Part shown: one piece after another, positions 1 to 64,000 of the stretch | Layout: every line of letters starts with the position of its first letter | Numbering within the stretch: position 1 is the stretch's first letter | Notes under the pieces: generated by a model | What the model was told of the DNA's origin: nothing | What the model saw: only the letters and a program-made list of their open reading frames with translations | Database searches by the model: none | DNA from: Pseudomonas paralcaligenes | Lineage (GTDB): Bacteria > Pseudomonadota > Gammaproteobacteria > Pseudomonadales > Pseudomonadaceae | NCBI RefSeq assembly: GCF_019655855.1 | Contig: NZ_BPFX01000003.1 | Span: 310,001 to 374,000, forward strand | DNA: 64,000 nucleotides | Reading direction: 5' to 3' | Translations under genes and position numbers: made by a program

Positions 1-1
1 G

Positions 2-1474
2 GCCATGTTCGGCCACATGTCCGACGTCGGCGGCAAGGTGCCGGGCAGCCTGCCGACCAACGCCACCTCGATCTGGGAGGAGGGCATCCGCATCCCGCCG
101 GTCAAGCTGTACCGCCGCGGCGAGATGAACGCCGACATGCTCGACGTGATCCTGCACAACGTGCGCATGCCGCGCTGGAACCGCTCCGACCTCAACGCCA
201 TCGTCGCCGCCTGCCGCACCGCCGGGCGCCGCTGCATGGAACTGGCCGAGCGCTTCGGCGACGACGCCTTCTACAGCGCCCAGCAGGAAATGCTCGAACG
301 CACCCACCGGGCCATGAAGGAAGTCATCGCCCGGGTGGTGCCGGAGCAGCGCCAGGTGTTCGAGGACTACATCTGCGACGACGGCGCCGGGCTCGGCCCC
401 TACACCCTGCGCTGCGCCCTGTGGCGCGAGGGCGAAAAGGCCATCTTCGACTTCGAGGGCACCGACCCGCAGGCGCCGTCCTCGGTCAACTTCTACGTCA
501 ACGAGGAGATGTTCAAGATCTTCTTCGGCGCCCTCACCATCAGCCTGTTCGACCCGGCCATCCTGCTCAACGACGGCTTCTACGACCTGGTCGAGGTGCG
601 CATCCCGCAGGGCTCGATCCTCAAGCCGAACTTCCCCGCCGCGCTGTCTTGCCGTACCCACCTGCTCGGGCGCATCTTCGACATGATGGGCGGGCTGCTC
701 GGCCAGGGCACGCCGCAGGCGATGAACGCCGCCGGCTTCTCCGACTCGCCGCACTTCATGTATTCGGGCTACGACGACAAGGGCGAGTGGTTCCAGCTGT
801 TCCAGATCGGCTTCGGCGGCATCCCCGGTCGCCCGGTCGGCGACGGCCCGGACGGCCATTCCCTGTGGCCGGGCTTCACCAACGTGCCCAACGAATTCGT
901 CGAGGCCTACTTCCCGCTGCGCATCGAGACCTACGAGACCCTGGCGGACTCCGGTGGCGCCGGCCTGCACCGGGGCGGCAACGGCCTGCGGGTGGCCTAC
1001 CGGCTGCTGGCCGACGGCGAGATCTCGATCCACGACGACCGCTGGCTGACCTACCCCTGGGGCGTCAATGGCGGCGCGCCGGGCGCGCGCAGCCGCAAGG
1101 AACTGGTGCGCGCCGACGGCAGCCGGCAGATGCTGCCGGCCAAGTGCGACAACGTGCGGGTCAAGGCCGGCGACCTGGTGCTGTTCGACACCTGGGGGGG
1201 CGGCGGCTGGGGCGACCCGCTGGCGCGCGACCCGGCGCTGGTGCTGCGCGACCTGCGCAAGGGCCTGGTGACGGTGGCGGGCGCGCTGCGCTACGGCGTG
1301 GTGATCGCCGCGGGCGCGGTTGATGAACGGGCGACGAGCGAACTGCGCGCCAGCCTGGCCGCCGAGCGCGGTGAGCTGCAGCTGTTCGACCGCGGCGGCA
1401 CGCTGGACGAGCTGAAGGCGCGCTGTCTGGCGGAAACCGGCCTGCCGGCGCCGGCCACCCCTTCCTGGACCTGA
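2..1474 (+). CDS. Hydantoinase B / oxoprolinase family subunit, 5' end outside window
   Basis: About 490 residues of a HyuB-type subunit are present; the reading frame is open to the first base, so the N-terminus lies outside the window. Near the visible start is the family-typical GHMSDVGG stretch, and near the end a glycine-rich GGGGWGDPL segment. HyuB proteins pair with a HyuA ATPase subunit in ATP-dependent opening of hydantoins or 5-oxoproline, or in acetone/acetophenone-type carboxylation. The HyuA partner would be expected just upstream. The next gene starts 8 bp downstream and encodes an amidohydrolase-fold enzyme, which fits a ring-opening then deamidation or decarbamoylation route. 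The family is well supported; the substrate is not deducible. Confidence 0.88.
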   Translation, partial: AMFGHMSDVGGKVPGSLPTNATSIWEEGIRIPPVKLYRRGEMNADMLDVILHNVRMPRWNRSDLNAIVAACRTAGRRCMELAERFGDDAFYSAQQEMLERTHRAMKEVIARVVPEQRQVFEDYICDDGAGLGPYTLRCALWREGEKAIFDFEGTDPQAPSSVNFYVNEEMFKIFFGALTISLFDPAILLNDGFYDLVEVRIPQGSILKPNFPAALSCRTHLLGRIFDMMGGLLGQGTPQAMNAAGFSDSPHFMYSGYDDKGEWFQLFQIGFGGIPGRPVGDGPDGHSLWPGFTNVPNEFVEAYFPLRIETYETLADSGGAGLHRGGNGLRVAYRLLADGEISIHDDRWLTYPWGVNGGAPGARSRKELVRADGSRQMLPAKCDNVRVKAGDLVLFDTWGGGGWGDPLARDPALVLRDLRKGLVTVAGALRYGVVIAAGAVDERATSELRASLAAERGELQLFDRGGTLDELKARCLAETGLPAPATPSWT

Positions 1475-1482
1475 GGTGCGCC

Positions 1483-2073
1483 ATGGCCCTGGACTCACGC
1501 AGCCTGACCCCGGCGCGGCGCTATGCGCTGCTGCTGGTGGACCTTTCGGTCGGCTTCACCGACCCCACCGCCAGCCCGCTGGCGAGCCCCTGCGACGGCG
1601 TGGTGGAGGCCAACCGCCGTCTGCTGGAAGCGTTCCGCCGGCGCGGCTGGCCGGTGTTCTTCACCACCGTGGCCTACGACGATCCGGCCCAGGCGCGGGT
1701 GTTCCGCGCCAAGCTGCCGGTGCTCGACCTGCTGGCGGCGGGCTCGCCGCTGGTGGAAATCGACCCGCGCCTGGCGCCGCTGGCCGACGAGCCGGTGCTG
1801 GTCAAGCACTGGGCCAGCGCCTTCTTCGCCACCGACCTGGCCGAGCGCATCCGCCAGGCCGGCGCCGACGGGGTGATGGTCACCGGCCTGACCACCAGCG
1901 GCTGCGTGCGGGCCTCGGCGGTGGACGCCCTGCAGCACGACTTCCGCGTGCTGCTGCCGGAGCAGGCCTGCGGTGACCGCGACGCCGAGGCGCACCGCGC
2001 GAGCCTGCGCGACCTGGACCTCAAGTACGCCGACGTGCGCCCGCTGGAGGAGTGCCTTGCGCTGCTGGGCTAG
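1483..2073 (+). CDS. Isochorismatase-fold cysteine amidohydrolase
   Basis: A 196-residue protein of the isochorismatase-like hydrolase family, which includes N-carbamoylsarcosine amidase, maleamate amidase and nicotinamidase. The expected triad is visible: Asp in ALLLVDLS (about residue 20), Lys in VLVKHWAS (about 108) and the nucleophile Cys in TTSGCVRAS (about 147). A catalytic Cys favours amide or carbamoyl hydrolysis over isochorismate hydrolysis. It follows the HyuB-like gene by 8 bp, so it probably acts on the ring-opened product, for example an N-carbamoyl amino acid or a maleamate-like half-amide. The substrate is inferred from context only. Confidence 0.85.
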   Translation: MALDSRSLTPARRYALLLVDLSVGFTDPTASPLASPCDGVVEANRRLLEAFRRRGWPVFFTTVAYDDPAQARVFRAKLPVLDLLAAGSPLVEIDPRLAPLADEPVLVKHWASAFFATDLAERIRQAGADGVMVTGLTTSGCVRASAVDALQHDFRVLLPEQACGDRDAEAHRASLRDLDLKYADVRPLEECLALLG

Positions 2074-2440
2074 CGCGCTGCTGCCGGCGCTGCTCGGCCT
2101 GGCGGGTTGCGCCGGCGTGCCCGGCGGTGGCTCGGGGCCGGGCGCTGCGCCGCCGCAGCCCGCGGCCTGCGACGCCTACGTCGAGGCTTGGGTCGGCCAC
2201 TTCCGCGCCAACGTGGCGCGCCTCGACGGCCAGGCCCGCGAGGCGCCGCTGGCCGCGCTGGAGCGGGCGCGGCTGGCCCTGGCCGACCAGGGCATCGCCG
2301 AGGACAGCTGCCGGCGGCCGTTCTGCATCATCCAGCCGCGCGCCGGCGGGCGCCTGGACAGCTACTGCGGCTACCGGGTGGCCGGCGGCGCCGACGGGGA
2401 ACTCTATCGCTGGGTGCCGTGGACGCCCGCCCGCCGCTGA
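2057..2440 (+). CDS. Small putative lipoprotein, TTG start
   Basis: A hypothetical protein of about 127 residues that overlaps the end of the preceding gene in another frame. The best start is TTG at 2057, preceded by GGAGGAG at about 2047-2052. It gives a short hydrophobic leader ending in the lipobox LAGC, so the mature protein would be a lipoprotein beginning at that Cys. Several more cysteines in the mature part (CDAY, SCRRPFC, YCGY) suggest disulfides in the periplasm. I do not recognise a family. The overlap with the upstream gene suggests translational coupling; the start codon is the weak point. Confidence 0.6.
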   Translation: MRCWASALLPALLGLAGCAGVPGGGSGPGAAPPQPAACDAYVEAWVGHFRANVARLDGQAREAPLAALERARLALADQGIAEDSCRRPFCIIQPRAGGRLDSYCGYRVAGGADGELYRWVPWTPARR

Positions 2441-2482
2441 GGCGCGCGCCACGACAGCCGACAACCAATCGCCGAGGTGATC

Positions 2483-3898
2483 ATGGGAGCACAGACGCTC
2501 TACGACAAACTCTGGGACCGGCACCGGGTCGAGGAGATGCCCGACGGCTCCACCCTGCTGTACATCGACCGCCACCTGCTGCACGAGGTGACCTCGCCGC
2601 AGGCCTTCTCCAACCTGCGCCTGGCCGGCCGCCAGCCCTGGCGGCGCGACACCAGCCTGGCGACGCCGGACCACAACGTGCCGACCCTGGGCCGCGAGCA
2701 GGGCATCGGCGGGGTCGCCGACCCCATCGCCCGGCAGCAGATCGCCACCCTGGAGAAGAACAGCCGCGAGTTCGACATCCCGCTGTTCGCCCTGGACGAC
2801 ATGCGCCAGGGCATCGTCCACGTGGTCGGCCCGGAGCAGGGCCTGACCCTGCCGGGGCTGACCCTGGTCTGCGGCGACTCGCACACCGCCACCCACGGCG
2901 CCTTCGCCGCGCTGGCCCACGGCATCGGCAGCAGCGAGGTCGAGCACGTGCTGGCGACCCAGACCCTGCGCAGCCACAAGCTGAAGAACTTCCGCATCCG
3001 CGTCGACGGCCGGCTGGCGCCGGGCATCACCGCCAAGGATCTGGCCCTGTTCGTGATCGGCCGCATCGGCACCGCCGGCGGCAGCGGCCACGCCCTGGAG
3101 TTCTGCGGCCCGGCGGTCGAGGCGCTGAGCATGGAAGGGCGCATGACCCTGTGCAATATGAGCATCGAGGCCGGCGCCCGGGTCGGCCTGGTGGCCTACG
3201 ACCAGACCACCGAGGCCTACGTGCTCGGCCGGCCGATGGCGCCGACCGGCGAGGCCTGGCAGGCGGCGGTGCAGTACTGGCGCGCCAGCCTGCATTCCGA
3301 CGCCGATGCCCGCTTCGAGCGGACCCTGGAACTGGACGCCGGCGAGGTCGGCCCGCAGGTCACCTGGGGCACCTCGCCGGAAATGGTGCTGCCCATCGAG
3401 GGCCGGGTGCCGACCCCGGACCAGGCCCGCGACGCCCTGCAGCGCCTGGACTGGGAGCGCGCCCGCGCCTACATGGGCCTGGAGCCGGGGCAGGCGCTGG
3501 CCGGCCTGGCGCTGGACCGCATCTTCATCGGCTCCTGCACCAACGCGCGGATCGAGGACCTGCGCGCCGCCGCCGAGGTACTGCGCGGCCGCCAGGTGCA
3601 CGACCGCATCCGCCAGGCGCTGGTGGTGCCGGGCTCCGGGCTGGTGCGGCTGCAGGCCGAGCGCGAGGGCCTGGACCGCATCTTCAAGGCGGCCGGCTTC
3701 GAGTGGCGGGCGCCGGGCTGCTCCATGTGCCTGGGCATGAACGCCGACCGGCTGAGCCCGGGCGAGCGCTGCGCGGCCACCTCCAACCGCAATTTCGAAG
3801 GCCGCCAGGGCAAGGGCGGGCGCACCCACCTGATGTCCCCGGCGATGGCCGCCGCCGCCGCGGTGGCCGGCGAACTGGTCGACTTCAGGAGCCTGTGA
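2483..3898 (+). CDS. leuC: LeuC-type aconitase-superfamily hydratase, large subunit
   Basis: A 471-residue protein matching the proteobacterial 3-isopropylmalate dehydratase large subunit along its length. The [4Fe-4S] ligands are visible as Cys in [10 protein letters not shown] and the CxxC in [10 protein letters not shown], and the [11 protein letters not shown] and [10 protein letters not shown] signatures are present. GAGGTGA lies a few bases before the ATG. With LeuD it forms an isomerase or hydratase that moves a hydroxyl group on a branched or dicarboxylic acid. No leuB or leuA is nearby; the pair sits between hydantoinase/amidase genes and a sigma-54 activator, so a catabolic role (for example citraconate or maleate hydration) is a real alternative to leucine synthesis. 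The family call is firm; the substrate is open. Confidence 0.9.
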
Positions 3899-3900
3899 GC

Positions 3901-4539
3901 ATGCAACCCTTGATCGAGCACGAGGGGATCGTCATCCCCCTCAACCGGGCCAACATCGACACCGACATGCTGCTGCCCAAGCAGTACCTCAAGAGCCTGG
4001 AGTCTCACGGCTTCGGCGGCTTCCTGTTCGACGACGAACGCTACCTGGACCCCGGCGAGATCGACACGCCGCCGGCCTCGCGGCGCGAGAACCCGGCCTT
4101 CATCCTCAACCGCGAGCCCTACCGCCACGGCAGCCTGGTGCTGGCCCAGGCCAACTTCGGCTGCGGCTCCAGCCGCGAGCACGCGGTGTGGGCGCTGCGC
4201 GACTTCGGCGTGAGGGTGGTCATCGCCCCCAGTTTCGGGGATATTTTCCGCAGCAACTGCTTCAACAACGGAATGCTGCCGCTGATCCTGCCGCAGGAAG
4301 ACGTCGACCGGCTGTTCGCCATGAGCGAGGCCCGCGGCGAACTGCGGGCCAGGGTCGACGTGGCGCGTCGAACGCTCGAAGCCGGTGACCGGCGCTGGGT
4401 GTTCGAACTGGAGGAGGGACGCCGCCAGAGGCTGCTCAAGGGGCTGGACGACATCGGGGAAACGCTGCGCCACGCCGAGCGCATTCGCGCCTACGAGGCC
4501 GAGCGACAACGGCTGGAGCCCTGGGTGTTCCGCTCCTGA
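3901..4539 (+). CDS. leuD: LeuD-type hydratase, small subunit
   Basis: A 212-residue small subunit beginning 2 bp after leuC. Family signatures include NRANIDTDMLLPKQYLK near the N-terminus and FGCGSSREHAVWAL, the swivel domain that closes over the LeuC active site. The length is usual for proteobacterial LeuD. The TGA stop at 4537-4539 is also the left target duplication of the adjacent MITE-like element, so that insertion left the protein intact. As with leuC, the absence of leuB and the catabolic neighbours make the true substrate uncertain. Confidence 0.9.
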   Translation: MQPLIEHEGIVIPLNRANIDTDMLLPKQYLKSLESHGFGGFLFDDERYLDPGEIDTPPASRRENPAFILNREPYRHGSLVLAQANFGCGSSREHAVWALRDFGVRVVIAPSFGDIFRSNCFNNGMLPLILPQEDVDRLFAMSEARGELRARVDVARRTLEAGDRRWVFELEEGRRQRLLKGLDDIGETLRHAERIRAYEAERQRLEPWVFRS

Positions 4540-4677
4540 GAACCTGTTTACGATCTTCTGGATTAGAGCCAGACAAGGCAAAAGTGGCCGAAAAGCGCAG
4601 TTTACGAGTGTAAATGAGCATTTTGAGGCCACTTTTAACGCCGTATGGCCGACAGCCAGGAGATCGTAAACAGGTTC
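4540..4677. repeat. 138-bp MITE-like element with terminal inverted repeats
   Basis: The ends are 22-bp inverted repeats starting GAACCTGTTTACGATCT, matching at 21 of 22 positions. They are flanked by the direct repeat TGA (4537-4539 and 4678-4680). The interior contains further self-complementary sequence (AAAAGTGGCC near 4581, GGCCACTTTT near 4627), so a long hairpin is possible. There is no transposase frame. A 3-bp TNA-type duplication fits a non-autonomous derivative of an IS5-group element; the parent family is inferred. Confidence 0.75.
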
Positions 4678-4716
4678 TGAGCGCGAACTTGACAAGAACA
4701 ATAAAGAGGTCAGGCC

Positions 4717-6567
<1,851 letters not shown>

Positions 6568-6621
6568 CGCGTCTTCCGAATCACCTCCGCCACCGGCGGA
6601 CCCGTCACGAGAGAGCCCCGT

Positions 6622-8391
<1,770 letters not shown>

Positions 8392-8395
8392 GGGC

Positions 8396-8731
8396 TCAGG
8401 GCGGGTCCTGCCGCAGGGCATCCGCCCAGCGGCCGGCGAAGCGGTACAGCGGGATGAACGCCTCCAGCAGCTCGCGGCCGAGCGGGGTCAGCGCGTAGCC
8501 CTCGGCCCGTAGCTCGATGATGCCGCCCTCGCGCAGTTCGTTGATCCGGGCCTGCAGCACGCTGGGCGAGAGGTTGCCCGCCGCGCTGCGCAGCGCCCGG
8601 GAATTCAGCGCGCCGTCGCGCAGCTCCCAGAGGATGCGCAGCGCCCACTTGCGCCCCAGCAGTTCGAGCAGCGCCATGATCGGGCGGCGCCCGTCCACCA
8701 TTGGCGGGGCTTGCCGTTCGTCATCATTCAT
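8396..8731 (-). CDS. HxlR-type winged-helix regulator
   Basis: A 111-residue winged-helix protein with the HxlR/MarR-like pattern: MALLELLGRKWALRILWEL, then a recognition-helix region (NLSPSVLQARINELREGG) and a wing (YALTPLGREL). It ends 4 bp from the convergent acyl-CoA dehydrogenase gene and is divergent from the carboxymuconolactone-decarboxylase-like gene. The intergenic region holds two copies of a dyad, which is the expected arrangement for a dimeric autorepressor that also controls its divergent neighbour. The inducer is unknown. Confidence 0.85.
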   Translation of the reverse strand: MNDDERQAPPMVDGRRPIMALLELLGRKWALRILWELRDGALNSRALRSAAGNLSPSVLQARINELREGGIIELRAEGYALTPLGRELLEAFIPLYRFAGRWADALRQDPP

Positions 8732-8747
8732 ATCGATTCGCCTTGAG

Positions 8748-8797
8748 TTGCTACGAATTCAGTAGCAATCATTCATCCGCTACACAATCAATAGCGG
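8748..8797. promoter_or_regulatory. Paired dyad operators between hxlR-like and CMD-like genes
   Basis: TTGCTAC at 8748-8754 pairs with GTAGCAA at 8762-8768. CCGCTA at 8777-8782 pairs with TAGCGG at 8792-8797. Both fit one pattern, GCTAC-N7-RTAGC, with centres about 29 bp apart. The second copy touches the ribosome-binding site (GGAGG at 8796-8800) of the gene starting at 8808, so binding there could block expression. Assignment to the HxlR-type regulator is by position. Confidence 0.65.
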
Positions 8798-8807
8798 AGG
8801 ATACAGC

Positions 8808-9359
8808 ATGTCCCGGATCACCCCCTTGCAGGAACCCTACCCGGCCGAAATCCGCGCCGCCTTCGACAGGATCATGGGCGCCGGCGTGCCGCCCCTGGTG
8901 CTGTTTTCCACCCTCGCCACCAGCGAGCGCGCCTGGCGCAAGTTCGGCGCCGGCTCGCTGCTGGAGGGCGGCCCGTTGACGCTGCGCCAGCGCGAGCTGG
9001 TCATCGACCGGGTCTGCGCCCGCAGCGGCTGCGAATACGAATGGGGCGTGCACGTGCGGGTGTTCGCCCAGGCCGCCGGGCTCAGCCGCGACGAGGTGGC
9101 CGCCACCCTGGAACAGCCGCTGCGCGCGGAGCACTGGAGCGCCGAGGAGGGCGCGCTGCTGGCGGCGGTCGACGCGCTGCACGAGCGGGCGACCCTGAGC
9201 GAGGCGGAGTTCGCCGACCTGCGCGCACACTTCGACGAGGCCCAGGTGCTGGAAGTCCTGATGCTCGCCGGCTTCTACCGCACGGTCGCCTACCTCGCCA
9301 ATGGCCTCGACCTGCCGCTGGAGGCCAGCGCCGCCCGCTTCAGCGACTACCGGGGCTGA
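8808..9359 (+). CDS. Carboxymuconolactone decarboxylase-family protein
   Basis: A 183-residue all-helical protein of the CMD/AhpD-like superfamily. The core element REL VIDRVCARSGCEYEWGVH (residues about 63-82) carries a Cys-Glu-Trp-His arrangement typical of the family. Members include gamma-carboxymuconolactone decarboxylase and peroxidase-like proteins of unknown substrate. GGAGG precedes the start by 7 bp and is overlapped by a dyad operator. The 3' end overlaps the convergent AraC gene by 13 bp. The divergent HxlR-type gene is the likely regulator. The enzymatic role is not determined. Confidence 0.8.
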   Translation: MSRITPLQEPYPAEIRAAFDRIMGAGVPPLVLFSTLATSERAWRKFGAGSLLEGGPLTLRQRELVIDRVCARSGCEYEWGVHVRVFAQAAGLSRDEVAATLEQPLRAEHWSAEEGALLAAVDALHERATLSEAEFADLRAHFDEAQVLEVLMLAGFYRTVAYLANGLDLPLEASAARFSDYRG

Positions 9360-10351
9360 CGGGCTTCCTGGGGCGTGCGCCCGCTCCACTCCTTGAAGGC
9401 GCGGGTGAAGGCGCTGTGCTCCGAGTAGCCCAGCAGCATGGCGATGTCGACGATCTGCAGGCGCGGGTCGCGCAGGTACGACTGGGCGAGTTCGTGGCGG
9501 ACCAGGTTCAGTTCGCCGCGGAAGCTGGTGCCGGCCTCCTGCAGGCGGCGCTGCAGGGTGCGCGGCGAGCAGCCCAGCTGCGCGCCGATGCGCTCGATGC
9601 CGGGCTCGCCCTCGCGCAGGGCACGGGCGATGGCCTTGCGCAGCTGTTCCACCAGCGCGTGTTGCTGCGGCAGCTGGGCCAGCAGGCGGTCCGCGTGCTG
9701 TTCCAGCAGGGCGATCAGCGTCGGGTCGGGGCTCTTCATGGGCAGTTCGAGCAGTTGCGACGAGAAGCGCATCACCGCCTCGGGCCGGCCGAAGCGCACC
9801 GGGCAGCCGAAGAACGCCTCGTAGAGCGTGCTGTCGGCGGGGCCGACATGGTTAAAGTCGATCAGCAGCGGGTTGGCCGTGCCGCGCACCAGGTCGCGGC
9901 AGAACTGCACCATCGCCACGGTGCCGGTCTCGCTCACCAGCGGGCCGGGCTGGTACTGGCTGACGTCCCAGGCCAGCTCGAACCAGCCCTCGCCGTCGCG
10001 GCGGGTCATGGGAACCACGTCGAACACCAGGCGCTGGTAGCGCTCGAAGCGTTGCAGCACGGCCGCCAGGCTCTCGCAGACCAGCAGCACCGAGCCGAAC
10101 ACGCCGTAGTGCCGGGCGCTGACGGTGCGGCCGAGGTGCAGGCCCAGCAGCGGGTCGTCGAGTGCCTGCGCCGCCGTCACCAGCAGGTGTTCCCAGTGCT
10201 CCACGTCCATGCCGCCGATACCGCCTGGCGCGGGTTCGGGCCAGGGCTCGCCGAGCACCGACTCCGGCTCGTGGCCGAGCGCCTCCAGGTATTCATAGAG
10301 CAGTTGCACGTAGGTCTCGGGCACCACGCGCCGATGCAGTGGCTGGCTCAT
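9347..10351 (-). CDS. AraC-family regulator with arabinose-binding-type N-domain (VirS/OruR-like)
   Basis: A 334-residue regulator starting MSQPLHRRVV. Residues about 15-215 form the effector domain seen in OruR, ArgR-type and mycobacterial VirS regulators; residues about 235-330 hold two helix-turn-helix motifs (IGAQLGCSPRTLQRRL and IAMLLGYSEHSAFTRAF). It is divergent from an alpha/beta hydrolase and an SDR. The intergenic sequence contains GTCAAGC direct repeats that recur before the monooxygenase at 14202, so it probably activates both transcription units. The longer in-frame start at 10408 would place coding sequence over the repeats and is less likely. Confidence 0.88.
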   Translation of the reverse strand: MSQPLHRRVVPETYVQLLYEYLEALGHEPESVLGEPWPEPAPGGIGGMDVEHWEHLLVTAAQALDDPLLGLHLGRTVSARHYGVFGSVLLVCESLAAVLQRFERYQRLVFDVVPMTRRDGEGWFELAWDVSQYQPGPLVSETGTVAMVQFCRDLVRGTANPLLIDFNHVGPADSTLYEAFFGCPVRFGRPEAVMRFSSQLLELPMKSPDPTLIALLEQHADRLLAQLPQQHALVEQLRKAIARALREGEPGIERIGAQLGCSPRTLQRRLQEAGTSFRGELNLVRHELAQSYLRDPRLQIVDIAMLLGYSEHSAFTRAFKEWSGRTPQEARQPR

Positions 10352-10371
10352 CACGGCCTCACTTGTTGTTT

Positions 10372-10443
10372 GGCGCAAAGTGTCAAGCGGAGCGTCGGGT
10401 AGCGTCAAGCCGTCGTGCCGGCGCTTGCCGAGAATGGCGCCAC
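10372..10443. promoter_or_regulatory. AraC-type operator/promoter block, copy A
   Basis: GTCAAGC occurs at 10382-10388 and again at 10404-10410, 22 bp apart (two helical turns). The 72-bp stretch matches the block at 14062-14133 at about 57 positions with no gaps. It lies between the AraC gene and the divergent hydrolase. Read on the minus strand the repeats give TTGAC-like -35 boxes facing the regulator, which could allow autoregulation. Confidence 0.7.
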
Positions 10444-10469
10444 TTCAGCCACCCGACGGACGCCGCCCC

Positions 10470-11399
10470 ATGAACGCCCTCGCCGATCTTCTGACCCCGA
10501 CCACGCTCCGCTTCCCCTCCGCCGACGCGCATTGCGTGGCCGACTACTACCGCCCGCTGGGCGCCGGCCCCTTCCCGGTGGTGGTGATGGCGCACGGCCT
10601 CGGCGGCACGCGCAGGATGCGCCTGCCGGCCTTCGCCGAACGCTTCGCCGCCGCCGGCTACGCCTGCCTGGTGTTCGACTACCGCCACTTCGGCGACAGC
10701 GGGGGCGAGCCGCGCCAGCTGCTGGACGTCGGCCGCCAATTGCAGGACTGGAAGGCGGCCATCGCCCACGCTCGCGGCCTGGCCGACGTGGACCCGGCGC
10801 GGGTCGCCATCTGGGGCACCTCGTTCGGCGGCGGGCACGTGCTGGCCACCGCCGCCGAGGATGCGCGGGTGGCCGCCGTCATCTCCCAGTGCCCGTTCAC
10901 CGACGGCCTGGCCTCCAGCCTCGCCACCGAACCCCTGGTGTCGCTCCGGCTCAGCGCGCTGGCCGTGGCCGACCGCATCGGCGCGCTGTTCGGCGCCAGG
11001 CCGATCCTGGTGCCGCTGGCCGGGCGCCCCGGGACGGTTGCGTTCATGACCTCGGCGGACAGCTGGGACGGCTACCACCGGCTGATGCCGCCGGGCGCGC
11101 CCAGCCGCGACGAGATCGCCGCGCGCTTCGCCCTGGACATCATCCGCTACTACCCTGGGCGCAAGACGCCGCGCATCCAGGCCCCGGTGCTGTTCTGCGT
11201 GTGCGACCCGGACAGCGTGGCGCCGGCGAAGCGGACCCTGGCCCACGCCCGTCGCGCGCCGCGCCACGAGATCAAGCGCTACCCTCATGGCCACTTCGAC
11301 ATCTACGTGGGCGAGGCCTTCGAGCAGGTGGTGAACGACCAGCTCGACTTCCTCCAGCGCACGGTGCCGAGCATTGCAACCAAGAGAGCAGACGCATGA
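10470..11399 (+). CDS. Alpha/beta hydrolase (dienelactone hydrolase / X-Pro peptidase-like)
   Basis: A 309-residue alpha/beta hydrolase with HGLGGTRRMRLPAFAERF near the oxyanion region, the nucleophile elbow GTSFGG (Ser about 120), a late acidic loop (VCDPDSVAP) and a C-terminal His in YPHGHFDIY. It is probably an intracellular esterase or lactonase, because no signal peptide is visible. The stop overlaps the SDR start (ATGA). It sits behind the AraC operator block; with the monooxygenase gene further along, ester or lactone cleavage is a plausible role. Confidence 0.85.
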   Translation: MNALADLLTPTTLRFPSADAHCVADYYRPLGAGPFPVVVMAHGLGGTRRMRLPAFAERFAAAGYACLVFDYRHFGDSGGEPRQLLDVGRQLQDWKAAIAHARGLADVDPARVAIWGTSFGGGHVLATAAEDARVAAVISQCPFTDGLASSLATEPLVSLRLSALAVADRIGALFGARPILVPLAGRPGTVAFMTSADSWDGYHRLMPPGAPSRDEIAARFALDIIRYYPGRKTPRIQAPVLFCVCDPDSVAPAKRTLAHARRAPRHEIKRYPHGHFDIYVGEAFEQVVNDQLDFLQRTVPSIATKRADA

Positions 11400-12289
11400 C
11401 CTACGACCTCGAAGGCAAAGTGGTGCTGATCACCGGCGCGGCGGGCGGCATCGGTTCCGCCGCCGCGCGGGAGCTGTACCTGCAGGGCGCCAGCCTGGTG
11501 CTGACCGACACCCGGCAGGAGACGGTAGACGAGCTGGCCCGGGAATTCGACGCCCGGCGCGTGCTGCCGCTGGCGCTCGACGTCACCGACGCCGAGGCGG
11601 CGAAGGCGGTGGTGCGCCAGGCGGTCGAGCGCTTCGGCCGCCTCGACGTGGCCTTCGCCAATGCCGGCATCGCCTGGGCCGGCGTGCCGGCGACCCTGCG
11701 CGTCTGCGACGAGGCGGAGTTCCGCCGCATCGTCGAGGTGGACCTGTTCGGCGTGTGGCACACCCTGCGCGCGGCGCTGCCGGAGATCGTCCGCAACCGC
11801 GGCCAGGTGCTGATCACCTCGTCGATCTACGCCTTCATGAACGGCATGGCCAACGCGCCCTACGCCGCGTCCAAGGCGGCGGTGGAGTCGCTGGGCCGGG
11901 CGCTGCGCGCCGAGCTGAGCACGACCGGGGCGAGCGCGAGCGTGCTCTATCCCGGCTGGACGGACACCGCCATCGCCAAGGTCGCCTTCGGCGGCAATCT
12001 GCTCGTGACCCGGATGAACGAGAGCGGGCTGCCGGCCTTCCTGCGCCGGCCGATTCCGCCCGCGCAGGTGGCGCGCGCGGTGGTGCATGGCCTGCAAAGG
12101 CGCCGGCCGCGCATCGTCGTCCCCGCGCGCTGGGCGCCCATCGCCCTGATGCGCGGCCTGCTGAATATGCTGGTGGATTGGCGCCTGCCGCGCGATGAGC
12201 GCTTGCAGCGGCTGCTCCTGCAACTGGAGGACGAGGCCGCGCGCAGCCAGGCCCAGGATCGAGGCGATCCACCGGAGGTGCGCCCATGA
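11396..12289 (+). CDS. Short-chain dehydrogenase/reductase
   Basis: A 297-residue SDR. The cofactor motif is TGAAGGIG, the NAG motif is ANAGI, and the catalytic residues are Ser in ITSSIYAF and Tyr/Lys in YAASK. The Asp at the end of strand 2 (VLTDTRQE) favours NAD over NADP. It overlaps the hydrolase by 4 bp, so the two are translationally coupled. A C-terminal extension (about 50 residues) is rich in basic residues and resembles SDRs found with MymA-type monooxygenases. It probably oxidises an alcohol to the ketone used by the monooxygenase, or acts on the hydrolysis product; this is inference. Confidence 0.88.
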   Translation: MTYDLEGKVVLITGAAGGIGSAAARELYLQGASLVLTDTRQETVDELAREFDARRVLPLALDVTDAEAAKAVVRQAVERFGRLDVAFANAGIAWAGVPATLRVCDEAEFRRIVEVDLFGVWHTLRAALPEIVRNRGQVLITSSIYAFMNGMANAPYAASKAAVESLGRALRAELSTTGASASVLYPGWTDTAIAKVAFGGNLLVTRMNESGLPAFLRRPIPPAQVARAVVHGLQRRRPRIVVPARWAPIALMRGLLNMLVDWRLPRDERLQRLLLQLEDEAARSQAQDRGDPPEVRP

Positions 12290-12419
12290 CGGTGGCGGCG
12301 CTGGTCGAGTGCATCGAGCGGCGCCGCGCCTGCTGCGCCGGCTGATCGAGCAGATCGGCTTCGATGCCGGGCGGGTCGCGCAGGAGGTGAGGCCCGCCAA
12401 GGCAGGCAAGGCCTCGTGA
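12286..12419 (+). pseudogene. Short frameshifted remnant or small protein after the SDR
   Basis: An ATG overlapping the SDR stop opens a frame (MTVAALVECIERR) that ends after 19 codons. Shifting frame near 12318 continues it as APRLLRRLIEQIGFDAGRV to a TGA at 12417-12419. Together they would encode about 44 residues. Either a one-base deletion broke a small gene, or this is debris from a longer one. I recognise no family. Confidence 0.35.
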
Positions 12420-12568
12420 CGGAGCGGCCGGCGGTCTCCCTCCGAATCCGCGAGCGCCGTTCCCCGGCCATCCTCCATTTCCTGCGCCCTGCGGCCTCGT
12501 CTGCAGGCCGCGCCGCTGGCGGTTTCGGCGCGATCGCGTGGGATGTGTGAGCGGGTGTGTACGGCCGC

Positions 12569-12599
12569 TTGACCTTAAAGCCGGGTTCAAACCTAGAGT
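12569..12599 (+). promoter_or_regulatory. Promoter-like -35/-10 pair with a 19-bp spacer
   Basis: TTGACC at 12569-12574 and TAGAGT at 12594-12599 are separated by 19 bp. The left spacer begins TTAAAG as in MerR-family promoters, but the right half-site is not a good inverted copy. It lies about 60 bp before the hydrolase remnant. The 237-bp gap 12420-12656 otherwise shows no gene. Confidence 0.35.
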
Positions 12600-12656
12600 C
12601 GCTGCCGGGCACGCCCGCCGCGGGCTGCCCATCGCATCCATCGAGAGGGCAGCGAC

Positions 12657-13129
12657 ATGCAGAGGCGTTTCACCCAGGCCGAGTTCGGGCCGCATGTGGT
12701 CGAGGTGCTGGAGGGCGGGTACTACGACCGGTTCCGGATGAACCCGGACCTCGACGAGGTGGCGCGGGACCCCGTCGCCGGCAATATCGACTTCTTCCGC
12801 AGGATTCCCAAGCAACTGATGGCGCGCGGGCCTACGGCCCCGGCGCGCCCAACTACATCGCGGCGAGGTCGGCGCTGACCATGCTCGGCTACCGCCCCAT
12901 CGACTCGTTGGCGCGGATCGCCACCCGCACGCTGGTGATCGGCGGGGCGCGGGACACCATCGCGCCGTTCGACGAGCCGGCGGTGCGCGCCGCCGGCAAC
13001 CCGCGCGTGGAGATCGAGACCCTCGATGCCAGCCATTTCGAGCCCTATCTGGAGCCTCACCTGAGCCGCAACCTGGCGCTCCAGGTCGCCTTCCTGGCAT
13101 CCCTGGACGGCGGCGCGAAGGCGACCTGA
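12657..13129 (+). pseudogene. Alpha/beta hydrolase remnant, truncated and frameshifted
   Basis: The first frame (starting MQRRFTQAEFGPHVVEVLEG) gives about 58 residues of lid-like sequence. After a one-base loss near 12827 the next frame continues with a typical hydrolase C-terminal half: VIGGARDTIAPFDEPAVR (the late acidic loop) and LDASHFEPYLEP (the catalytic His). The N-terminal half with the GxSxG nucleophile is absent and is not seen in the upstream gap. The combined product would be about 157 residues and is not expected to be an active hydrolase. Confidence 0.65.
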
Positions 13130-13173
13130 ATCTGGCCGCGTCCGCCGGCGAATCCCTGCAAGGAACGAGAGAG

Positions 13174-14042
13174 ATGGAGCAATCCGTACTGATAGAGATC
13201 GGCCTGCCGATCGCCCTGGCCATCATCATGACCGGCATGGGCATGACCCTGGTGCCGTCGGACTTCCAGCGCGTGGTGGCCCGCCCCAAGGCGCTGATCT
13301 GGGGCGCGCTGGCGGCGCTCCTGCTGCTGCCGGCGCTGAGCATCGTCCTGGCCATGGCGCTGCGCCTGCCGGCCGAGATGGCGGTCGGCCTGGTGATCAT
13401 CGCCGCCTGCCCGATCGGCACCACCTCCAACCTGATTGCCTTCCTGGCGCGGGGCCGGCTGGCGCTGTCCATCGCCTTGACCGTGGTCGGCAGCCTGGCC
13501 ACCATCGTCCCCTGCCGCTGTTCGCCAACTTCGCCCTGGAGCGCTTCGTCCACGCCGACGCCCGCGTCTACCTGCCGGTGCTGCGCACCGTCGCCATGCT
13601 GCTGGGCATCGTACTGGTGCCGGTGCTGATCGGCATGCTGGTGCGGTACAAGGCCCCCGCGCTGGCCGCTCGGGCCGAGCGCGCGGTGAGCCTGTTCAGC
13701 GCGCTGGTGCTGCTGGCTCTGATCGTCGGCATCGGCATCTCGGTGGCCGACCAGTGGCTGAGGATTCTCGCCAGCGCCGGGCCGGCGGTGATCGCCCTGA
13801 GTGTGTGCGGCATCCTGCTCGGCTTCGCCGGCTCGCGCCTGCTCGGCATCGGCGCCGAGGAGACCATCACCGTGGTGGTGGGCATGAGCGTGCGCAACGC
13901 GGCCATCGGCATGCTGATCGCCATCGGCATGCTGAACTCCCCGGAGATGGCCGTGCCGGCGGCGCTCTACGGCCTGCTCATGTACGCCTTCGGCTTCGCC
14001 CTGATCGGCTACGGCCGGATGACGATCCGCGCCGCCGCCTGA
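13174..14042 (+). pseudogene. Bile acid:sodium symporter family transporter, single frameshift
   Basis: Two overlapping frames together encode a full-length membrane protein of about 289 residues with roughly nine hydrophobic segments, matching the BASS/SBF family. The first frame covers the N-terminal 113 residues (family motif ACPIGTTSNLIAFLARG). One base appears to be missing in the C run at 13509-13512, after which the other frame continues as LPLFANFALERF through VVVGMSVRNAAIGM to the stop. The transporter would import an organic anion with sodium and fits the hydrolase/monooxygenase cluster. The homopolymer position makes a sequencing error a serious alternative to a true mutation. Confidence 0.8.
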
Positions 14043-14061
14043 CCAGGCGGCGCGCGATTCT

Positions 14062-14133
14062 GGCGCGAAATGTCAAGCGCATGGTCGGGTAGGGTCAAGC
14101 CGCCCGGCCGCCGGTGGTCGAGAATGGTGCCAT
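14062..14133. promoter_or_regulatory. AraC-type operator/promoter block, copy B
   Basis: GTCAAGC at 14072-14078 and 14094-14100 have the same 22-bp spacing as copy A (10372-10443), and the ungapped similarity extends over 72 bp to GAGAATGGTGCCAT. It ends about 70 bp before the monooxygenase start. The same AraC regulator probably acts here. Confidence 0.7.
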
Positions 14134-14201
14134 CCCGGTGTGCAAAACCGGCCCGCGGGTGGCACGCTCGACAGCGGCCCCGCCACAGATCGGAGACAGC
14201 C

Positions 14202-15701
14202 ATGAGCCTTCAGCACTACGACGTCCTCATCATCGGAGCGGGCATCTCCGGTATCGGCGCCGCCTACTACCTGCAGAACCAGCGGCCCGGCACCCGCTAC
14301 GCGATCCTGGAGGCGCGGGGCGACCTGGGCGGGACCTGGGACCTGTTCCGCTATCCGGGCATCCGCTCCGACTCCGACTTCTTCACCTTCGGCTACGACT
14401 TCAAGCCCTGGACCAGCGACAACGCCCTGGCCGACGGCCCGGCGATCAAGGCGTACATCGCCGAGACGGTCCGCGAGAACGGCATCGACGCGCACATCCG
14501 CTACCACCACCGCGTGCTCCGGGTCGACTGGTCCTCCCGCGAGCGGCTGTGGAACGTGCAGGTGGAGCGCGCGGACACCGGTGAACGCTCGCTGCTGCGC
14601 ACCCGCTGGATCTTCTCCGGCACCGGCTACTACCGCTACGACGAGGGCTTCACCCCCCACTTCGAGGGGCGCGAGGACTTCGCCGGGCGCATCGTCCATC
14701 CCCAGCACTGGCCCGAGGACCTCGACTGGCGCGGGCAGAAGGTGGTGGTGATCGGCAGCGGCGCCACGGCGGTGACCCTGGTGCCGTCGATGGCGCCGAG
14801 TGCGGCACACGTGACCATGCTGCAGCGCACGCCGACCTACATCCTGCCGATCCCCTCGCGCGACCCCGTCGCCCGGCGCCTGCGCCCGCTGCTGGGCGAC
14901 CGGGTGGCCCACGCCATCGCGCGCCGCTTCAACATCGCCAAGCAGAAGTGGTTCTTCACCTTCGCCCAGCGCTTCCCCAAACTGGCCAGGAAGCTGATCC
15001 GCGGCATCAACCGCAAGATGCTGCCCGACGGCTACCCGGTCGACGTGCACTTCAATCCGCCCTACAACCCCTGGGACCAGCGCCTCTGCGCCGTGCCGGG
15101 CGGCGACCTCTACCGCGAGATCTCCGCGGGCCGTGCCTCGGTGGTCACGGACCGCATCGCGCGCTTCACCGCGAGCGGCATCCAGCTGGAGTCGGGCGAC
15201 CATCTGGACGCGGACCTGATCGTCACAGCCACCGGGCTCAACCTGCTGCCGTTCGGCGGCATCGAGCTGGCCATCGACGGGACGCTGATCGACGCCAGCG
15301 ACACCATCGCTTTCAAGGGCATGATGCTGAGCGGCATTCCCAACCTGGCGTTCGCCATCGGCTACACCGGCTCCTCGTGGACGCTGAAGGTCGGCCTGGT
15401 CTGCGAGCACTTCTGCCGCCTGCTGGCGCACATGGACGCCAACGGCCTGGAGGTCTGCACGCCGGTGGCCGACCCAGGCATGGAGACGCTGCCGCTGCTC
15501 AATTTCGGCGCCGGCTACGTGCAGCGCTCGCTCGGCAGCCTGCCGCGCCAGGGCGCGCGCTTCCCCTGGGCCATGTCGTGGAACTACTTCGCCGACGAGA
15601 AGATGTTCCGCCACGGCGAGGTGGCCGACCGCCACCTGCGCTTCGAGGGGCGCCCGGCGCAGCAGGCCGAGCCCGCCCCGGCGCGGGAGGTCTCCGCATG
15701 A
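14202..15701 (+). CDS. Flavin-containing monooxygenase, Baeyer-Villiger/MymA-like
   Basis: A 499-residue FAD/NADPH monooxygenase. The FAD motif GAGISGIGAAYYL is at the N-terminus, the NADPH motif GSGATA lies at about 190, and the Baeyer-Villiger fingerprint FxGxxxHxxxW is met exactly by FAGRIVHPQHW at about 165-175. The FRYPGIRSDSDFFTFGY segment is typical of the ethionamide monooxygenase/MymA group. It would insert oxygen into a ketone to give an ester or lactone, or oxidise a heteroatom. The stop overlaps the start of the next hydrolase gene (ATGA), which could cleave the ester. An AraC-type operator block lies upstream. The natural substrate cannot be read here. Confidence 0.9.
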   Translation: MSLQHYDVLIIGAGISGIGAAYYLQNQRPGTRYAILEARGDLGGTWDLFRYPGIRSDSDFFTFGYDFKPWTSDNALADGPAIKAYIAETVRENGIDAHIRYHHRVLRVDWSSRERLWNVQVERADTGERSLLRTRWIFSGTGYYRYDEGFTPHFEGREDFAGRIVHPQHWPEDLDWRGQKVVVIGSGATAVTLVPSMAPSAAHVTMLQRTPTYILPIPSRDPVARRLRPLLGDRVAHAIARRFNIAKQKWFFTFAQRFPKLARKLIRGINRKMLPDGYPVDVHFNPPYNPWDQRLCAVPGGDLYREISAGRASVVTDRIARFTASGIQLESGDHLDADLIVTATGLNLLPFGGIELAIDGTLIDASDTIAFKGMMLSGIPNLAFAIGYTGSSWTLKVGLVCEHFCRLLAHMDANGLEVCTPVADPGMETLPLLNFGAGYVQRSLGSLPRQGARFPWAMSWNYFADEKMFRHGEVADRHLRFEGRPAQQAEPAPAREVSA

Positions 15702-16630
15702 GCGCGTTTCGCCAGCCGCCGGGCGAGGGCGACCCGCAGGACCGCTTCCTCGAAGCCGCAGGCGGCCTGCGCCTGTGCTACCGGACCTACGGCAACGCCG
15801 GCCACCCGCCGGCCCTGCTGATCGCCGGGCTGGGCCTGCAGCTGACCTCCTGGCCCGCCTCGTTCATCGACACCCTGGTGGACGCCGGCTACTACGTGAT
15901 CGCCCCGGACAACCGCGACGCGGGTCGCTCGTCCACGGTGCGCCTGGCGCCGCCGGGCAAGCTCCGCCAGTTGCTCGGCTGGGCACCCCCCGGCAGCTAC
16001 GGCCTGGAGGACATGGCCGACGACATGGCCCTGCTGCTCGACCACCTGCAGGCCGACGATGCCCACCTCATCGGCATGTCCATGGGCGGCATGATCGCCC
16101 AGAGCATGGCCGCCCGTTACCCGGCCCGGGCCCGCTCCCTGACCTCGATCTTCTCGACCACCGGGGCGCGGCGGGTCGGCAGGCCGGCGCTCTCCACCCT
16201 GCTGCGGATGGCCCGGGCCGCGCCGCGCGACGAGGGAGAGGCGGTGGCCGGCTTCGCCGCGATGATGCGCCACATCGGCGATCCCGGCGTGACCGGCATC
16301 GCCGCCGAGTGGGAGCGCTACGCGCTGGAGGCCTGGCGGCGCAACGGCAACCGCGCCAACGCCGGCGGCATCGGGCGGCAGATCGGCGCGATCCTCAAGT
16401 CGGGCGACCGCAGCCAGCAGCTGCGCCGCATCAGTGCCAGCACCCTGGTGCTGCACGGCGAGGTGGACCTGATGGTCGCGCCGAGCGGCGGCCGGGCCAC
16501 GGCGGCGGCCATCCCCGGCGCCCGCCTGGTGTCGCTGCCGCGCCTGCGCCACCAGATCGACGAGGCCCGCGTGCCCGAACTCATGGGCCACATCGTGCCG
16601 CACCTGGCGCGCAGCGCGCATGCCCGCTAG
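15698..16630 (+). CDS. Alpha/beta hydrolase, esterase-like
   Basis: A 310-residue alpha/beta hydrolase overlapping the monooxygenase by 4 bp. The oxyanion region is LLIAGLGLQLTSWP, the nucleophile elbow is GMSMGG (Ser about 129), the late acid is Asp in LHGEVDLMVAPSGG and a C-terminal His lies in LPRLRHQIDE. Proteins of this type accompany Baeyer-Villiger monooxygenases, and coupling by overlap supports hydrolysis of the monooxygenase product. No signal peptide is visible, so it should be cytoplasmic. Confidence 0.86.
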   Translation: MSAFRQPPGEGDPQDRFLEAAGGLRLCYRTYGNAGHPPALLIAGLGLQLTSWPASFIDTLVDAGYYVIAPDNRDAGRSSTVRLAPPGKLRQLLGWAPPGSYGLEDMADDMALLLDHLQADDAHLIGMSMGGMIAQSMAARYPARARSLTSIFSTTGARRVGRPALSTLLRMARAAPRDEGEAVAGFAAMMRHIGDPGVTGIAAEWERYALEAWRRNGNRANAGGIGRQIGAILKSGDRSQQLRRISASTLVLHGEVDLMVAPSGGRATAAAIPGARLVSLPRLRHQIDEARVPELMGHIVPHLARSAHAR

Positions 16631-16759
16631 CACCGTGGTCGCCACGGCGAGGACATAGACGGAAACCACGGCGGCCGTTCCCGGCCGGCGCAATTCCCCC
16701 ATAATCGACGCCTTGAACTCCCGGCGCGCGCGGCGCCGTGCAGCCAGCAAGAGCCGATC

Positions 16760-17785
16760 ATGAGTCTTTCGTCCGATCTCGAATCACGCATCCACGGAAC
16801 CCAGAAGATCAGCGCCGTCGTCGACACGCTGGCCGAGGATGGCATCGCCCCGGCCAGCGTGCTGGCCAACAGCGGCATCAGCGAGGACACGCTGCGCACC
16901 TTGTCGGCCCGCGTCTCCTTCGCCCAGATCGTGACCGTGTTCCGCAACGCCGTGCGCCTGGCGACCGATCCCGCCACCGCCGTGCGCGCCGGCGCCCGCA
17001 TGCGCCTGACCGCCTACGGCATGTACGGCTACGGGCTGCTGAGCAGCCCGACGCACGCTGAGCGCATCGACTTCGCGCTCAAGTACAAGCGCGTCATGGG
17101 GCCGGTGGCGGCGCCCGTCGCCTATGTGCGCGGCGAGCGGGTGGCGATCTACACCTACGAGGTATTCGTCACCGCCGACCCCCTCGACCCGCTCTACCGC
17201 TTCGCCCTCGAATTCGCCTACGCCGCGCACCTCACCGTGGGCCGCGACCTGTACGGCGACGGCTTCGGCTTCTCCCTGCTGGGCTTCGCCTGCCCGCCAC
17301 CCGCGCAGCCGTACGACGAACTGCTCGGCTGCCCGGTGCGCTTCGAGCAGCCCGGCAACGAGCTGCACACCGCGCTGCACTGGCCGGACCTGCCCTCGGG
17401 CATGCCCGAGCCATCGACCCACGCCATGGTGTGCGAGATGTGCCAGCCGGTGCTGGCGCGCATGCCCTACCTGGACGGCCTCAGCTCCGTGGTGCGCAGT
17501 ACCCTGGTCGAGCACATGCCCTGGCGCTTCCCCACCGTCGAGGCCATGGCCCGGCACCTCGACATGCACCCGCGCACGCTGCGCCGGCGGCTGGAGAGCG
17601 AGGGCACCGGCTACAAGGACATTCTGGTCAACGTGCGCCGGGGGCTGGCCATCGAGTACCTGCGCGAGACCCGCATGACCACCGAGGAGATCGCCACCCG
17701 CCTGGGCTACAGCGACGCCTCCAACTTCCGCCACGCCTTCCACCGCTGGACCGGGCAGAATCCGCAGGACTACCGCCGGCGCTGA
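16760..17785 (+). CDS. AraC-family regulator, second copy
   Basis: A 341-residue AraC regulator with an arabinose-binding-type N-terminal domain (residues about 20-220) and a C-terminal DNA-binding domain with helices ARHLDMHPRTLRRRLE and IATRLGYSDASNFRHAF. It differs clearly from the regulator at 9347-10351. It starts about 130 bp after the hydrolase on the same strand and converges with the MFS gene. Its upstream gap does not contain the GTCAAGC repeat pair, so it probably answers to a different operator. Confidence 0.88.
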   Translation: MSLSSDLESRIHGTQKISAVVDTLAEDGIAPASVLANSGISEDTLRTLSARVSFAQIVTVFRNAVRLATDPATAVRAGARMRLTAYGMYGYGLLSSPTHAERIDFALKYKRVMGPVAAPVAYVRGERVAIYTYEVFVTADPLDPLYRFALEFAYAAHLTVGRDLYGDGFGFSLLGFACPPPAQPYDELLGCPVRFEQPGNELHTALHWPDLPSGMPEPSTHAMVCEMCQPVLARMPYLDGLSSVVRSTLVEHMPWRFPTVEAMARHLDMHPRTLRRRLESEGTGYKDILVNVRRGLAIEYLRETRMTTEEIATRLGYSDASNFRHAFHRWTGQNPQDYRRR

Positions 17786-17792
17786 TACAGGA

Positions 17793-19130
17793 TCAGGCGG
17801 TGGTCCCGGCCGCCGTCGTCCTCCGGTGCTGCGCCGCGGAAGCCATGATGATGGCCGCCAGCACGTACAGCGAGACGATGAAGAACAGGCTGTAGCGGTT
17901 CTGCCCGGTGGACGTGAGTATCCAGGTGCTGATGGACGGGGCGACGGCCGGCCCGAGGTTGCCCAGCGAACTGATCAGGGCGATGCCGCCGGCCGCCGTT
18001 TCCTTGGACAGGTATTCGCTGACGAAGGCGAAGAACAGCGGGGTGAGCGAGGCGATGCCGATCGAGCCGATGCAGTAGAGGACCATGGACCACACCAGGT
18101 CGTCGTTGGCGAAGGCCATGGACACGAAGCTCACGGCGATCAGCGCCACGCAGCACACGTAGTGCCAGCGCCGGTCGTTGAGCCGGTCCGAGCTGCGCCC
18201 GATCAGCACCATGCCGATGACGCCGACGATGCTCGGCAGGGCCTTGAGCAGGCCGACGTGGAACACGTCCTTGACCCCCCAGCTGGCGATCATCGAAGGC
18301 GCCCAGAACAGCAGCGCGTACACCGCGCCGCTCATCAGGAAGTACACGCTGGAGAGGACGTAGATCTTCGGGTCGCTCAGCAGGGTGCGCCACGCGCCGT
18401 GGCCGCCGGGCTTCGGCGGGATGCGGTCGCGCTGCAGGCGCTCGGCGAGGATGCGCTTCTCCTGCTCGCTCAGCCAGGAGGCCTTCTCCGGGCCGTCGCT
18501 CAGCAGCAGGTAGGCCAGCACGCCGATCAGCAGGCAGGGCGCGCCGTTGGCGATGAACATCCACTGCCAGCCGTGGTAGCCCATGACACCCTGGCCGAAC
18601 TTCATCAGCGCGCCGTTGAGCGGCCCGACCAGGATGCCGGCGATGGCGGTGGCGGTCATGAACGTGGCGATCACCCGGCCGCGCCGTGCCGGCGGGTACC
18701 AGAAGGTGAAGTAGAGGATCGCGCCGGGGAAGAAGCCGGCCTCGAACGCCCCCAGCAGGAAGCGCAACACGTAGAACTGCCAGGGCGTGGTGACCCAGGC
18801 CATGGCCGTGGCGCAGGCGCCCCAGCACAGCATGATGCGCAGGATGGTCTTGCGCGCGCCGATCTTCTCCAGCATCAGGTTGCTGGGCACCTCGAACAGG
18901 AAGTAGCCGACGAAGAACAGCCCGGCGCCGAGGGCGAAGATGTGGTCGCTGAACTGCAGGTCGGTCTTCATCTGCAGCTGGGCGAAGCCGACGTTGATGC
19001 GGTCGATGTAGGCGAAGCAGTAGGCGATCAGCAGCAGCGGCAGGATGCGCCAGTTGATCTTCGAGAACAGGGCCTTCTCGGCATCGCTCTCGATGAGCGC
19101 CTCGCCCTTGCGCAGGGAAATCGCGGTCAT
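17793..19130 (-). CDS. MFS transporter, anion:cation symporter type
   Basis: A 445-residue carrier with about 12 membrane segments. The ACS-family pattern is clear: YIDRINVGFAQLQM in the first helix, FFVGYFLFEVPSNLMLEKIG, and AFEAGFFPGAILYFTFWYPP. Family members import organic anions such as phthalate, tartrate, galactonate or 4-hydroxyphenylacetate with protons. It ends 8 bp from the convergent AraC gene and follows the beta-propeller gene on the same strand by 28 bp, so those two are probably one operon. The substrate is unknown. Confidence 0.9.
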   Translation of the reverse strand: MTAISLRKGEALIESDAEKALFSKINWRILPLLLIAYCFAYIDRINVGFAQLQMKTDLQFSDHIFALGAGLFFVGYFLFEVPSNLMLEKIGARKTILRIMLCWGACATAMAWVTTPWQFYVLRFLLGAFEAGFFPGAILYFTFWYPPARRGRVIATFMTATAIAGILVGPLNGALMKFGQGVMGYHGWQWMFIANGAPCLLIGVLAYLLLSDGPEKASWLSEQEKRILAERLQRDRIPPKPGGHGAWRTLLSDPKIYVLSSVYFLMSGAVYALLFWAPSMIASWGVKDVFHVGLLKALPSIVGVIGMVLIGRSSDRLNDRRWHYVCCVALIAVSFVSMAFANDDLVWSMVLYCIGSIGIASLTPLFFAFVSEYLSKETAAGGIALISSLGNLGPAVAPSISTWILTSTGQNRYSLFFIVSLYVLAAIIMASAAQHRRTTAAGTTA

Positions 19131-19158
19131 TGGGTTCTCCTTGGGTGGCGGGCGGGTT

Positions 19159-20070
19159 TCAGTGGGGGGCGCCGAGGTAGGCGATGCCGGTCAGCGGCCC
19201 CTGGCCCTGGAAGATGATCCGGCTCGGGTAGGGCGGGTCCAGGCTGACCACCCGCAGGTGGCCGCCCAGGTCGCTGACGAAGGCGCGGCGGCCGGCGGGG
19301 TCGCGGGCCAGGCCGATGCCCTCGGTCAGGCCCGCGAGCAGGATCTGGTGGTCGACGGCCCGGCCGTCGCGGATGCGGGCGCGGTTCAGGGTGTTGCCGT
19401 GGGGCGGGGCGCCGCGGTCGGTCCCGTAGAGGGTGGCCTCGTCGCCGTCCCAGTCGAGATCGATAGGCTCGGGCAGGCCGTCCAGCAGGACCTCGATGTC
19501 GTCGCGCGCGGCGGGATCGTCGGGCCGCACGTCCAGCGGCACGCGTAGGATCATGCCCTCGCCGCCGTCGGGGCGACCCTTCTGGCTCCAGTAGAGGAAG
19601 CCGCCGGCGCCATCCACCGCGACGCCGACCGGGTGGCGGCGGCGGTCATGGCGGTCGGAGGCGCGGGTGCCGGTGAGCACGTGGACAATCAGGTCCGAGC
19701 CGTCGGGGCGGCAGCTCATCACCCGCAGGCCCTCGCGGTCGCACCAGTAGAGCCGGTCGCGGCCGGGTTCGAAGGTGATCTGCTTGCCGGTGACGATCTC
19801 GCCGGGCGACACGATCACCCGGCGCTCGCCGCCGTCGAGGTCGGCTCGCTCGATGTGGCCGTCGGCCTCCCAGAAATCCTCGCCGTCGCGCGCCACGCCC
19901 ATGAAGGTGCAGAACAGATGCTGGTTCGCCGGGTCGATCGCCACGCCGTCCGGCTTCGACGCCAGGCCGTCCACTAGGACCCGCAGGTCGCCGCCGTCGC
20001 TGGCGACGGAGAGGATGCGCGACTCACGGCCCAGGTTGAGCAGGATGATGCGGTCAGAAGGGGCGCTCAC
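19159..20070 (-). CDS. Beta-propeller protein (YWTD/SMP-30-like)
   Basis: A 303-residue protein with repeated propeller-blade motifs such as PDGVAIDPANQHLF, RLYWCDREGLRVM and FLYWSQKG, recalling YWTD or SMP-30-type six-bladed propellers. No signal peptide is visible. Such proteins act as lactonases or sugar/acid-binding proteins. It lies 28 bp before the MFS gene on the same strand, suggesting that it handles the imported compound. The fold call is moderately sure; the activity is unknown. The 204-bp gap behind its start (20071-20274) shows no gene. Confidence 0.7.
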   Translation of the reverse strand: MSAPSDRIILLNLGRESRILSVASDGGDLRVLVDGLASKPDGVAIDPANQHLFCTFMGVARDGEDFWEADGHIERADLDGGERRVIVSPGEIVTGKQITFEPGRDRLYWCDREGLRVMSCRPDGSDLIVHVLTGTRASDRHDRRRHPVGVAVDGAGGFLYWSQKGRPDGGEGMILRVPLDVRPDDPAARDDIEVLLDGLPEPIDLDWDGDEATLYGTDRGAPPHGNTLNRARIRDGRAVDHQILLAGLTEGIGLARDPAGRRAFVSDLGGHLRVVSLDPPYPSRIIFQGQGPLTGIAYLGAPH

Positions 20071-20274
20071 GGTCGGGCTCCTGTGCGCTGGCCGAGGAGG
20101 GCCGCGGAGCCGCCTTCTCGTTCACGGTACCTCCCGGCCGGCGCGCGCTGGCGCCGCGGAAGACCCGTTGCCTTTGTTGTTATTCGGTGGATGCCGATCT
20201 TGCGGGATCGGTCCGCCGCAGCACAGGTTATTCGAGGCCAATGGCTGGTGAGTTCTGTCCCGCCCGCACCTGGG

Positions 20275-20883
20275 CTAGACCGGCGCGGTCTCGCGCATGG
20301 AGTCCCTGGCGGCGAAGCCCGCCTGGAACGTCGCCAGCGCGGGGCAGGCGCTTCTCCAGTCCAGTTCGGCGAAGCGGAAATCCAGGTAGCCCAGGGCGCA
20401 GGCCACGGCGATCTGCGCCACGTCCAGCGGGCCCTGCAACTGCCCGGCCTGCCGCTCCAGCTCCGCCAGGGCGCGGCGCACCTTGCCCAACTGGCCTTCG
20501 GCCCAGTCGTCCCACTGCCGCTCGGCGGGGCGCACGGCGCGCTCGTAGCGCACCAGCAGCGCGGCCTCCATCAGGCCGTCGGCCAGCGCCGCCAGACGCA
20601 GGGTGCGCCAGCGCGCGGCGGGTTCGGCGGGAAACAGCTGGGGGCGGTCGTGCAGGCTGTCGAGGTACTCGCAGATCACCCGGCTGTCGTACAGCGCCTC
20701 GCCGTCGTCGGTCAGCAGGACGGGCACCTTGCCGAGCGGGTTGAGCGCGTTGACCCGCTCGTTGAGGGTCACCGGCAGCACGGCGGTGTCGATCGCCTCG
20801 ATGCATGGTGCCAGGCCGGTCTCCAGGGCCAGTACCCGTACCTTGCGGGCGAAGGGGGAGGCCGCTGCGTGGATCAGTTGCAT
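20275..20883 (-). CDS. Glutathione S-transferase
   Basis: A 202-residue GST. The thioredoxin-like N-domain carries SPFARKVRVLALE in the glutathione site, a cis-Pro element LGKVPVLLTDDG and the DSRVICEYLD segment that binds the gamma-glutamyl part. The helical C-domain spans about residues 85-200. It is divergent from the MarR-type gene across a 90-bp gap and may be under its control. Its role is probably detoxification or a glutathione-dependent step of the nearby catabolic functions. Confidence 0.88.
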   Translation of the reverse strand: MQLIHAAASPFARKVRVLALETGLAPCIEAIDTAVLPVTLNERVNALNPLGKVPVLLTDDGEALYDSRVICEYLDSLHDRPQLFPAEPAARWRTLRLAALADGLMEAALLVRYERAVRPAERQWDDWAEGQLGKVRRALAELERQAGQLQGPLDVAQIAVACALGYLDFRFAELDWRSACPALATFQAGFAARDSMRETAPV

Positions 20884-20973
20884 GATGAAGGTTTCCTCTG
20901 GCGGGTGGTTCGGGTTGTTCCGGGGGCGGTGCAGGCCTTAGGCTTCGCCGCAATTCGGTCGGATGGACGCACC

Positions 20974-21441
20974 ATGGTCATAGACAGAAAGATCAATACC
21001 GCCTCCGTGCGCATGCAGTCGCTGGACCCGCTCGATCACTCCCTCGAACTGCTGCACTTCGGCTTCCGCGGGCTGACGGTGGCGGCGGACCGGTTCCTCG
21101 AGACCCAGGGGCTGTCCCGCGTGCACCACCGCATCCTCTACGTCATCGCCCGCGCCGACGAGATCAACGTCGGCGACCTGGCGGCCACCCTCGGCATCAG
21201 CAAGCAGGCGCTGCACCGCACCCTGACCCAGCTGTTCGAGCGCGAGCTGGTCTGCTACACCCGCCAGCCGGAGCGCCACCGCTTCAAGCTGCTGGCGCTC
21301 ACCGGGCAGGGCGAGGCGGTGGAGCGGGAGGCCTCCGAGCTGGAGCGCCGCACCCTGCGCGAGGCGTTCGCCTGCACCGACGCCCACGGGCGCGAGGCCT
21401 GGGAAGCGGTGATGCTGGCGCTGGCCGAGCGCCTCAACTGA
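20974..21441 (+). CDS. MarR-family regulator
   Basis: A 155-residue winged-helix regulator starting MVIDRKINTASV. The recognition helix region is INVGDLAATLGISKQALHRTL and the wing follows in QPERHRFKLLALTGQGE. An alternative ATG at 20963 runs into a stop after six codons, which supports the start at 20974. It is divergent from the GST gene and ends 5 bp from the convergent alcohol dehydrogenase gene. A candidate target is the dyad region at 23412-23435 before the SnoaL-PaaI-dehydrogenase operon. Confidence 0.86.
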   Translation: MVIDRKINTASVRMQSLDPLDHSLELLHFGFRGLTVAADRFLETQGLSRVHHRILYVIARADEINVGDLAATLGISKQALHRTLTQLFERELVCYTRQPERHRFKLLALTGQGEAVEREASELERRTLREAFACTDAHGREAWEAVMLALAERLN

Positions 21442-21446
21442 CGTGC

Positions 21447-22460
21447 TCACGTGATCCGCTCGCGCACCACGATGCACTTGGCCAGGGGCTGGACCAGCGC
21501 CTCGGTCGCCTCCTCGCAGCCCACCACGGTCGGGCTCACCAGCAGCGGATCGCAATGGCCGCCGCCGACCAGCTCGAACACCTTGGGGATGTGCGGGCGC
21601 ACGTTGCAGGCGCCCACCGACAGGGTCACGTCGCGCAGGTACATGCCGAACAGGGGAATCTTCGGGTCCTCGAAAATGATGCCGATGCACGAGCAGTGCC
21701 CGCCCGGGGCCAGGGCCAGAAGCCCTCGGTGCAGCGCCTGCGGGTCGCGCGTGGCGGAGACCACCACGTCGTAGCGTTCGTCGAGCGTGGCGGCCAGCTC
21801 GACGTTGGCGCCGCTGCGCAGGGCCAGTTCGCGCCGGTAGTCGCTGTCGTCCAGGTAGTCGACGCTGGCCGCGCCGGCCGCGACCGCCATCTGCACGGCC
21901 AGCACGCCCAGGCTCTCGGTGCCGCCGACCACCAGCACGCGGGCCTCCTCGCGCGCGGCGATGGGGCGGCTGGCGGCCACCCAGGCGTCGGTCAGGTTGT
22001 CGCTGGCGCTGGCCACCGCCAGCGGGTTCAGGCCGGGCGGCAGCGGCACCAGCATGGCGTCGGCGAACGGCACCAGGACCACCTCCGAGAACAGGCCGCC
22101 CCAGTGGCCGCCGGCCGGCACGCCATAGGCGGCGTGGCGCGGCACCGCGGTGCAGGCGGTGGCCCTGCCCGCGAGACACTGGCGGCAGTTGCCGCAGGCG
22201 ATCTTCCAGGGCACCGACACCAGGTCGCCGCGCCGCACGCCGGTGACCTCTTCGCCGACCTCCAGCACCTCGGCCACGCATTCGTGGCCGAGGGCGAACG
22301 GCGGCTTGAAGGGTGTGGCTCCGGCGATCAGCCGGCGGTCGAGGTCGCAGGACGCGGAGGCGATCGGCCGCACCAGCGCGCTGCCGGGGCCGGCGAGCGC
22401 CGGCGCGGGCTTCTCCACCCAGGCCAGCTGTCCGGGGCCACGCACGATGAGTTCCTGCAT
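21447..22460 (-). CDS. Zinc-dependent alcohol dehydrogenase (MDR family)
   Basis: A 337-residue medium-chain dehydrogenase. The catalytic zinc site includes GHECVAEV, the structural zinc has four Cys in CGNCRQCLAGRATAC, and the cofactor-binding region is VLVVGGTESLGVLAVQMAV. The Rossmann glycine motif is GGTESLG, slightly unlike the usual GxGxxG. It lies 4 bp after the PaaI-like thioesterase gene and probably closes a three-gene operon with it and the SnoaL-like gene. The substrate is unknown. Confidence 0.87.
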   Translation of the reverse strand: MQELIVRGPGQLAWVEKPAPALAGPGSALVRPIASASCDLDRRLIAGATPFKPPFALGHECVAEVLEVGEEVTGVRRGDLVSVPWKIACGNCRQCLAGRATACTAVPRHAAYGVPAGGHWGGLFSEVVLVPFADAMLVPLPPGLNPLAVASASDNLTDAWVAASRPIAAREEARVLVVGGTESLGVLAVQMAVAAGAASVDYLDDSDYRRELALRSGANVELAATLDERYDVVVSATRDPQALHRGLLALAPGGHCSCIGIIFEDPKIPLFGMYLRDVTLSVGACNVRPHIPKVFELVGGGHCDPLLVSPTVVGCEEATEALVQPLAKCIVVRERIT

Positions 22461-22464
22461 GGCG

Positions 22465-22896
22465 CTATCCCCTGACCGCGAAGGTGGTGGTGGCCCTGGC
22501 GTAGAGCTTGCCGGCGGCGTCCACCACCTGGGCGTCGCAGATCGCCAGGCTGCGGGTGCGCTCCACCAGCCAGCCCTCGACCCGGTAGGTCTCGCCGGCG
22601 GTCAGCGGCCGCAGGTACTTCACGTTGAGGTCCACGGTGGAGTGGGCGGTGGTCGCCTCCAGCGTCGAGAACAGGGCCAGTGCCGCCGCGCCGTCCAGGC
22701 AGGTGGCGGCGAAGCCGCCGTGCACGGCGCCCGCGGGGTTGAGGTGGCGGCCGTCCGGGCGGGCCTCCAGGGTGATGCGCCCGGGCTCCACCGCCACGGC
22801 GGTCAGGCCCATGGTCTGGCCGATGGAAGGGGCGGGCAGGTCGCCCCGGATCAGCGCGCGCAGGGCTTGCAGTCCGGAAGTCTCGGTGTCAGTCAT
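22465..22896 (-). CDS. PaaI-type hotdog thioesterase
   Basis: A 143-residue hotdog-fold protein with the PaaI-like signature HLNPAGAVHGGFAATCLDGA, which includes the catalytic-loop Asp, and a second strand set VDLNVKYLRPLTAGETY. Members hydrolyse phenylacetyl-CoA, hydroxyphenyl-CoA or medium acyl-CoA esters. It overlaps the SnoaL-like gene by 8 bp upstream and precedes the alcohol dehydrogenase, so the three are probably translated together. The acyl group is unknown. Confidence 0.85.
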   Translation of the reverse strand: MTDTETSGLQALRALIRGDLPAPSIGQTMGLTAVAVEPGRITLEARPDGRHLNPAGAVHGGFAATCLDGAAALALFSTLEATTAHSTVDLNVKYLRPLTAGETYRVEGWLVERTRSLAICDAQVVDAAGKLYARATTTFAVRG

Positions 22897-23344
22897 GCAG
22901 GCTCTCCTGCTGCGGGTCGAGGTCGGCCAGGGCCGGATGGATCGCCACCAGCTGCGCCGCGGTGTCGGGGTATTCGCGGAAGGCCGTGATCAGACCGTCG
23001 CGCAGGGTGAACAGGTGGGCCCAGTGGTTGACGTACAGCCGGCCGGTGGACTTCACCCGGCAGCGGCCCACGCCCAGCGCCACGACCTGGCCCTGCTCGA
23101 CATCCACCACCAGCGACCGCGCCTCGAAGGCGAGGAAGTCGAGGTGTTCGTCCAGCTGGCCGAGGAATTCGAGCACGCCCGCATGACCATGGTGCTCGCC
23201 GGCCCAGGGCATGATGGAAGATGGACCCGGCGCCTGCCAGAGGCAACTGGCGGCGCAGAGCGGCAGGAGGTCCTGCGAACGACGGGCGGCGAAGGCCGCA
23301 TAGGCGGCCTCGACGATCCCGATCAGGGCTTGGCGATCTGACAT
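22889..23344 (-). CDS. SnoaL-like/NTF2-fold protein
   Basis: A 151-residue protein starting MSDRQALIGIVEAAYAAFAA, with the NTF2-like layout (helical start, then LPLCAASCLWQAPGP and a late VNHWAHLFTLRDGLI strand pair). Polyketide cyclases, ketosteroid isomerases and many proteins of unknown role share this fold. It is first in a likely operon with the thioesterase and alcohol dehydrogenase and has dyad operators upstream. An in-frame ATG at 23356 is possible but has poorer spacing. Confidence 0.7.
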   Translation of the reverse strand: MSDRQALIGIVEAAYAAFAARRSQDLLPLCAASCLWQAPGPSSIMPWAGEHHGHAGVLEFLGQLDEHLDFLAFEARSLVVDVEQGQVVALGVGRCRVKSTGRLYVNHWAHLFTLRDGLITAFREYPDTAAQLVAIHPALADLDPQQESLHD

Positions 23345-23411
23345 ATGACCTCGCAAGGTAGCGGTGGACGGAATGCGACTCCGGCTAGCCTATGCGGGGT
23401 TGGAATATCAA

Positions 23412-23435
23412 ATCAACATTGTTGATCTGACAATG
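23412..23435. promoter_or_regulatory. Overlapping dyad operators upstream of the SnoaL-PaaI-ADH operon
   Basis: ATCAACATTGTTGAT at 23412-23426 is a perfect 15-bp palindrome. CATTGT at 23417-23422 also pairs with ACAATG at 23430-23435 across 7 bp. They lie 68-91 bp before the SnoaL-like start, in an AT-rich patch that stands out from the flanks. Size and symmetry fit a MarR or TetR dimer; the MarR gene at 20974 is the nearest candidate. Confidence 0.6.
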
Positions 23436-23558
23436 TGAAGGGCGTTTCCGTCATTCAAGGGATATGCAGGGGCAGGCCTTGTGGGCTCGGCGGCTGGATT
23501 GTCGAAGGGGGTGCATTCGATGCCTCGCACGGGATGCGGTGGTCGGTGGTGATCCTCT

Positions 23559-24497
23559 TCAACCGTGACCACGGTTCGACTCGGCCAGAATCTGATGGAG
23601 TCCCTGGCGGTAGGTTGTCACTTCGAACCGAGGGAAACGCCGCTTGAACTTCGCGGAGTCGAACAGGTTGTCGTGCTCGTACCGCGGCAGCAGTTCCCGT
23701 AGCTCGCGCACCTGTTTGGATACCAGGCCAGCGGCCGTCAAGGTCCACTTGCCAAGGACCTTGTAGGACGGCTCCCGGCCGAAGAGTTCGGAGGCCAGGG
23801 CCACGAACTGCCTGTAGGTCAGGCGGTCATCGTCGCAGGGGAGGTGCCAGGTTTGCCCGAACGTGTCCGGTGCATTCCCCAGGTCCGCCAGCGCGCGGCT
23901 CGCGTCGGGCGTCCAGATCAGCGTGCGCCGGGTGTCGTCCCGAACCGGCACGCGCGGGGTTTCGCCAGCCTTGATCTTGTCGATGATCAACGTGTTAGTG
24001 ATGCTCTGCGTCTTGTCGGGACCATAGAACTCGGGTGCCCGGCCGATGACCACGGGGATATCGCCCCGCGCCATCTCCAGCAGCACCCTGGACGCCATAG
24101 CTGCGCGCACCTTGCCCTTGCGGCCGACCGGTTCGAACGGCGCATCCTCTGTGAGAGCGCGGTCATCCTGCGGATACATGTAGGTGTTGTCGAAATAGAC
24201 GAACTTGGCATTGGCCGCGCGAGTCGCGTTGAGAGCGTTTTCCAGCATCACCGGGAATTGCGTTTCCCACAGTTCCGTGTCCGGCGGCAGGCCGGCGGTG
24301 AAATAGACGATGCTGCTGCCTTTGACCGCGTTGGCTGCCTGATCGGCGTCCAGCAGGTCCGCCGGCACGAGGGTGTCGGAGTCGTTCACCTTGCGGGGTG
24401 TGCGGCTGACGAGCCGCAGATCCTTCGTGTACGTGCGGCACAGCTCTCGCGCCAGTTCCACGGCGATCTGGCCGGTGGCTCCCAAGATGGTTTGCAT
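23559..24497 (-). CDS. NmrA-like NAD(P)-binding protein / atypical SDR
   Basis: A 312-residue atypical SDR. The N-terminal dinucleotide motif is ILGATGQIAVELARELC, followed by an FVYFDNTYMYPQDD segment with the extended-SDR Tyr. NmrA/HSCARG-like members sense NADP or reduce small carbonyls. It stands alone, with about 200 bp between its stop and the SnoaL-like gene's upstream region and about 400 bp before vgrG. Nothing ties it functionally to either neighbour. Confidence 0.78.
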   Translation of the reverse strand: MQTILGATGQIAVELARELCRTYTKDLRLVSRTPRKVNDSDTLVPADLLDADQAANAVKGSSIVYFTAGLPPDTELWETQFPVMLENALNATRAANAKFVYFDNTYMYPQDDRALTEDAPFEPVGRKGKVRAAMASRVLLEMARGDIPVVIGRAPEFYGPDKTQSITNTLIIDKIKAGETPRVPVRDDTRRTLIWTPDASRALADLGNAPDTFGQTWHLPCDDDRLTYRQFVALASELFGREPSYKVLGKWTLTAAGLVSKQVRELRELLPRYEHDNLFDSAKFKRRFPRFEVTTYRQGLHQILAESNRGHG

Positions 24498-24893
24498 GCT
24501 GACTCCTTGAATTCGTACTTCGTCTGCGTGCTGATCTTCAGAGTCTAGAAACCCATCAACAGACTATTTCAGTCACCACGCCGAACGACATTCGCACCGG
24601 GCGGACATCCCTGGGTGGATTCGAGCGATAGCGGCATAACCCTAACTATGAAGGAAGCTTTAAGGTCAAGAGCATTTCTGGAATCGCCGTCAGCTGCTTA
24701 GGGTCGTGAAAGCCGGACCGGTATGTCTCGATGGGGCGATCGAGCCTCTGCCGCAGCGGACCAAATTGAGACCCATTCGTCGTTTACGGCAAGCCGAATT
24801 GTTGCGGCTGGTCCGTTCGGGTGAAATCCGCGCACTTGGATATGGCTCTAGCGGGATGCGACGGCCAGCTTTAGCTTGCAGGGAGGCGAGCGG
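24498..24893. other. Intergenic region between nmrA-like gene and vgrG
   Basis: This 396-bp gap marks the left border of the type VI effector island. It is less GC-rich than the flanks and has no convincing gene; a 63-codon open frame at 24706-24897 has no ribosome-binding site or coding character. The promoter for vgrG must lie here, but I see no clear -35/-10 pair. GGGAGG at about 24880 is the vgrG ribosome-binding site. Confidence 0.5.
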
Positions 24894-27218
24894 ATGAACA
24901 GAGTACTTAACGTCACTACGGTGTTCGGTGACGATGCGCTGCGCTTTTCGACCCTGAACGGCCACGAGGAAATCTCCCGGCTGTTCGACATGACGCTGGT
25001 CATGAAGAGCGAGCAGAAGGGCCTGGACCCTCAGGCCATCCTGGGCACCACGGTGACGGTGGCGATCGAGCTGGCCGGCGGTGCGCGGCGCCACATCAAC
25101 GGCCAGTGCGAGCAATTCGCCCTGGTCGGCAAGGAAGGCCGCCACTACCTCTACCAGGCCCGGCTCAAGCCCTGGTTGTGGTACGGCACACGCCGCAGCG
25201 ACTACCGCATCTTCCAGAACATGACCGCACCGGACATGGTCAAGCAGGTGCTGGGCAACTACCCGTTCCCGACCCGCTTCATGCTCACCCGCAGCTACCG
25301 CGTGTGGGAATACTGCGTGCAGTACCGCGAGAGCGACACCCAGTTCGTGATGCGCATGCTGGAGAACGAGGGCATCTGGTTCTGGTTCGAGCACAGCGCC
25401 GGCGAGCACGTGATGGTCATCACCGACGACATCGGGCTGTGCAACCCCTATCCCGGCTACGCCAGCATTCCCTACTTCGACCCGGACGTGACCTACCCGG
25501 ACGAGGACCACATCGACACCTGGTCCTCCGGTGGCTCGGTCAAGCCGGGGCAGTACATGTCCCACGACTACAACTTCACCATGCCGCGCTCGGACCTGGC
25601 GGTGCGCCGCGACCAGTCGCCCGGGCATGCCCACGGCAGCTACGAGATCTTCGACTACCCGGGTGGCTACACCAACCTGGGCGAGGGCGAGGCCTACGCC
25701 CGGGTGCGGGTCGAGGAACTGCAGAGCGCGCACCTGCGCGGTCAGGCGACGGGGCGGGCGCGGGGACTGGCGCCGGGCTACCTGTTCACCCTGGAACGCC
25801 ACCCCAGCGCGAGCCAGAACCGGGAATACCTGGTGGTGGCGGCGCACTACCAGTTCAGCGACAACGACTACGAGGCGGCCAGCGGCTCGAGCAGCCACGT
25901 GCTGCGCATCCGGGTCGAGACGCACCCGTCGGACCAGCCGTTCCGCGCCCAGCGGCTGACGCCCCGGCCGCAGACCATGGGCCCGGACACGGCGACGGTG
26001 ACAGGGCCGAAGGGCCAGGAGATCTACACGGACGAATACGGCCGGGTGAAAGTGTCGTTCCCGTGGAACCGCTACTGCAGCAAGGACGAGAACAGCTCCT
26101 GCTGGATACGCGTGTCGCACCCGTGGGCGGGCTCGAGCTTCGGTGGCATCCACCTGCCGCGGATCGGCCAGGAAGTGCTGGTCGACTACCTGAACGGCGA
26201 CCCGGACCGTCCGGTGATCACCAGCCGGCTGTACAACGCCTTCCAGATGCCGCCGTGGCAGCTGCCGGCCAACGCCACCCAGTCGGGCATCCTGACCCGT
26301 TCGAGCCTGGGTGGCGGCTACGAGAACGCCAACGCGCTGCGCTTCGAGGACCGCAAGGGCGAGGAACAGCTGTGGATTCACGCCGAGAAGAACCAGGACA
26401 TCGAAGTCGAGAACGACGAGACGCACTGGGTAGGCAACGACCGCAGCAAGACCATCGACCGCGACGAGACCAGCCACATCAAGCGCGACCGTACGGAGAC
26501 GGTGGACCGTGACGAGACGATCACGGTGCACGGCAACCGCAAGGAAGAAGTGGACGGCAACGAGACCATCGACATCCACCAGAACCGTACGGAGACGGTG
26601 GATGGCAACGAGAAGGTGACGATCCACAAGAACCGCACGAAGAGGGTGGACAAGAACGAGACGGACCGTATCGGCAAGAACTGGTCGACGAGAATCGGCA
26701 AGAACAAGACCGAGACCATCGGCATGGCCTACCTGCAGAACGTCGGGCTGGGGCGGATGGAGAATGTCGGGCTGGGGTACAGCCTGAACGTGGGCATGAT
26801 GATGAACACCCTGGTCGGGATGAGCGAGAGCAGCCGGATCGGCAAGGACAAGAGCACCAGCGTCGGCAAGCAGTACAGCGTGAAAGTGGGGGGCGGCTCG
26901 TCCGGCATTGCCGGCATGGCGGCAATGCCCATGAACATCGTCGCCCCCTCATCGCCGGCAGCCGCTCAGGGCGGTTCCAGCCTCACCATGAATGGCGACA
27001 GCATCACCTTGCAGGTGGGGCCTTCCAAGGTGGTGATCACCGCCAAGGGCATCTTCGTCGATGGCCCGGAGCTTCACTTCAAGGCGGCCAAGACCTTCAA
27101 TGCCGATGCGCCGGACGACATCCACCTCAACAGCGGAACGGCCAGCAGTGCGCCGGACATGGTCGAGGCGGAGAGCAGCCCGCTCGACAGCATCATGAAG
27201 CCCGGGAGCTGCTTCTGA
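24894..27218 (+). CDS. vgrG: Type VI secretion spike protein VgrG
   Basis: A 774-residue VgrG. Residues about 1-370 form the gp27/gp44-like part, about 375-450 the gp5 OB-fold (YTDEYGRVKVSFPWNR ... GQEVLVDYLNGDPDRPV), and about 500-665 a gp5C-like beta-helix of degenerate heptads (TETVDGNEK, TKRVDKNETD, then shorter Gly-rich repeats). A C-terminal part (about 690-774) has PSKVVITAKGIFVDGPE. It trimerises as the T6SS tip. The stop overlaps the DUF2169 start (TGATG), so spike, adaptor and effector are translated as a unit. No sheath, tube or baseplate genes are nearby, so it depends on a T6SS elsewhere. Confidence 0.95.
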   Translation: MNRVLNVTTVFGDDALRFSTLNGHEEISRLFDMTLVMKSEQKGLDPQAILGTTVTVAIELAGGARRHINGQCEQFALVGKEGRHYLYQARLKPWLWYGTRRSDYRIFQNMTAPDMVKQVLGNYPFPTRFMLTRSYRVWEYCVQYRESDTQFVMRMLENEGIWFWFEHSAGEHVMVITDDIGLCNPYPGYASIPYFDPDVTYPDEDHIDTWSSGGSVKPGQYMSHDYNFTMPRSDLAVRRDQSPGHAHGSYEIFDYPGGYTNLGEGEAYARVRVEELQSAHLRGQATGRARGLAPGYLFTLERHPSASQNREYLVVAAHYQFSDNDYEAASGSSSHVLRIRVETHPSDQPFRAQRLTPRPQTMGPDTATVTGPKGQEIYTDEYGRVKVSFPWNRYCSKDENSSCWIRVSHPWAGSSFGGIHLPRIGQEVLVDYLNGDPDRPVITSRLYNAFQMPPWQLPANATQSGILTRSSLGGGYENANALRFEDRKGEEQLWIHAEKNQDIEVENDETHWVGNDRSKTIDRDETSHIKRDRTETVDRDETITVHGNRKEEVDGNETIDIHQNRTETVDGNEKVTIHKNRTKRVDKNETDRIGKNWSTRIGKNKTETIGMAYLQNVGLGRMENVGLGYSLNVGMMMNTLVGMSESSRIGKDKSTSVGKQYSVKVGGGSSGIAGMAAMPMNIVAPSSPAAAQGGSSLTMNGDSITLQVGPSKVVITAKGIFVDGPELHFKAAKTFNADAPDDIHLNSGTASSAPDMVEAESSPLDSIMKPGSCF

Positions 27219-28336
27219 TGGTCGACAACCAGAGCGGCTTTCCGCACTTGTTGTTCGAGAAGAGAGGTTACCGCGGCAAGCCATTCGATGTGCTGGTGAT
27301 CCGTGGCACCTTCGATTTCTCCAGCAACGGCAATCCCATGCCCAGGGCGGCCAGGCAGGAGCCGATCCAGTACGGCGACAGCTTGATCGGCCCGGCTGCG
27401 CACGACCCCATCCGGGCCTTGCTCAAGACCGACGGCGACCTGCTGCTAGGCAAACCGGCAACCGACATCCACATGACCGGCCAGGCCTGTTGCGAGGAGG
27501 GGAAGACCCTGCGGGACTGGGTCATGGGCTTGCGGATCGGGCGGACCGAGAAATTCCTGCACCTGCTCGGGCCCCGGCGCTTCGAAAAAACACCGCTTGG
27601 CTGGCGGTCGAGCACCTCCGAACGCACCGACCGTGTTGCCCTCGACTACCGCCAGGCTTTCGGCGGCGTCTTCTCGGTCAAGGATACGAATGACCGCTGG
27701 CAGCATCTCTACAAGCCGGACAATCCGGTCGGCTGTGGCTGGCTGCCCGATGATACGGACCTGGAACGCTTGGAAAAGACCGAGCGCCGAGCGATGGAGA
27801 AGCAGATCGGCCACATACGGTCCCTGCCCGCGCCTCAGATCGGGGATGCTCAGAAACCCATTGCCAGCCCGTACAGCCGCCATCCGGTAGAGGGCACCGG
27901 CCCTATCGCACGCTGGTGGGAGCCCCGCCTGGCCTTGGCGGGCACCCTCGACGCCGACTGGCGGGCGCAGCAGCATCCCGCGATACCCGACGACTTCGAC
28001 ATGCGCTTCTACCAGAGCGCCCATCCCGACCTGATCTATCCCGGCTACCTCGAAGGCGACGAAGAACTCGCGCTTCTGGGCTGCCTGGCCGAAGGACGGA
28101 CCCACATGCGCCTGCCGGCGCTTGGCATCCTGCTGGCCGTGGCCAAGCGCGATGGCCCCACCACGCTGACCTGGCCGAGACTGGACACCCTGGCGCTCGA
28201 CCTCGATAAGCGCCGGGCCAGCCTGACCTGGCGCTTGCCATTCGGGCGGGACAACCCGGTCCGGCGCATCGGTATCGCGGCCATCGGCATGGATGCCTGG
28301 CGGTGCACGGTAGGGCAGGAGGCCCCACATGTCTGA
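27218..28336 (+). CDS. DUF2169 adaptor for PAAR-like effector
   Basis: A 372-residue protein with the DUF2169 pattern (VLVIRGTFDFS early, then paired-strand segments with VALDYRQAFGG at about 140 and DPVE/HPVEGTGP elements at about 220). DUF2169 proteins are encoded between vgrG and DUF4150-type PAAR-like effectors and serve as chaperones or adaptors that load them, as shown for Agrobacterium Tde2. The gene overlaps vgrG by one base and the rhs gene by 8 bp, exactly the position expected for a dedicated loader. It is probably cytoplasmic. Confidence 0.88.
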   Translation: MVDNQSGFPHLLFEKRGYRGKPFDVLVIRGTFDFSSNGNPMPRAARQEPIQYGDSLIGPAAHDPIRALLKTDGDLLLGKPATDIHMTGQACCEEGKTLRDWVMGLRIGRTEKFLHLLGPRRFEKTPLGWRSSTSERTDRVALDYRQAFGGVFSVKDTNDRWQHLYKPDNPVGCGWLPDDTDLERLEKTERRAMEKQIGHIRSLPAPQIGDAQKPIASPYSRHPVEGTGPIARWWEPRLALAGTLDADWRAQQHPAIPDDFDMRFYQSAHPDLIYPGYLEGDEELALLGCLAEGRTHMRLPALGILLAVAKRDGPTTLTWPRLDTLALDLDKRRASLTWRLPFGRDNPVRRIGIAAIGMDAWRCTVGQEAPHV

Positions 28337-31300
28337 CTCATCCTCAACCGGCGGCTCGGGAGTCGTCGAGCTAGGACCTCTTTACATCACCGACTACGAG
28401 CTTCCTGAGGGAGAACCCACACCTTTGGCTCCGGTCGGTCCGGAAAAACACGTCGCCGAGGAAACCACGGAGTGGCTGGCCGTGTGCAGCTATCCCGACA
28501 GCTGCATGGTCGGCGACAAGGTGGTGCCGTTCGACAGCTGCGCCTTGCTCGACCAGCAAGTCCTGGCCTCACCGGATGTGAAGGCACGTGGCAACTGCGT
28601 ATACCGCCAGGGCGATATGTTCAAGGGCGTGCTGGGCGATGCCGGTGCCCATGTGGTCAGCGAGACCTCCCTGGGGGACGGCCACGTGCTGATCCTCGAA
28701 GGACACAACAAGGTCAAGGTCAACAACATCCCGGTGGCCTGCCATGACGGCCCGTGCATGATCAACACCAATGCCATGGGCATGGGGGGCACGCCGGGCC
28801 GGCTACTCACCGAGATCAGCATTCCCGGCACATCGTCCGTACCGACGGGGCCGAGCAGCAGTGCGCGGCTGGAGCAGCTGAAAGGGCTGCAGGAGAAGCT
28901 GGGGCGCGGCCAGTTCGATCTCGACAAGCTGGACGAATACGTCCAGTTCGGTGAGCTGAACGACATCATCGATGGCATCCAGGGCACTGAAGGAACCTGG
29001 ACGGACTACCTGGCCCAGGGTACGCGAGGCGTGCTCAAGTTTGGCACGGGCATTGGCGAAGGTGCCTACGAGCTGGTCAAGCTGGGCGGGAAACTGATAC
29101 AGCGCAGTCCTCTGCAGAACTTCGTCGATGGCGCGGTCCTGGCGGAGAACATGCGCCTGGGCAATGTCACGGCAGGCAGCGTCGGCAGTCAGGCGCTTGA
29201 GGTGGGCAAGGCGATCATCGTGCCGCCGGAGGCCCAGGAGGCCTGGCAGAAAGGCGCCACGACCGAAGCCGCGGTGCATACCGTGCTCAATGTCGGCACA
29301 TTGGTGGGCGGTCTGGCGAAGAGTGCCGGTGGTCTGTTTCGCAGAACGCCGAAGGTGGAGCCCATTCCCCCGAAGGTGCCGGAGCCGCCACCACCGGCTG
29401 CCATGCCAGAGCCTACTCCGCCGCCGCGTGTACCCGAACAGCCGTCGTCGTCCCAGGGTGTGAAGGTCAAGCAGGAAGCGCCAGCCAACAAGGCCAATGG
29501 CGAGTCCGATATCGATTGCCTGAGCTGTGTCACCAAAGCCCATCCAGTCAACGTCATCTATGGCTGCAAACTGCTCGAAGGCCCGAGCGACCTTGATTTC
29601 ATACTCGATGCCCCGCTGCCCCTGGCTTGGCACCGTACCTATGTTTCCAGCAATGCCCACATTGGTTGGTTGGGCCAAGGATGGAGCCTGCCTATTGAGT
29701 TCCGCCTGGAGCTTCAGGAGGGCTACATTGACTTCATCGATATGCAGGGTCGTCGCACTCAATTTCCTTTATTGGCGATAGGCGAAAGCTTTTTCTCCAG
29801 ATACGAGCACACCACTCTGCAACGCAACCAGCGCAACCAGTACGAAGTGGTGGAACCGGATGGTTTGCGCCTGATCTTCGGCCTGGGTTCGCTCGATCGG
29901 GCCCGTCATGAGGTCGAGGACGACGTACACGGAAACCTGCCGCCGCAGGCCCAGACCCTTTACCTGCTGGGGATGATCGACCCCAACCACAATCACCTGC
30001 GCCTGCACTACGGCAATGATGGTCTGCCGCGACACCTCGATACCAGCAGTGGCCGGCGCGTCGGTTTCATCTTCGACCGTACCCGCGCCGAGCCGCGCCT
30101 GACCCATGTGGTGGAGCTGCTTGGCGAACCCGATGGAAGAGGCCATTACTCGCGCGAGCAGCAGCAGTGGCTGGTCGAGTATCGCTACAGCGCCGAAGGC
30201 GATCTGATCGAGGTCCGCGATGGTGACGGCCAGCTTGGTCGTACCTTCGCCTGGCGCAACCACATGATGGTCGAACACACGGAGCCGGGCGGCCTGGTCG
30301 CGACATATCAGTGGGACCAGTTCGATCCCAAGGGCCGAGTATTGCGCAGCTCCACGGCACAGGGGCAGTCCTGGACCTTCGACTACGATGAAGTCGCCGG
30401 CTGTACCCGCGTCACCGACGCCAGCGGAAGAGAAGAGCGCTTCTTGTACGACAAGGACAAGAAGCTGATCGGCCTGGTCGACGCAGCGGGTGGCAAAACA
30501 CATTACGAGCGTGATGCCTATGGCAACCTGATCGCACTTATCGACCCGGCCGGCAGGGTCACCCGTCGCCAGTATGACGATCGCGGCAATCTGCTCGGCA
30601 TAACCCAGCCCGACGGCGCACGCTACCAGCTGCGCTGGCATGAGCGCTGGCGCAAACCGGTGGCCGTCAGCGACCCCTTGGGGCGGACCACCCATTATCG
30701 TTACGACGAGCGCGGCAACCTGATCGCCGTTACCGAGCCCAACGGCGCGGTTACCGAATACCAGTTGGACGGGCGTGGCCTGCCTACGACCATCCTCGAT
30801 GCGCGTGGCGGCCGCAAGCACCTGGAGCACGATGCGCAGGGGCGCCTGCTGGCCTACACCGACTGCTCCGGTAACCGCACCCAATACAGCTACGACGCCC
30901 AAGGCCGCCTGGCGAGCGTGACCGATGCTCTGGGCCACAACACCCAGTACGGCTACGCGCGCATTAACCGCCGCGACCGGCTGAACAGCATCCGCCACGC
31001 CGACGGTGCCATCGAACGCTTCGCCTACGACCCGCTGGGCCGCCTCATCGCCCACCATGACCCGCTGGGGCGGGTGACGCGCTATCAGCTGGATACCGAA
31101 GGCCGGCCGCTGCAGCGCATCGATGCCCTCGGCCACAGCCTCCGCTATGAATACGATGTGCATGGCCGGCTGGTCCGTCTGCACAACGAGAACAATGCGA
31201 TCTACCGCTTCGCCTGGGATGCACTGGATCGACTGGTGGCCGAGCAGGGTTTCGACGGGCGACGCATCGACTATCGCTACGATGCCACCGGGCAACTGCT

Positions 31301-33485
31301 GGAAAGTGTTGATGGCGTGCCGGCGGGCAGTGCTCATCTCGGTAGCGGCACAGGGGCGCTGCTACGCACCCGCTACCAGCGGGACGCCATGGGCCGCCTG
31401 CTGGACAAGTTCAGCTACAAGCCGGGGACGGACGGCAAACCCCAGTTGGCCCACAGCCGCTACCACTACGATGCAGCCGGGCAACTGCTCTGTGCCCGCA
31501 ACCGCCAGGCCCGGGTAGAGCTGTTCTACAACCAGGCCGGCCAACTGGCCCGCGAAGTGCTCTACAGCCGGGGCGGGCAACGCAGCGAGCTGAGCCATGC
31601 CTACGACCTGCTCGGTAACCGTGAAACCACCACACTGCCCGATGGTCGCCAACTCAACACCCTGACCTACGGCAGCGGTCACGTACACCAGATCAACCTC
31701 GACTTCGAGGTGATCTGCGACTTCGAGCGCGACGCGCTGCACCGCGAAACGGGTCGTACCCAGGGCGCCTTGTATACGCACTTCGAACTCGACCCGTTGG
31801 GCCGCCTGCTGCGCAGCCAGGTCAGCCTGCAGAGGCAGGCCGCCAATCCACAGGTTGGCCCAGGGCTCGATACATGCGAGCGGAGCCAGGGTCAGCGCAT
31901 CGCCCGTCGCTACCAGTACGACCTGGCCGGGCAACTGCTGGGCATCGACGATCGCCGCAACGGCTCGACCCGCTACGGCTACGACGCACTGGGACGACTA
32001 CTCAGCGCCCAGGCACCCCAGGCCAGCGAAGTGTTTGCCTTCGACCCGGCCCACAACCTGATGCAGCCCGAGGAGGCCCAGCGGCAAGAGACACGACTCA
32101 AGCAGACCACCTGGAGCGAGGAGGAGTGGTCGGCCTATGTACAGGCCAACTTGGACAGTCCCGACTTCAACCCGCTACTCACACCGGCAGAGGCCCAGGC
32201 TGACCCCAGCACCTGGGGCGATAACAAACCCAACCGTTTGCGGGTATGGGAAGAACACCGCTATGCCTACGACGCCTGGGGTAACTGCATCGAGAAGAAG
32301 TCCGGTCCGCATACCGAGCGACAGTTCCAGTGGGATGCCGAGCATCAACTGAGTCGCGTCACTGTTACCCGCCGACAAGGACGCTTCACCCTTACCGAGC
32401 ACTGGGGCTACGACTACGATCCGTTCGGACGACGCATCGCCAAGTATCGGCTCGATCCGCACAACGAAAAGCGCAGCCGTCCCTGGTTGGACGAGGAAAC
32501 CACCCACTATGGCTGGGACGGCAACCGCCTGCTGCTGGAGCGACAGGGCGACAGGCAGCAACTCTACATCTATGAGCCGCGCAGCTTTTCTCCACTGGCG
32601 ACGGTGCGCACCGCCGGCCCGGTGGATGAATCACAACGCCTGCTGCCGGAATACCGGGCACTCAAGGAGCAACATCCGGAAGAATGGCAAGCGGCCATGG
32701 CGAGGTTGCCACGTAGGGTTGCCGCAACGATCCGGCAGTTGGAACAGCCGAAAAGCCCCAACAAGAATTCGGTAGAAATCCTCTACTACCACACTGACCA
32801 TCTAGGTACGCCGAGGGAGCTGACGGATGCCTCGGGACATATTGTCTGGTCAGCAACCTACAGGGCTTGGGGCAATACGGCGAAGATTGAGCGGCCTGGA
32901 CGGTTGATCACGGATATCCGGAGTAATGTCCAGATTCAGCGGTGGGAACAGCAGGCCGAACCCGTTGAGCAGAACCTGAGGTTCCAAGGGCAGTATTGCG
33001 ATCAGGAAACAGGTCTGCACTACAACCGGTTTAGGTACTACGATCCGGATTGTGGGCGGTTTTTGAGCCAAGACCCGATAGGGCTGCTGGGAGGTAACAA
33101 TAGCTATCAGTATGCCCCTAACCCGATGATATGGGTTGACCCTCTAGGGTTATGCAAGTGCCTTGGAGGGCTTGAGGGGGTCGATGACTTTTTAGCCTCT
33201 CAAAATAAAAATATAAATCAGAAGCTTGGCGAAAAGATAGGGCAAGGCCGGCTCCCTTTTGAGAGAAGTAAAGCTGGCGTTGAACAAGCCAAGTTAACAG
33301 TAAAAGAAACGCTTGAGAATGTTACAGAGGTTAGTGATGTAATACCAAGCTCCTCAGTGCGAGGGAGTTATGATCTTGTTCATGTGTATAGTTCTAAGAC
33401 GGGTAGTACCGTGAGTTTGCGCGTAATGCCAGATGGAAGTTATGAGTTTGATACATTGATTCCTGAAAAATCCTCTAAGTTTTAG
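28329..33485 (+). CDS. PAAR-like/RHS polymorphic toxin, T6SS effector
   Basis: A 1718-residue effector. Residues about 60-160 form a PAAR-like (DUF4150-type) tip domain, and about 160-330 contain hydrophobic helical stretches. A Pro-rich linker (about 340-375) leads to the RHS N-terminal module at about 400 (HPVNVIYGCKLLEG). YD repeats run over about 615-1250. The RHS core ends with YYHTDHLGTPRELTD (about 1486) and DPIGLLGGNNSYQY, then DPLGL at 1604-1608, the usual self-cleavage boundary. The last 110 residues (1609-1718) form the toxin, whose DNA is much more AT-rich than the core, as in tip exchange. The core presumably encapsulates the tip and delivers it on VgrG. The tip family is not recognised; a small nuclease-like domain is possible. 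Confidence 0.93.
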   Translation: MSDSSSTGGSGVVELGPLYITDYELPEGEPTPLAPVGPEKHVAEETTEWLAVCSYPDSCMVGDKVVPFDSCALLDQQVLASPDVKARGNCVYRQGDMFKGVLGDAGAHVVSETSLGDGHVLILEGHNKVKVNNIPVACHDGPCMINTNAMGMGGTPGRLLTEISIPGTSSVPTGPSSSARLEQLKGLQEKLGRGQFDLDKLDEYVQFGELNDIIDGIQGTEGTWTDYLAQGTRGVLKFGTGIGEGAYELVKLGGKLIQRSPLQNFVDGAVLAENMRLGNVTAGSVGSQALEVGKAIIVPPEAQEAWQKGATTEAAVHTVLNVGTLVGGLAKSAGGLFRRTPKVEPIPPKVPEPPPPAAMPEPTPPPRVPEQPSSSQGVKVKQEAPANKANGESDIDCLSCVTKAHPVNVIYGCKLLEGPSDLDFILDAPLPLAWHRTYVSSNAHIGWLGQGWSLPIEFRLELQEGYIDFIDMQGRRTQFPLLAIGESFFSRYEHTTLQRNQRNQYEVVEPDGLRLIFGLGSLDRARHEVEDDVHGNLPPQAQTLYLLGMIDPNHNHLRLHYGNDGLPRHLDTSSGRRVGFIFDRTRAEPRLTHVVELLGEPDGRGHYSREQQQWLVEYRYSAEGDLIEVRDGDGQLGRTFAWRNHMMVEHTEPGGLVATYQWDQFDPKGRVLRSSTAQGQSWTFDYDEVAGCTRVTDASGREERFLYDKDKKLIGLVDAAGGKTHYERDAYGNLIALIDPAGRVTRRQYDDRGNLLGITQPDGARYQLRWHERWRKPVAVSDPLGRTTHYRYDERGNLIAVTEPNGAVTEYQLDGRGLPTTILDARGGRKHLEHDAQGRLLAYTDCSGNRTQYSYDAQGRLASVTDALGHNTQYGYARINRRDRLNSIRHADGAIERFAYDPLGRLIAHHDPLGRVTRYQLDTEGRPLQRIDALGHSLRYEYDVHGRLVRLHNENNAIYRFAWDALDRLVAEQGFDGRRIDYRYDATGQLLESVDGVPAGSAHLGSGTGALLRTRYQRDAMGRLLDKFSYKPGTDGKPQLAHSRYHYDAAGQLLCARNRQARVELFYNQAGQLAREVLYSRGGQRSELSHAYDLLGNRETTTLPDGRQLNTLTYGSGHVHQINLDFEVICDFERDALHRETGRTQGALYTHFELDPLGRLLRSQVSLQRQAANPQVGPGLDTCERSQGQRIARRYQYDLAGQLLGIDDRRNGSTRYGYDALGRLLSAQAPQASEVFAFDPAHNLMQPEEAQRQETRLKQTTWSEEEWSAYVQANLDSPDFNPLLTPAEAQADPSTWGDNKPNRLRVWEEHRYAYDAWGNCIEKKSGPHTERQFQWDAEHQLSRVTVTRRQGRFTLTEHWGYDYDPFGRRIAKYRLDPHNEKRSRPWLDEETTHYGWDGNRLLLERQGDRQQLYIYEPRSFSPLATVRTAGPVDESQRLLPEYRALKEQHPEEWQAAMARLPRRVAATIRQLEQPKSPNKNSVEILYYHTDHLGTPRELTDASGHIVWSATYRAWGNTAKIERPGRLITDIRSNVQIQRWEQQAEPVEQNLRFQGQYCDQETGLHYNRFRYYDPDCGRFLSQDPIGLLGGNNSYQYAPNPMIWVDPLGLCKCLGGLEGVDDFLASQNKNINQKLGEKIGQGRLPFERSKAGVEQAKLTVKETLENVTEVSDVIPSSSVRGSYDLVHVYSSKTGSTVSLRVMPDGSYEFDTLIPEKSSKF

Positions 33486-33495
33486 GTATGTGGCG

Positions 33496-33924
33496 ATGAA
33501 GGTTGCTGGAGATACTTTTTGTGAGTTCAGGGGGCGATCTTTCTATATCAATGGACAGGTTGTGTGTTCCTGCTTGGTTCTGTTCATTAGGCTCCTAAGG
33601 TGTGGCTGGATATCTCTAACTATTGGTGAGGGGGTCATTGAGTGGTCTTCTCTAGAGGAAGACCCAGATTTGCTGGGGTTGGAGGATGTCGATGATGAGT
33701 TTGCATATCCAGTTGTTAGCCTTTACCAATTGAGATCTTATTTGGGGAGAGAAGTATTAGGGGTCTTTGAGTATAGGCTTGAGAAGGCCAATAATATTTG
33801 CGTTGGAGTATATTTCAAGTGCAAAGGAGGCGGCTTCAGTGTTGTGGAGGAGGACGGTTGTTTATGCTTTTTTGATGGGGTGGTTGCTAAGGGCTTTGAG
33901 GGCTTGGTTTTAGTGGATTCCTAA
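33496..33924 (+). CDS. Candidate immunity protein for the RHS toxin
   Basis: A 142-residue protein beginning 10 bp after the toxin stop, at ATG 33496 with AGGT about 9 bp upstream; GTG at 33490 is in frame but sits too close to the AGGT. It is acidic and lacks a signal peptide, as expected for a cytoplasmic immunity protein (segment EWSSLEEDPDLLGLEDVDDE). The DNA is as AT-rich as the toxin tip, so the two probably moved together. I recognise no family; the assignment rests on position, composition and charge. Confidence 0.75.
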   Translation: MKVAGDTFCEFRGRSFYINGQVVCSCLVLFIRLLRCGWISLTIGEGVIEWSSLEEDPDLLGLEDVDDEFAYPVVSLYQLRSYLGREVLGVFEYRLEKANNICVGVYFKCKGGGFSVVEEDGCLCFFDGVVAKGFEGLVLVDS

Positions 33925-33976
33925 CTCTAAGGGAATTTTGTGAGATACCTAGGAGGAGCCAAAAATAATTTCTGGT

Positions 33977-34366
33977 TTGGAGAAGGCAGGGCTCTTGTTT
34001 AGGAAATTGAAGTGGGTAGTTCAGGCTTTGGCTAGTGCAGCGCCTGATCAGGTAAAGCTATTTCCTGGCTTCGTCAATGTTGCAGATGAGTTGGCGTTGA
34101 TTTGGGAGGATGTTTTAAATGATCTGGATAATCTGGCGAGAGAACTTCCAAAAAGCGTAATTTTATCAGTTAATAAGTTGGATGATAAAATACTATCAAT
34201 TAGCGGAAGTGGTAATGCTCAGCTATGGACCGAAGCGGCGTTGTACGAATCCTCCCACTGGGAGGATATAAGGGCATTGGCAAAAGCTGTGGCTGAGGAG
34301 ATGAATTGGAGTATCAGCTCTCCAAGTACTGCTGATGGGGTATATGTTGGACCGCCTGAATGCTAG
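33977..34366 (+). CDS. Small AT-rich ORF, second candidate immunity or orphan protein
   Basis: A protein of about 129 residues (LLFRKLKWVVQALASAAPDQ..., then ISISSPST near the end); it is acidic overall and not recognised. TTG at 33977 is the first standard start. The strong AGGAGG at 33951-33956 is 20 bp upstream of it but has ideal spacing to an in-frame ATA at 33965, with ATT at 33968 next, so the true start may be a mutated ATG or a rare codon. Position behind a toxin/immunity pair fits an accumulated immunity gene. Confidence 0.6.
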   Translation: MEKAGLLFRKLKWVVQALASAAPDQVKLFPGFVNVADELALIWEDVLNDLDNLARELPKSVILSVNKLDDKILSISGSGNAQLWTEAALYESSHWEDIRALAKAVAEEMNWSISSPSTADGVYVGPPEC

Positions 34367-34398
34367 CTGCCACAAAGTGTAGAAAAGGAAGTGTCAAT

Positions 34399-34982
34399 AT
34401 GGCCGATAGCGGCAAGTGGCGGCACCTCTGTACTACTCTTTGCCCAGAGAGTGGAAGCCTGGGAGATGCTGTCGTCCTTTGTTTGGAGGCGCCAGATATC
34501 TATTTTGAGCGTTTGAGGATGATCTGGCACAGCGAATGATCGAGTCTTCAGACGAGGTGACACCGTGGCTGGCCTTAGTCGACGGGCTGGCTAGCCGTAA
34601 CTTGCTTTGGGAGTGCGACTGGAAAGTGGTTGCGCCAGAGCTGTCTGGATGTATTGAATCTTTACGCCCCTACAAAGAGCTAGAGTTGGACTTTGAGGTG
34701 TTCAACCAAAGCGATGCCAGTGGTGATGCTCTTATGCGGCAGGCAGCGGTGCTGTTGGCGCATGCAGGGCTTGCACTGGTGCAATTCGATATCCAAAGCG
34801 ACAGCTATCCGCTGATGGCCGTGCGACTTAGCGAGTTGCCGGCCGCTCAGGCAGCCTGTATCGCCGTAGGGCATGGAGAAGATTTGATCGTCTTCTTACC
34901 CGACGCCGGGCCTCTGGCAACTTCTACCGTGGAGACAAGCTGGCGGCGCCGGACACTTGGTCTATTGGGCTTTTCTCGTTGA
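34399..34982 (+). pseudogene. Frameshifted acidic protein (DUF6630-like), possible orphan immunity gene
   Basis: Two overlapping frames look like one gene. The first (34399-34537, MADSGKWRHLC...) gives 46 residues ending in YFERLRMIWHSE. The second (from 34536) gives 148 residues starting MIESSDEVTPWLALVDGL. Upstream of that ATG the second frame already reads EDDLAQR, so one lost base near 34505-34515 would rejoin them as YFER-F-EDDLAQRMIESSDEV. The second part has the order seen, from memory, in DUF6630 proteins (WLALVDGLASRNLLWECDWK ... LALVQFDIQSDSYPL). If the overlap ATGA is genuine, two coupled small proteins are the alternative. Confidence 0.55.
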
Positions 34983-35251
34983 CGATTGGGCGGAGACCCA
35001 TGGGTATAGGCAGATGTGAGGAGAGCCGCGCGATCTACCGCTCCTAGAGCAGACCAGCCAGTGGTTCTCAAGAACTAAAAGCCGTATCTGCTCAGTTAGC
35101 CATCAATACTGCGTTCTTACGGAAAGTCCGAGCGCGAATATACCTCTTCAGACTGGCTGTGCCATCGTGGTCGAGCGCAAGTTCACATACTTCTCAGGAG
35201 CAGGGGGAGGCCCCTCTTTATCTAGCTCTTGTGGGTCTTTTGATATTTTAG

Positions 35252-35284
35252 GCAATAAAAAAGGCCGGCTTGTGGCCGGCCTTT
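35252..35284 (-). terminator. Rho-independent terminator of ppa
   Basis: A 10-bp perfect stem (35260-35269 with 35275-35284) and 5-nt loop, followed on the minus strand by TTTTTTATT. It lies 18 bp after the ppa stop. The rest of the gap 34983-35259 shows no gene or structure. Confidence 0.93.
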
Positions 35285-35301
35285 CAGGGGGTGGTATTGG
35301 C

Positions 35302-35829
35302 TTATTTTTGATAGGCCGCAACCGCCTTCAGAATGGCTTCGCGAGCGGCGTCGGCATTGCCCCAGCCCTCGACCTTGACCCACTTGCCCTTCTCCAGATC
35401 CTTGTAGTTCTCGAAGAAGTGCTTGATCTGCTCCAGCAGCAGTGCCGGCAGGTCGGTGTATTCCTGTACGTCCTTGTAGAGCACGCTCAGCTTGTCGTGC
35501 GGGACGGCGACAAGCTTGGCGTCGCCGCCGGCTTCGTCGGTCATGTTCAGCACGCCGACCGGGCGGCAGCGGATGACGGAGCCTGGAGCCACTGGGTACG
35601 GGGTCACGACCAGCACGTCCAGGGGGTCGCCGTCGTCGGCCAGGGTGTTCGGGATGAAGCCGTAGTTGGCCGGGTAGAACATCGGGGTGGCCATGAAGCG
35701 GTCGACGAACAGGCAGTCGGTATCGTGATCGATTTCGTACTTGATCGGCGCGTGGTTGGCCGGGATCTCGATGGCGACGTAGATGTCGTTGGGCACGTCC
35801 TTGCCGGCCGGGACTTTGCTGTAGCTCAT
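35302..35829 (-). CDS. ppa: Inorganic pyrophosphatase
   Basis: A 175-residue family I soluble pyrophosphatase. The metal-binding cluster [11 protein letters not shown] and the [11 protein letters not shown] segment are intact, as are the Lys and Glu residues of the active site near the N-terminus ([16 protein letters not shown]). It hydrolyses pyrophosphate to two phosphates with Mg2+, pulling biosynthetic reactions forward. The length matches bacterial hexameric enzymes. It is a single-gene unit with a strong terminator and marks the return from the effector island to the core genome. Confidence 0.97.
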
Positions 35830-35907
35830 GGGCGACTCCCTGGGGGTGGGCCAAAAAAAGTGGGCGGATTATAGGCACATTCCGGTGGCGATACTACGCC
35901 CCCGTGT

Positions 35908-36726
35908 TCATCCATTGGTCGTGTCGCGGTAGTCCGGGTGGGTTTCCCGGAGCGCCCGCAGGCGGGCCAGCGGGTCCTGCCGGTAGAAGGCCGCGAGCTG
36001 GGCGTACACGGCGGGGAAGGCTTCCGTCAGCAGGTCGGGGGCGGTGAAGAAGTATTCGCTGGTCACGGCGAAGAATTCGGCCGGGTTTTCCGCGGCATAG
36101 GGGTCGATGGCGGTTTCGGCGTGGGGGTTGGCGTCGAGCGCCGCGTTCATCCCGTCGTACGCGCTCTGCATGGCCTCGGCCCAGGCCTGGATGCGCATGT
36201 CGCGGTGCAGCGGCGGCAGGCCGTTGGCGCCGCCGTTGAGCATGTCCAGCTTGTGCGACAGCTCGTGGATCACCAGGTTGTAGGCGTCCCATCCACCGCC
36301 GGCCTGCACGCCGGGCCAGGCGAGGATCACCGGGCCCTGCTGCCATGCCTCACCGCTGCGCTCGTCATCCCATTCGTGCTCGACGCCGCTGGCATCGCGA
36401 TGGCGCTGCGGGCTGACGAAGTCGTCGGGGTACAGGACGATCTCGTGGAAGCCCTGATACCAGTCCAGGTCCGCCAGGTGCAGCAGGGGCAGTTCGGCCT
36501 GGGCGGCGAGGGCGAGGCGGTCGACTTCGTCCAGTTCGACGCCGGGCATGGTGGTCACGCGCTTGTGGTGGAGGAACAGCACGGCCCGCTGGAACAGGCG
36601 TTGTTCCTCGTCATCGCCCAGCCCGTCAAGGATCGGCAGGCGCTCCCGTACCTCCCGCCAGTGCAGGGTGGTGAAGGGCGAACGGGAGAGAATGCGCTGG
36701 CGGCGCCAGGCGCGGAACGACCACAT
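35908..36726 (-). CDS. mtfA: Zinc-dependent peptidase, MtfA family (M90)
   Basis: A 272-residue protein of the MtfA/M90 family. The zinc site HELSH is seen in NLVIHELSHKLDMLNG, with downstream Glu residues in YAAENPAEFFAVTSEYFF completing the motif. In E. coli MtfA binds Mlc and so affects PTS glucose uptake, and it has aminopeptidase activity; Pseudomonas may use it differently. It precedes nothing in an obvious operon: 78 bp separate it from ppa and 42 bp from the GNAT gene upstream. Confidence 0.88.
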   Translation of the reverse strand: MWSFRAWRRQRILSRSPFTTLHWREVRERLPILDGLGDDEEQRLFQRAVLFLHHKRVTTMPGVELDEVDRLALAAQAELPLLHLADLDWYQGFHEIVLYPDDFVSPQRHRDASGVEHEWDDERSGEAWQQGPVILAWPGVQAGGGWDAYNLVIHELSHKLDMLNGGANGLPPLHRDMRIQAWAEAMQSAYDGMNAALDANPHAETAIDPYAAENPAEFFAVTSEYFFTAPDLLTEAFPAVYAQLAAFYRQDPLARLRALRETHPDYRDTTNG

Positions 36727-36768
36727 GGAGTGTCTCGATGGGGCAGGGCGGGCGAGGCCCGCCGTCGA

Positions 36769-37221
36769 TCAGTCGCCCAGTTCCAGGATGTAGTTCTTGA
36801 ACTTGGTGTCTTCGCGGAAGCCGATGGACTCGTAGACCTTCTGCGCCACTTCGTTGTCCACGCTGGTGGCTACGCGCATGCGCACGGCGTTGGTTTCTTT
36901 GGCCATCTGCTTGGCGGTCTGCAGCAGACGGTCGGCGACCAGCATGCGGCGGGCGTCCTCGGCGACGAAGATGTCGTTGAGTATCCACACGCGCTTGAGC
37001 GACAGCGACGAATAGCTGGGGAACAGCTGGCAGTAGCCGAGCAGCTTGTCCTCGTCGTCGGCCAGCGCCAGGTAGATCACCGACTCCTTGCGCTTGAGGC
37101 GGGTCTCGAGGAATTTGCGTGAGGAGTCGGGAAATGGCAGCTCGCCATAGAACTCACGGTACTTGATGAACAGCGGGGTCAGCAGGTCCAGGTGTTCCAG
37201 GGTGGCTTGGACAATGCGCAT
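36769..37221 (-). CDS. GNAT-family N-acetyltransferase
   Basis: A 150-residue acetyltransferase starting MRIVQATLEHLDLL. The acetyl-CoA-binding loop corresponds to DARRMLVADRLLQTAKQMA, and the final strand/helix has VYESIGFREDTKFKNYIL. The N-terminus lacks a fused domain. A longer in-frame start far upstream (37437) would overlap the promoter region of mpl and is unlikely. The substrate is unknown. The gene is divergent from mpl. Confidence 0.85.
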   Translation of the reverse strand: MRIVQATLEHLDLLTPLFIKYREFYGELPFPDSSRKFLETRLKRKESVIYLALADDEDKLLGYCQLFPSYSSLSLKRVWILNDIFVAEDARRMLVADRLLQTAKQMAKETNAVRMRVATSVDNEVAQKVYESIGFREDTKFKNYILELGD

Positions 37222-37439
37222 GGCGGGCCTCGGCGTCTTGGGAGTGGGATGGCGATGCGGGTGTTGTGCCAGTGGGTCGGGTCGATGCTGCCGAAAGCGG
37301 ATGGAAAGCGCAATCCAAGCAAGCGTTTGATTGCGTCCGAGGCCGTGGCGAACGCTTCTCGCGGCCTGCCCGGCGGCACGCCCTGTGCTACCCTGCGCCC
37401 AGTTCTGCCGGGGCTTCCCGGTTCTTTTCGAGGTCATCG

Positions 37440-38792
37440 ATGCACATCCACATTCTCGGTATCTGCGGCACCTTCATGGGCTCCCTGGCGGTGCTGGCCA
37501 AGGAGCTGGGGCACCGGGTCACCGGTTCCGACGCCAGCGTCTACCCGCCCATGAGCACCCAGCTCGAAGCCCAGGGCATCGAGCTGATGCAGGGCTACCT
37601 GCCCGAGCACCTGCAGCCGGCCCCCGATCTGGTGGTGATCGGCAACGCCCTGTCGCGCGGCAATCCGGCGGTCGAGCATGTGCTCAACCAGGGCCTGCCC
37701 TATGTCTCCGGCCCGCAGTGGCTGGCCGACCATGTGCTGCAGGGCCGCTGGGTACTGGGCGTGGCCGGCACCCACGGCAAGACCACCACCACCAGCATGC
37801 TGGCCTGGGTGCTGGAGCACGCCGGCATGAGCCCGGGCTTTTTGATCGGCGGAGTGCCGCAGAACTTCGGTGTTTCGGCACGGCTGGGCGGGACGCCGTT
37901 CTTCGTGGTCGAGGCCGACGAGTACGACAGCGCCTTCTTCGACAAGCGCAGCAAGTTCGTCCACTACCGCCCGCGCACGGCGATCCTGAACAACCTGGAA
38001 TTCGACCACGCCGATATCTTCCCGGACCTGGCCGCCATCGAGCGGCAGTTCCACCACTTGGTGCGTACCGTGCCGGGCGAGGGCCTGATCATCCGCCCGC
38101 AGGCCGAAGAGGCCCTGGCCCGCGTGATCGAGATGGGCTGCTGGACCCCGGTGCAGACCACCGGCGCGGGCGGCCAGTGGCAGGCGCGCCTGCTCAGCGA
38201 GGACGGCTCGCGCTTCGAGGTGCTGTTCGACGGCAAGGTCGAGGGCACCGTGGAGTGGGAGCTGACCGGCCAGCACAACGTGGCCAACGCCCTGGCCACC
38301 CTGGCCGCCGCCCGCCATGTCGGCGTGGTGCCGGAGCTGGGTATCACCGGCCTGTCGACCTTCAGGAGTGTCAAGCGGCGCATGGAGAAGGTCGCCGAGG
38401 TGAAGGGCGTGACCGTCTACGACGACTTCGCCCACCACCCGACCGCCATCGCCACCACCCTGGACGGCCTGCGCAAGCGCGTCGGCGATGCGCCGGTGAT
38501 CGCGGTGATCGAGCCGCGCTCCAACTCCATGAAGCTCGGCGCCCACCGCGACGGCCTGCCGGAGTCCGTGGTGCAGGCCGACCGGGTGTTCTGGTACGCG
38601 CCGCCGAACCTGGGCTGGGACCTGGCGGCCACCGTGGCCGGCTCCAGGGTGCAGACCCGGGTCTGCGAGTCGCTGGAGGCCATCATCGAGGGGGTGAAGG
38701 CCGTGGCCGTGCCCGGCACCCAGGTGGTGATCATGAGCAACGGCGGTTTCGGCGGTCTGCACGGCAAGCTGGCGCAAGCGTTGGCTGAATAG
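37440..38792 (+). CDS. mpl: UDP-MurNAc:L-Ala-gamma-D-Glu-meso-DAP ligase
   Basis: A 450-residue Mur ligase relative starting MHIHILGICGTFMG. The ATP-binding P-loop is GTHGKTTTTS (about 113), with the Mur-ligase Glu region FFVVEADEYDSAFFDKRSK and the ligase C-domain motif VTVYDDFAHHPTAI. Mpl joins recycled murein tripeptide to UDP-MurNAc, short-cutting de novo peptidoglycan synthesis in the cytoplasm. Long-start alternatives upstream (37266, 37331) have no support. It is followed by a palindromic repeat and ubiX. Confidence 0.96.
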   Translation: MHIHILGICGTFMGSLAVLAKELGHRVTGSDASVYPPMSTQLEAQGIELMQGYLPEHLQPAPDLVVIGNALSRGNPAVEHVLNQGLPYVSGPQWLADHVLQGRWVLGVAGTHGKTTTTSMLAWVLEHAGMSPGFLIGGVPQNFGVSARLGGTPFFVVEADEYDSAFFDKRSKFVHYRPRTAILNNLEFDHADIFPDLAAIERQFHHLVRTVPGEGLIIRPQAEEALARVIEMGCWTPVQTTGAGGQWQARLLSEDGSRFEVLFDGKVEGTVEWELTGQHNVANALATLAAARHVGVVPELGITGLSTFRSVKRRMEKVAEVKGVTVYDDFAHHPTAIATTLDGLRKRVGDAPVIAVIEPRSNSMKLGAHRDGLPESVVQADRVFWYAPPNLGWDLAATVAGSRVQTRVCESLEAIIEGVKAVAVPGTQVVIMSNGGFGGLHGKLAQALAE

Positions 38793-38800
38793 GGAATTGA

Positions 38801-38918
38801 CTCCCTCTCCCTTCGGGAGAGGGTTGGGGCGGCCCGCGTAGGGTGAGGGTGCAGTAGGCAGCTCGGCGTTGCCTGGAGGGCCCTCACCCCTGGCCCCTCT
38901 CCCAAGGGGAGAGGGGGA
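38801..38918. repeat. Palindromic CCCTCTCCC repeat between mpl and ubiX
   Basis: CCCTCTCCC-TTC-GGGAGAGGG at 38803-38823 and a similar hairpin at 38894-38917 flank GGGTGAGGG (about 38841) and CCCTCACCC (38881-38889), which also pair. The unit can fold into one large cruciform. Similar CCCTCTCCC intergenic repeats are common in Pseudomonas. It may buffer transcription or stabilise mRNA between mpl and ubiX. Confidence 0.7.
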
Positions 38919-38941
38919 ACAAACACTCCGAGGAATTTCCC

Positions 38942-39574
38942 ATGAGCGGCCCTGAACGCGTCACCCTGGCCATGACCGGCGCTTCCGGCGCCCAGTACGG
39001 CCTGCGCCTGCTCGACTGCCTGGTGCAGGAGGACCGCGAGGTGCACTTCCTGATCTCCAAGGCGGCGCAGCTGGTGATGGCCACCGAGACCGACGTGACC
39101 CTGCCGGCCAAGCCCCAGGCCATGCAGCAGTTCCTCAGCGAGTACACCGGCGCGGCGCCGGGGCAGATCCGCGTGTACGGCAAGGAGGACTGGATGGCGC
39201 CGCCGGCCTCCGGCTCCGGCGCGCCGAGCGCCATGGTGGTGGTGCCCTGCAGCACCGGCACCTTGTCGGCCATCGCCACCGGCGCCTGCAACAACCTGAT
39301 CGAGCGCGCCGCCGACGTAGTGCTCAAGGAGCGCCGCCAGCTGATCCTGGTGCCGCGCGAGGCGCCGTACTCCAGCATTCACCTGGAGAACATGCTCAGG
39401 CTGTCCAACCTGGGTGTGACCATCCTGCCGGCGTCGCCCGGCTTCTATCACCAGCCGCAGACCCTGGATGACCTGATCGATTTCGTCGTGGCGCGCATCC
39501 TCAACTGCCTGGGCATTCCTCAGGACATGCTGCCGCGCTGGGGCGAGCATCACCTGATCAGCGGCGACGACTGA
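38942..39574 (+). CDS. ubiX: Flavin prenyltransferase UbiX
   Basis: A 210-residue flavoprotein of the UbiX/Pad1 family. The FMN-binding start is [17 protein letters not shown], with [20 protein letters not shown] and the [18 protein letters not shown] segment that forms the prenyl-phosphate site. UbiX makes prenylated FMN from dimethylallyl phosphate for the decarboxylase UbiD, used in ubiquinone synthesis. It starts 3 bp after a GAGGAATTTCCC ribosome-binding region. The small lipoprotein gene follows after 2 bp. Confidence 0.95.
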
Positions 39575-39576
39575 GC

Positions 39577-39867
39577 ATGAGAGCTTCCTTATATGGCTGC
39601 CTGCTGGTCTGTGTGCTGCTGCCCGGCTGCGCCAGTGTGCGGACTTTGGATGCGGCCAAGCCCGGCGCGCCGATCATCTACTCCGGCACGCGCCTGGACT
39701 GGTACACGCTGCAAGGCGGTTGTTGCCCGGTGGACCGCTTCGGCGCCGAAGCGCCCCGTTACGCCGCCCTCGACCTGCCGTTCGCCGCGTTGCTGGAGAC
39801 CCTGTTGCTGCCGTTCTCCGTGGCTGCGGAGCTGGGGGTGGGATTGGGCGTCAGTGGCGGCAACTGA
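39577..39867 (+). CDS. YceK/YidQ-like lipoprotein (DUF1375)
   Basis: A 96-residue lipoprotein with signal sequence and lipobox LPGC (Cys at residue 18), then SGTRLDWYTLQGGCCPV and a hydrophobic segment FAALLETLLLPFSVAAE, the pattern of the DUF1375 family. The residue after the lipid Cys is Ala, so it is probably sorted to the outer membrane. It is tightly coupled to ubiX, but no functional link is known. The role in the envelope is unknown. Confidence 0.8.
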   Translation: MRASLYGCLLVCVLLPGCASVRTLDAAKPGAPIIYSGTRLDWYTLQGGCCPVDRFGAEAPRYAALDLPFAALLETLLLPFSVAAELGVGLGVSGGN

Positions 39868-39879
39868 ATCAGGCGGCAC

Positions 39880-40347
39880 TCAGTCGAGCGCCTGGCAGAC
39901 GTCCACCCACTTGCCGTCGACCAGTTCGGCCATCTGCCGTGGGCAGATGCGCACGGCGCTGTGCAGGGCGCCGGCGGCTGGCAGCACCTCGTCGAAGGCC
40001 TGCAGCGACAGGTCGCAGTAGACCGGCAGGTCGGTGGCCAGGCCGAAGGGGCAGACGCCGCCGACCGGGTGACTGGTCAGCTCCTCGACCGTCTGCGCGT
40101 CGAGCATCTTGGCCTTGGCGCCGAAGGCTTCCTTGAGTTTGCGGTTGTCCAGCCGCGCATCACCGCGGGCGACCACCAGCACGTTGCGTTCGCCGACGCG
40201 GAAGGCCAGGGTCTTGGCGATGCGCCCCGGCTCCACGCCGTGGGCTTCGGCGGCGAGGGCGACGGTGGCGGTGCTGGTCTCGAGTTCGATGATATCGATG
40301 TGGGGCGCCTTCTCGGCGAAGAAGCGGCGGACCGACTCCAGGCTCAT
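39880..40347 (-). CDS. YbaK/EbsC-type aminoacyl-tRNA deacylase
   Basis: A 155-residue YbaK/ProX-domain protein (VAKTLAFR-like LAFRVGERNVLVVARGDARLD, then VGGVCPFGLATDLPVYCD). Family members hydrolyse mischarged tRNA such as Cys-tRNA-Pro or Ala-tRNA-Pro. The GGVCPFG element with its active-site region is intact. It converges with the lipoprotein gene (12-bp gap) and is preceded by the methyltransferase gene on the same strand by 67 bp. Which tRNA it edits is unknown. Confidence 0.87.
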   Translation of the reverse strand: MSLESVRRFFAEKAPHIDIIELETSTATVALAAEAHGVEPGRIAKTLAFRVGERNVLVVARGDARLDNRKLKEAFGAKAKMLDAQTVEELTSHPVGGVCPFGLATDLPVYCDLSLQAFDEVLPAAGALHSAVRICPRQMAELVDGKWVDVCQALD

Positions 40348-40414
40348 GCGGGGTTTCCTTCCGGCAAAAGCACCATGCTTGTCGTTCGCACCGGGTCAGT
40401 CAACCCGCAGGCGC

Positions 40415-41026
40415 TCACTCGGCCCAGCCGCGCCAGACCCAGGTCATCGGCCGTGGGCCCTGCAGGTAGCTGCTCTGCACTTCCCTGATGCGGAAGCCGC
40501 CGGCGGCGAGCAGGGCGGGGATGTCGCGGTTGAGGTGGCAGCCGCCGGCCAGCGGTTTCCACAGCGGTGTGATGCGGTCCTGCCAGAGGCGCACGCCGGC
40601 GTCCGGGGCGCGGCCGTGCTCGCTGAACAGGAACTTGCCGCCGGGCTTCAGCACCCGGCGCATTTCCTTCAGCGCGGCCAGCGGGTCGGGGATGGTGCAC
40701 AGGGTGAAGGTGCAGACGATGCTGTCGAAACTGGCCTCGGCGGCCTGGATCTGTCCCAGCTCCAGGGCGACCATCTCCAGCGGGATGCCGATGCCCTCGG
40801 CGCGCTGGCGGGCCAGGGGCTGCATCTGCGCGGCCGGGTCAACGCCGACGATGGCGCTGACCTTCTCCGCATCATAGAAGCCCAGGTTGAGGCCGGTGCC
40901 GATGCCGATCTCCAGCACCCGCCCCTCGGCGAGCGGCACCACCTGGGAACGGGTCTTCATCACCTGGCCCATGCCGCAGGCGAAGTCGATCAGGCGCGGT
41001 AGTATCTTCTCGTCATAGAACTTCAT
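40415..41026 (-). CDS. Class I SAM-dependent methyltransferase
   Basis: A 203-residue methyltransferase. Motif I is VLEIGIGTGLNLGFY, followed by the acidic loop VGVDPAAQMQ and post-motif VCTFTLCTIPDP, as in UbiE-like small-molecule methyltransferases. The start ATG overlaps the stop of the preceding epimerase-like frame (TGATG), so it was probably translated with it; the nonsense mutation in that gene may be polar. The substrate is unknown. Confidence 0.87.
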   Translation of the reverse strand: MKFYDEKILPRLIDFACGMGQVMKTRSQVVPLAEGRVLEIGIGTGLNLGFYDAEKVSAIVGVDPAAQMQPLARQRAEGIGIPLEMVALELGQIQAAEASFDSIVCTFTLCTIPDPLAALKEMRRVLKPGGKFLFSEHGRAPDAGVRLWQDRITPLWKPLAGGCHLNRDIPALLAAGGFRIREVQSSYLQGPRPMTWVWRGWAE

Positions 41027-41667
41027 CAGCGGCCCAGCCGGCGCAGTTCGTCGGACTCCACCACCCGCACGCCTTCGCCTTCCTCCAGGGCCAGGCGCCA
41101 CAGCGCGCGGGCCAGCACGGCGGCCTCGATGCCGCGGTACTTGCCGGGAATCCAGCGCAGCAGCGGTGCCGCCAGGCGCTCGCCGAGGCGGAACTCGCGG
41201 CGCGGGCCGAGCAGCAGGGAGGGGCGGGCGATGGTCAGCTGCGGCCAGTCCATCGCCCTGAGCGCCGCCTCCATCTCGCCCTTGACCCGGTTGTAGAACA
41301 CCGACGAGCCCGGGTTGGCGCCCATCGCGCTGATCACCAGGAAATGGCGCGCACCCAGCTCGCGGGCGCGGCGAGCGAAGGCCAGCATCAGGTCGTGGTC
41401 CACCGCGCGGAAGGCGTCCTGGGAGCCGGCCTGCTTGATGGTGGTGCCCAGGCAGCAGAAGGCCGAGTCGATCGGGCCTTGGAGGCTCGGCTACAGCTCG
41501 GCCAGCGCGCCCACCGGGTTGTCCAGGTGCGGGTGCTCGGCCAGCGGAGCGCGGCTGGGCGCCAGCACGCGGCTGATCGTCGGCTCGCTGAGCAGGCGGT
41601 CCAGCAGGTGTTCGCCGGTGAGGCCGGTGGCTCCTGCGAGCAGAATGCGCTGTGGGGTCAGGTACAT
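41026..41667 (-). pseudogene. NAD(P)-binding epimerase/HTATIP2-like gene with in-frame amber
   Basis: The frame from ATG 41667 gives [20 protein letters not shown], the classic dinucleotide motif GATGLTG. It reads ...GALAEL, then meets TAG at 41491-41493 (codon 59) and continues in the same frame as [24 protein letters not shown] to the normal end [18 protein letters not shown] single CAG-to-TAG change explains it. The 213-codon length is usual for the HTATIP2/YwnB-like family. Restart at ATG 41403 would lack the cofactor-binding half. This is a nonsense pseudogene, unless there is a sequencing error. Confidence 0.85.
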
Positions 41668-41725
41668 GCGTGGTCTCCGCTGATACGGCTCAGCCTAGAT
41701 CGAAATGGCGGAAGTGGCTCGCCGT

Positions 41726-43426
41726 TCAAGGTGCCTTCGCCGCGGCCGTGAGCGCCTGTTGCGCCTGCTGCTGGCGCAGCCGCTTCCAGTGTTCGATGAC
41801 TGGCCGGGGCGCCCACAGCTGGGGCTCGGAGGCCTCGAATTCCTCGGCCTGCTCGCGCTCGGCGACCTTGGCCTTGGCCAGCTCGAAGGCGCGCGTCAGG
41901 TCGTCGGTTTCGTTGAAGGCTTCGGCAAACAGGGCGCGGCCGAAGTAGGTGAAGTCGTTTTCCTCGGAGCAGCCGAAGGACACACGGTCGGCGCGCGCGG
42001 CGGTCATCACCAGGGTCTTGTCGTTCTTCAGCGGCGGGATGAAGCCGCCGGAATAGCAGGCCGAGATCACCACCACCTTGTGCCGGTCCCCGAGCGGTTC
42101 GAGCAGGGCGGCCAGTTCCGCGGCCGGCAGGTCGGCCAGTTGCAGGCGCGGCTGGTCGATGCTCAGTGCGTGATCGCGCGAGCCATGGCTGGTCAGGTAG
42201 AGGAAGATCAGGTCTTCCGGGCCGCTGCGTTGGGCCAGTGCCTGCACGGCGCGGGTCAGGCTCTCGCGGGTGGCCAGCGGGCGGTCGGCCAGGTGGTCGC
42301 GGTGGTTGGTCAGGGTGATGTTGCCGCGCGCGCCGAAGCGTTCGCGCAGCAGCTTGCTGACGTAGTCCGCCTCGCGCAGGAACACGCTCTGCTTGCCGTC
42401 GCCGGCCAGGGTCAGGCTGTACAGCTCGACTGCCGGGGTGGAGGCGGGCAGGGCGTCCAGCGCCTGTTGCAGCAACTGGCCCTGTTGCAGGAGGCCGAGT
42501 TCTAGCGGGTCGGGGCTCGCCGATCCGTCCTCCTGGCGCAGCAGCCGGCCATCGTTCCAGGTGCCCTGCAGGCGGCTGCCGTCGAGCGCGACGAGGGTGC
42601 CTTCGCCGCCATACTCGCCGTTGACGAAGCGCCCTTCGTAGACGCTGCCGTCGGCCAGGCTCAGCCGGCCCTGGCCATGGAAGCGCCAGTAGCGGAACTC
42701 GCCTTCGTAATGACGGCCGTCGGCGCCGCGGAATTCGCCCTTGCCGTTCAGCGCGCCGTTCTCGAAGCGGCCGCTCCAGACTTCGCCGTCGCCGTTCTGG
42801 TAGCGGCCCTTGCCGTGGAACAGGTCGTTGCGGAAGTGGCCGGTGTAGCGCTTCTCGTCTTCGCCCTGGTAGCTGCCTTCCCCTTCCAGCAGGCCTTTCT
42901 TGAAGGTGCCGCTGTACTGGCCTTCCGACGTGCTGCGCACGCCCTCGCCTTCCGCCTCGCCGCGCACGAAGCGCCCCTGGTGGCTGCCGTCCGGCCATTC
43001 CAGGGTACCGAGGCCGTGGTAGCGGTCGTCGCGGAACTCGCCCCGGTAGCTCATGGCACCTTGCTGCAGGTGGCCCTCGCCGTGCAGGCGGCCCTGCTTG
43101 AAGCCGCCCTGGTAGCGGCTGCCGTCGCCGTAGACCAGTTCGCCCTGGCCCTCGAACAGGCCGAGGTGGAAGCCACCCTTGTAGCTCTCGCCGCTGGCGC
43201 CGTGCCACTCGCCGGGGCCTTCGAACAGCCCGTCCTTGAAGCGGCCGGTGTAGTAGACGCCGTTGGCGTAGTCGAGGCGGCCTTCGCCCTGCAGCAGCCC
43301 GTCCACCACCTCGCCGCGGTAGCGGGCGCCGTCCGGCAACACGGCGTCCGGCGGCAGCAGCGGTTCGCCGTCGCCACAGGCGGCGAGCAGCAGGGCGAGG
43401 GCGAGCGGGGCTAGGCGGCGGGGCAT
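41726..43426 (-). CDS. MORN-repeat lipoprotein with C13 caspase-fold peptidase
   Basis: A 566-residue protein. A leader with lipobox LLAAC (Cys about residue 15) predicts a lipoprotein; ATG 43435 is an alternative start, but AGGA has better spacing to 43426. Residues about 30-325 hold a long run of MORN repeats (GEGRLDYANGVYYTGRF, then about a dozen variants). Residues about 345-540 match the C13/legumain-like fold: the catalytic His is in YLTSHGSRDH and Cys in ISACYSGGF. A peptidase or transamidase at the inner face of the outer membrane or on the periplasmic membrane is likely. Substrates are unknown. Confidence 0.85.
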   Translation of the reverse strand: MPRRLAPLALALLLAACGDGEPLLPPDAVLPDGARYRGEVVDGLLQGEGRLDYANGVYYTGRFKDGLFEGPGEWHGASGESYKGGFHLGLFEGQGELVYGDGSRYQGGFKQGRLHGEGHLQQGAMSYRGEFRDDRYHGLGTLEWPDGSHQGRFVRGEAEGEGVRSTSEGQYSGTFKKGLLEGEGSYQGEDEKRYTGHFRNDLFHGKGRYQNGDGEVWSGRFENGALNGKGEFRGADGRHYEGEFRYWRFHGQGRLSLADGSVYEGRFVNGEYGGEGTLVALDGSRLQGTWNDGRLLRQEDGSASPDPLELGLLQQGQLLQQALDALPASTPAVELYSLTLAGDGKQSVFLREADYVSKLLRERFGARGNITLTNHRDHLADRPLATRESLTRAVQALAQRSGPEDLIFLYLTSHGSRDHALSIDQPRLQLADLPAAELAALLEPLGDRHKVVVISACYSGGFIPPLKNDKTLVMTAARADRVSFGCSEENDFTYFGRALFAEAFNETDDLTRAFELAKAKVAEREQAEEFEASEPQLWAPRPVIEHWKRLRQQQAQQALTAAAKAP

Positions 43427-43475
43427 GGCGGACATCCTGGTCGGTTCATGCCGCGAGTATGCCAGCGCCGAATGC

Positions 43476-43501
43476 AAACGGGGCGCCCGAGCGCCCCGTT
43501 T
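43476..43501 (-). terminator. Terminator after the MaoC-like gene
   Basis: An 11-bp perfect stem (43476-43486 with 43491-43501) and 4-nt loop lie 18 bp after the MaoC-like stop on the minus strand. The 3' arm ends in TTT followed by GCATT, so the U-tract is short. Confidence 0.75.
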
Positions 43502-43519
43502 CGTGCGGTGCGTGCCGCT

Positions 43520-43975
43520 TCAGACGAAGCAGAGCGACAGCGATTCGGCGATGTAGGCGGGCTTCTCCTCGCCTTCGATCTCCAGGGTGGCCTCGACCTT
43601 GAACAGCCACTGGCCGGGGCGCTTCTCGGTGATGTCGAGCACCTTGGCGGCCAGGCGCACGCGGGAGTTCACCTTGACCGGCTGGATGAAGCGCACGCTG
43701 TCCAGGCCGTAGTTGACGGCCATCTTCAGACCTTCCGGGGCGAGCATGAGCTTTTCCATCAGCACCGGGATCAGCGACAGGCTGAGGAAGCCGTGGGCGA
43801 TGGTGGTGCCGAACGGGGTGCGCTTGGCCTTCTCCGGGTCGACGTGGATGAACTGGTGGTCGCCGGTGCACTCGGCGAACTGGTTGATGCGCTGCTGATC
43901 GATGGTCAGCCATTCGGAACGTCCGAGTTCCTTGCCTACATAGTCTTGCAGCTGAGCGACGGGAACGAGCGGCAT
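43520..43975 (-). CDS. MaoC-like (R)-hydratase
   Basis: A 151-residue hotdog-fold protein starting MPLVPVAQLQDYVG, with AAGGAGG 5-6 bp upstream. The hydratase-2 motif is intact: TGDHQFIHVDPEKAK gives the Asp/His pair, then FGTTIAHGFLSLSL. Such proteins hydrate trans-enoyl-CoA to (R)-3-hydroxyacyl-CoA and can feed polyhydroxyalkanoate synthesis. It is monocistronic with its own terminator. The acyl chain length is unknown. Confidence 0.9.
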   Translation of the reverse strand: MPLVPVAQLQDYVGKELGRSEWLTIDQQRINQFAECTGDHQFIHVDPEKAKRTPFGTTIAHGFLSLSLIPVLMEKLMLAPEGLKMAVNYGLDSVRFIQPVKVNSRVRLAAKVLDITEKRPGQWLFKVEATLEIEGEEKPAYIAESLSLCFV

Positions 43976-44102
43976 AGATCCTCCTTGAGGATGCGAGGTC
44001 AGTTGTTGTTTTTGGTAAGCCAAGCTGGTGGCTAGGACAGCATGGCGCGGCGGGACGGGTCAAGCCGAAAGTCGCGGTTTATGGCGCGCCCTTCGTCGTG
44101 TC

Positions 44103-44108
44103 TATAAT
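44103..44108 (+). promoter_or_regulatory. TATAAT -10 element before the lrgA-like gene
   Basis: A perfect TATAAT lies 31 bp before the lrgA-like ATG, so its position fits a sigma-70 -10 box. A -35 box is not clear. The gap 43976-44138 separates the divergent MaoC-like gene. Confidence 0.45.
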
Positions 44109-44138
44109 GGCCGCCTTTCCCTAGCCGGAGGCTCCTGC

Positions 44139-44501
44139 ATGCTGCTCCGCGGCCTGACCTGGCTGGTGCTGTTCCAGTTGCTCGGCACCGCCCTCAATGT
44201 CCTGTTGCTGCCCATGCTGCCGGGCCCGATCATCGGCATGCTGCTGCTCTTCGTGTTCCTGCTGGTGCGCGGCGAGGTCGGCGAGCCCATGTCCGAGGCC
44301 GCCGCGGGTCTGCTGCGCTACCTGCCGCTGCTGCTGGTGCCGCCGGCGGTGGGCATGATGGTCTATGCCGAGCAGATCGCCGCCGACTTCTGGGCCCTGG
44401 CCGGCGCGCTGGGCCTGTCGCTGCTGATTTCCCTGCTGTTCGCCGGCTGGCTGATGCAGAAGCTGATCGACCGCCAGGCGCGGCGCGGGGAGCGGCCATG
44501 A
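44139..44501 (+). CDS. lrgA: CidA/LrgA-family membrane protein
   Basis: A 120-residue protein with four membrane segments and the family signature PMLPGPIIGMLLLFVFLLV. CidA/LrgA proteins are holin-like; with LrgB they influence murein hydrolase activity and, in several bacteria, pyruvate transport. It overlaps the lrgB start by 4 bp, a typical coupled pair. The name is by family; cidA would be equally acceptable. Confidence 0.87.
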   Translation: MLLRGLTWLVLFQLLGTALNVLLLPMLPGPIIGMLLLFVFLLVRGEVGEPMSEAAAGLLRYLPLLLVPPAVGMMVYAEQIAADFWALAGALGLSLLISLLFAGWLMQKLIDRQARRGERP

Positions 44502-45214
44502 GCGCGGACTGGCACGGCGCGTTGCAGGCAGTGCTGCACCATCCGCTGTTCGGCGTCGGCATCACCCTGGCCATCTACCAGCTGGCGCTGGCCGCCTACG
44601 AGCGCACCCGCTGGGTGTTCCTGCAGCCGGTGCTGGTGTCCATGGCGGTGCTGATCGGCATCCTGCTGGCCGCCGGCCTGACCTACGAGGAATACCGCGA
44701 GAGCACCTTCCTGCTCAGCGTGCTGCTCGGTCCGACCACCGTGGCCCTGGCGGTACCGTTGTTCCTCAACCTCAGGCGCATCCGCCAGCTGTTCTGGCCG
44801 ACCCTGATCACCCTGCTGGTGGCGGGGACGTTCGCCACCGTGCTGGGCGTGGCGCTGGCCTGGGCCTTCGGCGCCGAGCGCATGATGCTGATGACCATGG
44901 CGCCGAAATCGGTGACATCGCCCATCGCCATGCTGGTGGCCGAGCAGATCGGCGGCGTGGCGGCCCTGGCCGCGGTGTTCGTGCTGATCACCGGGGTGCT
45001 CGGCGCCATGTGTGGCCCCGAGCTGCTGCGCCGCATCGGCGTCCATCACCCGGCGGCCCAGGGCCTGGCGCTCGGCATCACCGCCCACGCGGTGGGCACG
45101 GCGCGGGCGTTGCAGGAGGGCGAGGAGAGCGGCGCCTTCGCCGCCCTGGCCATGAGCCTGATGGGCATGCTGACGGCGGTGGCGCTGCCCCTCGTCGTCG
45201 CGGCCGTGGCCTGA
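44498..45214 (+). CDS. lrgB: LrgB/CidB-family membrane protein
   Basis: A 238-residue integral membrane protein with about six to eight hydrophobic segments. Family signatures are LLGPTTVALAVPLF, MAPKSVTSPIAML and GITAHAVGTARALQEGEESGAF-like sequence near the end. It is the partner of the preceding LrgA-like protein (4-bp overlap). The pair may control murein hydrolase export or carry small carboxylates. The LON-domain gene follows after 10 bp and may belong to the same mRNA. Confidence 0.92.
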   Translation: MSADWHGALQAVLHHPLFGVGITLAIYQLALAAYERTRWVFLQPVLVSMAVLIGILLAAGLTYEEYRESTFLLSVLLGPTTVALAVPLFLNLRRIRQLFWPTLITLLVAGTFATVLGVALAWAFGAERMMLMTMAPKSVTSPIAMLVAEQIGGVAALAAVFVLITGVLGAMCGPELLRRIGVHHPAAQGLALGITAHAVGTARALQEGEESGAFAALAMSLMGMLTAVALPLVVAAVA

Positions 45215-45224
45215 GGCGACTGTC

Positions 45225-45815
45225 ATGGACTATCCGCTGTTCCCCCTCGACACGGTGCTGTTCCCCGGCTGCGTGCTCGACCTGCAGATCTTCGAGGCGC
45301 GCTACCTGGACATGGTCAGCGCCTGCATGCGTCGTGGCGAAGGCTTCGGCGTGGTCGCCATCCTCGAAGGGCGGGAAGTCGGCGAGGCGGCTTCGCGCTT
45401 CTCGGCGCTGGGCTGCGAGGCGGTGATCCGCGACTTCCAGCAGCGCTCCAATGGCCTGCTCGGCATTCGGGTCGAGGGCGTACGGCGTCTGCGGGTGGGG
45501 GCGGTTGCGGTGCGCCCGGACCAGCTGACCCTGGCCGAGGTGGACTGGCTGGAGGAGTGCGAGGATGCACCGCTGCTGGCCGAGCACGCCGACCTGGCGG
45601 CCCTGCTCGGCGCTCTGGCCGAGCATCCGATGGTGGCGGCGCTGGGCATGGGCGGCGTGGTCGGCGGCCAGCAGGCCCTGGCCAACCAGCTCGCCTACCT
45701 GCTGCCGTTCTCCACCGAGCAGAAGCTGCAGGTGCTGGTGGAAGACCAACCGCTGCAGCGCCTGCAACTGATCCAGACCTTCCTCGACCGCCTGCAGGGC
45801 GAGATGACCGCCTAG
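45225..45815 (+). CDS. LON substrate-binding-domain protein
   Basis: A 196-residue stand-alone LON N-domain protein (YPLFPLDTVLFPGCVLDLQI and RYLDMVSACMRRGEGFGVV) with the C-terminal helical part found in bacterial LON-domain proteins. It has no ATPase or protease domain. Its role is unknown; a substrate adaptor function is inferred from Lon. It lies 10 bp after lrgB and is followed by a REP-like element. Confidence 0.87.
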   Translation: MDYPLFPLDTVLFPGCVLDLQIFEARYLDMVSACMRRGEGFGVVAILEGREVGEAASRFSALGCEAVIRDFQQRSNGLLGIRVEGVRRLRVGAVAVRPDQLTLAEVDWLEECEDAPLLAEHADLAALLGALAEHPMVAALGMGGVVGGQQALANQLAYLLPFSTEQKLQVLVEDQPLQRLQLIQTFLDRLQGEMTA

Positions 45816-45823
45816 GAACAACT

Positions 45824-45868
45824 ACCGTGGGAGCGGCCTTGGCCGCGAAGCCCTCTGTGGATCATCGC
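45824..45868. repeat. Pseudomonas REP-like element
   Basis: GTGGGAGCGGCCTTGGCCGCG at 45827-45847 matches the core of the Pseudomonas REP family and is self-complementary (GCGGCC-TT-GGCCGC). It lies between the LON-domain gene and the convergent DedA-PAP2 gene. A weaker GATCATCGCGGCC follows near 45860. It may act as a terminator-like hairpin for both genes. Confidence 0.7.
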
Positions 45869-45902
45869 GGCCAATCGGAATACCGACCAAGCCCCTGAAC
45901 CC

Positions 45903-47219
45903 CTAGTAACGATACAGCTGCATCGCCGTCGGAAACGCCCAGGCGCTCGCCCCGCCGAGCAGGGCAACCGTGGCCGGCAGCACCAGCCACCACACCTGCG
46001 CGCCCAGCGGCCGCATCGGCTCGCGCCGCTGCAGCCAGGCCAGGCACGCCGCGCACACGCCGCCGGCGAGCAGCGAGCCGGCGAGGATGTCGGTCGGCCA
46101 GTGCACGCCGAGGTAGACCCGCGACGCGGCGATGCTCAGTGCCGGCAGGCTGGCCAGCAGCAGCCAGGTCAGGCGCGTGCGCGCCGAGGCGCCGCGCCCG
46201 GCCAGCACCCCCAGCGCGAGGAAGAAGGCGAAGGCCGCCGAGCTGTGGCCGCTGGGCAGGCTGAAGGTGTCCAGCGGCTGCTGCAGCACCTCGGGGCGGG
46301 CGCGGGCGAACAGTTGCTTGAGGCCGGTGGTGGCCAGCGCGGTGAACAGCGTGCAGCTGGCCAGGAACAGCGCGGCGTGGATGCGCCGCGAGATCAGCAG
46401 CAGCACGGTGACCAGCACGCCGGCGGCCACTTGGGTGCGGAAGTCGCCGATGCCGGTGATCAGCATGGCCAGGCTGTCGACGTGGTCGCTGCGGTGTTCC
46501 TGGACCAGCGCGATCAGCCCTTGGTCCAGTGCGTCAAGGTGGGGGATGCCGATCAGCAGGGCGAGCAGCAGCAGGGCGCAGCTGGCGGCCGCCACCGGAA
46601 CGGTCCAGCGTTGTTCGCGCAGGCTGCTGAAGATCAGCACCACCAGCATCAGGCCGACCCCGCCACCGATGATGCCTGCCGCGCTCCAGAAGCCTTCCGG
46701 CAGCGGCAGGCGGATCGCCGCGCCGGTCGCCCAGCCCGGCAGGATGTAGGCCACCGCCCAGCCGGCGGCCGCCAGCAGGCTGACCAGGGCGAAGCGGATG
46801 AGCGGCATGTCGAGCATGCCGGCCACCATCGGCAGCATGGGCCGCAGTGGGCCGATGTAGCGCCCCACCAGCAGGCTGACCACGCCGTAGCGCTGGAAGT
46901 AGGTCTCCGCGCCGCTCAGCCACTCGGGGTGGTCGCGCAGCACCGGCAGGTCGCGGATGCCCTGGTGGAAGCGGCGGCCGAGGCCGTAGGAGATCGCGTC
47001 GCCGAGCAGGCCGCCGGCGTAGGCCAGCAGCAGGGTCTCGCTCAGGCCCAGGGCGCCGCTGCCGGCCAGCACGCCCAGGGTGAACAGCAGCACGGTGCCG
47101 GGGATCAGGATGCCGGCCACGGCCAGGCATTCGAGGCAGGCGGCCAGGAAGATGGCGAGGCCCAGCCATTCCGGGTTGGCTTCCAGCCAGTGCGACAGGG
47201 TCGCGAACCATTCGCTCAT
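45903..47219 (-). CDS. DedA-PAP2 fusion membrane phosphatase
   Basis: A 438-residue protein. Residues about 1-200 form a DedA/VTT domain (RYIGPLRPMLPMVAGMLDM). Residues about 240-435 form a PAP2 phosphatase with the three motifs KQLFARARP, PSGHSS and SRVYLGVHWPTD, all intact. A family-like fusion may dephosphorylate undecaprenyl pyrophosphate or phosphatidylglycerophosphate while DedA supports lipid flipping. The start at 47219 has GGAG 8 bp upstream; a longer frame to 47450 overlaps mpg and is unlikely. It follows mpg by 2 bp and is probably co-transcribed with it. Confidence 0.92.
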   Translation of the reverse strand: MSEWFATLSHWLEANPEWLGLAIFLAACLECLAVAGILIPGTVLLFTLGVLAGSGALGLSETLLLAYAGGLLGDAISYGLGRRFHQGIRDLPVLRDHPEWLSGAETYFQRYGVVSLLVGRYIGPLRPMLPMVAGMLDMPLIRFALVSLLAAAGWAVAYILPGWATGAAIRLPLPEGFWSAAGIIGGGVGLMLVVLIFSSLREQRWTVPVAAASCALLLLALLIGIPHLDALDQGLIALVQEHRSDHVDSLAMLITGIGDFRTQVAAGVLVTVLLLISRRIHAALFLASCTLFTALATTGLKQLFARARPEVLQQPLDTFSLPSGHSSAAFAFFLALGVLAGRGASARTRLTWLLLASLPALSIAASRVYLGVHWPTDILAGSLLAGGVCAACLAWLQRREPMRPLGAQVWWLVLPATVALLGGASAWAFPTAMQLYRY

Positions 47220-47221
47220 GG

Positions 47222-47917
47222 TTACAGCTCCTCGGGGTTCAGCAGAACGTAGTCGCGACCTTCGACCTGTCCGCGGCGCAATGGGTTGCGTGTGCAGTGC
47301 CGGGCATGGGCGGCGTCGACGAAGCGGTAGGGCAGATGCTCGTCGCGGCCGGCCGGAATGCCCAGGCGGGTGGTCTGGATGATCTGCGCCGGGCGCTGGC
47401 CGACGTCCTCGACGAACAGCCGCTGCGGGTCGAAGCGCTGCGCGTCCCACTCAGGCACTTTCAGGCCGAGTGACTTGCACAGCAGGGTCTGGCCGGCGCA
47501 CAGGCGCTCGGGGTGGCGATGGTCGCCGGCGGCGGAGGGATTGTTGGCCTGCATGCGCTGCAGGGCGTCCTCGGCGCAGCGCTCGTCGAGCCAGGGCAGG
47601 GCGGACTTGATCAGCACCGCGTTGCCCGGGCCGTGGGCACTGAAGTTCAGCGAGTCGCCGCCGCGGGCGTAGTACATGTAGATGTGCCCGCCGTCCATGA
47701 ACAGCGCGCGGCGCTTCTCGGTGTAGCCGAGCGAGGCGTGGCTGCCCTTCTCGGCCAGGTAGTAGGCCTCGGTCTCGATGATCCGCGCGGCCAGCCAGTG
47801 GCCGCGATGGCGGTGGCGGATGACCTTGCCCAGCAGCGCGCGGGCGAGCAGCTGGGCGTCGCGGTCGAAGAAACTGTCGGGCAGCGCGGCGGCTGCGGGC
47901 CAGGGCAGGGCGGTCAT
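47222..47917 (-). CDS. mpg: 3-methyladenine DNA glycosylase, AAG/Mpg type
   Basis: A 231-residue member of the AAG (3-methyladenine glycosylase) fold. Family signatures are IIETEAYYLAEKGSHAS, the FMDGGHIYMYYARGGDSLN strand and GPGNAVLIKSALP. The pyrimidine/adduct-flipping residues Tyr-Tyr and the catalytic Glu (ETEAY) are visible. It excises alkylated purines in base-excision repair. The gene precedes the DedA-PAP2 gene by 2 bp. The gap 47918-48252 to proA (335 bp) has no gene; it holds the repeat at 48055 and the proA promoter region. Confidence 0.93.
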   Translation of the reverse strand: MTALPWPAAAALPDSFFDRDAQLLARALLGKVIRHRHRGHWLAARIIETEAYYLAEKGSHASLGYTEKRRALFMDGGHIYMYYARGGDSLNFSAHGPGNAVLIKSALPWLDERCAEDALQRMQANNPSAAGDHRHPERLCAGQTLLCKSLGLKVPEWDAQRFDPQRLFVEDVGQRPAQIIQTTRLGIPAGRDEHLPYRFVDAAHARHCTRNPLRRGQVEGRDYVLLNPEEL

Positions 47918-48054
47918 TGCGGTTCCGGAGCGGGAAATCGCGCGATCTTAGCAATGAGCGGCGGTGCAGGCAGTGAATCTTGTTCCGCGATGTTGCATGG
48001 ACGCACCCTCCGCCCACGGCAATTGGCTGTTGCAGCGGCTGCCCATCCCATGCC

Positions 48055-48122
48055 CCGTCATCCCCGCGCAGGCGGGGACCCAAGGACCGGACATGGATTC
48101 CCGCCTGGGCGGGAACGACGGG
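48055..48122. repeat. CCGTCATCCC palindromic repeat, copy 1
   Basis: CCCCGCGCAGGCGGGG and CCCGCCTGGGCGGG hairpins are bounded by CCGTCATCC and ACGACGGG. The same flanks and palindromic layout recur between lipB and lipA. It lies in the gap between mpg and proA. Confidence 0.65.
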
Positions 48123-48252
48123 ACTTCTACCTGCGCTTGTCCGACAGGAGCTTCGCCCGATTGCCCGGACCATCCGCCCGGCAGTGCTGGGCGAGGCAGG
48201 GCATGCCCGCTATAATCAGCCACTTTTTCCAACTGCCAGACCTCCGCCGACC

Positions 48253-49518
<1,266 letters not shown>

Positions 49519-49531
49519 TGGGGCGCACCTG

Positions 49532-50182
49532 ATGGCGCGTCGCCTCGGAATCCTGGGTGGCACCTTCAACCCGGTGCACATCGCCCACCTGCGCGGCGCG
49601 CTGGAAGTGGCCGAGCACATGGCGCTGGACGAGCTGCGGCTGATCCCCAGCGCCCGCCCGCCGCACCGCGAGGCACCCCAGGCCACGGCCGAGCAGCGAC
49701 TGGCCATGGTCGAGCTGGCGGTGGCCGGCGAGCCGGTGCTGCGGGTCGACGACCGCGAGCTGCGGCGCGACAAGCCGTCGTTCACCTACGACACCCTGGA
49801 GTCGGTGCGCGGCGAGCTGGCGGCGGACGACCAGCTGTTTCTCCTGCTGGGCTGGGATGCCTTCTGCGGGCTGCCGACCTGGCATCGCTGGCAGGAGCTG
49901 CTGAACCACTGCCACATCCTCGTGCTGCAGCGGCCGGATGCCGACAGCGAGCCGCCCGAGGCCCTGCGCGACCTGCTCGCCGCGCGCAGCGTGACCGACC
50001 CGCACAGCCTCTCGGGGCCCGGCGGGCAGATCAGTTTCATCTGGCAGACGTCGCTCGCGGTGTCCGCCACCCTGGTTCGCCAGTTGCTGGCGCAGGGGCG
50101 TTCGGTGCGCTTTCTGGTGCCCGACGCCGTGCTGGCCTATATCCATACGCACGATCTTTACCGTGCGAAAACCGATTCATGA
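49532..50182 (+). CDS. nadD: Nicotinate-mononucleotide adenylyltransferase
   Basis: A 216-residue nucleotidyltransferase. The phosphate-binding start [15 protein letters not shown] has the HxGH-like HIAH, and the ISxTxxR motif appears as [13 protein letters not shown]. It adenylylates nicotinate mononucleotide to deamido-NAD. It starts 13 bp after proA and precedes rsfS by 7 bp, the conserved Pseudomonas order. Confidence 0.96.
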
Positions 50183-50189
50183 GGTAACG

Positions 50190-50549
50190 ATGCAAAACGA
50201 AGAACTGGTCAAGGTCGCCGTCGCGGCCCTGGAAGACCTGAAAGGTCAGGACATCACCACCATCGATGTGCGCGGCAAGACCAGCGTCACCGATTTCATG
50301 GTGATCGCCAGCGGCACCTCCAGCCGTCACGTCAAGTCGATGGCCAACGAGGTGCTGGACAAGGTCAAGGAGCAGGGCGTGCGCCCGATCGGCAACGAGG
50401 GTCTGGACGGTGGCGAGTGGGCCCTGCTCGACCTGGGCGACGTGGTGGTCCACGTGATGCAGGTCGCCACCCGCCAGTTCTACGACCTGGAGCGCCTGTG
50501 GCAGGGCGCCGAGCAGAGCCGCGCGCAGCACCAGGACCCGGCCGAGTAG
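50190..50549 (+). CDS. rsfS: Ribosomal silencing factor RsfS
   Basis: A 119-residue DUF143 protein ([19 protein letters not shown] and [18 protein letters not shown]). RsfS binds ribosomal protein L14 and blocks subunit joining in stationary phase. An in-frame ATG before GAGGTAACG gives the start at 50190. The stop overlaps the GTG of rlmH by one base. Confidence 0.95.
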
Positions 50550-51016
50550 TGCGTATCAGGCTGATCGCCGTCGGCTCGCGCATGCCGCGCTGGGTGGAAG
50601 AGGGCTGGCAGGAGTACGTCAAGCGCCTGCCAGCCGAACTGCCGCTGGAGCTGGTGGAGATTCCGCTGACCACCCGCGGCAAGAACGCCGACGTCGCCCG
50701 CCTGATCCGCCAGGAAGGCGAGGCCATGCTGGGCAAGGTCCAGCCCGGCGAACGCATCGTCACCCTGGAGGTCACAGGCAGGCCCTGGAGCACCGAGCAG
50801 CTGGCCGTCGAGCTGGACCGCTGGCGCCTGGATGCGCGCACCGTCAACCTGATGGTCGGCGGCCCCGAGGGGCTGGCGCCCGAGGTCTGCGCGCGCAGCG
50901 AGCAGCGCTGGTCGCTGTCGCCGCTGACCTTGCCGCACCCGCTGGTGCGCATCCTGGTCGGCGAGCAGATCTACCGTGCCTGGACCGTGTTGTCCGGGCA
51001 TCCGTACCACAAATAA
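50549..51016 (+). CDS. rlmH: 23S rRNA pseudouridine-1915 N3-methyltransferase
   Basis: A 155-residue SPOUT methyltransferase, exactly the family length. The SAM-knot region is [11 protein letters not shown] and [22 protein letters not shown]. It methylates pseudouridine 1915 in the decoding centre of the assembled ribosome. The GTG start overlaps the rsfS stop (TAGTG), and mrdA begins 9 bp after its own stop. Confidence 0.95.
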
Positions 51017-51025
51017 GCAGTCGCC

Positions 51026-52954
51026 ATGCCGCAACCGATCCGCCTGAAGGACCACGAGAAGGACGCCCGCCTGGTGCGTCGTCGCGTCGTCGTCGGCGGC
51101 ATCACCGTGCTGTTGCTGACCTGCGTACTGATCGCCCGCATGTACTACCTGCAGGTGATCCAGTACGAGCACCACTCGACCCTGGCCGAGAACAACCGTA
51201 TCCACGTGCAGCCGATCCCGCCGACCCGCGGCCTGATCTTCGACCGCAACGGAGTGATCATCGCCGACAACCGGCCCAGCTTCAGCCTGACCGTGACCCG
51301 CGAGCGCGCCGGCGACTGGCACCAGGTGCTGGACGTGATCGTCGAGGTGCTGCAGCTCACTGCCGACGACCGTGCCCTGTTCGAGAAACGCATGCGCCAG
51401 GGGCGGCGGCCGTTCGAGCCGGTGCCGGTGCTGTTCGAGCTGACCGAAGAGCAGATCGCCCGCATCGCGGTGAACCAGTTCCGCCTGCCCGGCGTGGACG
51501 TCAGCGCCCAGCTGGTGCGCCACTACCCGCAGAAGGGGCACTTCGCCCACTCGGTTGGCTACGTCGGGCGCATCAATGAGAAGGAACTCAAGGAACTCGA
51601 CTCGGCCGACTACGCCGGTACCCACCACATCGGCAAGACCGGCGTCGAGCGCTTCTACGAGGACCTGCTGCACGGCGAGGTGGGCTACGAGGAAGTCGAG
51701 ACCAATGCCCGGGGCCGTGTGCTGCGGGTGCTCAAGCGCACCGATCCGGCGCCCGGCATGGACCTGACCCTGACCCTCGACGTGAACCTGCAGGAGGCCG
51801 CCGAGGACGCGCTGGGCGGACGCCGCGGCGCCGTGGTGGCCATCGAGCCGGCCACCGGCGACGTGCTGGCCATGGTCAGCCAGCCAAGCTTCGACCCCAA
51901 CCCCTTCGTCACCGGCATCGGCTTCCAGGCCTATGCCGACCTGCGCGACTCCATCGACCGGCCGCTGTACAACCGGGTGCTGCGCGGCCTGTACCCGCCG
52001 GGCTCGACCATCAAGCCGATGGTGGCGGTGGCCGGCCTGGACGCCGGCGTCGTCACCCCGCAGACCCGGGTCTACGACCCCGGTTTCTATCAACTGCCCG
52101 GCAACACCCACAAGTACCGCAACTGGAACCGCTCGGGCGACGGCTCGGTGAACCTGGAGTTCGCCATCATGCGGTCCAACGACACCTACTTCTACGACCT
52201 CGCCCACAAGATGGGCGTGGACCGCATGCACGAATACATGACGCGCTTCGGCCTCGGCCAGCGCGTGTCGCTGGATATGTTCGAGGAAGCCTCCGGGCTG
52301 ATGCCGTCGCGCGAGTGGAAGCGGGCCCGCTACCGCCAGGCCTGGTACCCGGGCGAGACGCTGATCCTCGGCATCGGCCAGGGCTACATGCAGACCACGC
52401 CGCTGCAGCTGGCCCAGGCGGTGACCCTGATGGCGACCCGCGGCAAGTGGATACGCCCGCACCTGCTCAAGCAGGCCGACGGCATGTCCCCCCACGAGCT
52501 GATGGAGCAGGACCTGATGCCCCACGTGGCGACTCCGCCGGACATCCAGCTGCGCGACCCGAAGTTCTGGGACTACGGGCGTAACGGCATGGAAATGGTG
52601 ATGCACGGCCCGCGCGGCACCGCGGCCAAGGTCGGCGCCACCTCGGTGTACCGCATCGCCGGCAAGAGCGGCACGGCCCAGGTGGTCGCCATCAAGCAGG
52701 GCGAGAAGTACGACCGCAGCAAGGTCGCCGAGCGCCACCGCGACCACGCCCTGTTCGTCGCCTTCGCGCCGGCGGAGGACCCGAAGATCGCGGTGGCGGT
52801 GATGGTGGAGAACGGCGAGTCCGGCTCCGGCGTCGCGGCGCCGGTGGTCAAGCAGGTGATGGACGCCTGGCTGCTGGGCGAGGACGGCCAGCTCAAACCC
52901 GAGTTCCGCCCGCCGGCGCCCGCCGCCACCCAGGAGGCCAGCGTACAGCGATGA
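51026..52954 (+). CDS. mrdA: Penicillin-binding protein 2, elongasome transpeptidase
   Basis: A 642-residue class B PBP with one N-terminal membrane helix (about 25-45), a pedestal domain (about 60-240) and a transpeptidase domain. The nucleophile motif is STIK (about 327), the second motif is SND and the third is KSGTA (about 546). It crosslinks peptidoglycan during cell elongation together with RodA. The stop overlaps the rodA ATG by 4 bp, which couples their synthesis. Confidence 0.96.
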   Translation: MPQPIRLKDHEKDARLVRRRVVVGGITVLLLTCVLIARMYYLQVIQYEHHSTLAENNRIHVQPIPPTRGLIFDRNGVIIADNRPSFSLTVTRERAGDWHQVLDVIVEVLQLTADDRALFEKRMRQGRRPFEPVPVLFELTEEQIARIAVNQFRLPGVDVSAQLVRHYPQKGHFAHSVGYVGRINEKELKELDSADYAGTHHIGKTGVERFYEDLLHGEVGYEEVETNARGRVLRVLKRTDPAPGMDLTLTLDVNLQEAAEDALGGRRGAVVAIEPATGDVLAMVSQPSFDPNPFVTGIGFQAYADLRDSIDRPLYNRVLRGLYPPGSTIKPMVAVAGLDAGVVTPQTRVYDPGFYQLPGNTHKYRNWNRSGDGSVNLEFAIMRSNDTYFYDLAHKMGVDRMHEYMTRFGLGQRVSLDMFEEASGLMPSREWKRARYRQAWYPGETLILGIGQGYMQTTPLQLAQAVTLMATRGKWIRPHLLKQADGMSPHELMEQDLMPHVATPPDIQLRDPKFWDYGRNGMEMVMHGPRGTAAKVGATSVYRIAGKSGTAQVVAIKQGEKYDRSKVAERHRDHALFVAFAPAEDPKIAVAVMVENGESGSGVAAPVVKQVMDAWLLGEDGQLKPEFRPPAPAATQEASVQR

Positions 52955-54099
52955 AACGCCAGGATTTCGACCGCAACATCTCCGACCAGGACGTGTTCAA
53001 GCGCCGCGCCAGCCTGCTCCAGCGCCTGCACATCGACGGTTGGCTGCTGCTAATCCTGCTGGTGCTGTGCGCCGGCAGCCTGTTCGTCCTCTATTCGGCC
53101 AGCGGCAAGAACTGGGACCTGGTGATCAAGCAGGGCACCTCGTTCGGCATCGGCCTGGTGGCCGCCATCGTCATCGCCCAGTTCGAGCCGCGCTTCATGG
53201 CGCGCTGGGTGCCGCTGGCCTACCTGGCCGGCGTCGGCCTGCTCACGGCGGTGGAGGTGATGGGCCACACGGCCATGGGCGCCACCCGCTGGATCAACAT
53301 TCCCGGGGTGATCCGCTTCCAGCCCTCGGAATTCATGAAGATCATCATGCCGGCGACCATCGCCTGGTACCTGGCCCGGCACAACCTGCCGCCCAAGCTC
53401 AAGCACATCGCCATCAGCCTGGTGCTGATCCTGATTCCCTTCGTGCTGATCCTGAAGCAGCCGGACCTGGGCACCGGCCTGCTGATCCTCGCCTCGGGCG
53501 CCTTCGTGCTGTTCATGGCCGGCCTGCAGTGGCGCTGGATCATCGGCGCGGCGGCAGCCGTGGCGCCGATTGCGGTGGGCATGTGGTTCTTCGTCCTGCG
53601 CGAGTACCAGAAGCAGCGGGTGCTGACCTTCCTCGACCCGGAAAGCGACCCGCTGGGCACCGGCTGGAACATCATCCAGTCCAAGGCGGCCATCGGTTCC
53701 GGCGGCGTGTTCGGCAAGGGCTGGCTGCTCGGCACACAGTCGCACCTGGATTTTTTGCCGGAAAGCCACACGGACTTTATCATTGCCGTGCTGAGCGAGG
53801 AGTTCGGCATGGTCGGAGTGTGTATCCTGCTGCTGGTCTACCTGCTGCTGATCGCCCGCGGACTGGTGATCACGGCCCAGGCGCAGACGCTGTTCGGCAA
53901 GTTGCTGGCCGGCAGCATGACCATGACGTTCTTCGTCTACGTATTCGTTAACATCGGCATGGTGAGCGGTCTGTTGCCGGTGGTGGGGGTGCCCCTGCCC
54001 TTCATTAGCTACGGCGGAACCCATCTGGTGACGCTGTTGTCCGGGTTTGGGGTTTTGATGGCGATTCAGACGCACCGCAAGTGGATCGCCCAGTCATGA
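52951..54099 (+). CDS. rodA: Peptidoglycan glycosyltransferase RodA
   Basis: A 382-residue SEDS protein with about ten membrane segments. Conserved elements are RWINIPGVIRFQPSEFMKI, SKAAIGSGGVFGKGWLLGTQ and FLPESHTDFIIAVLSEEFG, including the catalytic Asp region. It polymerises lipid II with PBP2 for lateral wall growth. It overlaps both mrdA (ATGA) and the next gene's start by 4 bp. Confidence 0.96.
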   Translation: MKRQDFDRNISDQDVFKRRASLLQRLHIDGWLLLILLVLCAGSLFVLYSASGKNWDLVIKQGTSFGIGLVAAIVIAQFEPRFMARWVPLAYLAGVGLLTAVEVMGHTAMGATRWINIPGVIRFQPSEFMKIIMPATIAWYLARHNLPPKLKHIAISLVLILIPFVLILKQPDLGTGLLILASGAFVLFMAGLQWRWIIGAAAAVAPIAVGMWFFVLREYQKQRVLTFLDPESDPLGTGWNIIQSKAAIGSGGVFGKGWLLGTQSHLDFLPESHTDFIIAVLSEEFGMVGVCILLLVYLLLIARGLVITAQAQTLFGKLLAGSMTMTFFVYVFVNIGMVSGLLPVVGVPLPFISYGGTHLVTLLSGFGVLMAIQTHRKWIAQS

Positions 54100-55112
54100 C
54101 AAGAGTGCAGAATTTGAATCAAGCAATGCGTAGCTGGGGAGTCGCCGCGATGGCGATGCTCGGTCTGGCCGGCCAGGTCCAGGCCGCCGGGGAATACCAG
54201 GGCTCGCCCAGGGTCGCCGAGTTCATCGGCGAGATGACCCGCGACTATGGCTTCGCCGGCGAGCAGCTGACCGCGCTGTTCGACCAGGTGGAGCGCAAGC
54301 AGGCGATCCTCGATGCCATCTCCCGCCCGGCCGAGAAGGTCAAGCCGTGGAAGGAATACCGGCCGATCTTCATCACCGAGGCGCGCATCAGCAAGGGCGT
54401 GGACTTCTGGAACAAGCACGCCGAGGCCCTGGCCCGCGCCGAGCAGGAGTACGGGGTGCCGGCCGAAGTGATCGTCTCGATCATCGGCGTGGAGACCTTC
54501 TATGGCGGCAACACCGGCAGCTGGCGGGTGCTCGATGCGCTCTCCACCCTGTGCTTCGACTACCCGCCGCGTGCCGAATTCTTCTGCCAGCAGCTGCGCG
54601 AGTTCCTCATCCTGACCCGCGAGCAGCAGGTCGACCCGCTGACCCTGAAAGGCTCCTACGCCGGTGCCATGGGGCTGCCGCAGTTCATGCCGAGCAGCTT
54701 CCGCGCCTACGCCGTGGACTTCGACGGCGACGGCCATATCGACATCTGGACCAATCCGGTCGATGCCATCGGCAGCGTCGCCAGCTACTTCAAGCGCCAC
54801 GGCTGGGTCAGCGGCGGACCAGTGGTCAGCCGCGCCCAGGTCAAGGGCGAGCAGGCCGACAGCGGCCTGACCCAGGGCCTCGACCCGGTGAAGAACGTCG
54901 GCGAGCTGCGCGCTCTGGGCTGGGTCAGCGCCGACGTGCTGCGCGACGACATCCCGGTCACCGCCTTCCGCTTCGACGGCGCCGAGGGCCAGGAGTACTG
55001 GATGGGCCTGCCCAACTTCTACGTGATCACCCGCTACAACCGCAGCGCCATGTACGCCATGGCCGTCCACCAACTGTCCGGCGAGCTGGTCGCCAAGCGG
55101 GGTCGTCCTTGA
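54096..55112 (+). CDS. mltB: Membrane-bound lytic murein transglycosylase B
   Basis: A 338-residue family 3 lytic transglycosylase. A signal peptide ending AGQVQAA is visible, with no lipobox, so it is probably a soluble periplasmic form (SltB-type in Pseudomonas). The catalytic Glu lies in SIIGVETFYGG. It cleaves MurNAc-GlcNAc with anhydro-MurNAc formation. ATG 54096 overlaps the rodA stop; an internal ATG at 54126 also gives a good signal peptide. The TGA stop overlaps the TTG of rlpA. Confidence 0.94.
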   Translation: MTRVQNLNQAMRSWGVAAMAMLGLAGQVQAAGEYQGSPRVAEFIGEMTRDYGFAGEQLTALFDQVERKQAILDAISRPAEKVKPWKEYRPIFITEARISKGVDFWNKHAEALARAEQEYGVPAEVIVSIIGVETFYGGNTGSWRVLDALSTLCFDYPPRAEFFCQQLREFLILTREQQVDPLTLKGSYAGAMGLPQFMPSSFRAYAVDFDGDGHIDIWTNPVDAIGSVASYFKRHGWVSGGPVVSRAQVKGEQADSGLTQGLDPVKNVGELRALGWVSADVLRDDIPVTAFRFDGAEGQEYWMGLPNFYVITRYNRSAMYAMAVHQLSGELVAKRGRP

Positions 55113-56113
55113 AGTCCGTCCTGCGCATCCTGACCGCCACGGGCCTCGGCCTGGCGCTGGTCAGCTGCTCCAACAACCGTGCCCCGCAACCCGTCGAGCC
55201 AGGCTCCCAGCCGATCTCCGGCCCCTCCGCCTACAACCGCCCGCACCGTGATGGCGCGCCCTGGTGGGACGTCGACGTGTCGCGCATCCCCGACGCGGTG
55301 CCGATGCCGCACTACGGCAACTACAAGGCCAACCCCTACACGGTGCTGGGCAAGACCTACTACCCGATCCAGGATGGGCGCCGCTACGCGGCCACCGGCA
55401 CCGCCTCCTGGTATGGCACCAAGTTCCACGGCCAGGCTACCGCCAACGGCGAAGCCTACGACCTGTACGGCATGACCGCCGCGCACAAGACCCTGCCGCT
55501 GCCGAGCTACGTGCGGGTGACCAACCTGGACAACGGCCAGAGCGTGATCCTGCGGGTCAACGACCGCGGCCCGTTCTATTCCGATCGCATCATCGACCTG
55601 TCCTTCGCCGCGGCGAAGAAGCTCGGCTATGCCGAGAGCGGCACCGCCCGGGTCAAGGTCGAGGGCATCGATCCGCACGAGTGGTGGGCGGCCCAGGGGC
55701 GCCCGGTGCCGATGGTGCTGGCCCAGCCGAAGATGGCCGCCCAGCCCGCGCCGGCGGCCCCGGTGGCGGTGGCGCAGGCCCAGCCGATCGAGCAGTACAC
55801 GCCGCCGCCCGCGCAGCACGCGGCCGCCGTGCTGCCGGTGCAGATCGACGTAAAAAAAAACGCTTCGCCCGCAGCGTCTGGCCTGTATCTCCAAGTGGGC
55901 GCCTTCGCCAATCCGGACGCTGCGGAACTACTCAAGGCCAAGTTGAGCCAAACGGTGCCTGCCAAGGTGTTTATCAGCTCGGTGGTACGCAACCAGCAGA
56001 TCTTGCACCGGGTGCGCATGGGACCGGTCGAAACCCAGGCTGAGGCCCAACAGCTGCAGGACAGCGTGCGTCTGGCCAACCTCGGCGACCCGGCCCTGGT
56101 CAGGCCGGACTAG
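55109..56113 (+). CDS. rlpA: Septal peptidoglycan hydrolase RlpA
   Basis: A 334-residue lipoprotein. TTG at 55109, overlapping the mltB stop, gives KSVLRILTATGLGLALVSC with a lipobox Cys at about 20. A double-psi beta-barrel follows at about residues 95-200 (GTASWYGTKFHGQATANGE ... RVNDRGPF) and a SPOR domain at the C-terminus. RlpA in P. aeruginosa is a lytic transglycosylase that acts on denuded glycan strands at the septum. No ATG or GTG is available close to the signal peptide, so the TTG start is the best reading. Confidence 0.92.
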   Translation: MKSVLRILTATGLGLALVSCSNNRAPQPVEPGSQPISGPSAYNRPHRDGAPWWDVDVSRIPDAVPMPHYGNYKANPYTVLGKTYYPIQDGRRYAATGTASWYGTKFHGQATANGEAYDLYGMTAAHKTLPLPSYVRVTNLDNGQSVILRVNDRGPFYSDRIIDLSFAAAKKLGYAESGTARVKVEGIDPHEWWAAQGRPVPMVLAQPKMAAQPAPAAPVAVAQAQPIEQYTPPPAQHAAAVLPVQIDVKKNASPAASGLYLQVGAFANPDAAELLKAKLSQTVPAKVFISSVVRNQQILHRVRMGPVETQAEAQQLQDSVRLANLGDPALVRPD

Positions 56114-56203
56114 CAACTTCGTCCGTCGCCCCCGTGGCGGCGGTGAATGCAGGCGGATTCCGGTCCGCCTGTGCCATTGTTGAACAGCTATTCAGAGAGA
56201 CGG

Positions 56204-57379
56204 ATGAACATCTCCCGCTTTGCCCAACGCCTTGCCCTGCTTGCCACCCTGCTGATCGCCCCGCTCGCCGCCTCCGCCGACTCGGCGATTCCCTCGCCGC
56301 CGCAGCTGGCCGCCAAGTCCTACGTGCTGATGGACGCCGCCAGCGGCAAGGTGCTGGTGGAGAACAACGGCGACCAGCGCCTGCCGCCGGCCAGCCTGAC
56401 CAAACTGATGACCGCCTACATCGCCACCCTGGAAATCCGCAAGGGCAAGATCGGCGAGCAGGACCTGGTGACCGTCAGCGAGCACGCCTGGCGCACCGGC
56501 GGCGCCGCGTCCGGCGGCTCCACCATGTTCCTGCCGCTGAACAGCCAGGTGACGGTGGACGACCTGCTGCACGGCATCATCATCCAGTCCGGCAACGACG
56601 CCAGCATCGCCATCGCCGAGTACATCGCCGGCAGCGAGGACGCCTTCGCCGACATGATGAACGCCGCCGCCGAGCGGCTGGGCATGAAGAACTCCCACTT
56701 CATGAACGCCACCGGCCTGCCACACCCGGAGCACTACTCCAGCGCCCACGACATGGCCATCCTGGCCCGCGCCATCATCCACGAGGACCAGGCCCACTAC
56801 GCGATCTACTCGCAGAAGGAATTCCTCTGGAACAACATCAAGCAGGGCAACCGCAACCTGCTGCTGTGGCGCGACAGCACCGTCGACGGCCTGAAGACCG
56901 GCCACACCCAGGAAGCCGGCTACTGCCTGGTGGCGTCCGCCGTGCGCGACGGCGCACGGATGATCACCTCGGTGTTCGGCACCGACAGCGAGAAGGTCCG
57001 CGCCGCCGAGACCCAGAAGCTGCTGACCTACGGCTTCCGCTTCTTCGAGACCCAGACCTTCTACAAGAAGGGCCAGGAAGTCGCCCAGGCCCAGGTCTGG
57101 AAGGGCACCACCCGCCAGGTCAAGGCCGGCCTGGCCGAGGACCTCAGCCTGACCCTGCCCAAGGGCCAGGCCAAGCAGCTCAAGGCCACCATGGCGCTGG
57201 AGCCGCAGCTGGAAGCGCCGCTTAAGCCGGGCGACGTGGTCGGCAAGGTCGAGGTCAAGCTGGGCGAGGAGCTGGTGCACACTGCCAACCTGATCGCCCT
57301 GGAGCCGGTGGAGGAGGGTGGCTTCTTCCGCCGCCTGTGGGATAGCATCCGCCTGTTCTTCTACGGACTGTTCAACTAA
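56204..57379 (+). CDS. dacC: D-alanyl-D-alanine carboxypeptidase (PBP5-type)
   Basis: A 391-residue PBP5-family enzyme. The signal peptide ends at ASADS, the nucleophile motif is SLTK (about 63), the second is SGN and the third is KTGHT. A C-terminal beta domain and amphipathic anchor (FFRRLWDSIRLFFYGLF) place it on the periplasmic face of the inner membrane. It trims terminal D-Ala from pentapeptides. It begins 90 bp after rlpA and is followed by a terminator. Confidence 0.95.
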   Translation: MNISRFAQRLALLATLLIAPLAASADSAIPSPPQLAAKSYVLMDAASGKVLVENNGDQRLPPASLTKLMTAYIATLEIRKGKIGEQDLVTVSEHAWRTGGAASGGSTMFLPLNSQVTVDDLLHGIIIQSGNDASIAIAEYIAGSEDAFADMMNAAAERLGMKNSHFMNATGLPHPEHYSSAHDMAILARAIIHEDQAHYAIYSQKEFLWNNIKQGNRNLLLWRDSTVDGLKTGHTQEAGYCLVASAVRDGARMITSVFGTDSEKVRAAETQKLLTYGFRFFETQTFYKKGQEVAQAQVWKGTTRQVKAGLAEDLSLTLPKGQAKQLKATMALEPQLEAPLKPGDVVGKVEVKLGEELVHTANLIALEPVEEGGFFRRLWDSIRLFFYGLFN

Positions 57380-57451
57380 AGAGTCGCCTGGCGGTCTTGA
57401 AACACCGCCGTTTGGGTCCCAGATCAGGGATCTGAATCGATAGACTCACAA

Positions 57452-57475
57452 GGACGCCCCGGAATCGGGGCGTTC
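57452..57475 (+). terminator. Hairpin terminator after dacC
   Basis: ACGCCCCG-GAAT-CGGGGCGT gives an 8-bp stem (57454-57461 and 57466-57473), extended by two pairs. It lies about 75 bp after dacC and 35 bp before ybeD. The 3' U-tract is weak (GCATTT). Confidence 0.65.
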
Positions 57476-57509
57476 GCATTTCACGGGTGACACACCCGGA
57501 GCGACCGCG

Positions 57510-57788
57510 ATGACAGATACCGAAGTACAAGCCCCGAAAATCGAATTCCCCTGCGAGCGCTACCCGATCAAGGTGATCGGCGAGGCCGGCGAAGGCTTCT
57601 CCGATCTGGTGGTCGAGATCATCCAGCGCCACGCGCCGGGCTTCGACGTCGACACCCTGGTGGTGCGCGACAGCCGCAATGGCCGCTTCCTCTCCGTGCA
57701 GGTGCTGATTACCGCCACCGGCATCGAGCAGTTGCAGGCGATCCACGGCGATCTGAAGGCCACTGGCCGCGTGCACATGGTGCTCTAG
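57510..57788 (+). CDS. ybeD: YbeD/DUF493 family protein
   Basis: A 92-residue DUF493 protein ([18 protein letters not shown] and [20 protein letters not shown]). It has an ACT-like fold; the role is unknown, but it sits with lipoate genes in many Proteobacteria. The stop overlaps the lipB GTG by one base, which supports coupled expression. Confidence 0.93.
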
Positions 57789-58405
57789 TGGTGGAACTCG
57801 TGGTGCGGCACCTGGGCTTGGTGGAATACCTGCCGACCCTGGAAGCCATGCGCAGCTTCACCGCCGAGCGCGACGAGCGGACGGCCGACGAAATCTGGCT
57901 GCTGCAGCATCCCCGGGTCTTCACCCAGGGCCAGGCCGGCAAGCCGGAACACCTGCTGGCGCCCGGCGACATCCCGGTGGTGCAGGTCGAGCGCGGTGGC
58001 CAGGTCACCTACCATGGCCCCGGCCAGTTGGTGGCCTACCTGATGCTGAACCTGCGTCGGCAGAAGCTGGGGGTGCGGGAGCTGGTCACCGCCATGGAGC
58101 GGGCGCTGGTCGACGTGCTGGCCAGCTACGGCGTCGAGGCGGCGCCGAAGGCCGACGCCCCGGGCGTCTACGTCGACGGCGACAAGATCGCCTCGCTGGG
58201 CCTGCGGGTGCGCAATGGCTGCTCGTTCCACGGCCTGGCCCTGAACGTCGACATGGACATGTCGCCGTTCCAGCGCATCAACCCGTGCGGTTATGCCGGC
58301 CTGAGGATGGTCCAGCTCAGGGACCTGCTCGAAACCCCACCCTCGCTCGACGAGGTGGCTCAGCGCCTGGAGAGCGCCCTGCGCGAGCGCCTGGGTTACG
58401 CCTGA
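57788..58405 (+). CDS. lipB: Octanoyl-ACP:protein octanoyltransferase
   Basis: A 205-residue LipB. The RGG-type motif [14 protein letters not shown] is present, the catalytic Lys is in [14 protein letters not shown] and the catalytic Cys in INPCGYAGL. It transfers octanoyl groups from ACP to lipoyl domains. The GTG start overlaps ybeD. lipA lies downstream but on the opposite strand, 172 bp away. Confidence 0.96.
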
Positions 58406-58436
58406 AAGCCTTTCGAAGTATCACCACGCTAGCAAG

Positions 58437-58524
58437 CCCGTCATACCGGCGAAGGCCGGTATCCAGTCGCCCGCTCCGAGTCGCCTGAAGGTTTTCTAGA
58501 CCCCGGCCTGCGGGGGTGACGGGG
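58437..58524. repeat. CCGTCATACC palindromic repeat, copy 2, between lipB and lipA
   Basis: ATACCGGC-GAAG-GCCGGTAT (58443-58462) and CCCCGGCCTGCGGGGG form hairpins bounded by CCGTCATA and GTGACGGGG, the layout of copy 1 at 48055. It lies between the convergent lipB and lipA and could serve as a bidirectional terminator. Confidence 0.65.
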
Positions 58525-58577
58525 TTGAGAGTAAGGGCTTAAGCCAGGGCAAGACGTGCCGCCAGAGAGCGGCGCTG

Positions 58578-59630
<1,053 letters not shown>

Positions 59631-59789
59631 CGAACTCTCGGCTCCGGTAGGGGCTTCGGTGGTGGGGCTTGTGGCCGGTGCACAGTCTACCATGGTTGGC
59701 CCTCCCGAGGCTGTCGGCGGGGGAGCGAGCGTCGCCTGTACGACCAGCTGCCAGGCCCGTGTGCTGGGGCTTTTCGTTGCGCCGCCGCG

Positions 59790-61106
59790 TCAGGTCTTGA
59801 GCTGGCTGGCGAACTGGCCGATGGCCTGGACCACCTGCTGTGCGCCATCCTGGATCTCGACGATCACCGCGCCAGCTTCGTTGGCGAGCTGCAGGCCCTG
59901 CTCGGCCTGCTGGCGGCTGCTGGCCATGCTCGACACGGCGGCCTGGGCCAGGGCCTGGTTCTTCTGCACTACGTCGACGATCTCCTCGGTCGCCTGGCTG
60001 GTGCGCCCGGCTAGCTGGCGCACCTCGTCGGCCACCACCGCGAAGCCGCGGCCCTGGTCGCCGGCCCGGGCCGCCTCGATGGCGGCGTTGAGGGCCAGCA
60101 GGTTGGTCTGGTCGGCGATGCCGCGGATGGTCTGCATGATGGTGCTGATCAGCAGCGACTGGCGATCCAGCGCCTCGATGCCTTCGGCTGCCTCCTGCAC
60201 CTTCTCGGCGATCTGGCGCATCACCTCCACCGTCTGCTGCACCACTGCGGCGCCCTTGCTGGCGCTCTCGTCGGTATGCCGGGAGATGCCGTAGGCGATG
60301 TTGGCCGCTTCGGCCACGGCCTGTTCCTGGTTGATCTGGTCGGTGATGACGGTGGCGAACTTGACCACCTTGTACAGGCGGTCGTGGGCGTCCAGTACCG
60401 GGTTGTAGGAGGCTTCCAGCCACACGGGGCGGCCGTGGCTGTCGACGCGCTTGAAGCGCCCGGCGACGTACTCGCCGCGGTTCAGCCGCGCCCAGAACTC
60501 GCGATAGTCCTGGGAGCTGGATTCCTCCGGCTCGCAGAACATGCGGTGGTGCTTGCCGCGGATCTGCTCCAGGCGGTAGCCCATGCCATCGAGGAAGCGC
60601 TGGTTGGCGGTCAGCACTTCGCCGCCCAGGTTGAACTCGATGACCGCCGTGGAGTGCAGCAGCGCGTTGATCAGGCCCTCCCGCTCCTTCGCCGTCTCGA
60701 TGGTGTCGGTCAGGTCGTTGGCGCACAGGGTGAAGTACTGGAGCTGGCCCTTGCCGTCGTTGACCGGCTGCCAGATGGCCCGCAGCCAGGCCTCGCGCCC
60801 GTCGCCGCGGAGCAGGCGGAAGGCGCCGCTCCAGTGCTCGCGGTTGCGCAGGGCCGCCTGCAGGACGGGATGGTTGGGATGGCTGTGGAAGGTGGGCGGG
60901 ATCAGCGTGTCGAGGGATTGGCCGACCAGTTGCTCGCGTCGATAATGCAGCGCCTGGAGGATATTGTCGTTGGCGTAGCGCACGCGTCCGCCCGGGTCCA
61001 GCTCCAGCACCAGCATTTCGCTGTACAGGGAGTCCTTGATCTGCCGGGTACTGGCGAGCTCGTCGCGCAGCTTGGCCAGTTCCTCTTTCAGACGCTGATT
61101 GAACAT
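59790..61106 (-). CDS. BdlA-like soluble PAS-PAS chemoreceptor
   Basis: A 438-residue cytoplasmic methyl-accepting protein without membrane helices. Two PAS domains (about 25-140 and 145-265) are followed by a short signalling helix pair with the hairpin tip [20 protein letters not shown] at about 350. This is the architecture of P. aeruginosa BdlA, which promotes biofilm dispersion, and of Aer-like energy sensors. It is transcribed alone; it starts 123 bp from the divergent glycosylase gene. The symbol is withheld because several paralogues share this design. Confidence 0.88.
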
Positions 61107-61228
61107 CGGTGATTACCTTTGGGTTGAGGGGTACCACTGCTTCGGCTGGATTCAGCCATCCTTGAGCGTGCTCGTCGCTTGCAGATTAGCAGCCCGTCCG
61201 ATAAACCATCCGGCCTTGTGAGCCCCGC

Positions 61229-62110
61229 ATGAATCGTCTCGACCTGACCTTGGAATTGCCGGCCGACTACCGGACCCACGACCTGCTGAGCTTTCATCGC
61301 CGCGATGCCCAGGGCCTGGCCGAGCGGGTGACGGACGCTGGCCTGGACAAGGGCATTCTCTGGCAGGGCATTCCGGCCCGCCTGGCCCTGCGCTTCGAGG
61401 ACGGCGGGGCGGGGGTGAGCCTGGAGGTGGACGGCGAGGTTGCCATCGATCCGCAGGCACTGCGAAGGCTGGCCGCGCACATGCTCGGCCTGACTCAGCC
61501 GGTGCAGGCGTTCGAGGTCGAGCACGGTGCGCATCCGCTGCTAGGCGCGCTGATCGCCGCCAACCGGGGGCTGCGCGTGCCGCAGTCGGCCTCGCCGTTC
61601 GAGGCCCTGAGCTGGGCCATCAGCGGCCAGCAGATCAGCCTGGCGGTGGCCATCTCCCTGCGTCGCAAGCTGATCCAGCTGGCCGGCCTGCGCCATTCCA
61701 GCGGGTTGTTCTGCTATCCGGACGCGGCGGCGGTGGCGGCGCTGGACGAGGATGCCCTGGGCCAGGCCGGCTTCTCCCGGGCCAAGAGCGGGACGCTGCT
61801 GCTGCTCGCCCGCGAGGTGGTGGAAGGGCGGTTGCCCCTGGCCGAATGGCTGCAGGACGAGCCGGCCGAGGCCATCGGCCAGCGGCTGCTGGCGCTCAAG
61901 GGCGTCGGCCCGTGGACGGTGGACTACGCTCTGCTGCGCGGCTTCGCCCGGCTGGACGGCTCGCTGCACGGCGATGCGGCGGTGCGGCGCCAGCTGCAGC
62001 GCCTGCTGGGGGCGGAGGAGAAGCTCGATCAGCACTTCGTGCGCGACTGGCTGCTGCCCTTCGCGCCCTGGCGGGCGCTGGTGGCGGCCCATCTCTGGGC
62101 CATGTCGTAA
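61229..62110 (+). CDS. DNA-3-methyladenine glycosylase II-like (AlkA family)
   Basis: A 293-residue HhH-GPD glycosylase. The hairpin is ALKGVGPWTVDYALLRG (about 223-239), followed by the region of the catalytic Asp, SLHGDAAVRRQL. The N-terminal part resembles the AlkA_N domain (LDLTLELPADYR). It probably removes N3- or N7-alkylated bases. It differs in fold from mpg in the same window, so the two repair genes are not paralogues. Confidence 0.87.
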   Translation: MNRLDLTLELPADYRTHDLLSFHRRDAQGLAERVTDAGLDKGILWQGIPARLALRFEDGGAGVSLEVDGEVAIDPQALRRLAAHMLGLTQPVQAFEVEHGAHPLLGALIAANRGLRVPQSASPFEALSWAISGQQISLAVAISLRRKLIQLAGLRHSSGLFCYPDAAAVAALDEDALGQAGFSRAKSGTLLLLAREVVEGRLPLAEWLQDEPAEAIGQRLLALKGVGPWTVDYALLRGFARLDGSLHGDAAVRRQLQRLLGAEEKLDQHFVRDWLLPFAPWRALVAAHLWAMS

Positions 62111-62185
62111 GCTCTCGGAAGTCGCCAAGGCCCGCGAGTCGGGCCTCTCTCCAACAGCGCCCGACCTACGCGCAGCAGCCTTTGC

Positions 62186-63481
62186 TCAGCGCAGCCGTTG
62201 CAGCAGCGCCGGCGTCGGGTAGCCGTCGGCCGGCAGGCCCAGGCTCTGCTGGAAGGCGCGCACGGCACGGCGGGTGTTGGCGCCGATGATGCCGTCGGCC
62301 GCGCCGGGCTCGTAGCCCTTGGCGGCCAGGCTTTCCTGCAGTTCGATGCGCTCGCTACGGCCCAGCGGGCGCTCGTCCTTCGGCCAGGTGGCCTGCAGCG
62401 GCGCGGCGCCGTTCAGGCGCTGGCCGAGCAGGCCCACGGCCAGGGCATAGGATGACGAGTTGTTGTACTTGAGGATGGCGCCGAAGTTGCGGAACACCAG
62501 GAAGGCTGGGCCGCGATGGCCGGCCGGCAGCAGCAGGTAGCCGGTGTCGTCCGGGGCGACGCTGGGTGGCGTGCCCTTCACACCGAGCGCTTGCCACTGG
62601 GCGTAGGTCTTGCGGATCTCGGTGTCGGCCAGGGCGTAGTCGAAGCCGCTGGGCAGCGCCACCGGGATGCCCCAGGCGTGGCCCTTCTGCCAGCCGGAGG
62701 CCTGCAGGTAATGGGCGGCCGAGGCCAGGGCGTCGGCGCTGGAGTTCCAGATGTCGCGGCGGCCGTCGCCGTCGAAGTCCACGGCATGGGTCAGGTAGGT
62801 GGTGGGGATGAACTGGGTCTGGCCCATGGCACCCGCCCAGGAGCCGCGCAGGCCGGTGCTGGTGATGTCACCGCTCTGCAGGATCTGCAGAGCGGCCAGC
62901 AACTGGTCCTCGGCGAACTGCGGGCGGCGCCCTTCGTAGGCCAGAGTGGCCAGGGAGCGGATCACCGACTGTTCGCCCATGAACTGGCCGAAGCTGCTCT
63001 CCATGCCCCAGATGGCGACCAGCGTCTCGCGGTCGACGCCGTAGCGCTCCTCGATGGCGTCCAGCGTGGCGGCATGCTGGGCCAGCAGGGCCTGGCCCTT
63101 GCGCACCCGCACCGGCGAGATGGCGCCGTCCAGGTACTCCCACACCGGCCGGCTGAACTCCGGCTGGGCACGGTCGGCAGTCACCACGCTCATGTCCGGC
63201 GTCACGCCGGCGAAGACCTGGTCGAACAGGTTTTCCGGAATGCCGCTGGCGAGGGCCTTGAGGCGGAAGCGGTCGCGCCAGTCGTCGAAGCTCAGGGCGG
63301 GGGCCGGTTCGGCTTCTTCCTTGGCCACGGGTGCACTCGGCTCGGCCTGCTGCGGCTGCGCGACGAGCTTGGCAGAGGTCAGCTGGGGGGCGGGATTCGG
63401 GGTCTCGGCGCAGGCGCCCAGGAAGATCGCGGCGCCGGCGAGCAGGCAGCTCAGGCGGCCATTGGCGGAAAGCTGGAACAT
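62186..63481 (-). CDS. Lytic transglycosylase (MltB/SltB-like) with peptidoglycan-binding domain
   Basis: A 431-residue lipoprotein (lipobox LGAC). The transglycosylase domain (about 70-350) has the catalytic Glu in AIWGMESSFGQF, and the C-terminus is a PG_binding_1 domain (about 370-431, GYEPGAADGIIGANTRRAVRAF). It cleaves murein strands like the mltB product encoded at 54096 but adds a wall-anchoring domain. A longer in-frame start at 63523 would remove the lipobox from the N-terminus and is rejected. Confidence 0.91.
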   Translation of the reverse strand: MFQLSANGRLSCLLAGAAIFLGACAETPNPAPQLTSAKLVAQPQQAEPSAPVAKEEAEPAPALSFDDWRDRFRLKALASGIPENLFDQVFAGVTPDMSVVTADRAQPEFSRPVWEYLDGAISPVRVRKGQALLAQHAATLDAIEERYGVDRETLVAIWGMESSFGQFMGEQSVIRSLATLAYEGRRPQFAEDQLLAALQILQSGDITSTGLRGSWAGAMGQTQFIPTTYLTHAVDFDGDGRRDIWNSSADALASAAHYLQASGWQKGHAWGIPVALPSGFDYALADTEIRKTYAQWQALGVKGTPPSVAPDDTGYLLLPAGHRGPAFLVFRNFGAILKYNNSSSYALAVGLLGQRLNGAAPLQATWPKDERPLGRSERIELQESLAAKGYEPGAADGIIGANTRRAVRAFQQSLGLPADGYPTPALLQRLR

Positions 63482-63565
63482 CGAGGCCTCTCGGTCTTGC
63501 CAATCAGACCGCGACCTTACCATGCCGGGCGGTTTTCAGAACCCCGTCGGCGTCTCGCGGGTGGA

Positions 63566-63733
63566 TCAGGCCGCGGATTTCACCAGGCCCAGAAAGCAGG
63601 AAGCCTCCCAGTGGGAGGCTTCGCGGCGGTAGCTGCCTTTGCCTTTCTTCGGCTGTTCCTGGCGGCTGCGGAACAGTGGCTGGGCGACGATGGACTTGGC
63701 CTTGTTCGGCCGCTTGGGGGCTTTCTTGCTCAT
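63566..63733 (-). CDS. arfA: Alternative ribosome-rescue factor A
   Basis: A 55-residue ArfA: MSKKAPKRPNKAKSIVAQPL, then FRSRQEQPKKGKGSYRRE and HWEAS near the end. The KGKGSY core and NWEAS-like tail are family hallmarks. ArfA recruits RF2 to ribosomes stalled on non-stop mRNA when trans-translation fails. ATG 63733 has AGGA about 8 bp upstream. The last third contains a perfect hairpin that should yield truncated, tmRNA-targeted mRNA, as described for E. coli arfA. Confidence 0.9.
   Translation of the reverse strand: MSKKAPKRPNKAKSIVAQPLFRSRQEQPKKGKGSYRREASHWEASCFLGLVKSAA
63600..63622 (-). terminator. Intragenic hairpin in the arfA coding sequence
   Basis: GAAGCCTCCCA at 63600-63610 is the exact reverse complement of TGGGAGGCTTC at 63612-63622. 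The stem lies over codons for EASHWEAS, before the stop codon. On the minus strand it is followed by CTGCTTTCT. Termination or RNase III cleavage here would leave mRNA without a stop codon. Confidence 0.8.
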
Positions 63734-63869
63734 CGGATGATCCTCACCTGGCCCGCGACGCTGCGGGCGGCGCGGACTATGCGCCGCTGTACGAATAATG
63801 TCCAGTGGGGCGTGGAGAAGAGACGTGGTGCGCACGGCGCACCCTACGGCGGCACGTATTACGTGGGGA

Positions 63870-64000
63870 TCATTCGCTCAGCGCCAGGCGCTGGCCGGCC
63901 ATCAGCAGGGCCAGGCGCGCCAGGCTGCTCCAGGGGTCGCCGGCGGCCTGGCCCTTGACCTGGGCGTCGATGCGCTGGGCGTCGATCAGCAGCTGGTTCC
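63870..64000 (-). CDS. holA: DNA polymerase III delta subunit, C-terminal fragment
   Basis: Only the last 43 codons are inside the window. The end reads IDAQRIDAQVKGQAAGDPW, then LALLMAGQRLALSE, which matches the Pseudomonas HolA C-terminus as I recall it. The delta subunit opens the beta clamp in the clamp loader. It lies 136 bp upstream of arfA on the same strand. The call rests on a short segment. Confidence 0.75.
   Translation of the reverse strand, partial: NQLLIDAQRIDAQVKGQAAGDPWSSLARLALLMAGQRLALSE

Follow-up and report, generated by a model that had tools for sequence, protein, structure and literature searches.

Within the window, by which is meant the whole 64-kb stretch of DNA that was analysed, a vgrG-like gene and a DUF2169 gene lie upstream of a large RHS gene (Table 1). 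The product of the vgrG-like gene matches Phage_GPD (E 1.6e-99), Gp5_trimer_C and Phage_base_V in Pfam. DUF2169 genes are common neighbours of Rhs effectors, and a vgrG gene plus a DUF2169 gene upstream of RHS is the usual T6SS Rhs neighbourhood. The RHS protein is laid out as follows: a weak PAAR-like N-terminus, where the Tox-PAAR-like match in Pfam/NCBIfam falls under its cut-off; DUF6531; RHS repeats; the RHS core; and a C-terminal toxin tip. Further matches in this protein are to PF20148, PF03527 and TIGR03696 (Pfam, NCBIfam). The last residue of the DPLGL boundary is 1608, at nucleotide 33152. An earlier sequence-only reading of this DNA gave this boundary, the coordinates and the extent of the tip (residues 1609-1718) exactly, and the seven residues that it named all occupy the positions it assigned to them. 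Together, the vgrG gene, the DUF2169 gene, the RHS gene with DPLGL, the tip and the immunity gene look like an ordinary T6SS Rhs cassette. General T6SS Rhs effector cassettes with swapped tips share this gene order; in contrast, the tip and immunity families found here are absent from the searched libraries.

Table 1. Positions in the window of the RHS gene, its neighbours and the features of its tip
Feature	Coordinates	Strand	Description
vgrG-like T6SS spike gene	24876..27218	+	780-aa ORF counted from first possible start
DUF2169 gene	27218..28336	+	PF09937, E 9.3e-68
RHS ORF	28329-33485	+	Encodes 1718 aa; RHS repeats PF05593, E 6.4e-81
Core/tip boundary YAPNPMIWVDPLGL	33111..33152	+	Residues 1595-1608; other Pseudomonas RHS loci have a similar boundary, then other tips
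Toxin tip, predicted BECR-fold RNase	33153..33482	+	Residues 1609-1718; homologues, model, fold matches
Predicted helix 2 with Lys1632 and Lys1636	33204..33242	+	Residues 1626-1638; first part of KLGxKIGxGRLP
Conserved Ser1688, Thr1691, Thr1694, Arg1698	33390..33422	+	Run from the close of one predicted strand into the following one
Predicted last strand with FDTLI	33441..33461	+	Residues 1705-1711; Thr1709 at the colicin D Ser677 position
Cognate immunity gene (very probable)	33490..33924	+	144 aa from GTG 33490
129-aa ORF	33977..34366	+	Within the same AT-rich island as the tip

The tip is compositionally distinct from the remainder of the RHS gene. Its GC content is 42.4% versus 62.5% for the rest of the gene, and its GC3 is 36.4% versus 75.4%; upstream of the tip, the minimum reached within the gene by any of 1498 sliding 330-nt windows is 53.3%. 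Across the 64 kb, GC as low as that of the tip occurs in 7 of 2123 windows of 330 nt (0.33%, windows overlapping the tip being counted), and 33031-34470 is the sole stretch made of windows at or below 47% GC. A compositional shift at the tip had been proposed in the sequence-only reading, and both measures bear it out. Its description as abrupt at DPLGL is only approximate because the drop begins before that boundary, with 59.2% GC at 32500-32999 and 51.8% at 32750-33249.

Nothing in Pfam, NCBIfam, PADLOC, PHROGs or PDB sequences matched the tip significantly, in agreement with the earlier statement that it belongs to no nameable family. The lowest E-values are chance-like: 0.2 in PHROGs and 1.2 in the PDB (single sequence). 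As a profile against PDB sequences, tip alignment A1 gave a best E of 0.011, to a designed protein, which is likewise chance-like. Its members (n=10) gave weak, scattered Pfam rows (best E 0.13) and, in NCBIfam, a chance-like best E of 0.0079 to a sugar isomerase model, from 2 of the 10. In Pfam, Colicin_D (PF11429) matched neither the tip (E up to 1) nor any of the 10 A1 members (E up to 10), and the same holds for PF18664 (CdiA_C_tRNase). The PF18664 profile had no match in 229 genomes of the class, with 14 control genomes equally blank, which makes this comparison uninformative. No useful match came from the viral structure library, and motif strings of the tip family retrieved no related paper among open-licence PubMed Central papers. 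The sequence-only reading had proposed a profile search and a structure prediction as checks; the former revealed no match to a non-enzymatic RHS tail, and the latter does not predict disorder in the tip.

Relatives of the tip are found on two types of carrier. Query residues 1605-1718 matched 12 proteins at 44-79% identity: nine have the domains of filamentous-haemagglutinin/CdiA proteins (65-79% identity), five of them being named Pseudomonas and one filamentous haemagglutinin, and three are distant RHS-type proteins (44-51% identity). The distant RHS-type carriers include one from a Pseudomonadales MAG and one from Anthocerotibacter, a cyanobacterium. With P0012 as a second query, P0015, a haemagglutinin-type protein from Yersinia, was also found, and a profile search among short proteins yielded a further 56 orphan tips and fragments, many of which lie on short contigs and may be pieces of longer proteins. 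Two proteins of the family, P0007 and P0070, contain HINT. A pattern scan of a one-genome-per-species collection located 8 tip loci: four in Pseudomonadales (three Pseudomonas and one MAG) and one each in Franconibacter, Mixta, Proteus and a Bacteroidia MAG. The tip is rare: it was found in 4 of 293 relatives, in 2 of the 390 genomes searched from the order (both counts include the own genome), in 2 of 72,556 plasmids and in none of 50,697 phage records. The immunity protein, used as query, retrieves the same two plasmids as the tip, and the Anthocerotibacter tip retrieves one of these. Franconibacter DNA spanning tip plus immunity gene had no match in E. coli genomes.

Of 59 Pseudomonas genomes (own included), 41 keep the final part of the RHS core. 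Of 25 RHS core-end loci fetched from Pseudomonas, one is the window's own (L022); in the other 24, a recognisable NP..W.DPxG boundary closes most of the pieces, with the caveat that the simple boundary pattern misplaced some pieces (L024 first piece, L025, L027, L033, L040) and that the sequence of L027 and L038 is incomplete. The tip and immunity profiles match L022 alone among the 25, and therefore the same RHS core bears other tips elsewhere. The tip is a mobile polymorphic toxin domain, a variable C-terminus on RHS and CdiA/FHA carriers.

The protein encoded just downstream accompanies the tip across these carriers. With profile A2 run on open frames, 10 of 12 distinct loci proved to have a relative of this protein immediately after the tip. 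The 12 loci are the window, L001-L008, L010, L013 and L014, duplicates L009, L011 and L012 having been left out; the positive loci are the window, L001, L002, L003, L004, L005, L008, L010, L013 and L014, and include an Ochrobactrum plasmid and a Bacteroidia MAG. Seven of the 10 pairs seeded A2 and match by construction; L010, L013 and L014 are independent of it. At L006 (the same as L012), another ORF of 185 aa, without a Pfam match, lies behind the tip, and L007 holds a tip fragment and no relative of the downstream protein. The window's protein shares 24-43% identity with the six other A2 members. Each of the seven is acidic, with pI 4.1-4.5 (4.4 for the window's protein), and the model of the window's protein is mostly beta (pLDDT 89.2). 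The immunity profile matches 4 of 243 relatives: the own genome, G051, G138 and G111. The tip is present too in G051 and G138, and no tip match was reported for G111, which is likely among the 293 tip-searched genomes. An open immunity frame stands next to a disrupted or shortened toxin frame at L005, L013 and L014, as expected of an antidote. Given its recurrence directly behind the tip, the gene at 33490-33924 is very probably the tip's immunity gene, with putative neutralising activity. The ATG at 33496, 10 nt past the toxin stop, is its more likely start than the GTG at 33490. For the 129-aa ORF in the same island, no family was found in Pfam, NCBIfam, PADLOC or PHROGs; relatives occur in 2 of 198 other genomes of the genus, with one internal stop in each, and this ORF is possibly a decayed orphan immunity gene.

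Conservation within the tip family was counted over 75 unique rows, with denominators giving the rows that have a residue at that position; the counts are not independent because many rows are fragments and many are near-identical. The most constant positions are: Lys1632 (58/59), Gly1634 (60/61), Lys1636 (61/61) and Arg1641 (53/61, the remaining rows having Asp, Glu or Lys); Ser1688 (69/72), Thr1691 (66/72), Thr1694 (66/71) and Arg1698 (67/71); and Phe1707 (70/70), Asp1708 (68/70), Thr1709 (70/70) and Leu1710 (70/70). Among the residues that the sequence-only reading had singled out, Arg1698 and Asp1708 are strongly conserved and Arg1678 mostly so (66/73). The remainder did not hold up: Asp1682 (52/72), His1685 (50/72, replaced by Asp in 19), Asp1702 (30/71) and Glu1706 (45/52), which is missing in the distant branch. 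That reading did not name the polar residues with the strongest conservation: Lys1632, Lys1636, Ser1688 and Thr1709. This alignment contains no family-wide histidine or cysteine column, which makes His1685 unlikely to be catalytic.

The AlphaFold2 model of the tip (pLDDT 89.8) comprises helices followed by a beta-meander. In tip numbering, DSSP assigns helices at 10-16, 18-30 and 40-55 and strands at 74-80, 85-91 and 97-103; the would-be first strand of the meander is just residues 59-60 and 64. In two PDB fold searches, the best solved matches, with modest scores, are two BECR-fold tRNases, colicin D and CdiA-CT Kp342. A conserved Ser/Thr in strand 4 is given as a shared BECR feature in PMC3482391; here, the invariant Thr1709 provides a Ser/Thr in the last predicted strand. 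The model suggests a BECR fold for the tip. The proposal of a small RNase in the sequence-only reading gains support from this confident model, from the tRNase matches and from the near-invariant Lys/Lys/Thr.

Comparison with colicin D at the level of sequence used seven Pseudomonas colicin D domains. Plain hhalign found no significant link between these and the tip family (probability 1.8% and 0.2%). The scores were 17.0 for tip alignment A1, 11.8 for A3 and 14.1 for the immunity alignment used as control; as the control falls between the two tip scores, raw hhalign scores are not discriminating on their own. The 15 rows of the distant branch, which are without the loop insertions present in the Pseudomonas tips, aligned colinearly over 73 columns with a score of 18.05 that was reached by 1 of 300 column shuffles, a figure that follows the choice, made after the first result, of this branch alone. 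For the whole tip family, a score of 16.39 over 17 columns was reached by 15 of 300 column shuffles. Both shuffle figures are rough, because column shuffles break the local order of real proteins. The best six of 5700 ungapped 22-residue diagonals run along the meander, NPTTNLVVIVAANGKFLSGW against SEQTGSTVRLRTDGTFDTLI, and set the Ser of colicin D FLSGW on the invariant Thr1709; the next-best diagonals lie in helix 3 at nearly the same offset.

With E. coli colicin D numbers placed, as we assume, on the motifs KKYKH and FLSGW, the alignment fits Lys1632 to K608 and Thr1709 to S677, and puts Lys1636 one residue past H611. PMC3482391 gives the essential residues of colicin D as K607, K608, H611, D614 and S677; this full set is not found in the tip, which has no conserved His for H611. 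The tip also differs from the colicin D tRNase domain (PF11429; PDB 1v74, 1tfo, 5znm) in having no Pfam Colicin_D match and in its carriers, colicin D being a bacteriocin and the tip being borne by RHS and CdiA proteins. While outside Pfam Colicin_D, the tip is predicted from its model to work like a colicin-D-type BECR RNase.

CdiA-CT Kp342 (PDB 6cp9), which is tRNA-Ile-specific and EF-Tu dependent, shares 15% identity with the tip. Its active site is described in PMC9086364 as a Lys-Tyr-Thr triad plus His and Arg, the residues used being K157, Y160, H170, R252 and T255. When this triad is sought in the tip, Lys and Thr are available; Tyr160 and His170 have no conserved equivalent in the family, whose N-terminal half contains no conserved Tyr or His. 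Residue 105 of the tip model was paired with residue 259 of the Kp342 chain, and a gapless alignment from this pair would place T255 on Thr1709. Besides the lack of a significant sequence link to colicin D, two observations sit against a BECR tRNase: the window's tip is near neutral (pI 5.85), and the catalytic His of both colicin D and Kp342 is without a conserved counterpart.

Other readings of the tip have to be weighed. A deaminase, which the sequence-only reading had offered beside the RNase, is fitted by size alone and is now a negligible prospect. Deaminase zinc sites are of the HxE/CxxC type; with no conserved His or Cys, the tip has no such motif, and no deaminase is among the best 50 matches listed for each PDB fold search. 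A PD-(D/E)XK reading was dropped as well, there being no conserved acidic set beyond Asp1708. That the tip is no nuclease at all, its fold match reflecting a common alpha+beta arrangement and its target being, for example, a nucleotide, a protein or a membrane, would agree with the lack of a significant sequence match to any RNase and with the weak Foldseek E-values. This is nevertheless quite improbable: both fold searches are headed by a single functional class, the invariant last-strand Thr aligns with the active-site Ser of colicin D, and the sequence, judged by eye, holds no hint of a transmembrane toxin.

It is also unlikely, if a little less so, that the family already has a name as Ntox36, a BECR clade predicted in 2012 from comparative genomics, with Gloeobacter gll0213 as its type (PMC3482391), and the one described clade known to us that might be the same family. 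Compared by description only, the two are alike in lacking a conserved His, in their RHS and FilH carriers, in their association with HINT (here P0007 and P0070) and in their spread, Ntox36 occurring in gamma-proteobacteria and cyanobacteria among others and the tip family having its Anthocerotibacter member. On the same descriptions, Ntox36 is characterised by conserved N, [RY] and [DE] and not by the Lys, Lys, Ser and Thr that dominate the tip family. A BECR-fold tip that acts on RNA other than tRNA, for example rRNA, as CdiA-CT ECL does, or ribosome-bound mRNA in a RelE-like manner, is somewhat more plausible but still improbable, the best structural matches being tRNases. According to the review PMC9086364, all characterised BECR CdiA-CTs save CdiA-CT ECL are tRNases; with the nearest folds, this makes tRNA the most likely target.

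The reading that we favour, and regard as fairly probable, is that the tip is a BECR RNase that needs no metal and is probably a tRNase, with the T6SS delivering it here and CDI elsewhere. The gene, its boundary, the mobility of the tip, its linkage to the downstream gene and the conservation are observed, and the fold comes from a model; how the toxin would cut, its preference for tRNA and the way in which immunity would work are inferred as follows. The carrier would be a T6SS-type RHS protein at this locus and a CdiA-type protein in most named relatives. Here, the T6SS spike would deliver the tip, which, once cut off behind DPLGL and released into the cytoplasm of a rival, would cleave RNA, most likely tRNA, via a metal-independent 2'-OH attack. 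The active site would be built from two helix-2 lysines (Lys1632 and Lys1636) and the last-strand Thr1709, together with Ser1688 and Arg1698, and would use no conserved histidine. The acidic, mostly beta immunity protein may then cover or block this active site, as other BECR immunity proteins cover that of their toxins (PMC9086364).

A more specific form of this proposal is possible, though we hold it only tentatively: the family may represent uncatalogued histidine-free colicin-D-like tRNases in which Lys1636 replaces the catalytic His, and the immunity protein may have an NFACT-N-like fold, in which case a tRNA-handling fold may have been turned into an antidote that blocks the toxin. NFACT-N is the fold of the tRNA-binding ribosome-quality-control factors Rqc2/RqcH.

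The BECR RNase reading supplies a testable function for an RHS/CdiA tip that is unnamed in the searched family libraries, together with its immunity family. The tip family spans Pseudomonas, Enterobacterales, a cyanobacterium and a Bacteroidia MAG. If RNA is indeed cut without a histidine, the tip would be a further example of a BECR active site built from different residues, and would offer a compact case for learning which BECR residues are really needed.

The 129-aa ORF that lies in the AT-rich island with the RHS toxin tip and its very probable immunity gene has relatives in two of the 198 other genomes of the genus, each with one internal stop. Its Pfam match to DncV_C is weak and non-significant (E 0.037). 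Perhaps this ORF is a decayed orphan immunity gene. The neighboring DUF6630 gene is possibly another immunity-type gene.

Features around the tip, the very probable immunity gene and their relatives in other genomes
Feature	Location	Strand	Remarks
129-aa ORF	window 33977-34366	+	shares AT-rich island with tip and immunity gene
DUF6630 protein gene	window 34536-34982		directly after AT-rich island; DUF6630 match, E 4.5e-22
185-aa ORF downstream of tip	L006 6310-6867		Pseudomonadales MAG; differs from usual immunity gene
Immunity-gene copy	L050 1492-1929	-	tip absent from fetched stretch

In three loci from other genomes, the immunity frame is open and the adjoining toxin tip frame is broken or shortened (L005 5857-6756; L013 2281-3740; L014 1935-2531). 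Next to the L050 immunity-gene copy lies another small ORF; judged by eye, a polymorphic toxin of another kind seems to end there as well.

The tip relative in the Bacteroidia MAG (L008) forms the end of a 532-codon open frame (4753-6348), in which Pfam detected no domain at E up to 0.01. At the same threshold, Pfam returned no match for the 185-aa ORF of L006, which perhaps represents a second immunity family for the tip toxin.
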